DNA of 64,000 bases from an uncultured Actinomycetes bacterium (lineage in GTDB: Bacteria > Actinomycetota > Acidimicrobiia > Acidimicrobiales > RAAP-2): the NCBI GenBank assembly GCA_903828785.1, contig CAIKNP010000001.1, forward strand, positions 62,001 through 126,000, in the 5' to 3' direction. Below the pieces are notes generated by a model that had not been told where the DNA came from, made no database searches, and worked only from the letters and a program-made list of their open reading frames with translations. Numbering within the stretch: the first letter of the stretch is position 1; every line of letters begins with the position of its first letter. A program made the position numbers and the translations under genes. Shown piece after piece: positions 1-64,000 of the stretch.

Positions 1-632
1 GCAAGTCCACCTTGGCCAGCGTCATCATGGGCCACCCTGGTTACTCGGTCACTCAGGGCCAGATCATGCTGCGCGGTGAAGATATCGCTACGTGGTCCCC
101 CGACGCCCGCGCCCGCGCCGGCATCTTTCTCGCCTTTCAGTACCCCGAGGCCATCTCGGGTGTCTCCGTCGTTCAGTTCCTGCGCCAAGCCATCGCCGCG
201 CGCCGCGGTTTGGAAGAACTCAGCATTCTCGAAGTACGCCTTGATTTGATGGAGTGGATGGAGCGCCTGGGGATGGACCCCGCCTTCGCCGAGCGCCACC
301 TCAACGAAGGCTTCTCTGGCGGCGAGCGCAAGCGTAACGAAGTGTTACAGATGGCGCTCTTGACGCCCGAGTTGGCCCTGCTGGATGAAACGGACTCGGG
401 TCTCGATATTGACGCCCTGCGCATCGTCGCGCGCGGTGTTCGCACCGTCCGCGAGCAGCACCCCACCATGGGAGCCATTGTTGTCACCCACTACGTCAAG
501 CTGCTCGAAGAGATTCAGCCCGACCAGGTCCACGTCTTGATTGACGGGCGCATCGAGCGCTCGGGTGACGCTTCCCTCGCGCAAGATATCGAAGTCGCCG
601 GTTACGACCACCTGCGGCCAACGGCGGTGTGA
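1..632 (+). CDS. sufC: SufC Fe-S assembly ATPase, first copy (5' end cut by window)
   Basis: ABC-type ATPase that energises the SufBCD scaffold. The window opens inside Walker A (GKSTL readable from the second base), so the first ~40 residues lie outside. Seen: a Q-loop region (FQYPE), signature SGGERKR, Walker B LALLDE followed by SGLDIDAL, and the H-loop VTHY, all in SufC style. The stop overlaps the sufS start (TGATG), so the genes are translationally coupled. The Walker B tail reads DETDSGLD where most SufC proteins have DEIDSGLD. A second, clearly divergent SufC is encoded at 3693-4418 on the other strand. Whether another sufB or sufD lies upstream cannot be seen. Confidence 0.93.
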   Translation, partial: KSTLASVIMGHPGYSVTQGQIMLRGEDIATWSPDARARAGIFLAFQYPEAISGVSVVQFLRQAIAARRGLEELSILEVRLDLMEWMERLGMDPAFAERHLNEGFSGGERKRNEVLQMALLTPELALLDETDSGLDIDALRIVARGVRTVREQHPTMGAIVVTHYVKLLEEIQPDQVHVLIDGRIERSGDASLAQDIEVAGYDHLRPTAV

Positions 633-1867
633 TGGCGACCTTCGACGCTCGCATGGTCCGGGGCGATATCGCCCAATTCAACCGCGTTATCAATAATCAC
701 CCACTCACCTACCTGGACTCGGGGGCGACCACCTTGCCACCCCGAACGGTGCTTGAGGCGATGAATCGCTATTACGAACTACACCACGCCAACGTCCACC
801 GCGGGGTCTACCAAACCGCCGCGGAAGCCACCGCCATCTACGAAGGGGCGCGCGAAGCCGTCGCCACTTTCATCAATGCCCCCGGTGGGGCCGAAGAAGT
901 GGTCTTCACCAAAAACGCCACCGAGGCCTTTAATCTCCTCGCTAAGTCCTGGGGCGCGTCACAGCTAAAGAGCGGTGACGTGGTGCTGCTGAGTGAGATG
1001 GAACACCACGCCAACATTGTGCCGTGGTTCCAGTTGCGTGAGAGCCACGGCATCGAAGTGCGATTCATCGGGGTGGGTGATGATTTTCGCTTGGACCTCA
1101 GCAATCTGGATGAGCTCCTACGGGGTGTCAAGTTGGTCTCTCTCACCGGCATGTCAAACGTGCTCGGGACCATTAATCCAATCAAGGACCTGGCGCGGGC
1201 CGCTCACGCAGCGGGCGCTCTCATTGCCCTCGACGGAGCGCAGTCCGTCGCCCACAGCGCCACCGACGTCCAGGATCTCGACGTCGACTTCTTGGCTTTC
1301 TCGGCCCACAAGATGCTCGGCCCCACCGGTATTGGCGTGCTGTGGGCCAGGCGCGAACTCCTGGAGGCGATGCCGCCTTTTCTCGGGGGTGGCGGCATGA
1401 TCGCCGACGTCAGCGTCAATGGCTTCACCTTCGCTCCTCCGCCCGCGCGCTTTGAGGCCGGCACCCCGCCCATCGCTGAAGCCGCCGGACTACTCGCCGC
1501 CGTTCGCTATATGAGTTCTCTGGGCATGGCCAACGTCGCCGCCCACGAAGCCGACCTGACGGCCGACGCTCTCACCCGACTGGCCGGAACCTTCGGTGAA
1601 CGTGTGCGCATCATCGGCCCCTCGAACGTGGTTGACCGAGGCGGGGTCATTAGTCTCGACGTGCAAGGGGTCCACCCTCACGACGTCTCCCAGGTGCTCG
1701 ACCAACACGGCGTGTGCATTCGCCCAGGCCACCACTGCGCTAAGCCATTGATGAAACGGTTTGGCTTATCCGCGACCGCCCGGGTCTCTTTCGGACCCTA
1801 TTCCCTCGTCCAAGACACCGACGCGCTGCTCGAAGCGCTCGCCGACGCAGTGAGTATGTTTGGTTGA
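632..1867 (+). CDS. sufS: SufS cysteine desulfurase
   Basis: PLP enzyme (411 aa) of the class V aminotransferase fold that takes sulfur from L-cysteine as a persulfide and hands it to SufU. Seen: PLP lysine in SAHKMLGPTG (about K227), the DGAQS motif, HHANIVPW, and the active-site cysteine in GHHCAKPLM (about C369) close to the C-terminus, which is the group II SufS arrangement. The ATG at 632 overlaps the sufC stop. A GTG one codon upstream is possible but less likely. The stop overlaps the ATG of sufU, giving the actinobacterial order sufC-sufS-sufU. Confidence 0.96.
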   Translation: MATFDARMVRGDIAQFNRVINNHPLTYLDSGATTLPPRTVLEAMNRYYELHHANVHRGVYQTAAEATAIYEGAREAVATFINAPGGAEEVVFTKNATEAFNLLAKSWGASQLKSGDVVLLSEMEHHANIVPWFQLRESHGIEVRFIGVGDDFRLDLSNLDELLRGVKLVSLTGMSNVLGTINPIKDLARAAHAAGALIALDGAQSVAHSATDVQDLDVDFLAFSAHKMLGPTGIGVLWARRELLEAMPPFLGGGGMIADVSVNGFTFAPPPARFEAGTPPIAEAAGLLAAVRYMSSLGMANVAAHEADLTADALTRLAGTFGERVRIIGPSNVVDRGGVISLDVQGVHPHDVSQVLDQHGVCIRPGHHCAKPLMKRFGLSATARVSFGPYSLVQDTDALLEALADAVSMFG

Positions 1868-2313
1868 TGAATTCACTCGATGATCTCTACCGAGAAATAA
1901 TTCTCGATCACTACCGGACCCCGCGAAACCGTGGGGAGTTGCCCCCACCCGCCGTTCGGGTTGAGGGTTTCAACCCGCTCTGCGGCGACGAAATTGTCGT
2001 CCACCTCGCGGTCACTGACGGCGTCATCGCCGACATCAAACTGACGGGACAAGGTTGCTCCATTTCCCAAGCATCCTCCTCACTCATGAGCGCCGCCGTT
2101 AAGGGCAAGAGCCTCGAGCAGGTTCGGGCCGTCATCTCTTCCTTCAAGCAGTTGATGACGCTCGAAGAATCCGTCGATCAGTCGCCCGCGAATCTTCGCA
2201 GTTTGGGTGAAATCGCCGCCCTGCAGGGGGTCGTCAAGTTTCCGGTGCGTATTAAGTGCGCCACTCTGGCGTGGAATACCCTGGCCCAGGCCTTAGACGA
2301 ACTACCCTCCTAG
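1867..2313 (+). CDS. sufU: SufU zinc-dependent sulfur-transfer protein
   Basis: 148-aa SufU/IscU-like protein, the sulfur acceptor of SufS in Gram-positive bacteria. Seen: three conserved cysteines, in NPLCGDE (about C39, with the adjacent Asp ligand D41), GQGCSISQASSS (about C64) and RIKCATLAW (about C131), which form the zinc site. The SufU-specific insertion is present between the second and third cysteines. The ATG at 1867 overlaps the sufS stop (TGATG); a TTG one codon earlier is not needed. It is the last gene of this + operon and ends 5 bp from the end of a convergent gene. Confidence 0.95.
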   Translation: MNSLDDLYREIILDHYRTPRNRGELPPPAVRVEGFNPLCGDEIVVHLAVTDGVIADIKLTGQGCSISQASSSLMSAAVKGKSLEQVRAVISSFKQLMTLEESVDQSPANLRSLGEIAALQGVVKFPVRIKCATLAWNTLAQALDELPS

Positions 2314-2317
2314 GCCT

Positions 2318-3658
2318 CTAGCAGGCCTTCGGATCAAAGTACTGGTCGCCCTCCACCGTCGTCGTCGTCACCGGGTGGTGCGTGACGGGGTGGTGCTTGG
2401 TACTTGACGTCGTGACTTTAACGGGCTTGGGCACCGTAATCACGGGTGGCATTGGTGTCTGACCCAGGGCGTTCGGCGGTGGATTCGTGGGGCGGAGCAG
2501 CTGCGAACCAAACACCTGCGTCAACTCTTGCTGAGCGTTGGGTTGCGTGATGTAGAGAACGTCACCCAAGACACCACCGGGTCCGCCCGCCGTGGGCAGG
2601 GTGTAGGAAGTCAAGGAGTTGGTGTTGAAACTGTGAAAACGCAGGGCGAGGGAGATCAAATCACTCAAGCTGAAATTGCGGTCGAGAGAAACCCCCTGGG
2701 GTAAGTTCGACAACAGATTGTTGATTGTTAAGGGGTTCCACAGTGCTTTAGCCTTGTTGACGAAGGCCTTGATGAACTGGTTCTGTCGGTAGATGCGTCC
2801 GTAGTCACTGGTCACGTCCTCAGTCCATTGACCGTGCTCGTACCACTCGAAGTGTCGCGAACGTACCAGGGCGAGGGCCTGAAGGTTCGTCAAGGGCCGG
2901 CAGCCAGTATTGCGCACCTGCAAACCAGACATGAGGTCCCGCGCCGGATAGGGGAAACTCATCTTGATGCCGCCGATGGCTTGGGAGGCGTTGATAATGC
3001 CGCCAAAACTGACCACCGCAATGTGAGCGATAGGGATGCCGAGATTCGCCGTGATGGTCTGGGCCACCAGCGAAGGGCCACCAGCCAAGTTCACGTTGAT
3101 GCGGTTGAATTTCCCATTTTTGGCACGGTTTTTTATCACGGTAAACATCGTGTCGCGGGGAATGGACATCTCCGAAATAGTTCCGGCCACGGGGTTGATG
3201 TGCATGATTTTCACAACGTCGGAGTGGTTGTCACCAGCCGTTTGAGCGCCGGCGCCCGTCATACCAGCGGCCACGCCCGTCAATCCCGCTCGAGAGTCTG
3301 AACCGATTTCGAGGATATTGAAAGGTTTGTTACCCAACTGAGAAACGAGACCCTTCGTCCCTAAGTTAGCGACCTTCGAAAGCTTCCACTGCGCGTAGAG
3401 GTAACCTCCGCCAGTGAACCCGCCAGCGACGATGGCGATGACGAGGGCCACGACGCCGAGGCGACGCCGCATCGACTTTTTTCGATGTTGTCCACGTGAG
3501 GTACCGCGACTCGCCGAAGCACCACGCCGCGCTGGCGCTGCGCCCTTCGCGTCGATGGCCTCTCCCAGAGCGGCGAGGCGCTTTGCATTCGCGAGGGACT
3601 TGCGATCATCAGCGGAGGCCCGTCTTGATGAATTGTCGCCAGGGCTTCGATTACTCAC
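2318..3658 (-). CDS. LytR-CpsA-Psr (LCP) family cell-wall glycopolymer transferase
   Basis: 446-aa membrane-anchored protein. It has a basic, Ser/Ala-rich cytoplasmic N-terminus (residues 1-65), one membrane segment (about 67-89) and an extracellular LCP domain (about 110-360) with the family cues NILEIGSDSR, HSDVVKIMHINP, SIPRDT, RINVN and DYGRIYRQNQF. The tail is Pro/Thr/His-rich and ends with cysteine. LCP proteins attach teichoic-acid or arabinogalactan-type polymers to peptidoglycan. The GTG start at 3658 is preceded by TAGCGT and six bases with no Shine-Dalgarno, suggesting a leaderless mRNA. It sits between two convergent suf operons, with no obvious functional link to them. Confidence 0.92.
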   Translation of the reverse strand: MSNRSPGDNSSRRASADDRKSLANAKRLAALGEAIDAKGAAPARRGASASRGTSRGQHRKKSMRRRLGVVALVIAIVAGGFTGGGYLYAQWKLSKVANLGTKGLVSQLGNKPFNILEIGSDSRAGLTGVAAGMTGAGAQTAGDNHSDVVKIMHINPVAGTISEMSIPRDTMFTVIKNRAKNGKFNRINVNLAGGPSLVAQTITANLGIPIAHIAVVSFGGIINASQAIGGIKMSFPYPARDLMSGLQVRNTGCRPLTNLQALALVRSRHFEWYEHGQWTEDVTSDYGRIYRQNQFIKAFVNKAKALWNPLTINNLLSNLPQGVSLDRNFSLSDLISLALRFHSFNTNSLTSYTLPTAGGPGGVLGDVLYITQPNAQQELTQVFGSQLLRPTNPPPNALGQTPMPPVITVPKPVKVTTSSTKHHPVTHHPVTTTTVEGDQYFDPKAC

Positions 3659-3692
3659 TGCTCTACGCTACCAAAGCACTCTAAGAATCTGA

Positions 3693-4418
3693 TTAAAAAG
3701 TGACACGGAACGGTTCGTAACCGTCTCGCTCAAGAATTTCGGCCATCTCCGGGCCTCCCGTGGCCACCACTCGACCCTCGCTGACGACGTGAATCATCGT
3801 CGGCGTTAATTCTTGGAGGAGGCGACTGAAGTGGGTGATCACCAGTACGCCACACGCCCACTCGGTGGTGGCGGCCTGCAGTCGCCGCGCCACTGCCCCT
3901 AGGGCGTCCACGTCTAGTCCCGAGTCGATTTCGTCAAGCATCGCGAAGGGAGGCCGCAAGGTACCAAGTTGTACCATTTCCGCCCGCTTGCGTTCGCCGC
4001 CCGAAAGGTCAACGTTCATGAAACGCTCGAGCAGTTCGGGACGCAGTTCTACCTGTCGGGCTTCATCGGCCATACGTTCGCGTAAGCCTTCGGGTGGCGC
4101 GCCGGCGGCAACCATGACGTCGTAGGGGCGAACACCCTGCACTTCCATGGGGTGCTGGAGCGCCAAGATGAGACCCTGTCGGGCCCGTTCGGTAGGTGCG
4201 AGGTCGAGGAGCTCGACGTCGTTGAGCCGTACGGAACCACCGGTGACGCGGTAACCCGGGTGGCCCGCCAAGGCGTGCGCCAGAGTCGACTTTCCTGAAC
4301 CATTCGGTCCCATGATGACGTGAACCTCACCAGAGGACATCGTGAGGTTAAAGCCCTTCAGGACTTCCTTGCCACCGACCTCAACACGAAGATCACTAAT
4401 GCGCAGCGTTGAGGTCAC
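3693..4418 (-). CDS. sufC: SufC Fe-S assembly ATPase, second copy
   Basis: 241-aa SufC. Seen: Walker A GPNGSGKST (37-45), signature LSGGERKR (138-145), Walker B FAMLDE (158-163) followed by IDSGLDVDAL, and H-loop ITHF. It is the last gene of a minus-strand operon sufB-Cys-rich protein-sufD-Rieske-sufC, and its ATG overlaps the Rieske gene end by 4 bp. This is the copy that sits with its own SufB and SufD, so it is the more likely partner of that scaffold. It differs clearly from the SufC fragment at 1-632 (SGGERKRAEMVQ versus SGGERKRNEVLQ after the signature), so the pair are old paralogs rather than a recent duplication. Confidence 0.95.
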   Translation of the reverse strand: MTSTLRISDLRVEVGGKEVLKGFNLTMSSGEVHVIMGPNGSGKSTLAHALAGHPGYRVTGGSVRLNDVELLDLAPTERARQGLILALQHPMEVQGVRPYDVMVAAGAPPEGLRERMADEARQVELRPELLERFMNVDLSGGERKRAEMVQLGTLRPPFAMLDEIDSGLDVDALGAVARRLQAATTEWACGVLVITHFSRLLQELTPTMIHVVSEGRVVATGGPEMAEILERDGYEPFRVTF

Positions 4419-4729
4419 GGAAGCACCACTTCGTATCGGCCATCGCGGTTGATCACGTCGTAACGCGCCACCGGACGGGTTGCGGGGAAAGAGGTCGGCT
4501 GGCCGTCCTTCAAATTAAACATGGCGCCGTGACGAACACATTCAATTTCACACTCATCGACGTTCACCTCGCCCAAGGCGAGAGAGAAGTCTTCGTGACT
4601 GCAGCGATCATCAAGAACGTAGAGGTCCTCTTCGATACGCACGACAATCAAAACGCGCCCTTCGGCCTTGAACTGACGCGCCTCACCGTTTGCGAAATCC
4701 TCCAGGAGTCCCAGGTCCAGCGTCGTCAC
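4415..4729 (-). CDS. Rieske-type [2Fe-2S] ferredoxin of the SUF operon
   Basis: 104-aa small Rieske protein of the non-haem ferredoxin type. The cluster ligands are visible as C43-x-H45 (CSHEDFSL) and C64-x2-H67 (CVRHGAMF). It has the length of a stand-alone ferredoxin subunit rather than a fused oxygenase. It overlaps sufD upstream and sufC downstream by 4 bp each, so it belongs to the operon. In actinobacterial SUF operons a Rieske protein at this position is common. A role as electron donor or redox sensor for cluster assembly is inference. Confidence 0.93.
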   Translation of the reverse strand: MTTLDLGLLEDFANGEARQFKAEGRVLIVVRIEEDLYVLDDRCSHEDFSLALGEVNVDECEIECVRHGAMFNLKDGQPTSFPATRPVARYDVINRDGRYEVVLP

Positions 4730-5952
4730 GGGGTCACCACATTCACTTCGGCGAGCGTGGCTCGAATATCTTCTTCCACGAGTTCGGCGAGGCCGCTCGG
4801 CAGCGTGGCGACCATTTCGTAGAAAAAGCCCTGAATCATCAGTCGCTCGGCGTCGTGGCGCGAAACACCGCGAGATTCCAAGTACCAGCGCTGCAGTTCA
4901 TCCAAAGGACCAACGCTCGAGGCGTGGGCGCACATCACGTCATTTTCGCGGATGTCCAGATTCGGCACCGAGTCAGCGTGCGCGTGCGGCGAGAGCAGAA
5001 GATTGTGGTTCGTTTGGCGGGCGTCGGTGCGCTTGGCGCCCTTCTCAATCTCGATAACACCGGTGTAGACACAGCGTGCTCGATCGGCCACCGCGCCCTT
5101 AGACAGCAAGGTGGAGTTGGAGCGGCCGATCAGGTGGTATTGCCGCGTTCGAAAATCGTGAATCTGGTCGCCGGCTCCCAGAAAAGTCGTACGCAGTTCA
5201 TTTTGCGCGCCGGTACCCACAATTTCAGCGTCATTACGAGAACGGTTGTAGTGGCCCCCAATGCTGATCACTGACTGACGAAGCCGACTGTCGCGGTGCA
5301 AGAACGCCGTCGACCGAGCGACGTGCCACGCCGACGCGGCGAGGCGTTGGTAGGTGGTCATTTGCAAAGAAGCATTGTTTCCCACGTGGAATTCCGACAG
5401 TGGCACCACCAGTGCGTCAACGCCGCCGTCCAGGTACTCAACAATCGAACAAGCACTCGACGTACCGAGCTCGACGCGCAACTGAGGAAAGGATCCGCCG
5501 CCAGTGGTCGTGTTCAAAATAACGACTGGATCAGCGATTTGGCTGTTGGCGTCGACGGAAATAACGATGGTATTGGGTGTCAAAGCGCAATTCAGCAGAG
5601 CGAAAGCGTCGGCACCGTAGCGGGCCGAGTTTTCGCGCGCGGTGCTCGTCGCCGTGGTGACGTGTAGGCCCGGGGCCGAACCCTCGACGCTGATCAAAAC
5701 ACCATTTTGCAGGTGAATAGTGACGCCGGCACGCGACCGCAAGGCGAGTGCGAAGGGCGCCAATTCGCCCGTCACGAGGGGAAGGGTGAGATCAAAGTTT
5801 TCGAGATCGAAGTCACTCAGTGGGGCGTAGCGCCACACTTCGTCACTCGTGGAGGGCAAGCCCAAGGTCTCGAAGTCAGCGAAGACCTCGCGACGGGACT
5901 GGTCGAGCTGGGAATCGAGAAGGGAGTGCGCGGACGCGGCGAAAGTGTTCAT
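4726..5952 (-). CDS. sufD: SufD scaffold subunit
   Basis: 408-aa SufB/SufD-superfamily beta-helix protein that pairs with SufB and SufC to build Fe-S clusters. Recognisable parts are VWRYAPL near the N-terminus, GGHYNRSRNDAEIVG, the KGAVADRARCVYTGVI segment, the DARQTNHNLLLSP box and the C-terminal SRGVSRHDAERLMIQGFF block shared with SufB. It lacks the extended SufB N-terminus. The ATG at 5952 follows a 45-bp gap after the Cys-rich gene. The 3' end overlaps the Rieske gene by 4 bp. Confidence 0.94.
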   Translation of the reverse strand: MNTFAASAHSLLDSQLDQSRREVFADFETLGLPSTSDEVWRYAPLSDFDLENFDLTLPLVTGELAPFALALRSRAGVTIHLQNGVLISVEGSAPGLHVTTATSTARENSARYGADAFALLNCALTPNTIVISVDANSQIADPVVILNTTTGGGSFPQLRVELGTSSACSIVEYLDGGVDALVVPLSEFHVGNNASLQMTTYQRLAASAWHVARSTAFLHRDSRLRQSVISIGGHYNRSRNDAEIVGTGAQNELRTTFLGAGDQIHDFRTRQYHLIGRSNSTLLSKGAVADRARCVYTGVIEIEKGAKRTDARQTNHNLLLSPHAHADSVPNLDIRENDVMCAHASSVGPLDELQRWYLESRGVSRHDAERLMIQGFFYEMVATLPSGLAELVEEDIRATLAEVNVVTP

Positions 5953-5997
5953 AACGGGACTGGCTCAGTGTACTGGGGCGAGCGAAATCTTCCAGCG

Positions 5998-6441
5998 CTA
6001 GCGACGCCAAAACTTCCATCGCGATTCGCGTTTGGGCTCCATTTCGCCCAACTCGCGCATGCGCTCTTCAACCAGCTCGGGAGCAACGGCGTTAACAATT
6101 TCACTCGCGGCCTGCAAAATGTCTCGCCTTTCCTCGACCGGAATGTCGGGGCCGGGCGCTGATTCAACGCTGGGCCGGCGTGCGAGAGAGCCGTGTTGCC
6201 AACCAACGTCGGCGAAACGAGGTTCAAAAGTAACGCAATTTTCGGGACAAGACCAGGGCTGGTCGGGAGCGTTGCCCAAGCTGCAGAAGCGGGCCACCTC
6301 ACCAGAGTTGTAGGTTCGACTCTGATAGTGCTTGCACTCTTCTCGCATGGCCATATTCCATTGTGCCACACCGAAAAAGTCTGTGCCCCGACCGAAGTCG
6401 GCATCGGCATTATCCGATCGAGCCTTCCATTTGAAGCTCAA
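5998..6441 (-). CDS. Cysteine-rich protein of unknown function between sufB and sufD
   Basis: 147-aa protein that I cannot assign to a named family. It has four cysteines, C36, C53, C65 and C69 (ECKHYQS, RFCSLGN, SCPENC), spaced like a zinc or Fe-S site. Conserved-looking aromatic stretches follow, then a helical charged C-terminus ending KFWRR. It overlaps the 3' end of sufB by 32 bp in another frame. The listed start is TTG; GTG at 6369 or ATG at 6354 would keep all four cysteines, so the start is uncertain. A competing reading frame (5949-6410, ATG on the sufB stop) has the Ser/Pro/Arg-rich composition of a shadow and is rejected. Position inside the suf operon suggests a role in cluster assembly (inference). 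Confidence 0.72.
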   Translation of the reverse strand: MSFKWKARSDNADADFGRGTDFFGVAQWNMAMREECKHYQSRTYNSGEVARFCSLGNAPDQPWSCPENCVTFEPRFADVGWQHGSLARRPSVESAPGPDIPVEERRDILQAASEIVNAVAPELVEERMRELGEMEPKRESRWKFWRR

Positions 6442-7810
6442 TCAGACGGGACCATTCAACCGCGTATTCCATGGGCAAGGTCCGGGTAACCGGCTCAATA
6501 AAGCCATTCACGATCATGCCCATCGCTTGGCTTTCGGTGAGTCCTCGACTCATGAGGTAGAACAACTGGTCGTCACCGATCTTCGACACCGTGGCTTCGT
6601 GACCGATGGAGGCGTCTTGCTCGCCCACCTCCATGTAGGGCTTGGTCTCGGAAATCGACTGTTCGTCGAGAAGCAGCGCGTCGCAGCGTACGAAACTCTT
6701 CGCGCCTCGCGCGCCTTCTTCGACCTTGACCAGACCGCGGTAGGTCGTGAGTCCGCCGTCTTTGGAGATTGACTTCGACACAATCGTCGAGGTCGTCTCG
6801 GGGGCGCAGTGCACCATTTTGGCGCCGGCGTCTTGAATCTGACCGGCGCCGGCGTAGGCGACGGATAGCACTTCACCCGAGGCTTTGGGGCCCATGAGAT
6901 ACACCGAGGGGTACTTCATCGTTAGACGCGACCCGATGTTGCCATCAATCCACTCGACGTGCGCTTCCTCTTCGGCGCGGGCACGCTTGGTCACCAAGTT
7001 GTAGACGTTGTTCGACCAGTTTTGAATAGTGGTGTAGGTGATGCGCGCGCCCTTCAATGCGACGAGTTCCACCACGGCGGAGTGCAGGGAGTCGGTCGAA
7101 TACACGGGGGCTGAGCATCCCTCGACGTAGTGAACCTGCGAACCCTCGTCGGCGATAATCAACGTGCGCTCGAACTGACCCATGTTTTCGGTGTTAATGC
7201 GAAAGTAGGCCTGCAGCGGCTGGTCGACCTTGACCCCCGGTGGAACGTAGATGAATGATCCGCCCGACCACACCGCCGAGTTCAGCGCGGCGAACTTGTT
7301 GTCGTTGGGCGGAATGACCGTTCCAAAGTACTTGCGCACCAGGTCGGGGTATTCGCGCACGGCAGTGTCCATGTCGCAGAATAAGACCCCGAGACGCTCT
7401 AGGTCTTCACGATTACGGTGGAAAACAACTTCGGATTCGTATTGTGCGGTGACGCCGGCGAGGTACTTACGCTCGGCTTCGGGAATGCCGAGACGTTCGT
7501 AGGTGTTCTTAATAGCGTCGGGCAGGTCTTCCCAGCGGTCAACCTGACCACCCGTCGGCTTGATGTAGTAATAGATGTCATTGAAGTCAAGGTCGGGCAT
7601 GCGGGTGGCAAACCAGTCGAGCATGGGCTTACGTTCGAAACGCTTTAAGGCGTTGAGGCGGAACTCGAGCATCCAAGGCAACTCGTTCTTGATCCCCGAC
7701 ATTTCGCGAACGATGGCCTCGTTGATCCCCTTTTTCGGTTTGAAGACGGGAATCTGTTCGTCGGACCAGCCCAGTGCGTAACGGCTGAAATCTAGATTGT
7801 CAATCGACAT
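6410..7810 (-). CDS. sufB: SufB scaffold subunit
   Basis: 466-aa SufB, the core scaffold on which clusters form. Typical family text is visible: PYYWL-like features are absent, but VIPPNDNKFAALNSAVWSGG, FIYVPPGVKVDQPLQAYFR, HYVEGCSAP, NWSNNVYNLVTKRA, KYPSVYLMG and the C-terminal SRGLTESQAMGMIVNGF are all clear. First gene of the minus-strand suf operon. An AAGGAG ribosome-binding site lies 4 bases before the ATG, and TACTAT about 30 bases upstream is a possible -10. The short divergent space to oligopeptidase B (about 90 bp) must hold the operon control sites; no Fe-S regulator gene is visible in the window. Confidence 0.97.
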   Translation of the reverse strand: MSIDNLDFSRYALGWSDEQIPVFKPKKGINEAIVREMSGIKNELPWMLEFRLNALKRFERKPMLDWFATRMPDLDFNDIYYYIKPTGGQVDRWEDLPDAIKNTYERLGIPEAERKYLAGVTAQYESEVVFHRNREDLERLGVLFCDMDTAVREYPDLVRKYFGTVIPPNDNKFAALNSAVWSGGSFIYVPPGVKVDQPLQAYFRINTENMGQFERTLIIADEGSQVHYVEGCSAPVYSTDSLHSAVVELVALKGARITYTTIQNWSNNVYNLVTKRARAEEEAHVEWIDGNIGSRLTMKYPSVYLMGPKASGEVLSVAYAGAGQIQDAGAKMVHCAPETTSTIVSKSISKDGGLTTYRGLVKVEEGARGAKSFVRCDALLLDEQSISETKPYMEVGEQDASIGHEATVSKIGDDQLFYLMSRGLTESQAMGMIVNGFIEPVTRTLPMEYAVEWSRLIELQMEGSIG

Positions 7811-7899
7811 GTGGCTCCTTGGGGATATTCCCTACGTCCATAGTACTTACTCCCCCAGACCTTCGAACGCGTGGTCCAACTTTCTGGCAGAGTAGACCA

Positions 7900-10068
7900 A
7901 TGCTCAATGCGCCCCAAGCCCCCAAACGTCCCTACGAGATCACCCGGCACGGCGACACCCGTGTTGACCCGTACTACTGGCTAATGAACCGCGAGGACCC
8001 GGAAGTTCTCGAGCACCTTCGGGCTGAGAACGCCTTCGCTGACGAGGCCCTCAGCGGTCAACGAGAGCTTCGAGAGACGCTCTTCACAGAATTCAAAAAC
8101 CGTATTGAGGAAACCGATATCTCGGTACCCATTCGCCGCGGTGCCTACTGGGTCTACGACCGCACCCTGGAAGATCTCGAGTACCCGATCATTTGCCGGC
8201 TCCCCGTGACGTCGAGCGATCCGACGCCCCCAGTCATCGATCCCCGAAATCCTCCCGCCGAAGAGCAGATCGTGCTCGACGAGAATGTGGAGGCCAGCGG
8301 TCACGACTTCCTCTCCGTGGGGGTTCTCTCGGTGAGCCCCGATGACGCCTGGGTGGCGGTAGGGGTGGACCACGACGGTGACGAATTACACCGGGTAACG
8401 TTCCGCCCCCTGAACGGACAGGTCGGCGTCGACGACGAACTCGTCGATGTTGGTTACGGCCTAACGTGGGCGCCGGACTCGCGCCACTGCTTCTACACCC
8501 GAGTAGACCACACACTTCGACCCTTTCAAATCTGGCGCCACGAGCTCGGAACCGCTAGTGAGCACGACGAGTTGGTCTGGGAAGAAACTGACCCTGAATT
8601 CACCGTCTCGGTTAGCCGCAGCCTCGACAAGCAAATGCTTTTTTTGGCCATCAGCGCCTCGATGACTACCGAGATTCGCTACCTGTCCGCTCACAACCCC
8701 ACGGGCAACTTCACGGTTTTTGAAGCCCGTCAGCACGGCATTGAGTACGACCTGGACCACTTCTCTCGTCCGGATGGATCGGCGTGGTGGATCAAAGTCA
8801 CGAACGAAGACGCGAAGGATTTCCGGGCCCTGGCTCGCCCCGTTTCGGGGGGCCAGTGGCGTGAGATTGTGGCGCAACGTCCCGGGTGTCGACTAGACGG
8901 AGTAGAAGCCTTCGAAAAGTTTGTCGTGCTCGTGGAACGATTCGAAGGTCGCCCCAGTGTTCGCTACGTTCGGGTACTCGACGGTGATGACCCCTTTGGG
9001 GACGACTTTTTTGAGCGCGCCGTGATGGTTGACCCTCGGCACAGTCCGGCGGCCGTTTACCTTTCGGCCAACGCCGAATACGACAGCAATCTTCTACGCA
9101 TCCAAGTAACTTCCATGGTCACCCCACGCTACGTCGCAGACCTAGTGGTGGCGACAGGCGAAGAGCTTCGTCGCAAACAGCAGACCGTCAAGGGTGGCTA
9201 CGACGAGCGTGACTACGTGACGGCTCGTATTTGGGTACCGGCCAGCGATGGCGTGTCGATCCCCGCCACGGTGGTGGCTCGCCGGGGGGTCATCAACGTG
9301 GCGGCCGACGGAAGTGTCGACGTGCCCGCGCCCGCCCCCACCGTCCTCTACGGTTACGGCTCCTACGAGCACTCGACTGACCCCTACTTTTCGGCGATGC
9401 GCCTCAGCTTGCTCGAACGTGGCGTCATCTACGTCATCGCGCACGTTCGGGGCGGTGGAGAGATGGGCCGGGCTTGGTACGAAATGGGGCGCCTCGAACA
9501 AAAGCCCACGACCTTTTCGGATTTCGTGCGCGTGGCGCGCTTCCTCGTCGACGCCGGCTGGACGACGCCCGCCCAGCTCGCCGCCCGCGGCGGATCCGCC
9601 GGCGGGTTGTTGATGGGAGCGGTGATGAACCTCGCCCCCGAACTCTTCGCCGCCATCGTCGCCGATGTACCCTTCGTCGACGCTCTGACGACGATGCTCG
9701 ACGCTTCCCTTCCGCTGACCACCGGAGAATGGGAAGAATGGGGTAATCCCGACGCCAGCGAAGTGACCTACCGCATTATGAAGGCCTACTCCCCTTACGA
9801 CAACGTGAGCGCCACGAACCCCGACGGTACGGTGCGCACCTACCCTCACCTCCTCGCCTGCGGAGGTCTCAACGACTCACGCGTGGGTTTCTGGGAGCCG
9901 GCTAAGTGGGTGCAGAAGCTCCGAGACGCCAACGAAAACAACCTGGCCCTGTTACGCACGGAGATGGGTTCGGGGCACGGTGGCCCGTCGGGACGCTACG
10001 ACTCCTGGCGTGACGAAGCACTGATCGTGGCCTTCTTGCTCAGCGAAATTGGTGCGGACCGCTCCTAA
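7900..10068 (+). CDS. ptrB: Oligopeptidase B-type prolyl oligopeptidase (S9A)
   Basis: 722-aa serine peptidase cleaving short peptides, typically after basic residues. The N-terminal beta-propeller (PYYWLMNRED start) is followed by an alpha/beta hydrolase domain with VLYGYGSYE, the nucleophile in GGSAGG (about S566), the aspartate region GGLNDSRVGFWEPAKW and the histidine in GSGHGG. An ATG at 7900 starts the conserved PYEITRHGDTRVDPYYWL block. Upstream in-frame codons from 7819 overlap the sufB control region and look non-coding. No Shine-Dalgarno is seen; CAGAGT lies six bases before the ATG, consistent with a leaderless start. The 3' end overlaps a convergent gene by 4 bp. Confidence 0.93.
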   Translation: MLNAPQAPKRPYEITRHGDTRVDPYYWLMNREDPEVLEHLRAENAFADEALSGQRELRETLFTEFKNRIEETDISVPIRRGAYWVYDRTLEDLEYPIICRLPVTSSDPTPPVIDPRNPPAEEQIVLDENVEASGHDFLSVGVLSVSPDDAWVAVGVDHDGDELHRVTFRPLNGQVGVDDELVDVGYGLTWAPDSRHCFYTRVDHTLRPFQIWRHELGTASEHDELVWEETDPEFTVSVSRSLDKQMLFLAISASMTTEIRYLSAHNPTGNFTVFEARQHGIEYDLDHFSRPDGSAWWIKVTNEDAKDFRALARPVSGGQWREIVAQRPGCRLDGVEAFEKFVVLVERFEGRPSVRYVRVLDGDDPFGDDFFERAVMVDPRHSPAAVYLSANAEYDSNLLRIQVTSMVTPRYVADLVVATGEELRRKQQTVKGGYDERDYVTARIWVPASDGVSIPATVVARRGVINVAADGSVDVPAPAPTVLYGYGSYEHSTDPYFSAMRLSLLERGVIYVIAHVRGGGEMGRAWYEMGRLEQKPTTFSDFVRVARFLVDAGWTTPAQLAARGGSAGGLLMGAVMNLAPELFAAIVADVPFVDALTTMLDASLPLTTGEWEEWGNPDASEVTYRIMKAYSPYDNVSATNPDGTVRTYPHLLACGGLNDSRVGFWEPAKWVQKLRDANENNLALLRTEMGSGHGGPSGRYDSWRDEALIVAFLLSEIGADRS

Positions 10069-10487
10069 TAGAGGTGCAGGGCGAGCACAACTATGACCAG
10101 CACGGCGACCACTCCAGCCGCCATGGTTCGCTTACTTTGACGTTTGCGGCGGCTGCGCAACTGCGGCACGCGGCGCATTGAACGCTCGAGGGCCCACTGT
10201 TCATCGTGTCGTTCTTTAGAAGAGAGCGACGGGAGCGGCGCTGGGGGAATCTCGCCGAAGATCAGCTCCCCCGAGTGTTCAATTCGAGGAGCTTCGGGCG
10301 TGCTTGGTTCATCCGGCGCCTGGTCACCATCGAGCATTTTGAAGCCCCGTGAGGGCGGGTAGGGCGATGGTGGGCGCAAGAATTCGGGCGCGATTTCTGG
10401 CGTACGTCGCCGGTCCTCGAGCCAGCGCCAGGCCGCGAGACCAACGAGGGCGAGAACGACGAGCAGGCCGGCAATCTTGATAATCAC
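10065..10487 (-). CDS. Small hypothetical protein with a membrane segment at each end
   Basis: 140-aa protein of unknown function. It has a hydrophobic segment at residues 3-20 (AGLLVVLALVGLAAW), a Pro/Glu-rich middle containing PPSPYPPSR, a basic stretch RSRRKRQSKR and a second hydrophobic segment at the very C-terminus (AAGVVAVLVIVVLALHL). The GTG start has an AGGGGTGG ribosome-binding site just upstream. The two terminal membrane anchors with a charged middle suggest a hairpin in the membrane. No catalytic motif is visible. It is convergent with oligopeptidase B. Confidence 0.72.
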   Translation of the reverse strand: MIIKIAGLLVVLALVGLAAWRWLEDRRRTPEIAPEFLRPPSPYPPSRGFKMLDGDQAPDEPSTPEAPRIEHSGELIFGEIPPAPLPSLSSKERHDEQWALERSMRRVPQLRSRRKRQSKRTMAAGVVAVLVIVVLALHLY

Positions 10488-10559
10488 TTCCCACCCCTTC
10501 GCGTCCGTCTAAGCAACATTCGTAGCGTAGCGACTGGCTCTGACCTTCGCCGATTTCTC

Positions 10560-11030
10560 CTAGGCCAAACGACGAAACTGACCGCGGTAGTAAACGAAGG
10601 GTTCGCTGTCTTCGAAGGCGAGGGCATCCACGGCGACCACGACCAAATCATGGTCGCCGTAGGTCGTGCTGGCGCTAACTTGACCCGACACGTGGGCGCA
10701 AGCCCCAGTCATGAGGGGGGCGCCATTGGGGGCGAGGTGCCACGCTACCCCCGCGAACTTGTCAATGCCCGAGGTCGCGAATTGAACCGCGACCGCCTCA
10801 TCGTCGTGCCCCAAGACACTGATGCCCACTGCCGACACCGAACGCATCTTCGACCACGAATTCCCGTCCACGGCCGCCGCGAACATCACGAGAGGCGGGG
10901 TCAAGGAGAGTGAGCTGAAGGACTGACAGGTAAAACCCACGGGACCATCGTCGGTCATCACCGCGACGACGACCACCCCGCTGGCGTAGCGACCCAGCGC
11001 CTGCTTGAAGTCCTCGATCGGAAATGCCAT
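10560..11030 (-). CDS. Flavin reductase family (FMN-binding split-barrel) protein
   Basis: 156-aa flavin reductase-like protein. Family cues: the opening FKQALGRYASGVVVVA, GFTCQSFSSLSLTPPLVMF (flavin-contacting loop) and the C-terminal DHDLVVVAVDA followed by PFVYYRGQFRRL. Such proteins reduce FMN/FAD with NAD(P)H, often for a partner monooxygenase. No monooxygenase gene is adjacent, so the partner is unknown. Its ATG overlaps the mutY stop by one base (TGATG), so it is translationally coupled to mutY, which is more likely a housekeeping arrangement than a functional link. Confidence 0.88.
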   Translation of the reverse strand: MAFPIEDFKQALGRYASGVVVVAVMTDDGPVGFTCQSFSSLSLTPPLVMFAAAVDGNSWSKMRSVSAVGISVLGHDDEAVAVQFATSGIDKFAGVAWHLAPNGAPLMTGACAHVSGQVSASTTYGDHDLVVVAVDALAFEDSEPFVYYRGQFRRLA

Positions 11031-11935
11031 CAGCGCACCTTAACGGGCGAAGTACTGCCCAAGGTCCAACGGCCTCGTTCCTTCGTTATCAAACCGTCGC
11101 TCTGGAGAGAAGTCAGCACGCGCTGGCTGCGTTCCGGATCCCATCCTTCCAGCAGAGCGCGCATCGTCAACACACTCGTCTCGCCACTGCGAAGTTGGGC
11201 GAGCACTCGGCCTCGTAATTGACGATCCGAACCTTCGAAGCGGCTTTGGGGCTTTGACACCCCCGCGGAGCCCGGGGCCGGATCGGCACCGCCCTCTTGG
11301 TACCAGCGACAATCGCGACGCAGTGGGCAGTCAGCGCATCGGGGGGTTCGCGCGCAGAATTGCGCGCCCACGTCCAAGAGCGCTTGATTGAATCGGGCGC
11401 TCTCTTTCGCGGGCACGACGCGCTCGGCGTAGTTCTGAGCGGTCCTTGCATCGATAGCTGCATTGGCCACGTAACGCGCCAGAACCCGCCCCACGTTGGT
11501 GTCAACCACGGCCGTTGCTTCGCCGAAGGCGAATGACGCTATGGCGTTGGCGGTGTACGGCCCCACACCGGGGAGGGTGAGGAGGTCCTCGACCCTACGC
11601 GGGACTTCGCCCCCAAACATTTCCACGATTGCCTGGGCGCTTTGGTGAAGGAACTTCGCCCGACGATGAAAACCCAATCCCGCCCAGGCGACGAGCACGT
11701 CGGCGAGGGGTGCCGTAGCGCAAGCCGAAGGGGTGGGAAAGCTAGCCATGAATCGACGCCAGGGCTCAATGACCCGGCTGGTCTGGGTCTGCTGCAGCAT
11801 GAACTCTGAGACAACAATGGCCCAAGGATTCGCACAAGCTATCCAGGGTAAATCACGCCCCAGTTGGGGTGCCGAGCGGCGAAGGTTTCTCCGCAGTGAC
11901 GCGAGCCTTTGCGTGGCGACATCGTCCGCCGCCAT
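11030..11935 (-). CDS. mutY: MutY adenine DNA glycosylase
   Basis: 301-aa HhH-GPD glycosylase that removes A mispaired with 8-oxoguanine. Seen: SEFMLQQTQTSRV with the catalytic-region Glu, helix-hairpin-helix LPGVGPYTANAIASF, catalytic Asp in AVVDTNVGRV, and the Fe-S cysteines CARTPRCADCPLRRDC. The first cluster spacing is C-x5-C here, one residue shorter than the usual C-x6-C. The C-terminus is short, ending in a winged-helix-like segment rather than a full Nudix-like 8-oxoG recognition domain, as in other actinobacterial MutY proteins. It is coupled to the downstream flavin reductase gene. Confidence 0.93.
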   Translation of the reverse strand: MAADDVATQRLASLRRNLRRSAPQLGRDLPWIACANPWAIVVSEFMLQQTQTSRVIEPWRRFMASFPTPSACATAPLADVLVAWAGLGFHRRAKFLHQSAQAIVEMFGGEVPRRVEDLLTLPGVGPYTANAIASFAFGEATAVVDTNVGRVLARYVANAAIDARTAQNYAERVVPAKESARFNQALLDVGAQFCARTPRCADCPLRRDCRWYQEGGADPAPGSAGVSKPQSRFEGSDRQLRGRVLAQLRSGETSVLTMRALLEGWDPERSQRVLTSLQSDGLITKERGRWTLGSTSPVKVR

Positions 11936-11940
11936 ACGAC

Positions 11941-12375
11941 TTAGAGAATGTCGTCGGTCAGCGGACGAGTTGAAAAGGAGACGGTCGAGCCCTCGAGCGA
12001 GTCGCCGTCGATGACGAGCCGCCAGGTAAAGCGGTGAGCGGGCGGCAGTGGGATGGGGCCAAAGTTAATGCCCATGGGCACGACCACGGACGTACCCGGC
12101 AGGGCATCCAAGGGAGTGGTCGCTGAAAAGTCGCCACGCACTTCGACACTCTGGGGGCCCTCGGGGGTGTCGAGCATGACGAGTTGCCCATCGGCGTCTT
12201 CGAGAAAGAGCTCCCAGTGGTGATTACGATCGAATTCGGGCGGCGAGACTTCAATTTTTATGGCGATACCGGCGGGCGTGGGCTGCGGGCCCGTTACGGT
12301 CCAACCTCCGCCGAGAATATAGAGTTTGCCATCAGCTACTTGGACGGCATCGGCGAGCATAAGCGTTACGTTCAT
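11941..12375 (-). CDS. DUF6941-like conserved protein
   Basis: 144-aa protein whose opening (MNVTLMLADAVQVADGKLYILGGGW) matches a conserved actinobacterial family that I recall as DUF6941. It looks all-beta, with no signal peptide and no catalytic motif. The ATG at 12375 is chosen because the conserved block starts there and because TAGTCT sits seven bases upstream without a Shine-Dalgarno (leaderless pattern). An upstream in-frame extension to 12432 would overlap that promoter-like site. It lies 5 bp after mutY on the same strand, but its reading direction places it upstream of mutY, so the three genes 12375-10560 may be cotranscribed. Confidence 0.8.
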   Translation of the reverse strand: MNVTLMLADAVQVADGKLYILGGGWTVTGPQPTPAGIAIKIEVSPPEFDRNHHWELFLEDADGQLVMLDTPEGPQSVEVRGDFSATTPLDALPGTSVVVPMGINFGPIPLPPAHRFTWRLVIDGDSLEGSTVSFSTRPLTDDIL

Positions 12376-12508
12376 GCTTGCCAGACTAGGTGAGATGCGA
12401 ATTCTTAGGTGACACATCGTTTTATGGACCACCCACCATCAGGGATTTCGTTGATTGAAGCCTTCGGCAAGGACTGGCCGCGCGGAGCCAAGCATTAACC
12501 TTGCCTCT

Positions 12509-13606
12509 ATGACTTTGGTCGAGCGTTCTGAGCGCCGCTTCGCGTCGAGTTGGCTACCAAGTACTTGGACCCAGCGTTTCTTCGTGGCAACGGCTGTCTT
12601 CGCATTACTGGCGGGACTAGCGACCACCTCGACGGCTTCGGCGGCCACGATCGCTCAGGAGAAGGCCCAAGCGGCCTCTCTCTACAGCCAAATTCAGCGC
12701 ATTAACTTCACGACCCAAGAACTAGGCCAGCGTTACGACCTCGCCCACCTAAAACTCAACCGTATGGTCAACCAAATTCGCAACACCAAGGCGATAGTGA
12801 AAAGCATCGACAAGGACGTAAAGGTGGGTAGGAAGCAACTCAAAGCCGACGCCATTTTCGCCTTCGTTACCAATGGCGGCGTTAGCGCGAGCAATCCTCT
12901 CTTCGCCACCAGTGCCACGACGCTGGGGCCAACCAACGTCTACAACACACTCGCGGAGGGCAATGTCGGTTCGGCAGTGGCCCGACTCAGGAATGACCGC
13001 TTACAACTGACCCAGGAGCGCAGCCTGTTGCGCTCCGAGGTGGCCGCGGCGGCCCATCAGAACTATCTGGCCGAGCAGTCCTACGCCCGAGCCCGGGGCC
13101 TTGATCGCACGCTCAATGCCGATCTCGCCCGTATTAAAGGACGCATTGCTTCGTACTACAACGCCCTCGCGGCGGCCGCGGCCGCCCGTTCCGCGGCGGC
13201 GCTGCAAAGCTCGCAACCGACGAGTGGATCGAACGGCGCTCCACCCCCCAACTCCGTGGGCGCTATTGCCGTGAAGGCCGCAGAAAGCTTTATTGGCGTT
13301 CCCTATTGCTGGGGTGGCGCGTCGCGTTCGTGCGTCGACTGTTCGGGGTTAGTGATGCTGGCCTACGACGCCGCCGGCATCTACTTCTCGCACTACTCCG
13401 GCGCGATGTACCAAGACACCCAGCCGGTTCCCTTGTGGAACATCCAACCAGGGGACCTCCTCTTTTACGGCTACGGGGGTGACGAACACGTCGCCATGTA
13501 CGTGGGGGGTGGCCAGATGATTGAAGCGCCCTTTACCGGGTCCTACGTCCACATAACGCCCATCCGTCTGGGCTACGGCTTCGCCGGCGTGGGTCGACCC
13601 CGCTAG
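12509..13606 (+). CDS. Secreted NlpC/P60 peptidoglycan endopeptidase with coiled-coil region
   Basis: 365-aa RipA-like cell-wall hydrolase. Order: signal sequence at about 22-46 (FFVATAVFALLAGL then TASA), a long helical coiled-coil region (about 48-225), an Ala-rich and Ser/Pro linker, then an NlpC/P60 domain (about 250-365) with catalytic Cys in CVDCSGLVMLAYDAAG, His in DEHVAMYVGGG and the third polar residue as Glu in MIEAP. It cleaves D-Glu-mDAP-type stem-peptide bonds during cell separation. The ATG at 12509 is preceded by TAACCT plus seven bases, with no ribosome-binding site. It is followed closely by an Lgt-like and a PLD-like gene. Confidence 0.92.
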   Translation: MTLVERSERRFASSWLPSTWTQRFFVATAVFALLAGLATTSTASAATIAQEKAQAASLYSQIQRINFTTQELGQRYDLAHLKLNRMVNQIRNTKAIVKSIDKDVKVGRKQLKADAIFAFVTNGGVSASNPLFATSATTLGPTNVYNTLAEGNVGSAVARLRNDRLQLTQERSLLRSEVAAAAHQNYLAEQSYARARGLDRTLNADLARIKGRIASYYNALAAAAAARSAAALQSSQPTSGSNGAPPPNSVGAIAVKAAESFIGVPYCWGGASRSCVDCSGLVMLAYDAAGIYFSHYSGAMYQDTQPVPLWNIQPGDLLFYGYGGDEHVAMYVGGGQMIEAPFTGSYVHITPIRLGYGFAGVGRPR

Positions 13607-13608
13607 TC

Positions 13609-14373
13609 GTGGCGGCGCTTCCCCTCGGCTTTCACCTCGGTCCGCTCTACTTTCACCTCTACGGCCTGGGCCTCGCCATTGCGGCCTTTGTCGCCTACGA
13701 GTACGCCGAACGTCGATTGCGCCAGCGCGACATTTCTACCGCCCCCTTCGCCCGTTTCGCGACTGGACTGGTGATTTCGGGCCTACTCGGCGCCCGCCTG
13801 GCCAATATCGCCACCAACTGGCCCTATTACGCCGGCCACCTCAATCGGTGCTTCGCCATCTGGCAGGGGGGACTCGCGAGTTTCGGCGGCATCGCCCTCG
13901 CCCTGCCCTACGCCTTCTGGGCCCTGCGGCGGTATTGGCCCGAGATTCCGCGTCTGGCCTTTAGCGACTCACTCATTCCAGCGCTCGCGGCGGGCTGGGC
14001 GCTGGGGCGAGTACTGGGCCCACAATTCATGATCAACGGCGGCGGCCACCTCAGCCATCAGTGGTTCGCGATGGCCTACCACGGACAAGCGGGCCGGCGC
14101 ATTCCCGTGCCCCTGATTCAAGGAATCGAAGACGGCTTGCTCTGGGCTGGGCTGCTTCTCTTTCAACGTCGCTCCCCCAGGATCGGTCTCGTCAGCGCCA
14201 CCGCCATGATTATCTGGGGGCTCGTTCGGGCCCTCGACGAACACTGGCTCCTCGGGCAAGAATCTCGCTCGGGGTCAATTGGCGTTCAACTGGCCGGCCT
14301 CGTCTTAGCTCTCGGCGGACTCGTCATCATTCTGCGTAGTCGCCGAAGTGCGTACCTGGAAACGGCGTCGTGA
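13609..14373 (+). CDS. Divergent prolipoprotein diacylglyceryl transferase (Lgt)-like membrane protein
   Basis: 254-aa polytopic membrane protein with about seven hydrophobic segments. Lgt traits: an N-terminal YFHLYGLGLAIA segment, FAIWQGGLASFGG matching the Lgt WQGGxSxHGG loop, ALGRVLGPQFMINGGG in the place of the GRxGNFxN signature, and RALDE matching the C-terminal Arg/Glu pair. The His of the WQGG loop (H103 in E. coli) is Phe here and the signature is altered. It may be an inactive or re-purposed paralog rather than the housekeeping enzyme. The GTG at 13609 starts 3 bp after the NlpC/P60 stop, and its own stop overlaps the next start (GTGA). Confidence 0.75.
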   Translation: MAALPLGFHLGPLYFHLYGLGLAIAAFVAYEYAERRLRQRDISTAPFARFATGLVISGLLGARLANIATNWPYYAGHLNRCFAIWQGGLASFGGIALALPYAFWALRRYWPEIPRLAFSDSLIPALAAGWALGRVLGPQFMINGGGHLSHQWFAMAYHGQAGRRIPVPLIQGIEDGLLWAGLLLFQRRSPRIGLVSATAMIIWGLVRALDEHWLLGQESRSGSIGVQLAGLVLALGGLVIILRSRRSAYLETAS

Positions 14374-15365
14374 AGCGACGGGTGCACGGTACTCGCACCC
14401 TGGTGGCGGCCTTGGTCATTTTCGCCGGAATCGCTGTTTCGATCACCTCTACTGGAGCCACGAATGCCACGTCGCCACTAGCGAAACTGTGGGTTGAACC
14501 GGCCGCGGGGTACGGCTTCCTCGACAGCGCCGTCAACAGCGCGCATCACTCCATCGAACTGTCCATGTACGAACTCAAGGATCCCGTCATGGAGTCGGCC
14601 CTCGCCGGCGCAGCGCGGCGGGGGCTTAGGGTGCGGGTCTTGCTGAACGCGGATTACCTGGGGCGCAGCGAGAACGCCTCCGCCGCCCAGTATCTTTCCC
14701 GTCGAGGTGTTCACGTGACCTGGGCCGCCGCCCACACCATTTTTCACGCTAAGTACCTGTTGGTTGACGCGACCCGCGCCTACATTGGCTCGGGTAACTT
14801 CGTCGCCTACGACTACCCCAACACCCGTGACTTCTGGGTACTCGACACCAGTCCCCAGGACCTCGTGGCGATTCGGGCCGTGTTCACTAGTGACCTTCAC
14901 GGCACCAGCAATACGGTGAGCCCCAGCAACGGTCTGGTCTGGAGTCCGGGCTCAGAGCCCGCCCTCCTGCGCCTCATTGCCAGCGCCCGGCACACTTTGC
15001 TCATCGAAAACGAAGAAATGTATTCCTACGGCATCGAAGACGCTTTGGTGGCCGCCGCCGAGCGGGGTGTCGCCGTCACCGTCGTGATGACGGCCCAGGC
15101 GAGGTACTACTCCGACCTGACCTACTTGGCCCAGCACGGAATCCACGTGCGGCTCTTGACCAGTGCGCAGCTCTATATTCACGCCAAGACCATCTGCGTG
15201 GACTGCGTCGGTACCAGCGGCACGGCTTTCGTCGGGAGTATCAACTACTCGACGTCGTCGCTCAGCTACAACCGTGAACTGGGCGTGAGCAGCAGCACGC
15301 CATCGGTGGTGAGTCTTCTTCGCAGCACCATCGAGGGCGACGCCGGACGCGGCGCCCCGCTTTAG
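14370..15365 (+). CDS. Exported phospholipase D-like protein
   Basis: 331-aa protein with an N-terminal signal or anchor (TLVAALVIFAGIAVSI) and two PLD half-sites. The first HKD motif is HAKYLLVD followed by IGSGN; the second is HAKTICVD followed by VGSINYSTSS. Both contain H-x-K-x4-D, so the enzyme is probably active on phospholipids, cardiolipin-type substrates or nucleic acid outside the membrane. It starts with GTG overlapping the Lgt-like stop by 4 bp, forming a three-gene envelope unit with the NlpC/P60 hydrolase. The substrate cannot be told from sequence. Confidence 0.88.
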   Translation: MKRRVHGTRTLVAALVIFAGIAVSITSTGATNATSPLAKLWVEPAAGYGFLDSAVNSAHHSIELSMYELKDPVMESALAGAARRGLRVRVLLNADYLGRSENASAAQYLSRRGVHVTWAAAHTIFHAKYLLVDATRAYIGSGNFVAYDYPNTRDFWVLDTSPQDLVAIRAVFTSDLHGTSNTVSPSNGLVWSPGSEPALLRLIASARHTLLIENEEMYSYGIEDALVAAAERGVAVTVVMTAQARYYSDLTYLAQHGIHVRLLTSAQLYIHAKTICVDCVGTSGTAFVGSINYSTSSLSYNRELGVSSSTPSVVSLLRSTIEGDAGRGAPL

Positions 15366-15372
15366 GCTTGAG

Positions 15373-16383
15373 CTACAAGAGCAGGTTCCATTCAGCGTCG
15401 CTGAGTTGGCCCAACTTGGTCACCGTGTCGTCCATCGCTACGGCGAATCGACGATCGTCAATGTAGGAAAGGTGATCGAGCCCCAGGCGGCGCCAGGGTT
15501 GAAAGAGGACGCGATGCACGAAGGGATCGGAGTAGATGCCTCGGACCAGTAGGGTCGTGGCCGAACCCGCCACGACCAGGGCTGGACGAATTTTGGAATG
15601 CACCTCCGGAGCGGCGGGGTCGACCGCGTCAAAGGGGACATCGGTCATTACCACCCAGCCCGCCAGAGGGTGAGTGGGTTCAAAGAGCGCTTGCTCGGTG
15701 GGGGTCAGCATGATGTCTCGGCGGCTCAGGTCGACCACGGGCACGGCGGCCACCGGCTTCGGGGTCGTTGCGACCTGAACCTTCGGCTTCTTCTCGTACT
15801 TCACCTTGGGTGCTCGGGCCTTTTCGGCTTGAAGCTTCTTCCGGGCCTTTTCCTCTTCGCGTCGCAGTCGTCGCTGTTCGAGGACCGCGGCATCTTGTTC
15901 CTTCGGACTTAGGAGTGAATTGCTCCCTACGGTGATCGTGAGGTCAGGGAGTTGCAGGTCATCTCCTTCGTCGAGCAACTGTCGACAAACACTCGCGGCG
16001 GGAAACTCTTGGCCAGCCGCCAGGGCCAATACGGCAATCACGTCATTGCGACTCGCGCCCTGGGCCCGCAATGCCCCTATCGCTTCACTCAGCTGCTCGT
16101 GGTTGGGATTCTCCGCGTGGTCACCGAGCAAGGCGACCACTTGTTCGAGTGGCTGCATGGACAAGAACTCCAGCAGACTGTTCACCGCATCAATCGGCGC
16201 ACCCGCGGCGAAACCCAACAGGTCGTGTTTTTTCTGCAGGCTCTTGAGCGGAACGGCCACTACCGCCGGCAACTTCACACCGTCCAAATGCATCTCATCG
16301 ATGATGGCGAAAATCTCATCGGCGTCCATCGCGGCAATCGCGCGACGCATCAAATCGTGGGGACTGGCGGTAATTGCGGACAT
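15373..16383 (-). CDS. Unknown protein with predicted PemK/MazF-like C-terminal domain
   Basis: 336-aa protein. Residues 1-155 are predicted all-helical and I do not recognise them. Residues 165-205 are a highly charged Glu/Arg/Lys coiled coil. Residues 240-336 resemble the PemK/MazF beta-barrel: GWVVMTDVPF opening, IRPALVV (266-271), then GLDHLSYIDDRRF and TKLGQLSDAEW, the order seen in MazF-family proteins (RPxxVV, then SxV, then the LGxLSxxE helix). No antitoxin-like gene is adjacent. The ATG has an AGAGGAA ribosome-binding site. Toxin activity is unproven; the N-terminal half could act as a built-in antitoxin or targeting part (inference). Confidence 0.68.
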   Translation of the reverse strand: MSAITASPHDLMRRAIAAMDADEIFAIIDEMHLDGVKLPAVVAVPLKSLQKKHDLLGFAAGAPIDAVNSLLEFLSMQPLEQVVALLGDHAENPNHEQLSEAIGALRAQGASRNDVIAVLALAAGQEFPAASVCRQLLDEGDDLQLPDLTITVGSNSLLSPKEQDAAVLEQRRLRREEEKARKKLQAEKARAPKVKYEKKPKVQVATTPKPVAAVPVVDLSRRDIMLTPTEQALFEPTHPLAGWVVMTDVPFDAVDPAAPEVHSKIRPALVVAGSATTLLVRGIYSDPFVHRVLFQPWRRLGLDHLSYIDDRRFAVAMDDTVTKLGQLSDAEWNLLL

Positions 16384-16445
16384 GAACTTCCTCTTTTAAG
16401 TGGTTCTCTATCGTGCCACAACGAAGTGCCGAGCCGGAGTGGACG

Positions 16446-16886
16446 CTATTTTACGGGAAAGAGCTGGAGAGTACTCACCGCGTCAACAAAGCGACGCTGG
16501 GCGGCGTAACTGTGGGACAAACCCGCCACCACCGAGAAGTTCGTCGCCGACTCGCTGGTGAGGCCCAGAAGTTCGATCACGGCGCGAACGTCGTAGATGG
16601 TCGGTGCGCGACCCGCCAGGCTGGCGCGCTTAGCGGCCACTAAAGCCACGGCCGTCTGCACGTCGTGGCGGTCCACCCCATCGGGCAGGGACAAAACTGC
16701 ACAAGCGTGAACGGCCAGCGTGAGGGCGAATCCTTCACCCGGAGCCGGGGTTCCGGCAAAGGGTGACGAGGCGGCGTGACGCTGCAGTCCAGCTTTGGGT
16801 TGACGGCCGAGTTCGGGCGTAGCCGTAGGCGCGGTAGGGCGAACCTCAGCGGCTGCGGCAACGAGGGAAAAACGAGGCTGACTCAC
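16446..16886 (-). CDS. Hypothetical actinobacterial protein
   Basis: 146-aa protein with no family that I recognise. The first 50 residues are Ala/Pro/Thr-rich and probably disordered. Residues 55-146 look like a compact helical domain (LPDGVDRHDVQTAVALVAAKRASL, then GLSHSYAAQRRFVDAVSTLQ). No signal peptide or membrane segment. The GTG start at 16886 has TAGCGT six bases upstream and no Shine-Dalgarno, giving a leaderless-type start independent of the ilvE gene just upstream on this strand. Confidence 0.7.
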   Translation of the reverse strand: MSQPRFSLVAAAAEVRPTAPTATPELGRQPKAGLQRHAASSPFAGTPAPGEGFALTLAVHACAVLSLPDGVDRHDVQTAVALVAAKRASLAGRAPTIYDVRAVIELLGLTSESATNFSVVAGLSHSYAAQRRFVDAVSTLQLFPVK

Positions 16887-16905
16887 GAAGCCACGCTAGT
16901 CGTAA

Positions 16906-17832
16906 TCAAGCGCGTGAGAGCCACGATTCGTACTGGGGCAACTCGCCGCGAACGGCGCCGAAGTAGGTGGCCTGAATGTGCTTGGTAATCGGTCCGGGTG
17001 TACCGTCGCCGATGACGCGATCGTCTACCGAGTGCAGGGGTACCACTTCGGCAGCGGTTCCCGTCATGAAGGCCTCGTCCGCGAGGTAGAGGTCGTCGCG
17101 GCGCAGGGCCTCGAACTGTACCTCGTAGCCGAGGTCGCGAGCGATGGTGGCGACGCTGGCTTGGGTGATTCCTCGCAGGGCACCCGCCTCCGAAGGTGGT
17201 GGGGTGATGAGGAGACCGTCGCGCACGATGAAGAGGTTCTCTCCAGTGCACTCCGAGATGCGTCCGTCCTGACCCAGCATGATGGCTTCGTCGTAGCCGG
17301 CGCGCAAGGCTTCGTCTTTGGCGAGCGCCGAATTGACGTAACCACCAATGGTCTTTGAGGCGGTGGGCATCGACGTTGGTGAATGGCGAGTCCAGGAGGA
17401 GATCATCACCCGCACTCCATTGGCTAAGCCGTGGTCACCGAGGTAAGCGCCCCAGGGCCAGGCGGCGATGGTGGCGTGCACGTTCGAGGTTCGGTGATGA
17501 ATTCCCATTTCGCCGTAGCCGAGGTAGACCAGTGGTCGCATGTAGCAGCCGTCGTGCAAGTCGTTAACGCGCACCAGTTGGAGGGCCGCCTCGCAGAGTT
17601 CATCGACGGAAAAGGGGATCGCAATCATCAGAATTTTGCAACTACGTTGCAGTCGTTCCATGTGTTCGCGCAGTCGAAAAATAGCGGGGCCGGAAGCGGT
17701 CTTATAGGCACGCACACCTTCGAAAGCGCCGAGTCCGTAGTGCATGGTGTGTGAGAGGACGTGCACGGTCGCGTTCTCCCAGTCGACCATTTCGCCATCC
17801 ATCCAAATCTTCTTCGTTGGGGTAATGGGCAT
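16906..17832 (-). CDS. ilvE: Branched-chain amino acid aminotransferase
   Basis: 308-aa class IV PLP transaminase for the last step of leucine, isoleucine and valine synthesis. Seen: TMHYGLGAFEGVRAYKT, PLP lysine in ASKTIGGYVNS, GYDEAIMLGQDGRISECTGENLF, and LRGITQASV. The length fits IlvE group I. The ATG directly follows the leuB stop with no gap, so leuB-ilvE are one transcript. This is consistent with shared control of the branched-chain pathway whose other genes (leuA, leuCD, ilvBNC) are in the same window. Confidence 0.95.
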   Translation of the reverse strand: MPITPTKKIWMDGEMVDWENATVHVLSHTMHYGLGAFEGVRAYKTASGPAIFRLREHMERLQRSCKILMIAIPFSVDELCEAALQLVRVNDLHDGCYMRPLVYLGYGEMGIHHRTSNVHATIAAWPWGAYLGDHGLANGVRVMISSWTRHSPTSMPTASKTIGGYVNSALAKDEALRAGYDEAIMLGQDGRISECTGENLFIVRDGLLITPPPSEAGALRGITQASVATIARDLGYEVQFEALRRDDLYLADEAFMTGTAAEVVPLHSVDDRVIGDGTPGPITKHIQATYFGAVRGELPQYESWLSRA

Positions 17833-18849
17833 CTATAACCTCTCTAGTAGTGCGCGGGTGATTCCGACGGTGCCGAGGAGCACGGGGTCTGCGTCAAAGT
17901 CTCGCACGGCGCGATCAATTCGTCGTGCCGCTTCGTGCTCACCGAGGTGCTCGAGCATCAACACTGCCGATGATACCGCCGCCAAGGGATTGGCTTTACC
18001 TTGTCCTTCGATGTCGTGGGCGGCCCCGTGCACCGGCTCGAAGATTGACGCGGCCTCTTTTTCGGGGTTGATATTGCCCGACGCGGCGTAGCCAATCCCG
18101 CCGCTGACGGCGCCAGCGAGGTCCGACAGGATGTCGCCGAAGAGATTGTCGGTAACAATCATCCCGTATCGTTGGGGGTTCTCGACCAGATAAATGCACG
18201 CCGCGTCAACGTGGTTGTAGTCCCACTCGACGTCGGGATACTCTTCGGCCACTTCGCGGACGACCTTCTGCCATAGCTGGCCCGCGAAGGCCAAAACGTT
18301 GGTCTTGTGCACCAAGGTCAGACGCTTTCGGTCCAAGGCGTTGGCGCGCTCGAAGGCGAAGCGCACGCAGCGTTCGACGCCGTAGCGGGTATTGACCGAA
18401 CCTTGCGTAGCGACCTCAAAGGGCGTTCCGAAGCGTAAGGTGCCGCCCTCTCCGGCGTAGGAACCTTCAGTATTTTCACGAATAATTGCGAACTCACATC
18501 CCTCGGCGATAGAGCCGGGTCGGCCAACGAAGGGTCGGTAATTGATGTAGAGGTCAAAGGCGAATCGCATCTTCAGCAGGAGGCCACGCTCGAGTGTGCC
18601 CGGCGGAACTCGGGTGTCACCGATTGCCGGCCCCACCGCCCCGAGCATGATGGCGTCGTAGCCTCGCAGGTCGTCCATCGTGGCGTCGTCCATCACGAAG
18701 CCGTCGTGGAGGTAGCGCCGAGCCCCCAAGAAGAATTCGGTAGTGTCCAAGGAAACGCCCGCGGCGCGAACGACTTCGATGGCCGCCGCCGTGACTTCCG
18801 GGCCAATGCCGTCGCCGCCAATAACGGCGATGCGATGCGTTGCAGACAT
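17833..18849 (-). CDS. leuB: 3-isopropylmalate dehydrogenase
   Basis: 338-aa NAD-dependent beta-decarboxylating dehydrogenase converting 3-isopropylmalate to 2-oxoisocaproate. Seen: IAVIGGDGIGPEV at the start, the substrate-binding RENTEGSYAGEG, VHKTNVL, the metal-binding region DNLFGDILSDLAGA, and EPVHGAAHDIEG. The ATG at 18849 begins the conserved block and has AGGAAAG upstream; an earlier in-frame ATG at 18900 would add 17 unlike residues. It is divergent from greA-leuCD with about 115 bp between, so both leu transcription units share one control region. Confidence 0.95.
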   Translation of the reverse strand: MSATHRIAVIGGDGIGPEVTAAAIEVVRAAGVSLDTTEFFLGARRYLHDGFVMDDATMDDLRGYDAIMLGAVGPAIGDTRVPPGTLERGLLLKMRFAFDLYINYRPFVGRPGSIAEGCEFAIIRENTEGSYAGEGGTLRFGTPFEVATQGSVNTRYGVERCVRFAFERANALDRKRLTLVHKTNVLAFAGQLWQKVVREVAEEYPDVEWDYNHVDAACIYLVENPQRYGMIVTDNLFGDILSDLAGAVSGGIGYAASGNINPEKEAASIFEPVHGAAHDIEGQGKANPLAAVSSAVLMLEHLGEHEAARRIDRAVRDFDADPVLLGTVGITRALLERL

Positions 18850-18934
18850 ACAAGTACCTTTCTTTCCTCTATTTTGGTCGCCACCAAGGACGTGGGTCAA
18901 AAGCGATGATGAGGGTTCCCTTGCTCCTTAGTAG

Positions 18935-18956
18935 AATTGGTGCTTCGGTACCAATT
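18935..18956 (+). promoter_or_regulatory. Inverted repeat between promoter and ribosome-binding site of greA
   Basis: Perfect 7-bp arms AATTGGT and ACCAATT with an 8-base loop, ending directly at the GAGG ribosome-binding site of greA. TAGAAT (18932-18937), a good -10 match, overlaps the first arm; no convincing -35 was found. It may be an operator for the greA-leuCD unit or an RNA hairpin beside the ribosome-binding site. Either reading is inference. Confidence 0.4.
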
Positions 18957-18965
18957 GAGGACACC

Positions 18966-19442
18966 ATGGCTGCAGAAATTCATCGCATTACTCAAGAGAC
19001 CCTTGACAAGCTCAAGGCGGAGTACCACCACCTGACCACGGTGGGGCGTACCGACATCGCGCGCATCATCGAAGCGGCCCGCCTTCTCGGTGACCTGAGC
19101 GAGAACGGTGACTATCACGCCGCGAAGGACGACCAGGGAAAAATGGAGTCGCGCATTCGTCAGATTGACCAAGTACTTCGTAATCACGAGATCGTCGAAC
19201 GCGACGAGACCGCACGGGCCGTGCAGTACGCGTCCGTCGTGAAAATCGTGTACGAGGGCGACAGTGATGACGACGCGCTCGAGTACTTCATTGGCTCGAT
19301 TGAGGAGAAGCCCGCTGACGTGCCCGTGGCCTCGCCGACCTCACCAATGGGCGCGGCCCTGTTGGGACGCGCCATCGGCGAAGTGGTCTCGTACGACGCC
19401 CCCTCGGGCGCCATCAGCGTCAAAATTATCGGCCTTCGCTAA
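18966..19442 (+). CDS. greA: Transcription elongation factor GreA
   Basis: 158-aa GreA/GreB protein that rescues stalled RNA polymerase by stimulating transcript cleavage. Seen: an N-terminal coiled coil starting [17 protein letters not shown], the acidic tip motif [17 protein letters not shown], and a C-terminal FKBP-like domain ending [13 protein letters not shown]. The ATG at 18966 has a GAGG ribosome-binding site five bases upstream; the upstream open frame from 18840 overlaps leuB's control region and is not conserved text. The greA stop and leuC start overlap by one base (TAATG), so this transcription factor is co-translated with leucine genes, which is unusual. Confidence 0.93.
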
Positions 19443-20845
19443 TGGGCCAAACGCTCTACGAAAAAATCTGGAATCGCCACCTCGTGGCGTCACCCGTCGG
19501 TGAGCCATCGCTGCTCTATATCGATTTGCACTTGGTTCACGAGGTCACCTCACCTCAAGCCTTCGACGGTCTTCGCCTGAACGGTCGCAGCGTACGCCGC
19601 CCGGACCGCACCCTCGCGACCGCCGACCACAACGTGCCCACCGAGCCCCTCAGCGTGCCGGTTCTCGATCCGATTTCGAAGCGTCAACTCGAAGCCTTGG
19701 ACGAGAATTGCCGGGAATTCGGCATCACCCTCTTTCCTCGCGGTCACGAAAACCAGGGCATTGTTCACGTCATCGGACCCGAGTTAGGAGTCACCCAGCC
19801 AGGTATGACCATCGTCTGTGGAGACTCGCACACCTCGACCCACGGCGCCTTCGGAGCCCTCGCGTTCGGCATAGGAACGAGTGAAGTGGAGCACGTACTC
19901 GCCACGCAAACCCTGCCCCAACAAAAGGCCAAAACGATGGCCGTCGTGGTGGAGGGTTCCGTTTCCCCGGGCGTCAGCGCCAAGGACATCGTGCTGGCCA
20001 TCGTTGGCACCTTGGGCACGGGTGGGGGTGCCGGCTACGTCGTCGAGTACCGCGGACAAGCAATTACCGAGCTCTCGATGGAAGGTCGTATGACCGTCTG
20101 CAACATGTCGATCGAGGCCGGTGCCCGCGCTGGCCTGGTGGCGGTGGACGAAACGACCATTGGCTACCTCCGCGGTCGCCCCGGTGTACCTACCGGCGAG
20201 GCCTTCGAAAAACTGGCCGAGGAATGGCGGAGCCTCGTCAGCGATGATGACGCGATCTTTGATCAAGTCGTCACCATTCAAGCATCGGCCATTAAGCCCA
20301 TTGTCACGTGGGGCACTAATCCCGCTCAAGTCGTAGCGCTCGATGGTGTCGTGCCCAGCCCCGACGACTTCGCCGATGCCGACAGCCGCAACGCGACGGA
20401 ACGATCACTCGCGTACATGGGTCTGACCCCGGGCACGCCCATTCGCGACATACGGGTGGACGTGGTTTTCATCGGCTCGTGCACGAACTCTCGCATCGAA
20501 GACTTACGAGCCGCCGCGGCGGTTGCCCGGGGGCATCACGTCGCCGCCGGTGTTCGCGCCTTGGTCGTGCCTGGCTCCCACCGAGTCAAGGCGCAAGCGG
20601 AGGCGGAGGGACTTGATCAGATTTTCACCGACGCCGGCTTCGAGTGGCGCGAACCAGGATGTTCGATGTGTCTGGGCATGAATCCCGACCAACTCACGTC
20701 GGGCCAACGTTCGGCCTCAACATCAAACCGCAACTTCGAGGGGCGTCAGGGGCGGGGCGGCCGAACCCACCTGGTCTCCCCCATCGTCGCGACCGCCACC
20801 GCCATTCTGGGTCGCTTTGCGACACCCGACGAGGTCGTGGCATGA
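19442..20845 (+). CDS. leuC: 3-isopropylmalate dehydratase large subunit
   Basis: 467-aa aconitase-superfamily subunit that, with LeuD, isomerises 2- to 3-isopropylmalate. Seen: [10 protein letters not shown] start, [26 protein letters not shown], and the [4Fe-4S] cysteines in GSCTNSR and in [12 protein letters not shown]. Length is normal. Start overlaps the greA stop and its stop overlaps the leuD start (ATGA), giving tight coupling greA-leuC-leuD. The cluster it needs would be supplied by the SUF system in the first 8 kb. Confidence 0.96.
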
Positions 20846-21462
20846 AGGCCGTTCACGTCATCGAAGGTCGGGCGGTGCCACTCGAGCGCTCCGACGTCGA
20901 CACCGACCAAATTATTCCTTCGGATTGGCTCAAGCGAGTGGAGCGAACGGGCTTTGGCCGTGGTCTCTTTGCTGAGTGGCGCGACAGTCCCGACTTTGTG
21001 CTCAATCAACCTCAGCACACCGGAGCGAGCATTCTCATTGCGGGTCCCCGCTTCGGCACCGGCTCGTCACGTGAGCACGCCGTTTGGGCCCTCATGGACT
21101 ACGGCTTTGAGGCCATTATTGCGCCTAGTTTCGGTGATATTTTCAAAAACAACTCGTCGAAGCAGGGTCTCGTCATCGTGCAATTGTCCCCGGCCGACGT
21201 TGAAGCACTCAGCGCCCTCGTAAACGCTGAGCCAGATTCCCTCGTCGTCGTCGATGTCGCTCGAACCACCGTCGAGGTGCCGGCGCAGGGCTGGAGTCGT
21301 CCCTTCACCCTCGATCCGATGACGAGGGAACGGCTCCTAAATGGCTGGGATGACATTGGTCTTACCCTGCTGCGCGAAGCCGACATCGACCGCTTCGAGA
21401 GCGGCGATTCCGGGCCCACCTTACGCGGCATCTTCGACGCCAACGGTCACCTTACGCGCTGA
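20842..21462 (+). CDS. leuD: 3-isopropylmalate dehydratase small subunit
   Basis: 206-aa swivel-domain subunit of isopropylmalate isomerase. Seen: [46 protein letters not shown]. The ATG at 20842 overlaps the leuC stop by 4 bp; an open frame extending upstream inside leuC is coincidental. Its 3' end overlaps the convergent PQ-loop transporter gene by 11 bp. Confidence 0.95.
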
Positions 21463-22069
21463 CGAGCTCTTCGTCGCGCGCGCTCTTCGCCTGCCAGTGA
21501 CGGAGGGTCGCCAAAATAGCCACGACGAGTGATATCACGCCGGCGGCGGTGGTTGAGAAAAAAGCCGCCCACAATTTTTCGTTGAAGTAATAGATCATCC
21601 ACAAGAGTGAACAAATGACACCGGTGAACCACGACAGGGCCGAAACGCCTTCGGCGTCGGGATACTTCACCAACTCGACCAGTTGCGGGAGACGCAACAG
21701 GGTCACGGCGATACCGGTACCGTACACCCCTCCCGACCAGCCCCAGAACATAATCGGGGCGAAGGAGAAGGCGGCGATGAAGGCAACGCACTTCGCCACT
21801 ACCGCCCAGTGCGCCCAGGGGGCCAAGCGGCTGACGATGTAGAGCTGCCAGGGCCAACACAGCAAACTGCCGAGCAGGATGATGAACGAATGGGTGGAAA
21901 AGATACCGTAACTCATCCAAAAGACACTGGTCAGGGAGAAGAGCGTCCACGTGGCGAGGGAGACTCCCTCGACGCTATCGGTGATGATTCGGTAGAACTG
22001 AATCAAGGTCGAGAGGATGCCACTAGCCACGGCTACGTAACCAATAATCGCAACGGTGGTGTGACTCAC
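21452..22069 (-). CDS. PQ-loop/SWEET-like membrane transporter
   Basis: 205-aa integral membrane protein with about seven hydrophobic segments arranged as two PQ-loop repeats. The first is GILSTLIQFYRIITDSVEGVSLATW (residues about 17-41) and the second TLLRLPQLVELVKYPDAEGVSALSW (about 123-147). This duplicated 3-1-3 layout is that of SWEET-type proteins rather than the single-repeat SemiSWEET usual in bacteria. Substrate unknown; sugars or amino acids are possible. The GTG start has TAACGT six bases upstream and no Shine-Dalgarno (leaderless type). Confidence 0.8.
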   Translation of the reverse strand: MSHTTVAIIGYVAVASGILSTLIQFYRIITDSVEGVSLATWTLFSLTSVFWMSYGIFSTHSFIILLGSLLCWPWQLYIVSRLAPWAHWAVVAKCVAFIAAFSFAPIMFWGWSGGVYGTGIAVTLLRLPQLVELVKYPDAEGVSALSWFTGVICSLLWMIYYFNEKLWAAFFSTTAAGVISLVVAILATLRHWQAKSARDEELVSA

Positions 22070-22094
22070 GAGACCACGTTAGAAGGTCACCGAA

Positions 22095-23771
22095 TCAACG
22101 ACGGCGATTCGCGGCGGAAATTACCGCCTCCAGTGAAGCGTCAAGGATGGATGAGCTCATCCCCACGCCCCACCACGTTGAACCATCGAGTCCTTCGGCT
22201 TCAACGTAGGCGACGGCCGAGGCCCCCGAACCCGCCGTGAGGGCGTGTTCGGAGTAGTTGCGAACGTGGAACTCAATCGCCAGCTCCGTCTTCAGCGCAG
22301 CCATCATCGCGTCAATAGGCCCATTGCCCTCGCCGCTCACCGTTAGGTGCTGACCATCCACCAAGAGTTGCGCCACGATGCGTGTCTTCGACTGGTCGGC
22401 CACTACCTCGCTGGAGAGGAGCTTGAGACCTGAGTTTTCGGGTAGGTAGGTGGTCGTAAAAACGTCCCAGATTTCGTTCGCGACAATCTCGGTACCGCTC
22501 CCTTCGGTCACCTTCTGTACTTCCTTGGAGAACTCCACCTGCATTGATCGAGGCAGCTCCAGCCCGTACTCGGTAGCGAGCAAGTAGGCCACGCCACCCT
22601 TACCCGACTGGGAATTCACCCGAATAATGGCTTCGTAGGTTCGGCCCGTGTGCTTTGGGTCGATAGGAAGGTAGGGCACCTCCCAGACGTCGTAACTGTC
22701 GCCGATGGCGGTCATGCCCTTCTTGATGGCGTCCTGGTGCGAGCCGGAGAAGGCGGTGTACACCAGCTCACCGACGTAGGGGTGGCGAACGTGCACCGGC
22801 AGACGATTGGCGTACTCGGCGACGTGGAGGGCCTTATCGATATCGCGAATGTCCAGTTCGGGGTCCACGCCCTGACTGAATAGATTTAGCGCGAGTGTGA
22901 CGACGTCCACGTTCCCGGTGCGCTCGCCATTACCAAAGAGGGTTCCCTCGACCCGATCGGCACCCGCCAGTACCCCGAGCTCGGCGGCGGCCACGGCGGT
23001 CCCGCGGTCGTTGTGGGGGTGCAGCGATAAGACGATGCTGTCTCGACGGTCGACGTGACGCAGAAAGTATTCAATGGCATCGGCGTAGAGGTTGGGTGAG
23101 TACATCTCAACGGTGGCCGGCAAGTTCAGAATCAGGGGCTTCGCCGGCGTGGGGTCAATCACGGCGATTACTGCGTTGCAGACCTCGAGTGCGTAGTCGA
23201 GTTCGGTCCCGGTGAAACTCTCGGGCGAGTACTCGTAGAGGAATTCGGTGGCCGGCGAGGTCGACTCTAAGGTCTTGCAGAGGGCGGCCGCGTCAACGGC
23301 AATTTTCTTAATGCCGTCGCGGTCCTGATTGAACACCACTCGACGTTGCAGGGTTGAAGTCGAGTTGTAGAAGTGCACGATGGCACGCTTGGCCCCGTGG
23401 AGTGACTCGTAGGTGCGCCGGATCAGTTCCTCGCGGCACTGCGTAAGCACCTGAATGGTGACGTCCCTGGGGATGCGATCCTCCTCAATGATCGTACGGA
23501 CAAAGTCGAAATCAGGTTGGGAGGCTGAGGGGAAACCCACCTCAATCTCCTTGAAGCCCATGAGCAGCAGTTGTTCGAACATGGCGCTTTTGCGGTCCAG
23601 ATCCATGGGGTCGATGAGCGCCTGGTTGCCATCGCGCAGATCAACACTGCACCAAATGGGCGCCTGCGTTAAACGTCGGTTGGGCCAAGTGCGGTCGGGC
23701 AGATCAACGGGCACCGTCGGCCGATACTTGGCAAAGGCCATGGGGCTGGGCTGTTGGGGGTGTTCTCTCAT
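22095..23771 (-). CDS. leuA: 2-isopropylmalate synthase
   Basis: 558-aa LeuA of the long actinobacterial type. It condenses 2-oxoisovalerate with acetyl-CoA, the committed step to leucine. Seen: WCSVDLRDGNQAL (metal Asp), EVGFPSASQPDFDF, LHPHNDRGTAVAA with the metal histidines, FGNGERTGN, and a C-terminal regulatory domain with GNGPIDAMMAAL for leucine feedback. The ATG at 23771 has an AAGGGAAAGGA ribosome-binding site; the frame extends upstream to 23810 through the terminator, which is not credible coding sequence. Preceded by an RNA leader with a terminator hairpin. Confidence 0.96.
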   Translation of the reverse strand: MREHPQQPSPMAFAKYRPTVPVDLPDRTWPNRRLTQAPIWCSVDLRDGNQALIDPMDLDRKSAMFEQLLLMGFKEIEVGFPSASQPDFDFVRTIIEEDRIPRDVTIQVLTQCREELIRRTYESLHGAKRAIVHFYNSTSTLQRRVVFNQDRDGIKKIAVDAAALCKTLESTSPATEFLYEYSPESFTGTELDYALEVCNAVIAVIDPTPAKPLILNLPATVEMYSPNLYADAIEYFLRHVDRRDSIVLSLHPHNDRGTAVAAAELGVLAGADRVEGTLFGNGERTGNVDVVTLALNLFSQGVDPELDIRDIDKALHVAEYANRLPVHVRHPYVGELVYTAFSGSHQDAIKKGMTAIGDSYDVWEVPYLPIDPKHTGRTYEAIIRVNSQSGKGGVAYLLATEYGLELPRSMQVEFSKEVQKVTEGSGTEIVANEIWDVFTTTYLPENSGLKLLSSEVVADQSKTRIVAQLLVDGQHLTVSGEGNGPIDAMMAALKTELAIEFHVRNYSEHALTAGSGASAVAYVEAEGLDGSTWWGVGMSSSILDASLEAVISAANRRR

Positions 23772-23795
23772 GGTCCTTTCCCTTCTCGTGCGAAC

Positions 23796-23818
23796 AAAAA
23801 ACCCCGCCATTGGCGGGG
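23796..23818 (-). terminator. Rho-independent terminator/attenuator upstream of leuA
   Basis: On the minus strand a GC-rich 7-bp stem (GGGGCGG-type arms at 23812-23818 and 23802-23808, 3-base loop) runs straight into six T residues, ending 24 bases before the leuA start. Its position between promoter side and gene, not after a gene on this strand, indicates attenuation of leuA. Confidence 0.75.
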
Positions 23819-23877
23819 CAACGAGCGAGCAGAAACTCGCTCTACTGACGAAGTCGCGTGCTCTGCTTGACGTTCAC
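23819..23877 (-). promoter_or_regulatory. leuA RNA leader: upstream hairpin and short open reading frame
   Basis: Upstream of the terminator on the minus strand is a second perfect hairpin with 7-bp arms GAGCGAG/CTCGCTC (23836-23842 and 23823-23829, 6-base loop). A GTG-started 11-codon frame (23877-23842, MNVKQSTRLRQ) ends exactly at the foot of this hairpin. It has only one leucine codon, so it is a weak classical leader peptide. Conserved pseudoknot leaders are known upstream of leuA in many Actinobacteria, and this may be one. The regulatory mechanism is inferred. Confidence 0.5.
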
Positions 23878-23935
23878 TACTCCATTCTACAAGAGTTCAG
23901 CACCAATGGACCGGGTGACGAACTATCCTTGCTCC

Positions 23936-24112
23936 GTGCGCCTGTTCAAGACTCTCGTCAAGTGGTCCTTCGTACTTTCCCTGCTCGCAGCCATCGGAGG
24001 CGCCATCGCTTTCGTACTGCTCGCCGCGAAGAAGAAGTCCACTCCCGTGAGCGTCGAGGAGTGGCCCGAGGTTCCCCAGAACCCCGCGGTAAACGCATCC
24101 GCAACTTTCTAA
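23936..24112 (+). CDS. Small single-span membrane protein
   Basis: 58-aa protein of unknown function with one membrane segment ([22 protein letters not shown]) followed by a basic KKK and an acidic/proline-rich tail. The GTG at 23936 is favoured because TATCCT lies exactly six bases upstream without a Shine-Dalgarno, the leaderless pattern common in this window; an in-frame ATG at 23906 would place that promoter inside the gene. It ends 13 bp before the aldo/keto reductase gene and may be cotranscribed with it. Confidence 0.65.
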
Positions 24113-24125
24113 CAAAGGACATCAC

Positions 24126-25130
24126 ATGGCTCCCATGGAATATCGCCGCCTCGGTGGCTCCGGCCTCCAGGTATCAGTTCTCTCATTCGGTAGTTGGGTG
24201 ACCTTCGCCAATGACAATCAGCTGTCGAACGCTCAACAGGCCGCTGAGTGCCTCAGCGTGGCCAAAGAGGCGGGCGTCAACTTCTTCGACAACGCCGAGG
24301 GCTACGCTCGTGGCGAGTCCGAACGCGTCATGGGCCAGGCCTTTCGCGAACTGGGTTGGCAGCGTCACGAATACGTAGTGTCCACCAAGTTTTACTGGGG
24401 CATCAACGGGCAGATGCCCAACATGTACTGGACCTTGAATCGCAAGTACCTTAGCCAGGCCATCGAGGGCTCGCTCGAACGCTTCGGCCTCGACTTCGTC
24501 GACCTCGCCTACTGCCACCGCCCCGACCCCAACACTCCGATTGAAGAGACCGTCTGGGCCATGAGCGACATGGTTGATCGTGGTCAAGCTCTCTACTGGG
24601 GAACCTCAGAATGGAGCGCTGACGAGATTCGTGCGGCCTGGCACATCGCCGACAAGCACCACCTGCACAAGCCCGTGATGGAGCAACCGCAGTACAACCT
24701 CCTGCACCGCGACCGCGTGGAGAAGGAATACAAGCGCCTCTACGAAGACATCGGACTCGGCACCACCATCTGGTCGCCCCTGGCGTCGGGAATGTTGACC
24801 GGCAAGTACCAGAACGGCATCCCTGAAGGTTCGCGCGCCGCCCTCCCGGGTTACGAATGGTTGCGCAGTTCACTCACCGATCCCGCCAAGTTGGCCGTTG
24901 TTGACAAGCTCGCGGTTATCGCCAAGGACCTCGACGTCACGCTGGCCCAGTTGGCCCTGGCCTGGTGCGTCAAGAACCCGCACGTTTCGACCGTAATCAC
25001 CGGGGCATCGAACGCCACTCAGGTGCGCGAGAACATGACCGCGATGGACGTGGTTCCGCTCTTGACTGATGAGGTCATGGCTCGAATTGACGCCATCGCT
25101 CCGGCCACGCCCATCGAAGAAGAGGACTAG
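24126..25130 (+). CDS. Aldo/keto reductase (Kv-beta-like family)
   Basis: 334-aa NADPH-dependent oxidoreductase with a TIM barrel. Seen: the opening [19 protein letters not shown], catalytic Asp/Tyr in [14 protein letters not shown], Lys in VSTKFYWG, His in DLAYCHRPD, the [12 protein letters not shown] strand, and the cofactor-binding end [15 protein letters not shown]. The DNAEGYA and [18 protein letters not shown] text is close to the voltage-gated potassium channel beta-subunit group (YghZ-like) of aldo/keto reductases. An AAAGGAC ribosome-binding site precedes the ATG. The substrate is unknown; no ion-channel gene is adjacent. Confidence 0.92.
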
Positions 25131-25151
25131 AGCTCGGTCTGGTCCCCGCCG

Positions 25152-27224
25152 CTACCCAGCGGCGCTTTCGCCGGACTGCGCTCCTAGCACCACTGTCGCC
25201 TCGGGGGCGGCGCCGTGGCGCATCTCTGGTGACAGCCATCGTTGCAGGACGACGAAGAGCTCCTCCGCATGAAATGGTTTGCCCAAGGCGTCGTCGAAGC
25301 CGAGGTCGAGATAGCGCAGCAGTTCTTCGCCCGGCGCCCCGGCGGTCAGCGCAATAATGGGCGTCGACGCGTGGATAGGATCTTCACGGATTCGCCGCGT
25401 CGTTTCGATTCCGTCCATGCGAGGCATTGAAATATCCATCAAAATGACCCCGAAGGGCTGGCTCGCAGCCAGTACCCCTAGGGCCTCAATGCCGTCACCC
25501 GCGACCTCTGACTCAATTCCTTCGAGTTCTAAAATCTCGCTGGCTACATCCTGATTGAAGAGATTGTCTTCCACGATGAGGACTCGCGCACCGCGTAGGG
25601 CCGGAAACGTCCGTGGTGCATTCGAGGTGGGCAGGGACACTGGTGCGGCGCTCGCTTGCACGAGTATCTCTAACAGAAACGAACTGCCACTGCCCAGCTC
25701 TGAAGTGACGTAGATATCGCCGCCCATCAGCTGCGCGAGTCGTCGTGCAATACCCAGTCCCAGTCCCGTCCCACCGTAGATTCGTGCAGTGGACGCATCG
25801 CTTTGATGGTACGGTTCAAAAATTCGCTCAATATTCTCGGGCGAAATACCGACTTCGGTGTCGGCTACCGTAATCAGCAATTGCAGGGAGCTACCCTCGA
25901 GCTGTTTCGAACGCACCCGTAGAGCAATGGATCCACTGGAGGTGAACTTCACCGCATTCGAAGTGAGGTTAATGAGAATTTGTGTAAGACGTTGCTCGTC
26001 ACCGACCACCAAAGGGGGGACCTGCTCATCAATAGCCCACGTGAACACCAGACCTTGCTCGCGAGCCAAGGTCCCCGTCAGCACATCGACACCTTCCAAT
26101 ACTTTGGCCAGATCGAAGCTTTCCTTCTCGAGTTCAATGATGCCTGAGTCAATCTTCGAAAAGTCCAGCGCGTTGTCGACAATTTCCTTCAGCAGGAATC
26201 CGGCCTTCTGCGTTTTGGCGACCAGCTCTTGTTGACGAGCGGTCAGCGTTTCACGGGACAAAAGTTGGTTGTAGCCGAGAACCGCGTTGAGGGGTGTTCG
26301 AATCTCGTGGCTCATGGTCGCCACGAAGTCACTCTTGGCAACGGTGGCCCTCTCAGCAAGGTCTCTAGCCTTCTCGAGATCCACGGTTCGCCGCCGAACT
26401 TCCTCTTCGAGAATCTCCTGGCTCCTGGCTTTCTCTTCGTCCAGGATGTGACGTTTCGTCATGTCCGATTGGACTGACACAAACTGCACCAGTTGCCCCA
26501 ATTCGTCAAAGACGGGACTGATGGTTAACGACACCCAATAAGCGTCTCCCGCTTTGGTGTAATTGAGAATTTCCCGTTGCACCGATACCTGAGCCCGCAG
26601 CGCATCGCCAATCTCGCGCACGATGACGGGGTCGGTGTCGGGCCCCTGGAGCAAGGAGCCCGGCGTCCGCCCGAGCATCTCTTCGAGGCTGTAGCCCGTT
26701 CGGCCCAAGGTCGCTTCATTGCACCACTCAACGAGACCCCGCGCATCGGTGATCACCACTAATGAATCCGTGACCGACGCAACAATTGAAAGACGGGCGA
26801 CCATCTCACGAGAAATCTTCTCCTCGGTAATGTCACGAAGCACGCCGACGACCCGCGCCGAGCGATTAGAAATCATTGAAAAGGTCACCCAGCGTTGTGA
26901 CCCCTCACTCCTTCTCAATTGCAAGGTGTGGGGACTTCGATCCGCCGACATGGGGGCCGTAAGTTGAAGCAGCAGCGGGTGGTCGTCTTCGGCAAAAAAA
27001 TCGAGGAGTGGTCGTCCCCGACTCTCTTGAACGCTCATTCCCGTGATGGTGAACCAGGCCGGATTCATATAGGTCAAACGATCGTTTTCAACCTCAAAAA
27101 TCGCCTCAGCCAACAATTCAATCCGCTCTCGGGAGCGAGCTTCGCTCTCGACCAACGCCTCCATTAAGCGTTGCGTCGCCTCTACTTGCAGGTCGCTGGA
27201 GAACCCTCCCGTCAGGTCAGGCAC
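25152..27224 (-). CDS. Hybrid sensor histidine kinase with two PAS domains and a receiver
   Basis: 690-aa cytoplasmic hybrid kinase without membrane segments. Order: PAS 1 (about 35-135), PAS 2 (about 143-258), coiled coil, HisKA with phospho-acceptor His at about 306 (ATMSHEIRTPLNAVLG), HATPase with N-box NLTSNAVKF and G2 box GGTGLGLGIA, and a C-terminal receiver (VLIVEDN, phospho-Asp in LMDISMPRMDG, Lys in ALGKPF). PAS 2 has LOV-like text (LLQGPDTDP) but lacks the flavin-binding cysteine. The first ATP-lid motif reads DTEVG where DxGxG is expected. No DNA-binding response regulator is adjacent, so its output partner is outside the window. Confidence 0.92.
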   Translation of the reverse strand: MPDLTGGFSSDLQVEATQRLMEALVESEARSRERIELLAEAIFEVENDRLTYMNPAWFTITGMSVQESRGRPLLDFFAEDDHPLLLQLTAPMSADRSPHTLQLRRSEGSQRWVTFSMISNRSARVVGVLRDITEEKISREMVARLSIVASVTDSLVVITDARGLVEWCNEATLGRTGYSLEEMLGRTPGSLLQGPDTDPVIVREIGDALRAQVSVQREILNYTKAGDAYWVSLTISPVFDELGQLVQFVSVQSDMTKRHILDEEKARSQEILEEEVRRRTVDLEKARDLAERATVAKSDFVATMSHEIRTPLNAVLGYNQLLSRETLTARQQELVAKTQKAGFLLKEIVDNALDFSKIDSGIIELEKESFDLAKVLEGVDVLTGTLAREQGLVFTWAIDEQVPPLVVGDEQRLTQILINLTSNAVKFTSSGSIALRVRSKQLEGSSLQLLITVADTEVGISPENIERIFEPYHQSDASTARIYGGTGLGLGIARRLAQLMGGDIYVTSELGSGSSFLLEILVQASAAPVSLPTSNAPRTFPALRGARVLIVEDNLFNQDVASEILELEGIESEVAGDGIEALGVLAASQPFGVILMDISMPRMDGIETTRRIREDPIHASTPIIALTAGAPGEELLRYLDLGFDDALGKPFHAEELFVVLQRWLSPEMRHGAAPEATVVLGAQSGESAAG

Positions 27225-27238
27225 GGCCGCTCATTCTC

Positions 27239-27754
27239 TCAGGAGCTAACTGGTTGGCGCAGTTCAGTCGCAAATTCTTCGGCGGTGATGGTGCGGGCGT
27301 AGAGGGGGAAGACGCTGGAGCAGTAGAAGTCTTGCTCCAGGGCGGTACGTGCTGACGAGCAGTCCGAGATAATTAAGACATCGAACCCGCGTTCGTAAGC
27401 GGCTCGCCCAGTTGAATCAATGCAGAGTGAGGTGACCATGCCGCACACCAGCACGTGACGAATGCCACGACTGCGCAAAACCTCGTCCAAGGGGGTTGTC
27501 GCAAAGGCATTAAAGCCGACCTTGCCATCCACGTACATGATCCGGTCCCCGAATTCAGCAAACTCGGGGATATTCTCGGCGCCGACAGTACCCTCGGCAA
27601 AAGCCCCCACTTCCTTCATTGTGTTGAGAATACCTACGGGTTCGGCCATTGCTCGATAGGTGGAGGACAAGACAATGGGCGTGGCGACAAACAAAACGTC
27701 AGTGTCTCGCAGCTCTCGGAGCAGATTCAGCGTGGTGGCCAGAACATCACTCAC
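27239..27754 (-). CDS. Isochorismatase-family cysteine hydrolase, N-terminus interrupted by a stop codon
   Basis: 171-aa open frame covering most of an isochorismatase-like (cysteine hydrolase) fold, with the catalytic Lys region GKVGFNAF and the nucleophile in GMVTSLCIDSTGRAAYERGF. The GTG at 27754 is not a natural family start. The same frame continues upstream with typical first-strand text VGFQNDYFAEDGIVRGVIE, reaching an in-frame TAG at 27824-27826. Beyond it lie nine more codons up to an ATG at 27853 with a GGGAG ribosome-binding site. The true gene was therefore probably 27239-27853 and is broken by one nonsense codon, unless that base is an assembly error. It ends 14 bp before the histidine kinase start. 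Confidence 0.7.
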   Translation of the reverse strand: MSDVLATTLNLLRELRDTDVLFVATPIVLSSTYRAMAEPVGILNTMKEVGAFAEGTVGAENIPEFAEFGDRIMYVDGKVGFNAFATTPLDEVLRSRGIRHVLVCGMVTSLCIDSTGRAAYERGFDVLIISDCSSARTALEQDFYCSSVFPLYARTITAEEFATELRQPVSS

Positions 27755-28021
27755 GGCGCCGGGTGTTTCAATAACCCCTCGAACGATGCCATCTTCGGCG
27801 AAATAGTCGTTTTGAAAACCAACCTAAATAATTGCACACTCACTGCTTTTCATACGCTCCCTATTCTTTCAACCGCACTTGCTCGTACCCTACTCCACGC
27901 GCCTAGGAAGCACGCTTGCGGGAGGGTCGTGTGATTGCTGATAACCCCACTCCGCCAGGTATTGCGACCACCGCCCCAGCGTGGGGCGACTACCCTCAAC
28001 AACAGCGATGCGTGACTGAAT

Positions 28022-28513
28022 TCAGTTGATTGATTCCGCCAAAGATTTGATGCCTTCAAGCGTCGCCGTCATATTGCTCTGCCACAGCGCCAAGCGACCG
28101 GCCACGATTTCTTCTTCGCGGTCAGGATTCGCAGACACGGCGCGACTCACGCCGGACTCTCCTCGACCAAGAGTGGCGACGAAGGTCAAGCGCGTGCGGT
28201 CACCCTCGCGGTGCAAACTGAAGGACCAGATGGCGAGGGGCTCGTTCACCTCACCGACCACGAAGGTAAAGAGGTTATCGGGAATCCAAGCGGTCACCGT
28301 GCTCGTCGTGGTCCACGAGTTATCGCCTCGATGGTTACGGCCGACGAAGGTTGATCCCACGCCGTGGGGCCCTTCGTCAGTCCAGTCTGCGCCATCAAAC
28401 TCTTGCGAAAAAGAGGCGGGCGCGTTGATGTCATCAACCACTGACCACACGGCCGCGAGAGGGGCTTCGATAGTAGTGGAGACCGCGACGCACGGGAAGT
28501 CGAATAGTTTCAT
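28022..28513 (-). CDS. SRPBCC (START/Bet v 1-like) superfamily protein
   Basis: 163-aa protein with the polyketide-cyclase/dehydrase type ligand-binding fold. The opening VAVSTTIEAPLAAVWSVVDDIN is the usual first strand and helix, followed by a beta-sheet and a long C-terminal helix (ALWQSNMTATLEGIKSL). Ligand unknown. The ATG at 28513 has TAGTAT exactly six bases upstream and no ribosome-binding site (leaderless type). It reads away from serA on the same strand and stands alone. Confidence 0.85.
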   Translation of the reverse strand: MKLFDFPCVAVSTTIEAPLAAVWSVVDDINAPASFSQEFDGADWTDEGPHGVGSTFVGRNHRGDNSWTTTSTVTAWIPDNLFTFVVGEVNEPLAIWSFSLHREGDRTRLTFVATLGRGESGVSRAVSANPDREEEIVAGRLALWQSNMTATLEGIKSLAESIN

Positions 28514-28807
28514 ATTCTCATACTAGGCAGTACTACCGGTCGCGTCTTTAGCGTTCACCAAGAGCGCTTGCCAGCCGGTCCTCTCGAAACGAGGTGCGGA
28601 AGTTTCTGACGAATTCACCGAGCTCGAGGGAGCGCCGAAGGGGAGTTCACCCAGTCAAGAATGAGCCGCGCGACACTCCTCCGTGTGAACCATCGAGCAG
28701 AGGCCCAGAAGTGGCGAAGTTTGAACACGGGCTCCACTGAGTCAAACCGTCCACCGCCACCGGGAGTCCAAACACACCCGAGCTCGGCCCCTGCGAAAGA
28801 CGAGGAG
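28514..28807. other. 294-bp stretch without a convincing gene
   Basis: Between the SRPBCC promoter and the end of serA. Two weak minus-strand frames exist. One of 68 codons (28615-28821) overlaps serA's end and has shadow-like composition. The other, ending near 28549, has a protein-like tail (ELGEFVRNFRTSF) but is only ~33 codons long between stops and has no start; it could be the remnant of a lost gene. The TAGTAT element at 28520-28525 serves the SRPBCC gene. Nothing else is recognised. Confidence 0.5.
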
Positions 28808-30382
28808 CTAGCGCAGCGCAATGACGTGAATGCCTAAAATTCCGTCATCCGACCGCAGGTCTTCAACGACGTTGGCGGGTGTCGGCGTACTCGTCGACAA
28901 GACCATGAGAGCGGAACGCGACTTGCGGTCGGGGCCCACCGCCATCGCGTCAATGGAAATGCCAGCGTTGCCGAGGGCTACCCCGACCCGGCCAATCATC
29001 CCGGGCTGGTCGTCATTGCGCACCACCAGCATGGTGGTCGCCGGTGGAATCTCAACCGTGTGACCGTCAACGTTCACAATGCGGATTTCCACCCGCTCAC
29101 CAATGCTCATCAGGGTGCCCGACACCGAATGGTCGCCGGAGCGAACCGTAATCATGTTCACGTACTCCGCCGAGTCACGGTTGGAGAGCTCCTGGACAGT
29201 GATGCCGTGCTCGCTCGCCATTTGGGGAACATTCACGAAGGAAGCGCTCTCGTGTCCGGTCGCGACGAAGAGACCCTTCATTGCGCACAGGGTCAGAATC
29301 TTGGTACCGGCGCCCGCCAGTTCGCCGTCGTATTGAACCTCGAGGTCAGCCGGCTCCCCATCAAGCAAACCACCAATGAATCGACCAAGGATCTCCGCCA
29401 GCCCCATGAATGGGCGAACGGAGTTCGACACCTCGCCGGCGGACACGTTGACCGCGAAGGGAACGAAGTCACCCGAGAGCGCCAACTCCACTTGCTCGGC
29501 AATAGTGATTCCCGCCTTGTCCTGGGCCTCGACGGTTGAGGCGCCGAGGTGGGGCACGACCACCACCGAGGGGAGGTCGAAGAGCGGCGACTGCGTCGTC
29601 GGCTCCTTCTCAAAAACGTCGAGCGCCGCACCCTGCACGTGCCCTGAGCGAATAGCGTCCGCCAAGTCGTTTTCGTTCACGATGCCGCCACGCGCCACGT
29701 TGATGATACGGACGCCGGGTTTGCAACGCGCCAACGACTCGGCGTTAAGGAGATTGGTCGTCTCCTTCGTCTTGGGCAGGTGAATGGTAATGAAGTCGGA
29801 GCGCTCGAGGAGCTCGTCAAGCGACATCTTGCTCACGCCCATGTGGCGAGCTCGGTCGTCAGAAATGTAAGGGTCGTAGGCCACGATCTTCATGCCGAAG
29901 GCCATCGCGCGTTGCGTGACCAGAGCGCCAATCTTGCCCAAGCCAATGACCCCGAGGGTCTTGCCGTGGAGTTCGACTCCCTCCCACTTGGAGCGCTCCC
30001 ACTTGCCGTTCTTCAGCGCCGAGTGGGCTTGGGGGATGTTACGAGCTTGCGCCAAAATGAGAGCCATTGTTTGTTCGGCAGCGGAGAGAATGTTGCTGAC
30101 GGGGGCGTTGACCACCATGACCCCGAGTTCGGTGGCGCGGGCCACGTCAACGTTGTCCAGACCAATGCCCGCTCGGCCCACGACGATCAAGTCGCGCCCC
30201 GCTTCGAGCACGGCCGCCGTGACCTGGGTCGCGGAACGAATAATCAACGCTTGCGCCCCGACAACAGACTCGAGCAATTGCTCGGGCGAAAGCTCCGTCT
30301 GGACGTCGACCTCATGACCAGCGTCACGCAGCGCCTGTAGTCCAGACGCGGCGATGGTTTCGGTGACGAGAACTCGAGACAT
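28808..30382 (-). CDS. serA: D-3-phosphoglycerate dehydrogenase
   Basis: 524-aa enzyme for the first step of serine synthesis, of the long actinobacterial type. Domains: substrate and NAD-binding domains (GVIGLGKIGALV), catalytic Arg in NVARGGIVNE, Glu in VFEKEP, His in VVPHLGAST, then an intervening domain (about 320-450) and a C-terminal ACT domain (MLVVRNDDQPGMIGRVG) for serine feedback. The ATG at 30382 begins MSRVLVTE and has GAAAGGG upstream. Followed upstream, after 51 bp, by an aspartate-type aminotransferase on the same strand, with serC divergent from it. Confidence 0.96.
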   Translation of the reverse strand: MSRVLVTETIAASGLQALRDAGHEVDVQTELSPEQLLESVVGAQALIIRSATQVTAAVLEAGRDLIVVGRAGIGLDNVDVARATELGVMVVNAPVSNILSAAEQTMALILAQARNIPQAHSALKNGKWERSKWEGVELHGKTLGVIGLGKIGALVTQRAMAFGMKIVAYDPYISDDRARHMGVSKMSLDELLERSDFITIHLPKTKETTNLLNAESLARCKPGVRIINVARGGIVNENDLADAIRSGHVQGAALDVFEKEPTTQSPLFDLPSVVVVPHLGASTVEAQDKAGITIAEQVELALSGDFVPFAVNVSAGEVSNSVRPFMGLAEILGRFIGGLLDGEPADLEVQYDGELAGAGTKILTLCAMKGLFVATGHESASFVNVPQMASEHGITVQELSNRDSAEYVNMITVRSGDHSVSGTLMSIGERVEIRIVNVDGHTVEIPPATTMLVVRNDDQPGMIGRVGVALGNAGISIDAMAVGPDRKSRSALMVLSTSTPTPANVVEDLRSDDGILGIHVIALR

Positions 30383-30433
30383 GGGGGGCCCTTTCAATTG
30401 TTGACTACAAGACTAAACAATTCCCGCGCGGTT

Positions 30434-31633
30434 TCAACCGGCGGCGACCAGCGCCGCCAGTCGCTCAATTCCCTCAATGAGGGGTGCGTCGCCCAACGCG
30501 TACGAAAAGCGAAAGAAACCCGGTGCGCCGAAGGCCTCGCCGGGCACCACGGCAATTTTGATGGAGTCCAAGAGATACGCGGCGAGTTCATTCGAGGTGG
30601 TGGAAACCTGCCCGCCGAGTGAACGGCCGAGAAGACCCTGCACATTGGGGAAGCAGTAAAAAGCACCCTCGGGAGTGGGGCACGATACGCCATCGATGGC
30701 GTTCAGCATTTCGACCATACTCTTTCGTCGCCGGTCGAAGGCTTCGCGCATGCGATAGACGGCATCAAGACCGCCGTTCAGGGCCGCCACTGCGGCGCGC
30801 TGGGCAATATTGGAAATATTCGACGTGGTCTGTGATTGGTAGTTAATGGCTGCCTCCATGACGTCTGGTGGCCCGATCATCCACCCAATGCGCCAGCCAG
30901 TCATCGCGTACGTCTTCGCCACGCCGTTGACCACCACCCAGCGGTCGCCCAGTTCCGGGCTCACCACCGGCAGTGACACGTGCTCGGCACTTCCGTAGGT
31001 GAGGTGTTCGTAAATTTCGTCCGCCATCACCCAAATGTCGTTGGCCGCAGCCCAGGCTCCGATAGCCGCTACGTCATCGGGCGCCACCACGGCTCCGGTG
31101 GGATTCGAGGGCGAAACGAAGACCAGGAGCTTGGTCTTTGGCGTTCGTACTCGCTCGAGATCCTCGACGGTCACGCGAAAGCCGTTGGCTTCGCTCGTCA
31201 TTACCGGCACGGGGATTCCGCCGGCGAGGTAGACCGCTTCGGGGTAGGTGGTCCAGTAGGGAGCGGGAATTATGACCTCGTCACCGGGGTTGATTAAGGT
31301 CATGAAGGTGGTCGCCACGGCGTGCTTGCCACCGTTGGTCACGAGCACCTGGCTGGGCGCGATCGTCAGGCCCGAATCGCGCTGGGTCTTGGTGGCTACT
31401 GCTTCGCGAAGTTCGGGAATACCCGCCGTCGGGGTGTACTTATAGTTCGCGGGGTTCGAACAAGCGGCAATTGCCGCCTCGACAATGTGGGCAGGAGTAG
31501 CGAAATCGGGCTCACCCGCTCCGTAGCCAATTACCGGTTCGCCCGCCGCCTTAAGGGCTTTGGCCTTGGCGTCAACCGCCAAGGTGGCTGAGGGCGCGAG
31601 GCCACCTAAAAGGTCGCTAACTCTCGAACGCAT
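30434..31633 (-). CDS. aspC: Class I aminotransferase, aspartate aminotransferase type
   Basis: 399-aa PLP enzyme of aminotransferase subgroup I-beta. Seen: [37 protein letters not shown], the PLP lysine in [14 protein letters not shown], and the C-terminal RFSYALGD substrate Arg. These fit aspartate/prephenate aminotransferases. The ATG at 31633 has GGAG six bases upstream; an ATG at 31645 is also in frame. It is divergent from serC with about 35 bp between starts, so this pair shares control signals, and it lies directly upstream of serA. Confidence 0.92.
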
Positions 31634-31668
31634 CCATGGCTCCATTTCAGTCCGTAATGTATAAGTCT

Positions 31669-32790
31669 ATGACTTCCCCCGAATCCATCATCATCCCTGC
31701 CCACCTCCTGCCTCGCGACGGACGCTTCGGCGCCGGACCATCGAAGGTGCGCGCCGCTCAACTCGACGCGCTGGTCGCCGATGCCCCCACTTACATGGGT
31801 ACCTCGCACCGCCAAAGTCGGGTGAAGAACAAAGTTGGCGAGGTTCGTGACGGACTACGGACCCTCTTCACCTTGCCCGAGGGATACGAGGTGCTCTTGG
31901 GCAATGGTGGCACCACCGCCTTCTGGGACGCCGCTACTTTCCACCTCATCGAGTCCCGTTCGCAGCACCTCAATTTTGGTGAATTCTCATCGAAGTTCAC
32001 GACGGCGGCCACGCTCGCTCCGCACATCGGAACGCCCGAAGTCATCAGCAGCGAACCCGGTACGCACCCCTCGCCCGTGACGAGAGACGACGTCGACCTC
32101 TACGCCTTCACCCACAATGAGACGAGCACCGGCGTCCAGATGGCTATTCGTCGACCCGAGAATGCCACCGGCCTCGTCGCCGTCGACGCAACGTCGGCCG
32201 CTGGTGGTCTCTTGGTAGACCCGAAGCAATTCGACTGCTACTACTTCGCCCCGCAGAAGTCGTTCGCCTCCGACGGTGGGCTCTGGCTGGCGCTGTGCTC
32301 ACCGCTGGCGATCGAGCGCATTGAGCGTTTGGCCGCCTCGAGTCGCTGGACGCCCGAGTTTTTGAATCTGAAGACGGCACTCGACAACAGTCGCCTCAAT
32401 CAGACCTACAACACTCCCGCCCTCGCGACCATTCACTTGCTGGCCTCGCAAATTAACTGGTTCAATGAGAACGGTGGCCTCGCGTTTTCTGCCGGTCGAT
32501 CCTCGCGCAGCGCAGAGATCCTCTACACCTGGGCCGAAGAGTCTGACTTCGCGACGCCCTTCGTGCGTAACGCCAGTGAGCGCAGCCAGGTCATTGGCAC
32601 TATTGACTTCGCCGAAGATATTGACGCAAGTGTCATCGCCAAGGTCTTGCGGGCCAACGGCGTGGTCGACACCGAGCCCTACCGCAAGCTGGGTCGCAAC
32701 CAACTGCGCATTGCGATGTTCCCCGCCGTTGACCCCGAGGACGTCGCAAGCCTGTGCGCCTCGATCAACTACATCGTTGGTTCGCTGTAA
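31669..32790 (+). CDS. serC: Phosphoserine aminotransferase, Mycobacterium type
   Basis: 373-aa class V PLP aminotransferase, second step of serine synthesis. Text is close to the mycobacterial SerC group: PRDGRFGAGPSKVR, MGTSHRQSRVKN, LGNGGTTAFWDAA, THNETSTGV, and PLP lysine in FAPQKSFASDGGLW. The ATG at 31669 starts the conserved part (an ATG at 31636 would overlap the divergent aminotransferase start). TAATGT eight bases and TATAAG three bases upstream with no ribosome-binding site suggest a near-leaderless mRNA. Confidence 0.94.
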   Translation: MTSPESIIIPAHLLPRDGRFGAGPSKVRAAQLDALVADAPTYMGTSHRQSRVKNKVGEVRDGLRTLFTLPEGYEVLLGNGGTTAFWDAATFHLIESRSQHLNFGEFSSKFTTAATLAPHIGTPEVISSEPGTHPSPVTRDDVDLYAFTHNETSTGVQMAIRRPENATGLVAVDATSAAGGLLVDPKQFDCYYFAPQKSFASDGGLWLALCSPLAIERIERLAASSRWTPEFLNLKTALDNSRLNQTYNTPALATIHLLASQINWFNENGGLAFSAGRSSRSAEILYTWAEESDFATPFVRNASERSQVIGTIDFAEDIDASVIAKVLRANGVVDTEPYRKLGRNQLRIAMFPAVDPEDVASLCASINYIVGSL

Positions 32791-32877
32791 CTCGAAGAGC
32801 GAATGAACAAACGTGGTCTGGGCCCCGCCCACGCCGCCCTACGATAGAAAGCATCATTCATGCAAGGAGCTCCAAGC

Positions 32878-33975
32878 GTGCCTCGTTTTCCAGATTTTTC
32901 CATTCCCGCCATGGTCGAAACGCCGGCGGTGTGCATTGATATTGAGCGCATGGAAGCCAATATTCGACGTATGTCGACCGGGCTCGCTTCGCAGGGAGTG
33001 GCCTTCCGGCCGCACGTTAAGAGTCACAAGAGTTTGCAGGTGGCCCGGCGACAGATTGAGGCCGGAGCCGTAGGTCTGACCACCGCCACCATTGGAGAAG
33101 CGGAAGTCTTCGTCAACGGCGGCTTTGACAACGTCTTCATCGCCTACCCACTGTGGCTCACCGCCGCTAAGGCTGCGCGCATCGCCGCGATGCTTAAGAA
33201 AGCTCGAGTTGCCATAGGCGTTAGTTCGCTCGACGTCGCGCAGCACCTGGTGACCTTGGCCGCTGTTCTCGAAGGCCTGGAACTCCTCATTGAGGTAGAC
33301 AGCGGCGAAAAGCGCACGGGCATTGTCGATCCCCACGACGCTGTCGCAATTGCCGATGTTCTCACCGCTGCGGGCTACGCGCTGACGGGAGTCTTCACCC
33401 ACGGCGGCCACTCCTACGCCGGCATCGACGCAGTGGCCGAGGCGGCCGAAGATGAGTCTCGCACCCTCAGCGCCACCGTCGCCGCCCTACACGACGCGGG
33501 CTACGACCTCACTACCTTGAGCGCGGGATCAACGCCAACGGCCAGCACGCCGATGGCGGGTATCACTGAAGAACGACCCGGTACCTTCGTCTTCGGCGAC
33601 CGACAGCAGGTTGCGCTCGGTGCGCATCCCGCTGAAAGTGTCGCGCTCTACGTCGTGGCGACAGTGGTGCAGTCCTCGCCCGAACAGTTCATCCTCGACG
33701 CGGGTGGCAAGGTGTTCACCAAGGACTCCCCCAAGACCGTGGAAGGTTTCGGAGCCCTTCCCCACTATCCGCAAGCCGTCGTGGAAAAGCTCTACGACCA
33801 CCACGCAGTCGTGGCGACCCGGGGCGGGGCGTACCCCGCGGTTGGCGAGCGAGTGGCGGTCATCCCCAATCACGTCTGCCCCGTTTCTAATCTGACGAAC
33901 GAATTCATCATTGTGGACCCCGCCGGCGTCGAGATTGACCGCTGGCCGGTGGACGCGGCAATACGAAACCGCTAG
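32878..33975 (+). CDS. D-threonine aldolase / D-serine dehydratase-like PLP enzyme
   Basis: 365-aa fold-type III (alanine racemase-like barrel) PLP enzyme. Seen: PAVCIDIERMEANI, the PLP lysine in FRPHVKSHKS, EVDSGEKRTGI, TLSAGSTPT (phosphate binding), and the metal site HVC in IPNHVCPVSNL near the C-terminus, characteristic of metal-activated D-threonine aldolases and D-serine dehydratases. Exact substrate cannot be set from sequence. GTG at 32878 is preferred because AAGGAG lies eight bases upstream; ATG at 32860 lacks a site. It follows serC by 87 bp, compatible with serine/threonine catabolism. Confidence 0.88.
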   Translation: MPRFPDFSIPAMVETPAVCIDIERMEANIRRMSTGLASQGVAFRPHVKSHKSLQVARRQIEAGAVGLTTATIGEAEVFVNGGFDNVFIAYPLWLTAAKAARIAAMLKKARVAIGVSSLDVAQHLVTLAAVLEGLELLIEVDSGEKRTGIVDPHDAVAIADVLTAAGYALTGVFTHGGHSYAGIDAVAEAAEDESRTLSATVAALHDAGYDLTTLSAGSTPTASTPMAGITEERPGTFVFGDRQQVALGAHPAESVALYVVATVVQSSPEQFILDAGGKVFTKDSPKTVEGFGALPHYPQAVVEKLYDHHAVVATRGGAYPAVGERVAVIPNHVCPVSNLTNEFIIVDPAGVEIDRWPVDAAIRNR

Positions 33976-34052
33976 ACCCACCAGTCTCGCGTCGATTACG
34001 TAGCTGACGAGTTCTGGGGTGGTACCCGGAATCTTCTCGCTACGCTGGCTCC

Positions 34053-35513
34053 GTGACTCCACCCCTTCGCGTGCTCGTGACCGGTGCGACGGGCTACGTC
34101 GGTGGACGACTCGTACCGCTACTCCTCGAAAGTGGTCACCAGGTCCGCTGTCTCGTTCGGACGCCCGCCAAATTGACGATGGCGCCTTGGCTCGGGCGAG
34201 TCGAGATCGTGGTCGGCAGTGTCGAAGGACCGCTCGACGAAGCAATGGCCGACGTCGACGTCGCGGTTTATCTCGTCCACGGTATCGGTGAAGGTGCCGA
34301 CTGGGTCGCCAAGGAGTCGCGTGACGCCGAGCACTTTCGCCTCAGCGCCGAGCGAGCCGGCGTCGGTCGCATCGTCTACTTAGGCGGCATGGGCGCGAGT
34401 TCGGACCGGCTCAGCGTCCACCTCCACAGTCGACACGAAGTTGGCCGTGTGCTGGCCGCTGGACCAATTCCCGTCACGGAAATGCGCGCTGCCGTCGTGA
34501 TTGGCTCCGGTTCCGCCTCCTTCGAGATGCTGCGCTACCTCGTCGACGTTCTGCCCATCATGGTGACCCCTAAATGGGTATCAACCAAGTCGCAACCCAT
34601 CGCGATTTCCGATGTTCTGCGTTATCTCAGTTTGGCCATTGATGCGCCAAACGCCATTGCGGGTGTCTTTGAAATTGGCGGACCCAACATCGTAAGTTAC
34701 GCCGATTTGATGACCATCTACGCCAGGGTGTCCGGCCTCAAGAAACGTCGACTGATTCCTGTCCCCCTGCTGACTCCGCGACTCTCGAGCCACTGGGTCG
34801 GCTTAGTGACACCCGTGTCGGCCTCGCTGGCCAAACCCCTCGTTGATTCCCTGGTCAATGAGGTCATCGTTCGCTCTTCGAAGACAATCGACACTTTCGG
34901 TCCGCCCCAGCGAAGCCTCGAAGAAGCCATAGCCTTAGCGGTGGGGCGCACCGCCGAAGCCAACGTCCCAACGACCTTCTCGGACGCCGACCAGCAACCT
35001 TTCCGCCGCTACACCACCGACGCCACTTGGGCGGGCGGCACCGAATTGCGCGACGAAAAGTCGCGTTCGAGTAGCGCCAGCGCGAGCGAACTCTTCGCCG
35101 CGGTATGCGCCTTGGGTGGCGACCGGGGCTGGCACCGTGGGGAGTGGCTGTGGAAATTTCGCGGTTTCCTTGACCAAATGTGGGGCGGACCGGGCCTTCG
35201 CCGGGGACGACGGCACCCGACTGACTTGCGCGTCGGTGACTACGTCGACTTCTGGCGCGTCGTCGAAATTAGGGAGAACGAGTACTTGAAGTTGCGCGCA
35301 GAGATGCGCCTCCCTGGTGATGCTTGGTTGGAGTGGCTCATCACGCCATCAGGCACGGGCCACACCATCACCCAGACTGCCCGATTCAAACCACTGGGTC
35401 TCTGGGGCCGCCTGTACTGGTACGGCGTGCTGCCCTTTCACTTTCTGATCTTTCCGGGCCTCTTGCAGGGTATTGTTCGTGATGCCGAGAGCGGCTCGCG
35501 AAGCGCGTACTAG
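34053..35513 (+). CDS. NAD(P)-binding epimerase-like protein with DUF2867 domain
   Basis: 486-aa two-part protein. Residues 1-290 are a Rossmann domain of the NmrA/atypical SDR type (VLVTGATGYVGGRLVPLLLESGHQVRCLVR, YLGGMGA). Residues about 320-480 match DUF2867 (GDRGWHRGEWLWKFRGFLDQMWGGPGLRRGRR, ending PLGLWGRLYWYGVLPFH). This fusion is common in Actinobacteria and its role is unknown. The GTG start has TACGCT six bases upstream and no ribosome-binding site, a leaderless-type promoter. Confidence 0.9.
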   Translation: MTPPLRVLVTGATGYVGGRLVPLLLESGHQVRCLVRTPAKLTMAPWLGRVEIVVGSVEGPLDEAMADVDVAVYLVHGIGEGADWVAKESRDAEHFRLSAERAGVGRIVYLGGMGASSDRLSVHLHSRHEVGRVLAAGPIPVTEMRAAVVIGSGSASFEMLRYLVDVLPIMVTPKWVSTKSQPIAISDVLRYLSLAIDAPNAIAGVFEIGGPNIVSYADLMTIYARVSGLKKRRLIPVPLLTPRLSSHWVGLVTPVSASLAKPLVDSLVNEVIVRSSKTIDTFGPPQRSLEEAIALAVGRTAEANVPTTFSDADQQPFRRYTTDATWAGGTELRDEKSRSSSASASELFAAVCALGGDRGWHRGEWLWKFRGFLDQMWGGPGLRRGRRHPTDLRVGDYVDFWRVVEIRENEYLKLRAEMRLPGDAWLEWLITPSGTGHTITQTARFKPLGLWGRLYWYGVLPFHFLIFPGLLQGIVRDAESGSRSAY

Positions 35514-35616
35514 GGGCTATCGAGGCTTGGCCCCTCGCTAGCGTGGAGCGCTTAGTAGCATCACCACGAGCGCGAATCTCTCAAAACTATTGGCCGCATC
35601 GTTTGAAGGAAGCGAC

Positions 35617-36321
35617 ATGAACGAAACGACACTGGCCGGTAAGGTCGCCATTGTGACCGGTACGGCTCAGGGAATAGGGCGAGCCATTGCCGACATGCTG
35701 GCGACGCACGGCGCCGCTGTTCACGGCATCGACAAGGATGACGTTGACGTCACTAACTCCAGTGAAGTGCAGTCCTTTGTCTCTAGTATCAACGGAGCCG
35801 ACATTCTCGTGAACTGCGCTGGAGGGGTACGCGGCCAGATTGGCAAGGCGCTCGAATCCGTGAGCGACGAGGAGTACTACGCCGTACTCGACGCGAACTT
35901 AACGGGCACCTTCAAGTGCGTGCGGGCTGTCGTGCCCTTCATGAAGCAGCGGGGTTGGGGACGCATCGTGAATATATCCTCAGGCGCCGGACGCAGCATC
36001 AGCTTGACCGGCATCCAGGCCTACGCCAGTGCGAAGGCTGGCCAGATCGGCTTCACCCGCCAAATGGCGTACGAACTGGGCCCCTTCGGCATCACCGTGA
36101 ACTGCGTCGCCCCGGGCTTCGTCCTGTCCAACCCCACCTCCATTGCCCAGTGGGAGAGCTACGGTCCGGACGGTCAGGCGGCCATCATGAACGCCATTCC
36201 CACCCGTCGTCTGGGTCAGGCTTCGGACATTGCCAATGGCGTGCGATTCTTTATAGACCCCGCTAGTGACTGGGTGACTGGTCAAACCCTCTCCGTGGAT
36301 GGTGGACATGCACTCTTTTAA
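35617..36321 (+). CDS. Short-chain dehydrogenase/reductase (SDR)
   Basis: 234-aa classical SDR. Seen: cofactor motif TGTAQGIG, NCAGG, catalytic Ser in NISSGAG, catalytic YASAK, and the C-terminal TGQTLSVDGG. It resembles 3-oxoacyl-ACP reductase/FabG-like dehydrogenases, but the substrate is unknown. ATG at 35617 has AAGGA six bases upstream; 9 additional upstream codons exist in frame but are not conserved text. The next gene starts 3 bp after its stop, so these two oxidoreductases are cotranscribed. Confidence 0.9.
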   Translation: MNETTLAGKVAIVTGTAQGIGRAIADMLATHGAAVHGIDKDDVDVTNSSEVQSFVSSINGADILVNCAGGVRGQIGKALESVSDEEYYAVLDANLTGTFKCVRAVVPFMKQRGWGRIVNISSGAGRSISLTGIQAYASAKAGQIGFTRQMAYELGPFGITVNCVAPGFVLSNPTSIAQWESYGPDGQAAIMNAIPTRRLGQASDIANGVRFFIDPASDWVTGQTLSVDGGHALF

Positions 36322-36323
36322 GT

Positions 36324-37274
36324 GTGGCGCACCAACGCTCCAGGTTTCTCGTGACTGATCGCCTCGTAGTTTCGGTTCCCGAAGAACACCTCTACCACGC
36401 CCTGGTCGAACGCTTCCCCGACATTGAAGTCGTCTTGTGGGACCTCAGCGGGCCAGCGCCGCTCGACAAGATTGACGTCGTCGTGGCCGCGTACATGGCC
36501 GGCGTGGAACAGTTCGCCTTCCTGCCTTCGCCGCCCCCTCGCTTCATCCAATGGCAATCGATTGGCTATAACGGTCTGCTCGACGCTGTACCACCTGGCG
36601 TCACCGTCGCCAACGCGGCCACGGTGCACGAAGCTTCGACTGCCGAACTCACCCTTGGCTTGATTATTGCCGCTCAGCGAGAATTTCCTTACCACTGGCG
36701 CCGTCTTCAACAACACGACTGGGCCACGACTTTCTCACCCAGTCTGGCCGACTCCCGCGTTCTGCTCCTGGGCTACGGCGGGGTCGGCAAGGCCATCGAG
36801 GATCGCCTCATCCCCTTTGAGGTTGAGATCACTCGGGTGGCCCGCAGCGCTCGAGAGGGACCGCGTGGGCTCGTCCACGGCATTGACGAACTTGCGTCGC
36901 TGCTGCCCAGGGCCGATATCTTCGTCGCGGCTCTGCCCTTAAGCGCGGAAACTACGGGACTTATTGGTCCCGCCGAGTTGGCCCTCCTGCCTGATGGAGC
37001 GCTGGTCGTCAACGTGGGACGCGGCCCGGTCATGTCGACGAGGGCCATCGTTGCCGAAGCCGGTAGCGGACGACTTCGTTTCGCCCTCGACGTCGTTGAC
37101 CCCGAACCCCTCCCCGCAGGTCACCCGCTCTTCGATTTGGCGAATGTTCTCCTGCTCCCCCACATTGGTGGAGCCTCGAGCGCAATGCCCCCGCGCATTC
37201 GCCGTCTGGTCATCGACCAGATCGAACGAATACGCGAAGGTCGTGAACTGCGCAACGTCATCAGCTCGGACTGA
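36324..37274 (+). CDS. D-isomer-specific 2-hydroxyacid dehydrogenase
   Basis: 316-aa NAD-dependent dehydrogenase of the phosphoglycerate dehydrogenase/GyaR group. Seen: VANAATVHEASTAELTLGLI, LLLGYGGVGKAI nucleotide motif, catalytic Arg in NVGRGPVM, Glu in DVVDPEPLP and His in LLPHIGGAS. No ACT domain, so not SerA. The GTG at 36324 follows the SDR stop by 3 bp; a second in-frame GTG at 36351 is an alternative start. Probably converts a 2-oxo acid to a D-2-hydroxy acid or the reverse. Confidence 0.88.
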   Translation: MAHQRSRFLVTDRLVVSVPEEHLYHALVERFPDIEVVLWDLSGPAPLDKIDVVVAAYMAGVEQFAFLPSPPPRFIQWQSIGYNGLLDAVPPGVTVANAATVHEASTAELTLGLIIAAQREFPYHWRRLQQHDWATTFSPSLADSRVLLLGYGGVGKAIEDRLIPFEVEITRVARSAREGPRGLVHGIDELASLLPRADIFVAALPLSAETTGLIGPAELALLPDGALVVNVGRGPVMSTRAIVAEAGSGRLRFALDVVDPEPLPAGHPLFDLANVLLLPHIGGASSAMPPRIRRLVIDQIERIREGRELRNVISSD

Positions 37275-37284
37275 CTCGCTACTG

Positions 37285-37308
37285 CTTCCTTCGAGCGGGC
37301 GAAGGAAG
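37285..37308. terminator. Hairpin between convergent genes
   Basis: Perfect 9-bp inverted repeat CTTCCTTCG/CGAAGGAAG with a 6-base loop, placed between the convergent ends of the hydroxyacid dehydrogenase and the M55 peptidase. There is no long T tract, so termination is a guess based on position. Confidence 0.5.
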
Positions 37309-37312
37309 AGAT

Positions 37313-38137
37313 TTACTCGACCAAACCTCGACAGAGCAGGACCACCGTGATGAAGGTCTGGTACGCCTCCAGGGGATCGTCGAGCACAATGCGCGCGGTC
37401 AAGTCACCGGTGCATTCCACGCCACTGATTCGACAGGCCAGATCGCAATAATCACTCGTGCGAAACTGAATTTCCATGGTGACGGGCAAGGTGATCTGGA
37501 CTGGGGCGGCTTCGCCTAGACCCTCGATGGCGGCCTGCGCTTCGCTGCGAATCAGGGCGCAGGCATCATCGGGGTGCATGGAGTTTGCGGCGAAGCGAGT
37601 CACCGAATCCTTCACCACGGCCGCGCGAACCGAAGGGGCGAATGGTCGAATTTCCTCGGCAGTCGTTCCATCCCCCGTGATGAGGACGATGGGGACCCCG
37701 TAGGCCTGCGCGACGAGCGCATTAATCCCCGATTCCCCCGCAACCTGACCGTTAATCTTCACTTCGGCAAAGGCCGTGGGGAAGTAGGTGTGGGACAGCG
37801 TTGAGCCGTGTGAACTCATCGAACCGTGGTAGGAGATGAAAAAGACCGCATCGAAGGAAGCGTCCAAACCCTGCATCATGTACAGGGGCTTGTAGCGTCC
37901 ACTCAGGTAGCGCGCTCGACCGGCCAGCTGGTCCGGACGAATGTTTTGCATCTTCGAGTGTGAGTCGTTCACCAAGAACTCCGTCGCTCCGGCGGCCATG
38001 GCCCCTTCAATGGCGGCGTTGATCTCTCTAGTCAGCAGTCCGGCGTAGTAATCGTAGAAGTGCCCACCCGCAATGACTTGGTCCCAGTCGACTACGCCGG
38101 CTGTTCCTTCGAGGTCCGAGGAGATGAAGACTTTCAT
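37313..38137 (-). CDS. M55 family D-aminopeptidase (DppA-like)
   Basis: 274-aa zinc aminopeptidase of the DppA family that releases D-amino acids from peptides. Metal and active-site landmarks are present in order: SSDLEGTAGV (Asp and Glu), LVNDSHSKM (His), ISYHGSMSSHGS (His), and GESGINAL (Glu). Length is normal. It overlaps the upstream asparaginase-family gene by 4 bp (ATGA), so the pair is co-translated, suggesting joint turnover of unusual peptides or amino acids (D-residues, isoaspartyl or glycosyl-asparagine). Confidence 0.92.
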   Translation of the reverse strand: MKVFISSDLEGTAGVVDWDQVIAGGHFYDYYAGLLTREINAAIEGAMAAGATEFLVNDSHSKMQNIRPDQLAGRARYLSGRYKPLYMMQGLDASFDAVFFISYHGSMSSHGSTLSHTYFPTAFAEVKINGQVAGESGINALVAQAYGVPIVLITGDGTTAEEIRPFAPSVRAAVVKDSVTRFAANSMHPDDACALIRSEAQAAIEGLGEAAPVQITLPVTMEIQFRTSDYCDLACRISGVECTGDLTARIVLDDPLEAYQTFITVVLLCRGLVE

Positions 38138-39081
38138 AGCTGCGTCCGGGGATGAATCTCAACCTCAGTGGACGTGGCGGTCATTACCGAGTAGGTGGCC
38201 GTCGCTTGGCCCGCGGCGGCGCCGTGGCGGCCGTCGGGGGTCAAACAGAGCGTGCGCAATTCGGCGCGGAACGCATCGGGCAACGCGCTCGCTTCGCGCA
38301 ACATTTCCAGACAAGCTTCCGTGGGATCCAGTCCCCGCGCCAATCCATCCACCACGGTTCGCGCGCCCAGGGCTCGCATGGAGAGCTCCCCCCGACCCGT
38401 GCAGGCGGCCGCGCCATAGCGAATGTCCGAATAGTTGCCGGTACCCGGAAGGGCCGAATCACCAACGCGACCCGGGTATTTCCACGGGTAGCCACTGGTT
38501 GAGACGCCGCACACCAGCTCGCCTGCTTCGTCCAGCGCCAGAACGTTGATGGTGCCCCAAGGACCCTCGTGCGGGAGAAAGCGGTTCACCAATTCAATAG
38601 CCTTCTCCCGGTACGCTTCATCACCAGCGGCAGCGAGCGTGCGAACCCCTTCGACGGAATTCTCGCTTGGCTTGAGAGCCTCGCGAAAGAGAGCGAGCGA
38701 TTCGGGAGTGCTCAATTCGGCCTTGGCGAATCCGTTTTCGTGAGCGAAGAGTTCGGCACCCTCACCCACCAGGAGACAGTGCTGGGGCAAAAGCTCGAGT
38801 ACCTTGCGGGCAATGGAAATGGGATTGGGATAATTCTTGACGGCGCCAACGCCAGCAAAGGCTCGAGTGGAACCAATCATGATTGAGGCGTCGAGTTCGA
38901 CTTCACCCCGCGCATTCGCTAGACCACCGGTACCGACGTAGTGGTCAGCCAAATTATCTTCGCAGAGGCGCAGCGTCGCCTCGACGGCATCGAGGGCCGA
39001 GCCCCCTTGGCGGAGAATGGCCATACCTTGAGCCAGACCGGCCTCACTTCGTTCGGAACCAATAATGACGGGCGATGCCAT
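38134..39081 (-). CDS. Glycosylasparaginase / isoaspartyl peptidase family Ntn-hydrolase
   Basis: 315-aa N-terminal nucleophile hydrolase. Seen: the likely autocleavage and nucleophile Thr in PWGTINVLALDEAGEL, VSTSGYPWKYPGRVGDSALPGTGNY, and AACTGRGELSMR. The KxPGRVGDSxxPGxGxY line is the glycosylasparaginase hallmark. It hydrolyses N4-glycosyl-asparagine or beta-aspartyl peptides. A ribosome-binding site AGAAAGG precedes the ATG at 39081. It is coupled to the M55 peptidase downstream; a truncated amidase tail lies just upstream on the same strand. Confidence 0.9.
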   Translation of the reverse strand: MASPVIIGSERSEAGLAQGMAILRQGGSALDAVEATLRLCEDNLADHYVGTGGLANARGEVELDASIMIGSTRAFAGVGAVKNYPNPISIARKVLELLPQHCLLVGEGAELFAHENGFAKAELSTPESLALFREALKPSENSVEGVRTLAAAGDEAYREKAIELVNRFLPHEGPWGTINVLALDEAGELVCGVSTSGYPWKYPGRVGDSALPGTGNYSDIRYGAAACTGRGELSMRALGARTVVDGLARGLDPTEACLEMLREASALPDAFRAELRTLCLTPDGRHGAAAGQATATYSVMTATSTEVEIHPRTQL

Positions 39082-39107
39082 GGTGAACCTTTCTGATGGT
39101 GACTGCG

Positions 39108-39266
39108 TTAGAAGACGACGGGCTGGGGACGACAGTCTTTGAGTGACTCCAACGCCCGAGCGGCCGCGAGTACATCAGCGTCGCGCCCCTGGGGACTCGA
39201 CACCCGTATGCCCACCGGCAAAACATCGACGTTAAAGCCAATCGGCAAGACAAATGACGACCTCAT
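39108..39266 (-). pseudogene. Remnant of an amidase-signature enzyme (C-terminal end only)
   Basis: A 52-codon frame not long enough for usual gene calling. Its translation contains LPIGFNVDVLPVGIRV, then DADVLAAARALE, which is the pattern of the last ~45 residues of amidase-signature enzymes; compare LPIGVQLLGP and QLFAAARVLE in the GatA of this same window. The catalytic Ser-Ser-Lys region is absent, and a stop lies two codons before its ATG. It is best read as the tail of a deleted amidase gene upstream of the asparaginase-family gene. Confidence 0.6.
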
Positions 39267-39333
39267 GAAATATTAGCGAGGCGGGCGAGGAAGCCTTCTG
39301 CCTGGCTTTCGGCGCTGTTCATTAGTGGCATCG

Positions 39334-39504
39334 TCAGTCGTCCACGCGCGCGGCACGATCGCTTCCTTGGGCCGGGGTCTCGAGGTACTCCTCTCGTGCG
39401 ACGCCCTGCGCGTCACCCTCGCAACAGACAACACCGTGACCATCTCGCAGCACGTGCGCCACTATTGTCGCGCCAAGCCCGGACCCAATAATCGTCAGCG
39501 TCAC
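39334..39504 (-). pseudogene. Possible remnant of an FAD/NAD(P)-binding oxidoreductase N-terminus
   Basis: A 56-codon GTG-started frame beginning TLTIIGSGLGATIVAHVLRD, then GHGVVCCEGD. This fits the dinucleotide-binding beta-alpha-beta pattern: hydrophobic strand, GxGxG, Ala and Leu at the expected helix positions, and an acidic Glu at the end of strand two. Translation stops after 56 codons, far short of any such enzyme. It could instead be a short membrane peptide. With the amidase tail 68 bp further on, it makes 39082-39597 look like a deletion scar. The rest of the stretch shows nothing recognisable. Confidence 0.4.
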
Positions 39505-39597
39505 CCCACCCAGTACGAGCAGTGGTCCGTGGGTATTGAAGCTAACGCAGGGACCGACAGAGTCCGAACCGGGGAGAAAACACGCTGCGCCTTCTGC

Positions 39598-41200
<1,603 letters not shown>

Positions 41201-42910
41201 TTACTTCTCCCTTTGTGATGGGTGAACCATAATGTCATCGTTACTGGCGCCCGCGGCGACCATGGGGAAGACCTTTTCGCTGGAGTCGGTCCGAAAGTCA
41301 ATAACGACGGGAACGTCATTGATGTCGTTCGCAATACGGATGGCCTCGTGCATTTCCGCCACCGTGCGAGCTCGCAGTCCAACGCAACCCATCGACTCCG
41401 CCCACTTCACGTAGTCGGGTAGGTCGGCGTCCAGGTATACCTCGCTGTAACGCTCTTCGTAGAACATCTCCTGCCACTGGCGAACCATGCCCAGGTAGGC
41501 GTTGTTCAAAATCGCGATTTTGACGGGGATACCCTCAGACCGAGCCGTAACCAGTTCCTGGGCGGTCATTTGGAAGCAGCCGTCGCCATCGATACACCAC
41601 ACGGTACGGTCGGGTCGACCGACTTTGGCCCCGATAGCGGCGGGAACTCCGAAGCCCATCGTGCCCGCACCACCCGAGTTGATCCACGTTCCCGGCTCTT
41701 CGAAACCCCAGAACTGGCTGGCCCACATTTGGTGCTGCCCCACCCCCGAGGAAACTATGGTGCCCGGCGCGGAGGCCTTGTAAATCGACTCCACCACTAA
41801 TTGGGGACGCAGCAGTTTTTCGTCATCGCTTTCGTCGTAGACCAGTGGGTAGGTTTCACGCCACGTGTCGATTTCCTTCCACCAGACTTCGAGGTCCTGC
41901 GCAACGACGCCGGTGGCGTCAAGGGCCTCGAGGGCGCGATCAATGCTGGAACGTACCGCGACATCAACTCGGCGAACCTTATTGAATTCGGCCTTATCGA
42001 TGTCGACGTGAATGATCTTCGCCAGGGGCGCGAAGGCCGGGATCTTGCCGGTAACGCGGTCGTCGAAACGGGCGCCCAAAGAAATCAAGAGGTCGGCTTT
42101 TTGCATGGCCGTCACCGCGGCGTACATCCCGTGCATGCCGGGCATGCCGAGGTGCTGGCGGTGCGAATCAGGAAACGCACCGCGCGCCATCAAGGTCGTC
42201 ACCACCGGAATGCCGGTGCGTTCGGCGAAAGCCAACAGTTGCGCCGACGCGCGGGACTTGAGTGTGCCACCCCCGACGTACAGCACCGGTCGCTCCGACG
42301 CGGCGATCAGCTCCGCCGCCTCCGCAATGCGCTCAAGATCGAGGTCCACCAAGGGACGGTATCCAGGGAGGTCCAGCTCCTCGACGCTGCTCGGGTACCA
42401 CCACTCCATCGTGCTCTGCGCGATGTCTTTGGGGAGATCAACCAGCACGGGGCCCGGCCGGCCCGTGGTGGCAATGTAGAAGGCCGCCGCCACGGCCCTC
42501 GGGATGTCGTGGGCGCTGCGAATGAGGAAATTGTGCTTCGTGATGCCTTGAGTAATCCCCGTAATGTCGCATTCCTGAAAGGCGTCAGTGCCAATGGAGC
42601 CCGAAGCCACCTGACCGGTGATAACCACGAGGGGCGTTGAGTCCATGTAGGCATTGGCAATGGGGGTGACAATATTGGTGGCCCCGGGGCCCGAGGTGAC
42701 GATGGCGACCCCGGGTTTGCCGGTTGCCAAAGCGTATCCTTCGGCCATGTGACCGGCGCCCTGTTCGTGGCGAACCAAAATGTGGCGAATGCTCGAGTCA
42801 ATGATGGGGTCGTAGACGGGCAAAATGGCACCGCCGGGGAGGCCAAAGACAACCTCGACCCCTTCGGTCTCGAGGCTCTTGATCAGGGCTTGCGCTCCAG
42901 TCAGCTGCAC
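41201..42910 (-). CDS. ilvB: Acetolactate synthase catalytic subunit
   Basis: 569-aa TPP-, FAD- and Mg-dependent enzyme, first common step of branched-chain amino acid synthesis. Seen: VFGLPGGAILPVYD, catalytic Glu in RHEQGAGHMAEGYA, GDGCFQMTAQEL with the downstream ILNN that closes the TPP motif. The GTG start at 42910 has AGAGGA four bases upstream. The gene is preceded by a promoter, a valine/leucine leader peptide and a terminator, giving transcription attenuation by branched-chain amino acid supply. Confidence 0.96.
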   Translation of the reverse strand: MQLTGAQALIKSLETEGVEVVFGLPGGAILPVYDPIIDSSIRHILVRHEQGAGHMAEGYALATGKPGVAIVTSGPGATNIVTPIANAYMDSTPLVVITGQVASGSIGTDAFQECDITGITQGITKHNFLIRSAHDIPRAVAAAFYIATTGRPGPVLVDLPKDIAQSTMEWWYPSSVEELDLPGYRPLVDLDLERIAEAAELIAASERPVLYVGGGTLKSRASAQLLAFAERTGIPVVTTLMARGAFPDSHRQHLGMPGMHGMYAAVTAMQKADLLISLGARFDDRVTGKIPAFAPLAKIIHVDIDKAEFNKVRRVDVAVRSSIDRALEALDATGVVAQDLEVWWKEIDTWRETYPLVYDESDDEKLLRPQLVVESIYKASAPGTIVSSGVGQHQMWASQFWGFEEPGTWINSGGAGTMGFGVPAAIGAKVGRPDRTVWCIDGDGCFQMTAQELVTARSEGIPVKIAILNNAYLGMVRQWQEMFYEERYSEVYLDADLPDYVKWAESMGCVGLRARTVAEMHEAIRIANDINDVPVVIDFRTDSSEKVFPMVAAGASNDDIMVHPSQREK

Positions 42911-42930
42911 TATTTCCTCTCTCTACTACG

Positions 42931-42957
42931 AAAAAAGGCCTCCCACTTCGGGAGGCC
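42931..42957 (-). terminator. ilvB attenuator terminator
   Basis: Minus-strand hairpin with 8-bp arms GGCCTCCC/GGGAGGCC and a 5-base loop, followed at once by six T residues, lying 21 bases before the ilvB start and 23 bases after the leader-peptide stop. It is a textbook intrinsic terminator in attenuator position. Confidence 0.88.
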
Positions 42958-42979
42958 TCCGGTATACGACGTGTCGTGA

Positions 42980-43036
42980 CTACCGGCGCCGGGCGCCTAC
43001 TACTACAACGAGTGTGGTTTCTGTCACTGAATGCAC
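42980..43036 (-). CDS. ilvB leader peptide (Leu-Val-Val-Val-Val control codons)
   Basis: 18-codon frame MHSVTETTLVVVVGARRR. A second GTG three codons in (43027) gives MTETTLVVVVGARRR and has GAGAGG eight bases upstream, so it is the likelier start. One leucine codon and four consecutive valine codons lie just before the stop, which precedes the terminator hairpin. Ribosome stalling at these codons when charged Val/Leu tRNA is scarce would favour read-through into ilvB. Leader peptides upstream of ilvB are established in Corynebacterium, Mycobacterium and Streptomyces. Competing anti-terminator pairing was not worked out here. Confidence 0.85.
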   Translation of the reverse strand: MHSVTETTLVVVVGARRR

Positions 43037-43042
43037 CTCTCT

Positions 43043-43071
43043 ATCTAAGCACACCTTCGCCCAACTCACAA
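43043..43071 (-). promoter_or_regulatory. Promoter of the ilvBNC operon
   Basis: On the minus strand TTGTGA (43066-43071) and TTAGAT (43043-43048) are separated by exactly 17 bases, a good sigma-70-type promoter. The predicted transcript start is near 43036, at or just before the leader peptide. Confidence 0.65.
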
Positions 43072-43174
43072 CGTCCAGTGCTCTATCAAAGTTCAAAAGC
43101 GAGGGTGAGGTTTCGTCCCGCACCGGCGAGCGTTCACGACGTTAAGGTGACTTCACGGGCCGAAGGGTGGGCAA

Positions 43175-43495
43175 ATGTCAAAGAGTCTCTTGGAAGATTC
43201 GACCATGAAGGAGTTCGGACGCCGAATTCGAGTGCTGCGAAAGCAATTGAAGTTGAGTCAAGAAGGTCTCGGTAAGGTCGCCGGCTTGCACCGCACCTAC
43301 ATTGGCCACCTCGAACGAGGTGCGGTAAACCCCTCGCTCATCAATATTCTCCACGTCGCGGTCGCTCTCAATGTCGACCCCGCTGCTCTGGTGAGGGGCC
43401 TAACGGTCCCCACCGGACCGCTCTACCAGATGCGTACGCGACTACCCGAATTCATGAACAAGCCGTCGTCCTCGCCGACATTGAAGGCGTCGTAG
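43175..43495 (+). CDS. XRE-family helix-turn-helix regulator
   Basis: 106-aa protein with a Cro/C1-type HTH at about residues 12-70 (FGRRIRVLRKQLKLSQEGLGK, then GLHRTYIGHLERGAVNPSLINI). The C-terminus (about 36 residues) has no recognisable domain. Start could be ATG 43175 or ATG 43205, the latter with a GGAAG ribosome-binding site. It is divergent from ilvBNC with a ~140-bp gap and could act there or on itself (inference). Its last 73 bp overlap the end of the convergent M13 peptidase gene, so its tail may be a read-through extension. Confidence 0.82.
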   Translation: MSKSLLEDSTMKEFGRRIRVLRKQLKLSQEGLGKVAGLHRTYIGHLERGAVNPSLINILHVAVALNVDPAALVRGLTVPTGPLYQMRTRLPEFMNKPSSSPTLKAS

Positions 43496-45399
43496 AACTC
43501 GTCGAGGTTTCGCACAATCTGGTTACAACGGGCCTCGGGCGGTGAGTGGGGGTCAACGGTCGCCAACTGCCGTGCGAGTTCGGGACGAGTCTTCGTCCGC
43601 CACACTTGCGCCCAGCCAATAAAGACGCGCTGCGCCCCGGTGTAGCCATCAAGGACGGGCGCTTCCTCGCCCTTGAGGGAGATCTCGTACGCCTTGAGGG
43701 CAATAGTGAGACCACCGAGGTCACCAATATTTTCACCAATGGTGAGGGCGCCGTTGAGCTTCACCTCGGGAGCGGCCATCGGTGAGAGTTCGTCGTACTG
43801 CGCAATAAGGCCCTGGGCTCGAGCCTCGAATTCTCGGCGATCGGAATCGGTCCACCAGTTCACCATGTTGCCGTCACCGTCATACTTGCTGCCCTGGTCG
43901 TCGAATCCGTGGCCAATCTCGTGACCAATGACGCCGCCGATGCCGCCGTAATTGACGGCGTCGTCCGCCTCCAGATTGAAGAAGGGTGGCTGCAAGATGG
44001 CCGCGGGAAAGACAATCTCGTTCATGCCCGGGTTGTAGTAGGCGTTCACCGTTTGCGGGAACATGAACCATTCGTTACGATTCACCGGCTGACCAATTTT
44101 GGCGAAGGTAAAGTCACGCTGAAACGCGTTGATGGCCTGCAAGTTGCCCACCAGGTCATTGCGCGAAATTGTTAGGGCGCTGTAGTCACGCCATTCGTCG
44201 GGGTAGCCGATTTTTGGCGTGAACTTGTCGAGCTTCACGTAGGCCTTCTGCTTCGTCTCTTCCGACATCCATTCCAGGGTCGCGATGTCCGCTCGGTAGG
44301 CTTCGGTGAGGTTCTCGACGAGTTGCACCATGCGCGCCTTGGCGGCCGGTGGGAAGTGACGGGCTACGAAGAACTCTCCGATGGCTTCACCTAATCCGCC
44401 TTCGACGACGCCGACCCCGCGCTTCCAGCGTTCGCGCATCTCGGGCTGTCCGGTCAAGGTCTTGCCGAAGAAGTCAAAATTCTCGTCGACGAAGGCCTTG
44501 CTGAGGTACGGCGCCGAGGACGACAGCACGTGCCAGGTCAGCCATGACTGCCAGGCGGCGGCGTCGAAGTCCTCGAGGAGGCTGTTCAGACCCTCGAAGA
44601 AACTGGGTTGACGAACCACGACGGGCTCAACGATGTGCGAGGGCGTCAGCGAGGAGCTCATCCACGCCGCGAGGTCGAAGGCGGGAAAGAGGGCCTTCCA
44701 CTCGTCGAGCGACACCAAGTTGTAGGTGAGTTCGGCGTCACGGTCGCGCACCGAATCCCAGTGATGGGCGGCGATGGCCGTTTCGAGACGAACCACCCGC
44801 GCGGCGTGGTCGGCCCCATCGGCGATTCCGGCCAGCGCAAACATTTTTGTTATGTGCGCCGCCAAACCCACCACGAGTTCGGCGTGCTGTTCCTCGTGAT
44901 AGTACGACTCGTCGGGCAGGGAAAGACCCGACTGGGATACGTACGAGACGTAGCGAGTTGAGTCTCGGTCGTCGGTGTTCACGTAGTGAGAGAAGAAACC
45001 ACCGTGACCGCGGGCCTCCAGTTCACCAATGATTCGCGCCAAGTCCTCGGCGCTGGCAATCGTTTGGGCGAGGGACAGGTCTTCGCGAATGGGATCGATG
45101 CCGCGCGCCTCGATGGTGGCTTCGTCCATGAATGATGCGTAGAGGTCGCCGATTTTTTGCGCCACGGTACCCGGTTCGGACGTCTCCTTGGACAGATCCT
45201 CGATGATTGCTCGAACGCGCTCTTCGCTGAGCTGGCGCAAGGCGTCAAAGGCGCCGTAGCGCGATCGATCATTGGGTATTTCGACGTTGGCGAGCCACGT
45301 TCCATTGACGTGCGTGAAGAGATCGTCTTGGGGTCGAACCTCGCTGTCGAAGGAGGCGAGGTTTAGTCCGCTGGGGCCGTACTTGTCATAATCAGTCAT
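43423..45399 (-). CDS. M13 (neprilysin/PepO-like) zinc endopeptidase
   Basis: 658-aa metallopeptidase. Seen: the N-terminal QDDLFTHVNGTWL, ITPKIGY-like middle text, NAYYNPGMNEIVFPAAILQPPFF, the zinc motif VIGHEIGHGFDDQG, third ligand GENIGDLGGL, and the C-terminal RVIG-type end. No signal peptide, so probably cytoplasmic like PepO of other bacteria. ATG at 45399 starts the conserved part and has TAACAT seven bases upstream (leaderless type); an open frame extends 61 codons further up but overlaps the divergent gene's promoter. The C-terminus ends SRVRIW, close to the CxxW-like end of the family. Confidence 0.92.
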   Translation of the reverse strand: MTDYDKYGPSGLNLASFDSEVRPQDDLFTHVNGTWLANVEIPNDRSRYGAFDALRQLSEERVRAIIEDLSKETSEPGTVAQKIGDLYASFMDEATIEARGIDPIREDLSLAQTIASAEDLARIIGELEARGHGGFFSHYVNTDDRDSTRYVSYVSQSGLSLPDESYYHEEQHAELVVGLAAHITKMFALAGIADGADHAARVVRLETAIAAHHWDSVRDRDAELTYNLVSLDEWKALFPAFDLAAWMSSSLTPSHIVEPVVVRQPSFFEGLNSLLEDFDAAAWQSWLTWHVLSSSAPYLSKAFVDENFDFFGKTLTGQPEMRERWKRGVGVVEGGLGEAIGEFFVARHFPPAAKARMVQLVENLTEAYRADIATLEWMSEETKQKAYVKLDKFTPKIGYPDEWRDYSALTISRNDLVGNLQAINAFQRDFTFAKIGQPVNRNEWFMFPQTVNAYYNPGMNEIVFPAAILQPPFFNLEADDAVNYGGIGGVIGHEIGHGFDDQGSKYDGDGNMVNWWTDSDRREFEARAQGLIAQYDELSPMAAPEVKLNGALTIGENIGDLGGLTIALKAYEISLKGEEAPVLDGYTGAQRVFIGWAQVWRTKTRPELARQLATVDPHSPPEARCNQIVRNLDEFYDAFNVGEDDGLFMNSGSRVRIW

Positions 45400-45457
45400 G
45401 GTCGCGATGTTAGTAGCACCACGAAGACCCACGTCACCTTCGTGGCAGACTGAAGGG

Positions 45458-46396
45458 GTGAATGACTCAAATGTGCACCTCGTCAACCGCTCAATAATCC
45501 GTGAACTTTTGACCTGGGAGGACGTTCTCGCCGCCACCGAAACGGCCCTGGCATTTATACCGATGGCCCAAGCCAGTGACACCTCATCGACCCAGGTGCT
45601 CTACGACAATGGCTCGTTGCACCTAAAGGCCGCCGCCCTTCAGCCGGCGCACGTTCTTTCAGTCAAAGCCAATCTGCGCCCCAACGCCGGTCGGGCGAGC
45701 GGGGCCATCTTGGCCTACGACCTCGAAGGGCAGCGTCTGCGGGCCATCATGGACTCCGGGTACCTCACCGGTATGCGTACCGCCGCTATTGCCTTAGTGG
45801 CTCAAAGGCACTTATCCGAGCTGAGCTCGCCCGTCGTCGCCGTTTTGGGTCTCGGACCAGTCAACCAAATGACGATTGCTGGGCTGCGCCACTTCTCTCC
45901 GAATGTTCGACTGCGCGTTTGGAGTCGCTCCCCCGCTACCCGCGAAGCCGTGGAGCCCACGCTGGCGAATAGCTTTGACGTCCTCACCGGGGACCTTAGC
46001 GAGGTACTCGCCGGTGCCGATGTGGTCATCACCGGCACACCCGCGCGCCAACCCTTTATCGCACTCGATCAACTGAGCAACCAAACATCTCTCCTCCTGG
46101 CCATGGGGGCCGATACCGCAGGAAAGCGTGAGTTGCACGAGGGCTTCGACGGCCGAGTAAATCTCGTCGTCGACGTCGCCAACGACGCCCGACTCGTAGG
46201 TGAGAGCGCGTATCTCTCGCAAACGTCGCCCGTTGAACTGGGCACCGTCATTACCCAAGCCGCGCTTCGTCCCCGCACCCACGCCCTGACGGTTTTTGAT
46301 TCGGTAGGGTCCGCCCTGGTCGACGCCGCCGTTGTGCAACTGGTCCTTGATCGACTGGGTGACCATGCCAGCACCAGCGTCGACCTTAGTCAGTGA
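45458..46396 (+). CDS. Ornithine cyclodeaminase / mu-crystallin family protein
   Basis: 312-aa NAD-binding protein. Seen: YDNGSLHLKAAAL, SVKANLRPNAGRA, MDSGYLTGMRTAAIALVAQRHL, the Rossmann motif VLGLGPVNQM, and LLLAMGADTAGKREL. These are characteristic of the ornithine cyclodeaminase/mu-crystallin family, which also includes alanine dehydrogenases and ketimine reductases; the substrate is not set by sequence. The GTG at 45458 has CAGACT six bases upstream without a separated ribosome-binding site. It is divergent from the M13 gene and ends 6 bp before the convergent ALDH. Confidence 0.88.
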   Translation: MNDSNVHLVNRSIIRELLTWEDVLAATETALAFIPMAQASDTSSTQVLYDNGSLHLKAAALQPAHVLSVKANLRPNAGRASGAILAYDLEGQRLRAIMDSGYLTGMRTAAIALVAQRHLSELSSPVVAVLGLGPVNQMTIAGLRHFSPNVRLRVWSRSPATREAVEPTLANSFDVLTGDLSEVLAGADVVITGTPARQPFIALDQLSNQTSLLLAMGADTAGKRELHEGFDGRVNLVVDVANDARLVGESAYLSQTSPVELGTVITQAALRPRTHALTVFDSVGSALVDAAVVQLVLDRLGDHASTSVDLSQ

Positions 46397-46402
46397 AGTG
46401 AA

Positions 46403-47833
46403 TTAGGCAACAACGATTGAGGTCTTTACTTGGACCATGCCGCGCAATCCCTCCGCACCCTTTTCTCGACCGTAGCCAGACTCCTTGAAACCGCCGAAGG
46501 GCAATTCGACACCGCCCGAAGCCCCGTAGGCGTTGACGAACACTTGTCCGGCAACGATGTCACGCACCATGCGCTGCGCCCGAGAAATGTTGCTCGTCCA
46601 CACGCCGGCGACCAGACCGTAGCGAGTAGCGTTCGCCAAGGCCACCGCCTCGTCATCGTTGTCGAAGGACGCCACCACCAAGAAGGGTCCAAAGATCTCT
46701 TCCTGGAACACTCGAGACTGCGCATCAACACCGTCAATCAAGGTGGGCTCCACGAAGAATCCCTCACCGTACTTACCTCCGGAGAGGCGGTTCCCACCGA
46801 ACACAAGGGTTCCTTCTTGGCGTCCGATTTCGACGTAACGCAGCACGCGCTCGCGTTGATTGGCGGTGATTAGCGGACCCAGGGTGGGGTCGTCCTGGTA
46901 GGGGCCTACGCTCGCGGCCGCAAACTTTTCCGCGATGCGAGACACCAGCTCATCGTGCACGTCGCGGTGCACGATGAGGCGAGCGCCTGCCGAACAGGTT
47001 TGTCCCGCATTTTGCAGAATCGAGTTGACGATAACTGGTGTTGCCCGGTCCAGATCGGCGTCAGCAAAAACGACGTTGGGACTCTTGCCACCCAGCTCCA
47101 TGGTGACCGGCACCAAGCGCTCAGCGGCCGCGTGCGAAATGATTCGGCCGACTTCCACCGAACCGGTGAAGGAAATGTGGCCGATGCCGGGATGCACCGT
47201 CAAGGCGGCCCCCGCAGTTTCACCCATTCCCGTAACGACGTTGACGCTCCCCAGGGGGAAACCGGCCTCGAGACAAATTTCTCCCAGTCGTAGTCCGGTG
47301 AGTGGAGCCTCCTCGGCGGGTTTGACGACCGCGCAATTGCCGGTGGCCAAGGAGGACGCCAGGGAACGACCGAGAATCTGCAAAGGGTAATTCCAGGGAA
47401 CGATGTGGGCGGTGACACCGTGCGGTTCGAAACGAGTTACCACTTCAGTTCGGGCGTCCAGCGAGAAGGCGCTGGCGTAGAACGTTTCAATTGCGCTGGC
47501 GTAAAAATCAAAGTAGCGAGCGCAAAGTTCAGCGTCACGACGCCCTTGACTAATGGGCTTGCCCGTCTGAGCGCTCTCAAGGACCCCGAGCGATTCTTGT
47601 TCCGCCATGATTAACTGAGCGACCCGCCGCAAGAGTTTGGAACGCTCGGCCACCGCCACGAGACGCCAACTTCGCTGGGCCTCAGTCGCCGCTCGAACCG
47701 CGGCGTCTATTTCTTCGGGACCACAGTCAGTCGTTACGGCCAAGACCGCTCCCGTCGACGGGTTGAGAACCTCAACCGTTCGACCATTCGTAAGTCGTTC
47801 GCCGCCCACCAAGGCTCCAAGTACTTCAGTCAT
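46403..47833 (-). CDS. NAD-dependent aldehyde dehydrogenase
   Basis: 476-aa ALDH of the betaine/aminobutyraldehyde dehydrogenase-like group. Seen: HIVPWNYPLQ, FTGSVEVGR, catalytic Glu in ELGGKSPNVVF, catalytic Cys in NAGQTCSAGARL, EEIFGPFLVV and PFGGFKESGYGREKG. ATG at 47833 overlaps the ROK regulator stop by one base (TGATG). Last gene of SDR-ROK-ALDH, divergent from an APC permease; together they look like uptake and oxidation of an amine or amino acid (inference). The true aldehyde substrate is unknown. Confidence 0.93.
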   Translation of the reverse strand: MTEVLGALVGGERLTNGRTVEVLNPSTGAVLAVTTDCGPEEIDAAVRAATEAQRSWRLVAVAERSKLLRRVAQLIMAEQESLGVLESAQTGKPISQGRRDAELCARYFDFYASAIETFYASAFSLDARTEVVTRFEPHGVTAHIVPWNYPLQILGRSLASSLATGNCAVVKPAEEAPLTGLRLGEICLEAGFPLGSVNVVTGMGETAGAALTVHPGIGHISFTGSVEVGRIISHAAAERLVPVTMELGGKSPNVVFADADLDRATPVIVNSILQNAGQTCSAGARLIVHRDVHDELVSRIAEKFAAASVGPYQDDPTLGPLITANQRERVLRYVEIGRQEGTLVFGGNRLSGGKYGEGFFVEPTLIDGVDAQSRVFQEEIFGPFLVVASFDNDDEAVALANATRYGLVAGVWTSNISRAQRMVRDIVAGQVFVNAYGASGGVELPFGGFKESGYGREKGAEGLRGMVQVKTSIVVA

Positions 47834-49044
47834 CAACCCACCTTTCGTTTGGTACTTCTATGCCTGCGAAGTCGCTTCGCCGGAACATCACTCGTCACGA
47901 GTTGTGATCGCAACCACTCGTCAATTTGGACGCGCACTTTCACGAGTGCCCCCATCTCCACTGCTCGCGAACCTAAGGCACTAATCGCAAATTGTCGCGT
48001 ACCGATCTGGGCTTGAAAGTACTCGGCATCTTTGCCGAAGGCCCGTCCAAGTCCTCCGCCGAGGACGAGGGCCAAGGGATCGAAGGTGGCGGCCAGACGA
48101 CCCAGCGTCTCGCCAATTTCGCTACGCGCCCACGCCAGCACTTGATCCGCAATAGGGTCGGAAGTCGCCAGGGCCATCAGGGCCTGACTGGTTTGAATCG
48201 ACTCCGAACCGCCCAGGCGGTGAAACAGGTGCACGATGCCCGGTCCCGTGAGGGTGGACCCCAAGAGGGCTCGACTCGCCGGCATTCCAGGAAGTGGTGT
48301 CGTCACGGGCCACTGCGCAATTCGACCAAAGGCCCCGTGGGCACCACTTAGGGTATTGCCGAGCAAGGAAAACCCACAACCAATGCCCTCGCCAATTTCG
48401 AGCACCACGACGGAGGACGCGCTGGGAAAGGCCCCGAGGTGGCTCCCCTCGGCGGTGGCGGACAGATGGTCATCCTGCTGAATTTCGACGTAACACTGCA
48501 AGTGGCCCTCGAGCGCTGTGCGCAAATCGATGTCATTGAAGCGGTCGCGCAGGGGACCGTGGGTGAATCGACCAGTGAGGGGATCCGCCGTTGCCGCAAC
48601 CCCGATGCCGACGGCGACCAGTGGCTTCGTGGGCAAGCACTCCCGACGCAGGCTCGAGATGAGATCGGCCAGTGCATTCGCCAAATTCTCACCGAGGTCA
48701 TCGGTCAACACTTCGCGTTCCCCGAGCACCTCGAGCGTGGAGTCGGTGACGAGCACCCGCGTCGAATGCGTACCCACGTCGACCCCGGCGAGCAGCGCGT
48801 TGTCGGCCACGAATCGAACGGAAGTGGCCGGTCGGCCAAGATGGTTGACCGGATGCTCAGCCGCGAATTCCTCGACGAGCCCAAGTCGAATCATCTCATC
48901 GATTTGGCGATGCACCGCGGGAATTGACAGCCCCGTTAGTCGGGCGATATCAGCCCGAAGAGCGCCGGAGCGGCCTTGCAGGCAGTGGATGATCGCTAAC
49001 GCGTTTTCCACTCGTATATCCGACGGCAGCATGCTCTTTCCCAT
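47833..49044 (-). CDS. ROK-family transcriptional regulator
   Basis: 403-aa NagC/XylR-type repressor. An N-terminal winged helix (about 10-65; RADIARLTGLSIPAVHRQIDEMIRLGLVEE) is followed by a ROK sugar-kinase fold (LAGVDVGTHSTRVLVTD; LVLGGGLG). The zinc-binding motif with three clustered cysteines that most ROK proteins carry (CxCGxxGC) is absent, and the catalytic-region text is QDDHLSATAEG. It probably binds a ligand but does not act as a kinase. ATG 49044 or ATG 49032 (with GGGAAAG upstream) are both possible. TTATTA/TAATAA palindrome 800 bp upstream, before the first gene, is a plausible operator. Confidence 0.88.
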   Translation of the reverse strand: MGKSMLPSDIRVENALAIIHCLQGRSGALRADIARLTGLSIPAVHRQIDEMIRLGLVEEFAAEHPVNHLGRPATSVRFVADNALLAGVDVGTHSTRVLVTDSTLEVLGEREVLTDDLGENLANALADLISSLRRECLPTKPLVAVGIGVAATADPLTGRFTHGPLRDRFNDIDLRTALEGHLQCYVEIQQDDHLSATAEGSHLGAFPSASSVVVLEIGEGIGCGFSLLGNTLSGAHGAFGRIAQWPVTTPLPGMPASRALLGSTLTGPGIVHLFHRLGGSESIQTSQALMALATSDPIADQVLAWARSEIGETLGRLAATFDPLALVLGGGLGRAFGKDAEYFQAQIGTRQFAISALGSRAVEMGALVKVRVQIDEWLRSQLVTSDVPAKRLRRHRSTKRKVG

Positions 49045-49052
49045 AGTCGTGG

Positions 49053-49811
49053 CTAGCGAGCCGTGAATCCCCCGTCGAGTAGCAAGAGGCTACCCACCGC
49101 AAACGAGCTTTCATCACTCGCGAGGAAGAGGGCGCCCTTCGCAATTTCGCGGGGATCGGCCACGCGCATAATTGGCGCCCAGGTGGCCTGCGCGGCTCGC
49201 GTGGCTTCGGGGTCGATGGAATTATCCGCTTCGGCCTGCAGAAGTGGGGTGCGGGTGATACCCGGGCAGAGCGAATTCACGCGAATGTTGCTCGCAATCA
49301 AATCAATCGCCAGTGATTTGGTGAACATGTGCACCGCCCCCTTGGACGCGCAGTAGACCGGTGATTCCGGCACCGCCACAAAACCCATCTCCGAGCCCAT
49401 GGTGATGATGACTCCGTGCCCCTGGGCCTTCATTGGCCCGATGGCGTGTTTGATCAAGGTGTACATGCCCTTGAGGTTGGTATTGATGACTCGATCCCAC
49501 TCGTCTTCTTCGAGCAGCTCAATGGGATTCACGCTCGGAATGCCGGCGTTACACATCAAGATGTCGATACTCCCGAAGGCGTCAATGGCCCGCTGCACCA
49601 TGGCCCCCGCGTCGGCCATTGACCGCACGTCGCCCGCCTGGCCCACGATGGGGCCTAGCGCCGATAATTCATTGACGGTGGTGGCGAGCAGCGTCTCGTT
49701 AATGTCGCTGATGACCACCTTGGCTCCCGCTTCGAGAAAAACTTCGGCAATGGCTCGCCCAATGCCGGAGGCACCACCGCTGACCAGCGCAACCTTGTTT
49801 GATAATTTCAT
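49053..49811 (-). CDS. SDR-family dehydrogenase (glucose/3-hydroxyacyl dehydrogenase-like)
   Basis: 252-aa classical SDR. Seen: VSGGASGIGRAIAEVF, NAGIPSV, catalytic Ser region TMGSEMGF, YCASKGAVHMFTKSLA (catalytic YxxxK), and the C-terminal VGSLLLLDGGFT. ATG at 49811 has GAAAG eight bases upstream; an ATG six codons earlier (49829) is in frame. First gene of the SDR-ROK-ALDH operon, and 8 bp before the ROK gene. Substrate unknown, likely a hydroxyl compound made from the permease substrate (inference). Confidence 0.9.
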   Translation of the reverse strand: MKLSNKVALVSGGASGIGRAIAEVFLEAGAKVVISDINETLLATTVNELSALGPIVGQAGDVRSMADAGAMVQRAIDAFGSIDILMCNAGIPSVNPIELLEEDEWDRVINTNLKGMYTLIKHAIGPMKAQGHGVIITMGSEMGFVAVPESPVYCASKGAVHMFTKSLAIDLIASNIRVNSLCPGITRTPLLQAEADNSIDPEATRAAQATWAPIMRVADPREIAKGALFLASDESSFAVGSLLLLDGGFTAR

Positions 49812-49837
49812 GACATCAACTTTCTGCACTCGTCTTC

Positions 49838-49868
49838 CGTTATTACTTACCTTGCGTAAGTAATAACG
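49838..49868. promoter_or_regulatory. Perfect 13-bp-arm palindrome, candidate ROK operator
   Basis: CGTTATTACTTAC and GTAAGTAATAACG flank a 5-base spacer with no mismatch (31 bp total), 27 bp upstream of the SDR start in the SDR/APC intergenic region. The outer TTATTA...TAATAA arrangement resembles the TTATTT-spacer-AAATAA sites of NagC/Mlc-type ROK repressors, and a ROK gene is in the operon. Binding by that protein is inference. Confidence 0.7.
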
Positions 49869-49936
49869 CAGTGCCTTCGCCTAGCGTACCGCCTGGGCGG
49901 ATCAAATCACCACACTCCCAAGGAAAAATAGGGTCA

Positions 49937-49965
49937 TTGACAGAATCTCCCTCACCCACTAGTCT
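49937..49965 (+). promoter_or_regulatory. Promoter of the APC permease gene
   Basis: TTGACA (49937-49942) and TAGTCT (49960-49965) are exactly 17 bases apart, a near-consensus sigma-70-type promoter pointing towards the permease. Transcription should start near 49972, 57 bases before the ATG, immediately ahead of a second inverted repeat. Confidence 0.72.
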
Positions 49966-49974
49966 CCAATCAAT

Positions 49975-49993
49975 TATTCTCACACCGAGAATA
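49975..49993. promoter_or_regulatory. Inverted repeat at the permease transcription start
   Basis: TATTCTC and GAGAATA around a 5-base spacer, perfect 7-bp arms, covering about +4 to +22 of the predicted transcript. The position suits a repressor roadblock. It differs in sequence from the palindrome at 49838-49868, so a different regulator may be involved. Confidence 0.55.
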
Positions 49994-50028
49994 GATGCGG
50001 GGTACCCGTCAAACGTAGGGGGAATTTG

Positions 50029-51510
50029 ATGAGCATGAACAGAACCGAGGGTGAAACCCTTCGGGCCGGAATTGAGTACGGCGAATTACGCCGAAACTCA
50101 CTGGGTTTACCCAGTGCCCTCGCAATGTCGATGGCTGTCTTGTGTCCGACAATCAACGTAATTTTTATTGCGCCACTGATTGCTTCCAAGGCCGGTGTCG
50201 CCGCGCCACTCGCCATGCTGCTGGGCACCGTCGGCATCGGATTACTAGCCTTCGCCTTGGCCCAGTTTTCGACCCGAGTCTCTTCGGCTGGCTCCTTTTA
50301 CAGCTTTATCACCCAGGGACTTGGTTCGTCGGTGGGCTTCATCATGGGCTGGCTGTTTCTCTTCGCCTACGCCCTGCAGAGTCCGCTGAACACGAACCTC
50401 TTTGGGTACTTCGTCAGTGACTTTTTGAAGGCCGAATGGGGCATCAATATCCCCTGGTGGATCTTGATGATTTTCATTGTCGCCGTGGTGGGGTCACTCG
50501 CCTGGTTCTCCATAAACAACTCGATGAAAATTGACCTTCTCTTCGTCATCATCGAACTCACGATTATCGGCATCCTGATTGCGGTGATCATTGCCAAGGG
50601 TGGTGCCGAGGGACAGGTGGGGGCAGCCTTTAGCTTCAAGAGCGTGCCCACCGGCTTCTCGGGCATGGGCCTGGCCTTTATCTACGTGGTCTTCGCCTTC
50701 TTCGGCTTCGAGTCATCAACGACGGTGGCTGAGGAAGTGGTCAACCCGAAGCGCAACATCCCCATCGCCCTCATCGGGTCAGTGACCTTCTCGGGTATCT
50801 ACATGATGTTGTGCCTCTACGGCATCGTCATCGGCTACGGTCCCAGTCACATCGGCGCCCTAACCTCGGCTTCGTCGCCGGTTATTACCTTGGCCACGAG
50901 CTTCATTGGCCACTGGTACGCGACGCTGGTGTCAGTGGCCGCGGTGACGGCGTCAGTGGCCAATCTCATCGCCATTCACAACGCGAACTTCCGAATCTTC
51001 TACGCATCCGGACGTGAGCGTTTGATGCCTCGAGCCCTCGGTATGACCCACCCCAAGTACCAGACCCCGCACATTGCCATCGTGGCTTACTCCGCCGGTG
51101 CGCTGGCGCTAGGCCTCTTCTTTGGCTGGCTGTGGGGACCAACTGCCGCTTTCGGTAACGTCGGCTACTTCTCCTCTTTGGGAATCATGCCGATCTACAT
51201 CATGGTGTGCGTCTCGTTGATTTCTTTCATGTGGCGCAAGCGTCGCAGCGAATTCAACTGGCTCGCTCACGCCGTCTGCCCCGTGCTGGCCAGCGCCATC
51301 ATGCTCTTTGGCCTGTGGACCAGTATTCACCCGCTACCCCACGGCGCGACCGGCTTTATGCCCTTCTTCGTCATTGGCTGGTTCCTGGTGGGCGTAGCGT
51401 GGATGCTCTACCTCAAGGCCAAGAATCCCGCCAAGCTAGCCCTCATCGGACAGGTCATCTTCAACGATGTGCCTACCGACGCGGACCGCGTGGGTTTGAA
51501 CATCGACTAA
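50029..51510 (+). CDS. APC-superfamily amino acid/amine permease
   Basis: 493-aa permease with about 12 hydrophobic segments. Seen: the early LRRNSLGLPSALAMSMAV, AQFSTRVSSAGSFYSFITQGLGSSVGFIMGW (TM2-3 region), FAFFGFESSTTVAEEVVNPKRNIPIAL (the FGFE motif in TM6 of the family), and FRIFYASGRERLMPR. This is the basic amino acid/polyamine antiporter-like group. ATG at 50029 has AGGGGGA upstream. It is divergent from SDR-ROK-ALDH and probably imports that pathway's substrate. Confidence 0.92.
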   Translation: MSMNRTEGETLRAGIEYGELRRNSLGLPSALAMSMAVLCPTINVIFIAPLIASKAGVAAPLAMLLGTVGIGLLAFALAQFSTRVSSAGSFYSFITQGLGSSVGFIMGWLFLFAYALQSPLNTNLFGYFVSDFLKAEWGINIPWWILMIFIVAVVGSLAWFSINNSMKIDLLFVIIELTIIGILIAVIIAKGGAEGQVGAAFSFKSVPTGFSGMGLAFIYVVFAFFGFESSTTVAEEVVNPKRNIPIALIGSVTFSGIYMMLCLYGIVIGYGPSHIGALTSASSPVITLATSFIGHWYATLVSVAAVTASVANLIAIHNANFRIFYASGRERLMPRALGMTHPKYQTPHIAIVAYSAGALALGLFFGWLWGPTAAFGNVGYFSSLGIMPIYIMVCVSLISFMWRKRRSEFNWLAHAVCPVLASAIMLFGLWTSIHPLPHGATGFMPFFVIGWFLVGVAWMLYLKAKNPAKLALIGQVIFNDVPTDADRVGLNID

Positions 51511-51529
51511 GGCAGCAGCGAGTTTTGCC

Positions 51530-51569
51530 AAGCACTTCGCCCCGCGCCAACGCGCGGGGCGAAGTGCTT
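51530..51569. terminator. Bidirectional hairpin between APC permease and gatB
   Basis: Perfect 17-bp inverted repeat (51530-51546 and 51553-51569) with a 6-base loop, the strongest hairpin in the window. It separates convergent transcription units and ends on the gatB stop codon. The T run is short on both strands, but stem strength makes a shared terminator likely. Confidence 0.8.
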
Positions 51570-53020
51570 TAGTCCTGCGAACGCCCTTGGCGGCGGGCCT
51601 GTAATTCAGCGATAACGGCTTTACCGTTCGCCTGGCCCTTGGTGGACTTCATGACTTGACCGATGAAGAACTGCGCCAGCTTGTCGTCCCCTTCGCGGTA
51701 ACGCCCCCACTCATCGGGGTGGGCGTCAATGAGACTGGCGACGGTGGCGCCGAGCGAGTCAGCCGACAATTGCTCAAAACCTTTCGCCGCGGCGATGGCT
51801 TGCGGATTGTCACCACCGTGTTCCAGCAGCTCACCCAAGACGGTCTTGGCCTGCGTGGCGGACAAGGCACCCGACTGCTCCATGAGCACGGTGGCGCTGA
51901 AGGCCGCCGGCGAAAGATTAGCCACGTGTTCAAGGTCGGCGGCGATTTCGTTGGCCACGCGAGAAATCGCCGTGGCGGCGTCAGCTCCGGCGGCCACCGC
52001 GCTGTGCACGTAGTGCTCGAGACCCAAGTCGATAACGACTTCAATAGCGTCACGCTGGGCGTCACTCGGCTGGGTGATGGTGGCAATAAGGGCCGCGCGG
52101 CGCTCGGCTGGCATGGCCGGTAGGGCGGCGCGCACCGCGTCCTGCCACTGCTGGCTTGGTGCGAGATCGACGAGGTCCGGGTCGCGGAAGTAGCGGTAGT
52201 CCTCAGCGTCTTCCTTCACCCGAAGGGTGGACGTCTCGCCCCGGTCTTCATCCCAGTGACGAGTCTCTTGGCGCACCGTGCCGCCCTCTTCGAGAAGCTC
52301 CACTTGACGCAGCGCTTCGTAATCGATGGCGCGCTGCAAACTACGCAGCGAATTCAGGTTCTTGATTTCACAGCGCGTACCGTAGGGGGCGTTGGCCTGA
52401 CGAACCGACACGTTGGCGTCGATACGCATAGACCCCTCCTCCATGCGTCCGTCCGAGGCCCCCGTCGCAATAAGAATCCCGCGCAATTCCGCGGCGTACG
52501 CGCGGGCTTGGGCCGACGAGCGGATGTCGGGAGCCGAAACGATCTCCACCAGCGGAACGCCACAGCGGTTGTAGTCAACCAAGGAACGATCGGCACCGGC
52601 GAGGCGACCCGACCCTCCCAGGTGAGTCGTTTTGCCGGTGTCTTCTTCCATGTGGGCGCGCTCAATGCCGACGCGCGAGCCATCGGGCAGGTCCAGGTAG
52701 CCATTCGAATTAATTGGCAAGTCGTACTGCGAAATCTGGTAATCCTTACTTTGATCCGGATAGAAGTAGTTCTTCCGGTGGAAGGTCGAAGGGGCGATGG
52801 TGCAGTGCAGGGCCATGCCAATGCGCATGGCCAGCTCCACGGCCTGTTCGTTCAAAACGGGCAGCGAACCGGGCAGTCCCAAACAGACAGGACAGACGTT
52901 GGTGTTGGGCTCGGAACCAAAGTGATTCTCGCAGCCGCAGAACAACTTGGAATGCGTCAGGAGTTCGGTGTGGACTTCGAGACCCACCACAATTTCCCAG
53001 CCATTAGTCAATGTTGTCAT
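51569..53020 (-). CDS. gatB: Asp-tRNA(Asn)/Glu-tRNA(Gln) amidotransferase subunit B
   Basis: 483-aa tRNA-binding and kinase-like subunit. Seen: EIVVGLEVHTELLTHSKLFCGCENHFG with CPVCLGLPGSLPVLN (zinc cysteines), DQSKDYQISQYDLP, and RGETSTLRVKEDAEDYRYFRDPDL. The C-terminal GatB/YqeY tail is present. It overlaps gatA by 4 bp. It works with GatA and GatC to amidate misacylated Glu-tRNA(Gln) or Asp-tRNA(Asn). Confidence 0.96.
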   Translation of the reverse strand: MTTLTNGWEIVVGLEVHTELLTHSKLFCGCENHFGSEPNTNVCPVCLGLPGSLPVLNEQAVELAMRIGMALHCTIAPSTFHRKNYFYPDQSKDYQISQYDLPINSNGYLDLPDGSRVGIERAHMEEDTGKTTHLGGSGRLAGADRSLVDYNRCGVPLVEIVSAPDIRSSAQARAYAAELRGILIATGASDGRMEEGSMRIDANVSVRQANAPYGTRCEIKNLNSLRSLQRAIDYEALRQVELLEEGGTVRQETRHWDEDRGETSTLRVKEDAEDYRYFRDPDLVDLAPSQQWQDAVRAALPAMPAERRAALIATITQPSDAQRDAIEVVIDLGLEHYVHSAVAAGADAATAISRVANEIAADLEHVANLSPAAFSATVLMEQSGALSATQAKTVLGELLEHGGDNPQAIAAAKGFEQLSADSLGATVASLIDAHPDEWGRYREGDDKLAQFFIGQVMKSTKGQANGKAVIAELQARRQGRSQD

Positions 53021-54441
53021 GCTCGACCGTCCGCTATTTCGAGAACTCGCGCCGCCGCGAAAAGTTGCGCCTCGGACCGAGGAGGACCGAGCAGTTGGAC
53101 ACCAATGGGCAGGTTTTCTTCACCACGACCAAAGGGAACCGAGACGGCGGGATCACCCGCCAGATTGGTGGGAATGGTGAAGACGTCGTTGAGATACATC
53201 GCCATAGGGTCGTTGGACTTTTCACCAAACTTGAAGGCCACGCCGGGGGTGGTGGCCCCGAGGAGCAGATCCACCTGGGCGTAGGCCCTGGCGAAGGCTT
53301 GGATGGTTAAGGTGCGCACCTTCAGCGCTTGACCGTAATAGGCGTCGTAGTAGCCCGCGGAGAGTGCGTAGGTGCCCAGCATGATGCGTCGCTTCACTTC
53401 GGCCCCGAAGCCCGCGGTACGCGTGGCCTCCATCATGGCGGTGACGTCTTCGCCGTCGACGCGTCGACCAAACCGCACTCCGTCGTAGCGGGCCAAATTG
53501 CTCGACGCTTCGGCCGGCGCAATGAGGTAATAGGCACTGAGGCCGAGACGTAGTTCGGGGATGGAGAGTTCAACAATTTCACAACCCGCTTCGCGCAGCG
53601 CCTCAGCGGCGGCACGAACGCTCGCCACCACCGACTCGTCGGCGCCTTCGTAGAGTTCACGAACCAGCCCCACGCGCTTACCGGCCATACCGTCATTCAC
53701 GTGCGCTACGAGCGAGGGCGCGGGTTCGGGCAGCGACGTCGCATCCAGAGGATCATGACCAGCAATTACCTCGAGCAAGAGGGCCGCATCCCCCACCGTC
53801 TTGGCGAAGGGTCCAATCTGATCGAGCGAGCTGGAAAAAGCGATGAGACCGTAACGCGACACCAGTCCGTAGGTGGGCTTCATTCCGACGAGCCCACAGA
53901 GCGCCGCCGGTTGGCGAATCGAGCCGCCGGTGTCGCTACCAATGGAAATACTGGTCATGTCCGCGGCGACCGCGGCGGCGGAACCGCCCGATGAACCCCC
54001 GGGAACTCGCGAAGGATCGAGCGGATTGCGCGTGGGACCGAAGGCTGAGTTTTCGGTAGATGAGCCCATGGCGAACTCGTCAAGATTGGTTTTTCCCACC
54101 GGTACGGCGCCGGCGGCGATGAGGCGATCGACGATGGTGGCGCTATAGGGGGGCCGCCAGCCTTCGAGGATCTTGGAAGAGCAGGTCGTCGGGATGCCAA
54201 TCTGGCAAAGGTTGTCCTTCAAGGCGATGGGTACGCCGGCCAGTGGCCCCACGTCCTCACCGCGGCTTCGCCGTTCGTCTATCGCGCTGGCCGCCGCGGT
54301 GGCGCCCTCGACGTCCACGTACAAGAAGACGTTCAGCTCATCGTTGCGCTCAGCGATGCGGGCGAGACTGCGCTGCAACTCGGCGACGGCACTGGAACTA
54401 CCGTCGCGAACGTCGTTGGCAATGGTCTGGGCGGATTTCAC
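53017..54441 (-). CDS. gatA: Asp-tRNA(Asn)/Glu-tRNA(Gln) amidotransferase subunit A
   Basis: 474-aa amidase-signature enzyme supplying ammonia from glutamine. Seen: catalytic Lys in PIALKDNLC, the GGSSGGSAAAVAA glycine/serine loop, and nucleophile Ser in SIGSDTGGSIRQPAA. The C-terminus LPIGVQLLGP plus QLFAAARVLE is complete, useful as a reference for the amidase remnant near 39.1 kb. It overlaps gatC and gatB by 4 bp each. Confidence 0.96.
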   Translation of the reverse strand: MKSAQTIANDVRDGSSSAVAELQRSLARIAERNDELNVFLYVDVEGATAAASAIDERRSRGEDVGPLAGVPIALKDNLCQIGIPTTCSSKILEGWRPPYSATIVDRLIAAGAVPVGKTNLDEFAMGSSTENSAFGPTRNPLDPSRVPGGSSGGSAAAVAADMTSISIGSDTGGSIRQPAALCGLVGMKPTYGLVSRYGLIAFSSSLDQIGPFAKTVGDAALLLEVIAGHDPLDATSLPEPAPSLVAHVNDGMAGKRVGLVRELYEGADESVVASVRAAAEALREAGCEIVELSIPELRLGLSAYYLIAPAEASSNLARYDGVRFGRRVDGEDVTAMMEATRTAGFGAEVKRRIMLGTYALSAGYYDAYYGQALKVRTLTIQAFARAYAQVDLLLGATTPGVAFKFGEKSNDPMAMYLNDVFTIPTNLAGDPAVSVPFGRGEENLPIGVQLLGPPRSEAQLFAAARVLEIADGRA

Positions 54442-54740
54442 GGGGCTTCTCCCAAAATACGTGGAACGGCGAATCGACCACTTTCGGCGTCGGGGGCCTG
54501 GGATAGTAACACGTCGCGGTCAAGACTGGGACGCACGACGTCGCGGCGAAAGACGTTGATTAGGCCAAAAGGGTGCGCGGTGGGCTCGACGTCGTCCAAG
54601 TTGAGCGCGGACATATCGTTCGCGTGCTCGAGAACCTGACCGAGTTGCGACGTGAACAGATCCAGCTCGGCTTCGGTCAAGGTCAGACGCGCCAAGCGAG
54701 CCACGCGCGCCACGTCCTCACGCTGCAGTGGAGAACTCAC
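54438..54740 (-). CDS. gatC: Asp-tRNA(Asn)/Glu-tRNA(Gln) amidotransferase subunit C
   Basis: 100-aa GatC that stabilises the GatAB complex. Family text: REDVARVARLARLTLTEAELDLFTSQLGQVLEH, then HPFGLINVFRRDVVRPSL. GTG start at 54740 with GAGAGGAAA upstream. It overlaps gatA by 4 bp. About 120 bp separate it from the PASTA gene upstream, enough for its own promoter. Confidence 0.94.
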   Translation of the reverse strand: MSSPLQREDVARVARLARLTLTEAELDLFTSQLGQVLEHANDMSALNLDDVEPTAHPFGLINVFRRDVVRPSLDRDVLLSQAPDAESGRFAVPRILGEAP

Positions 54741-54861
54741 GACGCCATTTCCTCTCGTAAAGAGACCACGGTCTCCTTCTCAACGAATTCAGCGCCGGAC
54801 AGAAAGTTACGCATAGCCATAAAGACTAGTGGCTTCGCTTCGCACTACTCGAGGTCGACGA

Positions 54862-56652
54862 CTAGCGGGTGACGTTCAAAATAATCGTGGAATGCCACGG
54901 AACCATTGTCCCCGCATCGGGCAGGGTTGAGGTCACCCGACGCCACTGCGTGGTCCCCGCTCCTGGTCCACGGGTCGAATAGAACAAGGCGGCCTTGTGC
55001 AGCGCCGCGTTGACGGCGTCGCGACTCAAGCCAACCAATTGCGGTACCGCGCGCATGCCGTGGGCGTTCGCGACCACGGTCGTGGTCGTGGTCGTGGTCG
55101 AAGTGGGCTGACCCGACGAAAGGATGAGGACAATGCTGGCTCCCGTCGGAACGGCCAAGGGATTGACGCTCGTGCGGTAGCGCAGTTGCGCCACCCGGCC
55201 CGCCGGCACCGACGCACTCGCCACACGCGCCCCCGTCGAACAGGTCGTCAAGACGTGCAAGCTACTAAGAACCGTAAGGTCGGCAGCGCAGGACTTACCA
55301 ATGAGATTACGGGGCAGAATCACCAGACCCGAACCAGTGGACACCACGACGTTCAAGGTCCCACCGTTGGTCAAGCTGCTCCCCGCGGCGGGCGACTGCG
55401 AAATGATGTCATTGGCCGGCACCGAGGTGGACCGAGACTGGCTAATTTGCATGGTCCAGCCGTCGCCCTCCACCAGCGTCGAGGCGTTCGTCAGGGAAAG
55501 ACCGGTGAGGGATGGGACGACGTGTTTGGCCGTGAAGTAGCCCATCGACCAGGCCGTGACCCCCCCCGCCACGAGCGCAATAAGCACCAGCGCCACGATT
55601 AAAAATCCCGGACGACGGCGAGCCTTGCCTGGCGAAATCTCGAGGGAGGCTAGGCCACTGGAGGCCTCGGAGGAAGAGGGCTCGAAGGGGAAAGCTTCGC
55701 TACTCGGCGCCGCCAAGGGGGAGGCGCCCACAATGTCGGAAGCCGACGGCGCCTTGAATCCCACCGAGGATCGAGGTTCGGCGGGGGTAAATCCCGTTAG
55801 GAGGGCCGTGGGCTCTGGTTTTGCTGGCAAAACAAAATCGTCACCATCGGCCACCACGGTCGAGAGGCGGTCTGCCAACTGTTGGGCGCTAAAGCGCCGT
55901 TGCGCGTCGGGCACCGACGCCTGAGCCAGGAGGACGTCGAGGGTACCCATCTCCGCCCGCGACGGAAGCGGTGCGGTCATGCGGGCGCGCAGGGTTGCTT
56001 CGGCGCCGTGGCCCCCGAAGGGAACGAGGCCAGTAGCCGCTTCAAAAAGAATGAGGGCGAGGGCGTAGACGTCGGTCGGGGCCGAGGCGACCTCACCACG
56101 CGCTTGTTCGGGACTGAAGTAGCGCACGTCTTCCCCAGTGGTGTACGAGCGAAACGCCACTCCGAGACCCGCCATCGCGACGTCGGAAAGGCGCACCGCA
56201 CCCTCGGCGTCGAAGAGGAGTTTGGAGGGGCTTAGTTCGCCGTGGACAATGCCGTGTTCGTGAAGCAAGGCGAGGGCCGAGGCGCAGTCGCGACCCAGTC
56301 GAGCCACGGCCTCGAGTGGCAGGCGCACACCCCGCTGCAGTTGATCCTCGAGCGAGCCACCCGTCAGGTACTCGGACACCATAAAAAGGTGTCCCTCTTC
56401 CTGCCCGCCGTCAAAAACCGGGGCCAGGTGGGGGTGGTGCAAACCCGAAGCAACCACGACTCGGCTGCGAAAAGCGCGGCGGATCTCTTCGTGTTGCTCA
56501 AGCTCGGGGACCAAACACTTGATTACCACCGAGCGCTCCAGCGTGGCGTCGTGGGCGTGGTAGACCTCGGCGGTGTGACCCACCCCGAGCACCTCGAGTA
56601 CGCGATACCGGTCGGCGAAGACGTGCCCCGGTAAATACGATGCTGATGCCAT
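54862..56652 (-). CDS. Membrane Ser/Thr protein kinase-like protein with PASTA repeats, likely pseudokinase
   Basis: 596-aa PknB-like protein. Order: kinase-like domain (about 16-265), Ser/Pro-rich juxtamembrane linker, one membrane segment (about 349-369), then three PASTA-like repeats (about 376-445, 446-515, 530-596), broken by a Thr run. It keeps a glycine-rich loop (LGVGHTAEVY) and the ATP-binding Lys (VIK, K45). However, the catalytic HRD is HGE (137-139) and the DFG motif is DVA (157-159), so the catalytic base and the usual metal Asp context are missing. It probably senses peptidoglycan or muropeptides and signals without phosphotransfer (inference). Located between ligA and gatCAB. 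Confidence 0.88.
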   Translation of the reverse strand: MASASYLPGHVFADRYRVLEVLGVGHTAEVYHAHDATLERSVVIKCLVPELEQHEEIRRAFRSRVVVASGLHHPHLAPVFDGGQEEGHLFMVSEYLTGGSLEDQLQRGVRLPLEAVARLGRDCASALALLHEHGIVHGELSPSKLLFDAEGAVRLSDVAMAGLGVAFRSYTTGEDVRYFSPEQARGEVASAPTDVYALALILFEAATGLVPFGGHGAEATLRARMTAPLPSRAEMGTLDVLLAQASVPDAQRRFSAQQLADRLSTVVADGDDFVLPAKPEPTALLTGFTPAEPRSSVGFKAPSASDIVGASPLAAPSSEAFPFEPSSSEASSGLASLEISPGKARRRPGFLIVALVLIALVAGGVTAWSMGYFTAKHVVPSLTGLSLTNASTLVEGDGWTMQISQSRSTSVPANDIISQSPAAGSSLTNGGTLNVVVSTGSGLVILPRNLIGKSCAADLTVLSSLHVLTTCSTGARVASASVPAGRVAQLRYRTSVNPLAVPTGASIVLILSSGQPTSTTTTTTTVVANAHGMRAVPQLVGLSRDAVNAALHKAALFYSTRGPGAGTTQWRRVTSTLPDAGTMVPWHSTIILNVTR

Positions 56653-56679
56653 GTACCCTCTTAAATCGAATTTCTCGCC

Positions 56680-59756
<3,077 letters not shown>

Positions 59757-59772
59757 GGTTCCAGTCTGCCAG

Positions 59773-60930
59773 TTATCGGCCACTGCTTGACTGCGGGCGC
59801 AAACGTTGGACCGCATCGGCGATGGCGTGAACAACTGCACCCACGTCGTCACTGGTCGTTTCTGCACCGAAGGAAAGCCGCAGGGATCCGCGAGCTCGGT
59901 CAGCTTCCACCCCCATGGCCGCTAGGACGTGACTCGAAACGGCGGCCCCACTCGAGCAACTCGCCGCGGCCGAGGCGCAAACACCAGCGAGATCGAGCAG
60001 GAAAAGAAGTTCGTCACTGGCCACTCCGGCGAACGTCACGTGAACGGTGCCCGGAACCTTCTGCGCCTGGGGCGCCGTCAGCTGGCAATCGGGCAAGGTG
60101 ATGAGTTTGGCCACGAGCTGGTCCCGCAGGGCCGTAACCCGTAGGTTCGTGACATCTCGCTCACGGTCGACGCAACGCAGGGCGGTCGCCAATCCGACGC
60201 AGGCGGCCACGTCGACGGTACCGCCGCGGCGCCCCTTCTCTTGTCCCCCGCCGGGGCTCAGCGCGTCGAGGGGGTAGTCACCCCTCATCACGAGTGCACC
60301 GGCGTTGACTGGCCCCCCAATTTTGTGCGCGCAGAGTGACAGGAGGTCGGCGTCTATCGAGCGCAGATCTATCCACGGGGCGGCGGCCACGGCATCGGTG
60401 TGCGACAGTACTCCTGCTTCGCGAGCCAACGCGCTCGCCGCGTTAACGGGCTGCAGGACACCGGTCTCGTTGTTGGCGGTCATCAGTGAGACCAGTGCTA
60501 CGTCACCTCGTTGTAAAAATTCACTCAGGAGGGCCAAGTCGGCGACACCTTCGCTATCCACCCCGAGGGTGAGTGGAGTAATACCCTCGGCCTTGAGCAT
60601 GAGGGCGCTGTCGCCCACCGCGTGGTGTTCAATCGCCGAGGTCACGACGGCGCTGCGCTCGTGGAGACGTCGGTGCCGTCGAGCGACGCCCAGGACCGCG
60701 AGACTGCAGGATTCCGTACCGCCCGCCGTAAAGACCACGTTGCCGGGCCGTGCCCCGCACAAGGAAGCTATCTCGTCACGAGCGTCTTCGACCGCCTTGC
60801 GAGCCAGTCGAGCCGCACGGTGGGAACCCGAGGGATTCCCAACCACCCCGTGCATCCACGGCAGCATCGCTTGGCTTACTTCGTCACGCCTGGGCGCCGA
60901 CGCCGCGTGGTCGAAATAGAGTTCGCTCAC
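59773..60930 (-). CDS. Cysteine desulfurase (NifS/IscS group I)
   Basis: 385-aa PLP cysteine desulfurase, distinct from SufS. Seen: LYFDHAASAPRRDEV, NVVFTAGGTESCSLAV, HHAVGDS, PLP lysine in LCAHKIGGPVNAGALV, GGGQEKGRRGGTVDVAA, and the active-site Cys loop in ASCSSGAAVSSHVL. The gene order with mnmA points to tRNA thiolation as its main job. It overlaps the upstream ALDH gene by 4 bp. Confidence 0.93.
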   Translation of the reverse strand: MSELYFDHAASAPRRDEVSQAMLPWMHGVVGNPSGSHRAARLARKAVEDARDEIASLCGARPGNVVFTAGGTESCSLAVLGVARRHRRLHERSAVVTSAIEHHAVGDSALMLKAEGITPLTLGVDSEGVADLALLSEFLQRGDVALVSLMTANNETGVLQPVNAASALAREAGVLSHTDAVAAAPWIDLRSIDADLLSLCAHKIGGPVNAGALVMRGDYPLDALSPGGGQEKGRRGGTVDVAACVGLATALRCVDRERDVTNLRVTALRDQLVAKLITLPDCQLTAPQAQKVPGTVHVTFAGVASDELLFLLDLAGVCASAAASCSSGAAVSSHVLAAMGVEADRARGSLRLSFGAETTSDDVGAVVHAIADAVQRLRPQSSSGR

Positions 60931-62291
60931 GCGATAAAGAAGGACTTCGCGTTGGTGAACTCCCGCACGCCGTGCACGCCGAGTTCGCGCCCGTAACCCG
61001 AGGCCTTCACCCCGCCGAATGGCAGTTCGTTCATCGAGGCCGGAACGGCATTGGCGAAGACCATGCCGCTCTCAATGCCGGCAATAGCCTTCTCGATTTC
61101 GGCCGGGTCCGTGGCCCACACCGACGCCGACAAACCCCAGGGGGTGTCGTTGGCGATGCGCAGAGCGTCATCAAGGTCTTCGGCGACAATGACCACCGCG
61201 ACGGGTCCGAACAGTTCTTCGTTGCCCGCGGGACAATCAGCGGGGACGTTGGTCAGCACGGTAGGGGTGTAGAAGAAGCCGGTACCGGCTCGAGGGCTGC
61301 CCCCCGCAACTACCGTGGCTCCCGCCGCAATGGAGGCCGCCACTTGCTCGCTCAGCGTGTCGAGCTGGGCCTTGTTTGCGAGGGGCCCGAGCACCGTCGA
61401 GGGGTCCATAGGGTCACCGAGCGGAACCTGGCTCATGGCCTCAGCGAATCGCTTGATGAACTCATCAGCGATGTCCTTGACCACAATGAATCGCTTGGCG
61501 CAGATGCACGCCTGGCCGTTATTTTGGACGCGAGCGGTGACCGCGAGCGGGATGGTGTGATCGAGGTCCGCCGAAGCCGTCACCACGAAGGGGTCCGACC
61601 CACCGAGTTCGAGAACGCACTTCTTCAAATACTTACCGGCCATCATGGCCACCGAGCGCCCGGCCCCCTCAGAACCCGTTACGGTGACGGCCGCGATGCG
61701 GGGATCGCCGATCACCATTTCAATGCGACGGGACTCAATGAACAAATTGGTGAAGATTCCCTCGGGGAATCCCGCACGCGTGAAGAGATTCGCGACGTAC
61801 AAGGCGCAGCCAGGGACGCTCGAGGAGTGCTTCAAGACCACGGTGTTGCCGGCCATCACGTTAGGAACGGCGACGCGAATAATCTGCCAGAGGGGGAAGT
61901 TCCAGGGCATGATGGCCAAGAGTGGTCCCAGTGGCTCGTAACGAACGCCACTGCGAGAAGCCTTGGTCGTAATGATCTCCGTGGCCAGCATGGATTCGGC
62001 GTGTTCGGCGTAGTACCGCATCGTGAGCGCACACTTGGACGCCTCACCCTTGGCCGCGGCGAAGGTCTTGCCCATCTCGCTGGTCATCAATTCCGCCGCC
62101 ACGGGGATTTCGCTTTCGAGCAACTCCGCCAAACGCAACATCAATTCGGAACGGTGGGCGAAAGAAGTGCCCTTCCAACTCTGAAAAGCGCCGAAGGCGC
62201 TGCTGAGGGCAGCCTCGACAGAAGAGTCGTCGGCCGACTCGTATTCGGCCAGGACGGCTTCGGTGGCGGGATTAATGGCAGTAAAGGTCAT
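60927..62291 (-). CDS. Succinate-semialdehyde dehydrogenase-like aldehyde dehydrogenase
   Basis: 454-aa ALDH. Seen: MPWNFPLWQIIRVAVP, GSEGAGRSVA, catalytic Glu in LELGGSDPFVV, catalytic Cys in NNGQACICAKRF, and LPFGGVKASGYGRELG. This SDPFVV plus QACICAKRF text is typical of NADP-dependent succinate-semialdehyde dehydrogenase (GabD-like) enzymes, which would make succinate from the GABA route; no GABA transaminase is adjacent. The ATG at 62291 has CAGAAT six bases upstream and no ribosome-binding site. It overlaps the desulfurase gene by 4 bp. Confidence 0.93.
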   Translation of the reverse strand: MTFTAINPATEAVLAEYESADDSSVEAALSSAFGAFQSWKGTSFAHRSELMLRLAELLESEIPVAAELMTSEMGKTFAAAKGEASKCALTMRYYAEHAESMLATEIITTKASRSGVRYEPLGPLLAIMPWNFPLWQIIRVAVPNVMAGNTVVLKHSSSVPGCALYVANLFTRAGFPEGIFTNLFIESRRIEMVIGDPRIAAVTVTGSEGAGRSVAMMAGKYLKKCVLELGGSDPFVVTASADLDHTIPLAVTARVQNNGQACICAKRFIVVKDIADEFIKRFAEAMSQVPLGDPMDPSTVLGPLANKAQLDTLSEQVAASIAAGATVVAGGSPRAGTGFFYTPTVLTNVPADCPAGNEELFGPVAVVIVAEDLDDALRIANDTPWGLSASVWATDPAEIEKAIAGIESGMVFANAVPASMNELPFGGVKASGYGRELGVHGVREFTNAKSFFIA

Positions 62292-62295
62292 GCCC

Positions 62296-63546
62296 CTATT
62301 CTGCCACTAATTCGGACGTGCTTTCCGGCGCGGGGCCCATTGCCTCCCAGTGATGGGGGTGAAAAAATGTTGTGACGGCCAAAATGAGAAGAAATGCGCT
62401 CGCCGCCACGAGACTGACCAATTGAACACCCCAGATATTGGCGCAAGCCGACTGGATGAGCGCGCCAATGGGGTAGAAAATGGAGAGGGATAACACGTAC
62501 ATCGACAGAATCCGTGAGCGCTCACGTTCCGGGGCGTGGAGTTGCACCGACGTATTCAGACCCGTCATGCAGCCGACGTAGGCCGCGCCGATCAGCACCA
62601 GTGTGGCCGAGGAGAGCCAAATATTTGGTGCGTAGGCGTACAGTGCCTCGGTCGCGGCCGCTGTCCAAAGGGAGCCGCGTAAGACGGCCAGTCGACTCGT
62701 TCGGCGCGCCAAGGCCGGCAGCGTCAAGGCCCCAAAGACGGCACCCACCCCCTGGGCAGTCACCATCCACGAGACACCGCTCTTGCCAGCGTGAAGGACG
62801 TCAATACCCATGGCGGGCACCAAGGTAATGAAGGGACTGACGAAGAGCCCAACGAGGCCAACACCGAAGACGGCGTTACGCGCACCAGGGGTACGAAACA
62901 TCGCTCGTAGTCCCACCATTGAATCGTGTAGCGGCCTAAATGCCGAGGGAGCGATGTCACGTTTCGGGGAACGCACGAAGGCGAAGGCCACGACCACGAC
63001 GACGAAGGACAGGGCGTTAGCGACGAAACACCAACCGGGATTGCCAACGGCGAGTAGGGCGGCCGCCAATACCGGTCCAATAATGCGACCTAGGTTGAAT
63101 TGCGCTGAGGATAAAGAAACTGCTGCCAATACCTCGTCCTTGTCAACGAGGTCGCGCATGAGTGACTGCCACGCGGCCCACGACGCCGAGCCACAGAGTC
63201 CTTCCGCTATGGCCAAAAAACAAGCCAGGGCCGGCGAGAGACGATGCAGGAGCTCGCCTACGGCTAGTCCGGCGGCGGCCAGGGCTTGGACGAAATTATT
63301 GAACTGTATCCAGCGCTCACGGTCCATGCGATCAGCCATTACGCCACCCAGGGGAGAGCCAATGATCGCGGGCAACCATGCCGACAGCGTCAAGAGCCCG
63401 AGCCACAGGGGATTGTGCGTCGTCAGGGTGAGATAGACACCCAGCGCCACGCTCTGCATCCAGGTGCCAGTGGAAGAAATGAAATTGGCGCTGATGGCCA
63501 GTACAAAACTCTTATGGCGAAGAGGGGCAAAAGACGCGGAGGCCAT
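62296..63546 (-). CDS. MFS transporter
   Basis: 416-aa major facilitator with about 12 membrane segments. The N-terminal half has TGTWMQSVALGVYLTLTTHNPLWLGL and GGVMADRMDRERWI (the loop 2-3 motif), as in the EntS/MdtH-like group of drug, siderophore or metabolite exporters. Substrate unknown. The ATG at 63546 is preceded by TAGCCT plus six bases, with no ribosome-binding site. It is the first of a long minus-strand series ending in gatB, 4 bp before ALDH. Confidence 0.9.
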   Translation of the reverse strand: MASASFAPLRHKSFVLAISANFISSTGTWMQSVALGVYLTLTTHNPLWLGLLTLSAWLPAIIGSPLGGVMADRMDRERWIQFNNFVQALAAAGLAVGELLHRLSPALACFLAIAEGLCGSASWAAWQSLMRDLVDKDEVLAAVSLSSAQFNLGRIIGPVLAAALLAVGNPGWCFVANALSFVVVVVAFAFVRSPKRDIAPSAFRPLHDSMVGLRAMFRTPGARNAVFGVGLVGLFVSPFITLVPAMGIDVLHAGKSGVSWMVTAQGVGAVFGALTLPALARRTSRLAVLRGSLWTAAATEALYAYAPNIWLSSATLVLIGAAYVGCMTGLNTSVQLHAPERERSRILSMYVLSLSIFYPIGALIQSACANIWGVQLVSLVAASAFLLILAVTTFFHPHHWEAMGPAPESTSELVAE

Positions 63547-63589
63547 TAGGTCAGGCTACCGAGCCAGGCGGCTTCAACACGCACCACGA

Positions 63590-63697
63590 CTACTTTCGAC
63601 GTTTGAGTGAGACGAACCACACTGATGCTAAGGCGACTAAGGCGCCCAAGACTCCAAGAGTCGAGGTGGCACTGCGGCGTGAGGGAAGTTTTGGCAT
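63590..63697 (-). CDS. Very small single-span membrane protein (35 aa)
   Basis: A 35-codon frame, PSRRSATSTLGVLGALVALASVWFVSLKRRK at residues 5-35 in parts, with a basic N-terminus, one clean membrane helix (LGVLGALVALASVWFV) and a basic end KRRK, the topology of a real small membrane protein. ATG at 63697 with TACCAT about eight bases upstream and no ribosome-binding site. No homolog known to me. It lies upstream of the MFS gene on the same strand. Confidence 0.5.
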   Translation of the reverse strand: MPKLPSRRSATSTLGVLGALVALASVWFVSLKRRK

Positions 63698-63762
63698 AAC
63701 GACTAATGGTACGTCGCGCGGGTGGGGCAAAGGGGGGAACTCCACCCGCGCGACGTTCCAAA

Positions 63763-64000
63763 CTACGCCTGGCTGTGCGCTTGAATCTCGAGCACGAGCT
63801 CGATCTTGTGCGAGACCACGGCCGAGCCATTCTCGATGTTGCCTTCAAAATTGACATTGAAGTCGCGACGGTCAATGGCGGTTCGTGCTTCAAAGCCAAT
63901 GGCGGTCACGGCCTCTTGCGTACTGGGACCGGCACCGAGGAACTCAACGTCGAAGTCCACGGACTTAGTGACGTCGCGAATGGTGAGATCGGCGGTCAGC
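63763..64000 (-). CDS. YceI-family lipid-binding protein (5' end cut by window)
   Basis: The last 79 residues of a YceI-like protein. The frame reads through the window edge, starting LTADLTIRDVTKSMDFDVEFLG, then IGFEARTAIDRRDFNV, which is the YceI beta-barrel pattern (gvTK followed by GFEA and the R-x-D/E-F end). The family binds polyisoprenoids and is often secreted or periplasmic; export signals, if any, lie outside. The internal ATG at 63960 is not the start. Confidence 0.9.
   Translation of the reverse strand, partial: LTADLTIRDVTKSVDFDVEFLGAGPSTQEAVTAIGFEARTAIDRRDFNVNFEGNIENGSAVVSHKIELVLEIQAHSQA

Follow-up and report, generated by a model that had tools for sequence, protein, structure and literature searches.

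A probable ribosome-mediated transcription attenuator upstream of ilvBNC in an uncultured actinobacterium and its relatives

The window, by which we mean the whole stretch of 64,000 nucleotides that was analysed, carries on its minus strand ilvB, encoding the large subunit of acetolactate synthase (41201-42910; TIGR00118, 761.2 bits against a cut-off of 538.35), ilvN for the small subunit (40658-41200; NF008864 and TIGR00119 above cut-off), and ilvC for ketol-acid reductoisomerase (39598-40632; NF004017 and TIGR00465 above cut-off). These three genes form an ilvBNC operon, whose first start codon, GTG 42910, is preceded by the ribosome-binding site AGAGGA (42915-42920, minus strand). Upstream lies a minus-strand gene for a PepO-like endopeptidase (43423-45582; NF052391 at 379.6 bits, below the curated cut-off of 1000), and a gene for a 106-aa helix-turn-helix protein (43175-43495, plus strand; Pfam HTH_3, 45.2 bits against 23) is divergent from the promoter described below. 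In several relatives the place of the helix-turn-helix gene is occupied by the end of a different reading frame, which we take to be IlvD-like.

Ahead of ilvB we found a short leader frame on the minus strand (42980-43036), recognized from the sequence and from the leaders of related genomes, that runs from GTG 43036 (18 codons) or from a second GTG at 43027 (15 codons) to a TAG at 42982-42980 and would encode VHS-VTETTLVVVVGARRR. The second GTG is the start that aligns with the GTGAC of relatives. Within the frame are the codons CTC GTT GTA GTA GTA (Leu Val4; 42998-43012, minus strand), which we regard as putative sensing codons. A preliminary description of this locus had reported an 18-codon frame with this run, and re-reading it in the window from GTG 43036 to the TAG confirmed the frame; the Val run does precede the stop in the same frame but is not adjacent to it, as five codons (GGC GCC CGG CGC CGG) intervene. 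When open frames of at most 60 codons were scanned on both strands of the 64 kb for at least five consecutive Val, Ile or Leu codons near the stop, only two were recovered, the leader and a GTCGTG repeat. This repeat (55075-55107, plus strand) gives a short VVVVVVV frame ending at 55109, lies opposite a minus-strand ORF (54862-56652), and looks like a simple repeat. Leaders of 15-18 codons are easily missed by routine gene calling during annotation.

The leader is followed by a hairpin detected by sequence and folding, AGGCCTCCC-GAAGT-GGGAGGCCT (42936-42958, minus strand), with a run of six Ts after its stem (42931-42936). The stem, GGCCTCCC/GGGAGGCC, comprises 8 bp, or 9 if an A-T pair is counted, and GAAGT forms the loop; the 8-bp GC stem, the six Ts and the ensuing ilvB ribosome-binding site were all found again as originally listed. 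A stem of 8-9 bp with six Ts places a predicted intrinsic terminator between the leader and the structural gene. The fold of the surrounding 161-nt stretch (42900-43060) was better than those of 200 out of 200 shuffled sequences (z -3.05).

The evidence we consider decisive for the layout being real is its conservation in relatives. We examined 130 loci, obtained from a search of 61 genomes and from the best 80 of a larger number of matches in a named genome collection; removing 18 that did not match the terminator pattern in its written form, together with 10 duplicates, left 102. These were split, partly by eye, into a group A of 42 sequences that have the window's form (the window included) and a group B of 60 that have another form. 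The window's clade, group A, probably lies within the Acidimicrobiales. The succession of promoter, leader, hairpin and ilvB recurs in all 42 distinct sequences of the clade. CCTCC..GGAGG with a T-rich tail is likewise present in 42/42, this same pattern being the rule by which they were selected. A conserved Val/Leu run and hairpin, on which the preliminary description had made its reading depend, are therefore both found in the 42 clade sequences, the hairpin by selection. A covariance model built on the clade gave a strong match in 32 of 37 clade genomes, one apiece and upstream of ilvB, with the qualification that the model consists mostly of sequence and that 31 of the 32 matches come from genomes in its own alignment; the sole strong match outside that alignment (G024, 1.6e-20) belongs to a close relative of other members. 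Against 24 genomes of other families, the model found nothing at E 0.01 (best 0.0135). There were also six weak second matches in the clade with E below 0.1. Of the three that were inspected (L250-L252), two resemble ordinary terminators that follow other genes, and neither a leader nor a terminator is seen in the third.

The leaders themselves share a distinctive codon usage. A leader frame was assigned in 42/42 group A and 59/60 group B sequences, a few of the latter being doubtful since the finder always picks the best-scoring frame; a typical group A leader is VTTRNDILVVVVGARRR. Valine is written as GTA at 101 of 130 positions (78%) in clade leaders, against 108 of 1479 (7%) in the 40 ORFs of the window that are 250 aa or longer, so the putative sensor codon is the rarest valine codon. 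The leader stop is TAG in 39/42 group A and 45/59 group B sequences, compared with 14/40 window ORFs.

Intrinsic terminators between genes are common, and the pepO-like gene, also on the minus strand, has its end at 43423. One rival reading is that the hairpin terminates, for instance, the upstream pepO-like transcript without any regulation and follows a Val-rich frame by chance. We consider this very improbable: the promoter separates the hairpin from the pepO-like gene, and 42 clade sequences, several of which differ in their upstream sequence, share the leader with its rare GTA codons as well as the antiterminator described below.

The promoter was recognized by reading the sequence and by comparison with the clade. 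It consists of a -35-like TTGTGA (43066-43071, minus strand) and a -10-like TAGATA (43042-43047, minus strand), the latter 5 nt ahead of GTG 43036. A minus-strand promoter is present as had been proposed, but the spacer is 18 nt with TAGATA, and the 17 nt given originally would require TTAGAT to be read as the -10. Across the clade, a TTG lies 17-18 nt upstream of the -10 in 36/42 sequences, and the best -10 hexamer is 5-7 nt upstream of the leader start in 40/42. A strict TANNNT -10 occurs in 19/42 sequences where 2.0 are expected, the window's TAGATA not being among these. Shine-Dalgarno-like words precede only 3/42 clade leaders, as against 37/40 ilvB starts. This rarity, together with the spacing of the -10, makes a leaderless translation start of the leader likely, as reported for Corynebacterium glutamicum, and GTG 43036 would then probably be the start used; the window's second GTG has AGAGAGG ahead of it, and an ordinary start at 43027 is a conceivable alternative. 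A consensus scan of the window listed neither the leader promoter nor the terminator, probably because TAGATA agrees with the E. coli -10 at just 3/6 bases and because G-T pairs lengthen the terminator stem into the T-run.

A second pairing would compete with the terminator. Folding and a partner-swap test indicate a putative antiterminator whose 5' arm (42981-42990, minus strand) consists of GGC, an unpaired G and CCGGTA, that is, the last leader codons and the first two bases of the stop; its 3' arm (42954-42964, minus strand) consists of TACCGG, an unpaired AG and GCC. In the window, GGC 42990-42988 would pair with GCC 42956-42954, and CCGGTA 42986-42981 with TACCGG 42964-42959. GCC 42956-42954, the lower edge of the 5' arm of the terminator, is common to both structures and can pair either with GGC 42990-42988 or with GGC 42940-42938. 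The preliminary description had suggested looking for an antiterminator that pairs the Val codons; an alternative pairing was indeed found, but it involves the stop and the codons that follow the Val run, not the Val codons themselves. Folds were taken on the transcript ending just ahead of the 3' arm of the terminator. Many group A members then show pairing of the stop and the final codons with the boundary that lies immediately upstream of the terminator 5' arm and extends into it, and some members (e.g., L007, L011, L012, L014, L020, L061) prefer other folds in the same calculation.

Exchanging partners between sequences supports this pairing. With 35 distinct arm pairs, native partners scored -13.71 against -12.20 for permuted ones (sd 0.24; none of 2000 permutations as good), and with the 16 pairs that have divergent boundaries the values were -13.62 and -10.57 (0/20000), in a test that ignores descent and whose sole control for relatedness is provided by other windows of the same sequences. 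When windows of the leader were scanned against the boundary, a strong excess appeared only at about -42 to -18 from the terminator (z -3.9, -5.8, -3.7), the remaining seven windows lying between z -2.0 and +2.0. Compared with dinucleotide-shuffled leaders, the antiterminator gave z -12.1; individually, only 6/42 sequences beat all 50 of their own shuffles. Single members are also informative. The pairing is an unbroken 10 bp in L030 and is poor in L028 (-10.1) and L067 (-9.7), while the leader of L032 and L070 ends before the arm and the arm is still kept, which argues that the RNA is under selection and not only the peptide.

Covariation among relatives, another check originally proposed, gave a divided result: partner-swap supports the pairing, but counts in fixed alignment columns are weak. 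In a MAFFT alignment, 84.1% of cells are paired (54/500 shuffles as high; slid controls 11-58%) and the covariation score was equalled by 33/500 shuffles, a weakness due in part to register shifts between sequences. RNAalifold returned only the terminator, with eight pairs of which one has a two-sided change, and no antiterminator. Shuffle tests of the leader against the terminator arms alone gave z +2.1 for the 5' arm and -0.4 for the 3' arm and so showed no excess. The last codons can themselves form a small hairpin, GGCGC-CCG-GCGCC (42985-42997, minus strand), which is a possible anti-antiterminator; it has an MFE of -3 or lower in 29/42 sequences, and the 13/42 without this rival hairpin nonetheless retain the antiterminator arm. 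In the whole-RNA fold, the terminator coexists with the upper CCGGTA hairpin, which means that the switch must be kinetic; the overlap is confined to the terminator's lower edge. The comparisons thus support, at the level of sequence, an antiterminator that excludes the terminator depending on ribosome position, an exclusion that would not hold at equilibrium.

The position of a translating ribosome fits such a switch. We assumed that the ribosome reaches 12 nt beyond the first base of the codon in its A site and has a footprint from -16 to +12. When the A site holds the first codon of the branched-chain run, the antiterminator arm is free in 42/42 clade sequences; when it holds the last, the arm is fully free in only 6/42; and when it holds the stop, the arm overlaps the footprint in 42/42. 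Early stalling would thus favour readthrough, and reaching the stop would favour termination.

We therefore read the locus as a ribosome-mediated transcription attenuator for ilvBNC, with a probability of about 0.86. The parts, their conservation in the clade, the covarying antiterminator and the geometry all fit the ilvB attenuator put forward in the preliminary description; we infer the transcript start, translation, termination and amino acid response from these features. Transcription would begin at or beside GTG 43036, and the leader would probably be translated without a ribosome-binding site. When charged Val and Leu tRNAs are plentiful, the ribosome would reach the TAG (42982) and cover 42990-42981; with this arm covered no antiterminator could form, the terminator at 42958-42936 would fold, and transcription would end in the T-run. 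When valine (or leucine) is scarce, the ribosome would stall at CTC-GTT-GTA-GTA-GTA, exposing the later codons and the stop, which may then pair with TACCGG(AG)GCC once it is transcribed. This pairing would remove the GCC edge from the terminator 5' arm, and RNA polymerase would read through into ilvBNC.

Regulation of ilvB by a ligand is known from other bacteria, and we considered a ligand-binding riboswitch, e.g., for ppGpp, as occurs before ilvB in Firmicutes. ilvB is described as a known riboswitch target in the accessible part of PMC10272879, and conserved bases also occur outside the coding part of our sequences, such as TAGTCACG after the stop. The codons, the stop and the two pairings nonetheless account for most of the conserved bases, and in-line probing of the Corynebacterium motif is described as having no ppGpp effect (PMC10272879, in part), which makes a riboswitch the least credible of all the readings. 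Rfam covariance models gave no match above threshold in the window, the best of four weak ones being Phe_leader (19.2 bits against 55).

The proposed attenuator has several known counterparts. In the Escherichia coli trp and ilv type of attenuator, ribosome position selects between an antiterminator and a terminator; the window differs in that its leader is probably without a ribosome-binding site and the overlap is just a trinucleotide. The closest known systems are the ilvBNC attenuators of C. glutamicum and Mycobacterium tuberculosis. In C. glutamicum, according to the available part of PMC11857589, mutations support a three-hairpin model of terminator, antiterminator and anti-antiterminator. 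Its 15-codon leader, MTIIRLVVVTARRLP, is close to the window's VTETTLVVVVGARRR; its start codon is 1 nt from the transcript start (a start that is predicted here), and its control codons are likewise Leu and GUA (PMC11857589). The antiterminator and terminator are adjacent there and have in common a boundary GCC whose partner is a GGC of either the leader or the terminator (PMC11857589), and the same arrangement is present in the window. By contrast, the window appears to come from another class, and its stretch before ilvB is shorter (126 nt from GTG 43036, against 292). The position of its stop codon within the antiterminator arm may be a further difference. The small last-codon hairpin possible in 29/42 of our sequences may correspond to the anti-antiterminator H1 of C. 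glutamicum. The C. glutamicum authors state that conservation there could not separate the antiterminator state from a rival hairpin (PMC11857589, in part); the clade supplies comparative evidence for that state.

For ilvB1NC of M. tuberculosis, the available part of PMC13236596 describes an abundant premature RNA of about 120 nt and a translated upstream frame rich in branched-chain amino acids, and proposes stalling together with a 26-nt occlusion. Going by this description, the window resembles it in having a branched-chain-rich upstream frame with a GUA control codon, a mutually exclusive anti-terminator and terminator, and ribosome occlusion at the stop; the M. tuberculosis control codons are LVVI and its stop is UGA. 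Candidate ilvB leader peptides and terminators were predicted earlier in Corynebacterium, Mycobacterium and Streptomyces, with short frames containing Ile/Val/Leu runs ahead of a terminator upstream of ilvB as in the window (PMC1262725). In contrast to our case, the portion of that article available to us calls the mode unclear, names no ilvB antiterminator and does not mention Acidimicrobium. A Corynebacterium ilvB-II motif and two further ilvB motifs have also been described (PMC10272879, in part), and the accessible text of PMC4833913 treats reinitiation at leader genes with no ilv case. A literature search combining Acidimicrob- names with leader-peptide attenuation found no paper. The kind of switch is already known; what the window would add is a proposed antiterminator with comparative support and an extension of translation-coupled ilvBNC control to the group covered by that search.

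The other Acidimicrobiales of group B present a different picture. They have a strong GC-rich hairpin right after the leader stop and separate from the terminator (for example at L033:277-365, minus strand, and L093:1879-1967, plus strand). This stop-abutting hairpin covaries (z -6.9), whereas pairing of the leader with the terminator boundary shows no excess in group B (z -0.1 to +2.0). Two leader windows did reach z -2.5 and -3.1 when tested against the terminator core, but the energies differed by just 0.03 kcal/mol because the core hardly varies in group B; the terminator arms gave z +2.8 (5') and -1.8 (3'), and the shuffle test of leader against boundary gave z -2.9. Since the hairpin covaries and the boundary does not, both hairpins can coexist, and the classical model leaves the action of the group B leader unexplained.

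These observations bear on another alternative for the window, namely a leader that senses branched-chain amino acids without a competing antiterminator, acting through ribosome-polymerase coupling, Rho, or control of ilvB translation. Group B retains leader and terminator without a convincing overlap of hairpins, and changes of leader codons in Streptomyces coelicolor were without effect according to work cited in the accessible part of PMC1262725. In the window's own clade, however, the covarying pairing is one that overlaps the terminator, and we judge this alternative improbable, favouring the attenuator with its antiterminator.

A broader survey points to similar leaders elsewhere in the actinobacteria. 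In 111 upstream regions, a branched-chain leader followed by a terminator was present in 38, whereas five shuffled replicates gave 0, 4, 2, 0, and 1; the rule misses some leaders: Streptomyces-like MRTRILVLGKRVG and others surface under a relaxed rule, for which there is no null. Many surveyed leaders, from several other families of the phylum, have, by eye, a GC-rich hairpin directly after the stop. We tentatively suggest, as a rather unlikely but attractive idea, that the window's clade has re-wired an older actinobacterial design, its hairpin having shifted to swallow the stop and invade the terminator and so turned classical, while elsewhere the ribosome would melt a stop-abutting hairpin (the stop being mostly UAG) that does not reach the terminator. 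If true, many actinobacterial ilvB attenuators would be non-classical. The contrast in stop-abutting hairpins makes the way in which ribosome position is read out in other actinobacteria a testable question. Three large-genome relatives (L153, L158, L160) carry MRTRILVLGKRVG; their leaders end in TGA, are followed by a terminator that lies farther away, and resemble the Streptomyces ilvB leader.
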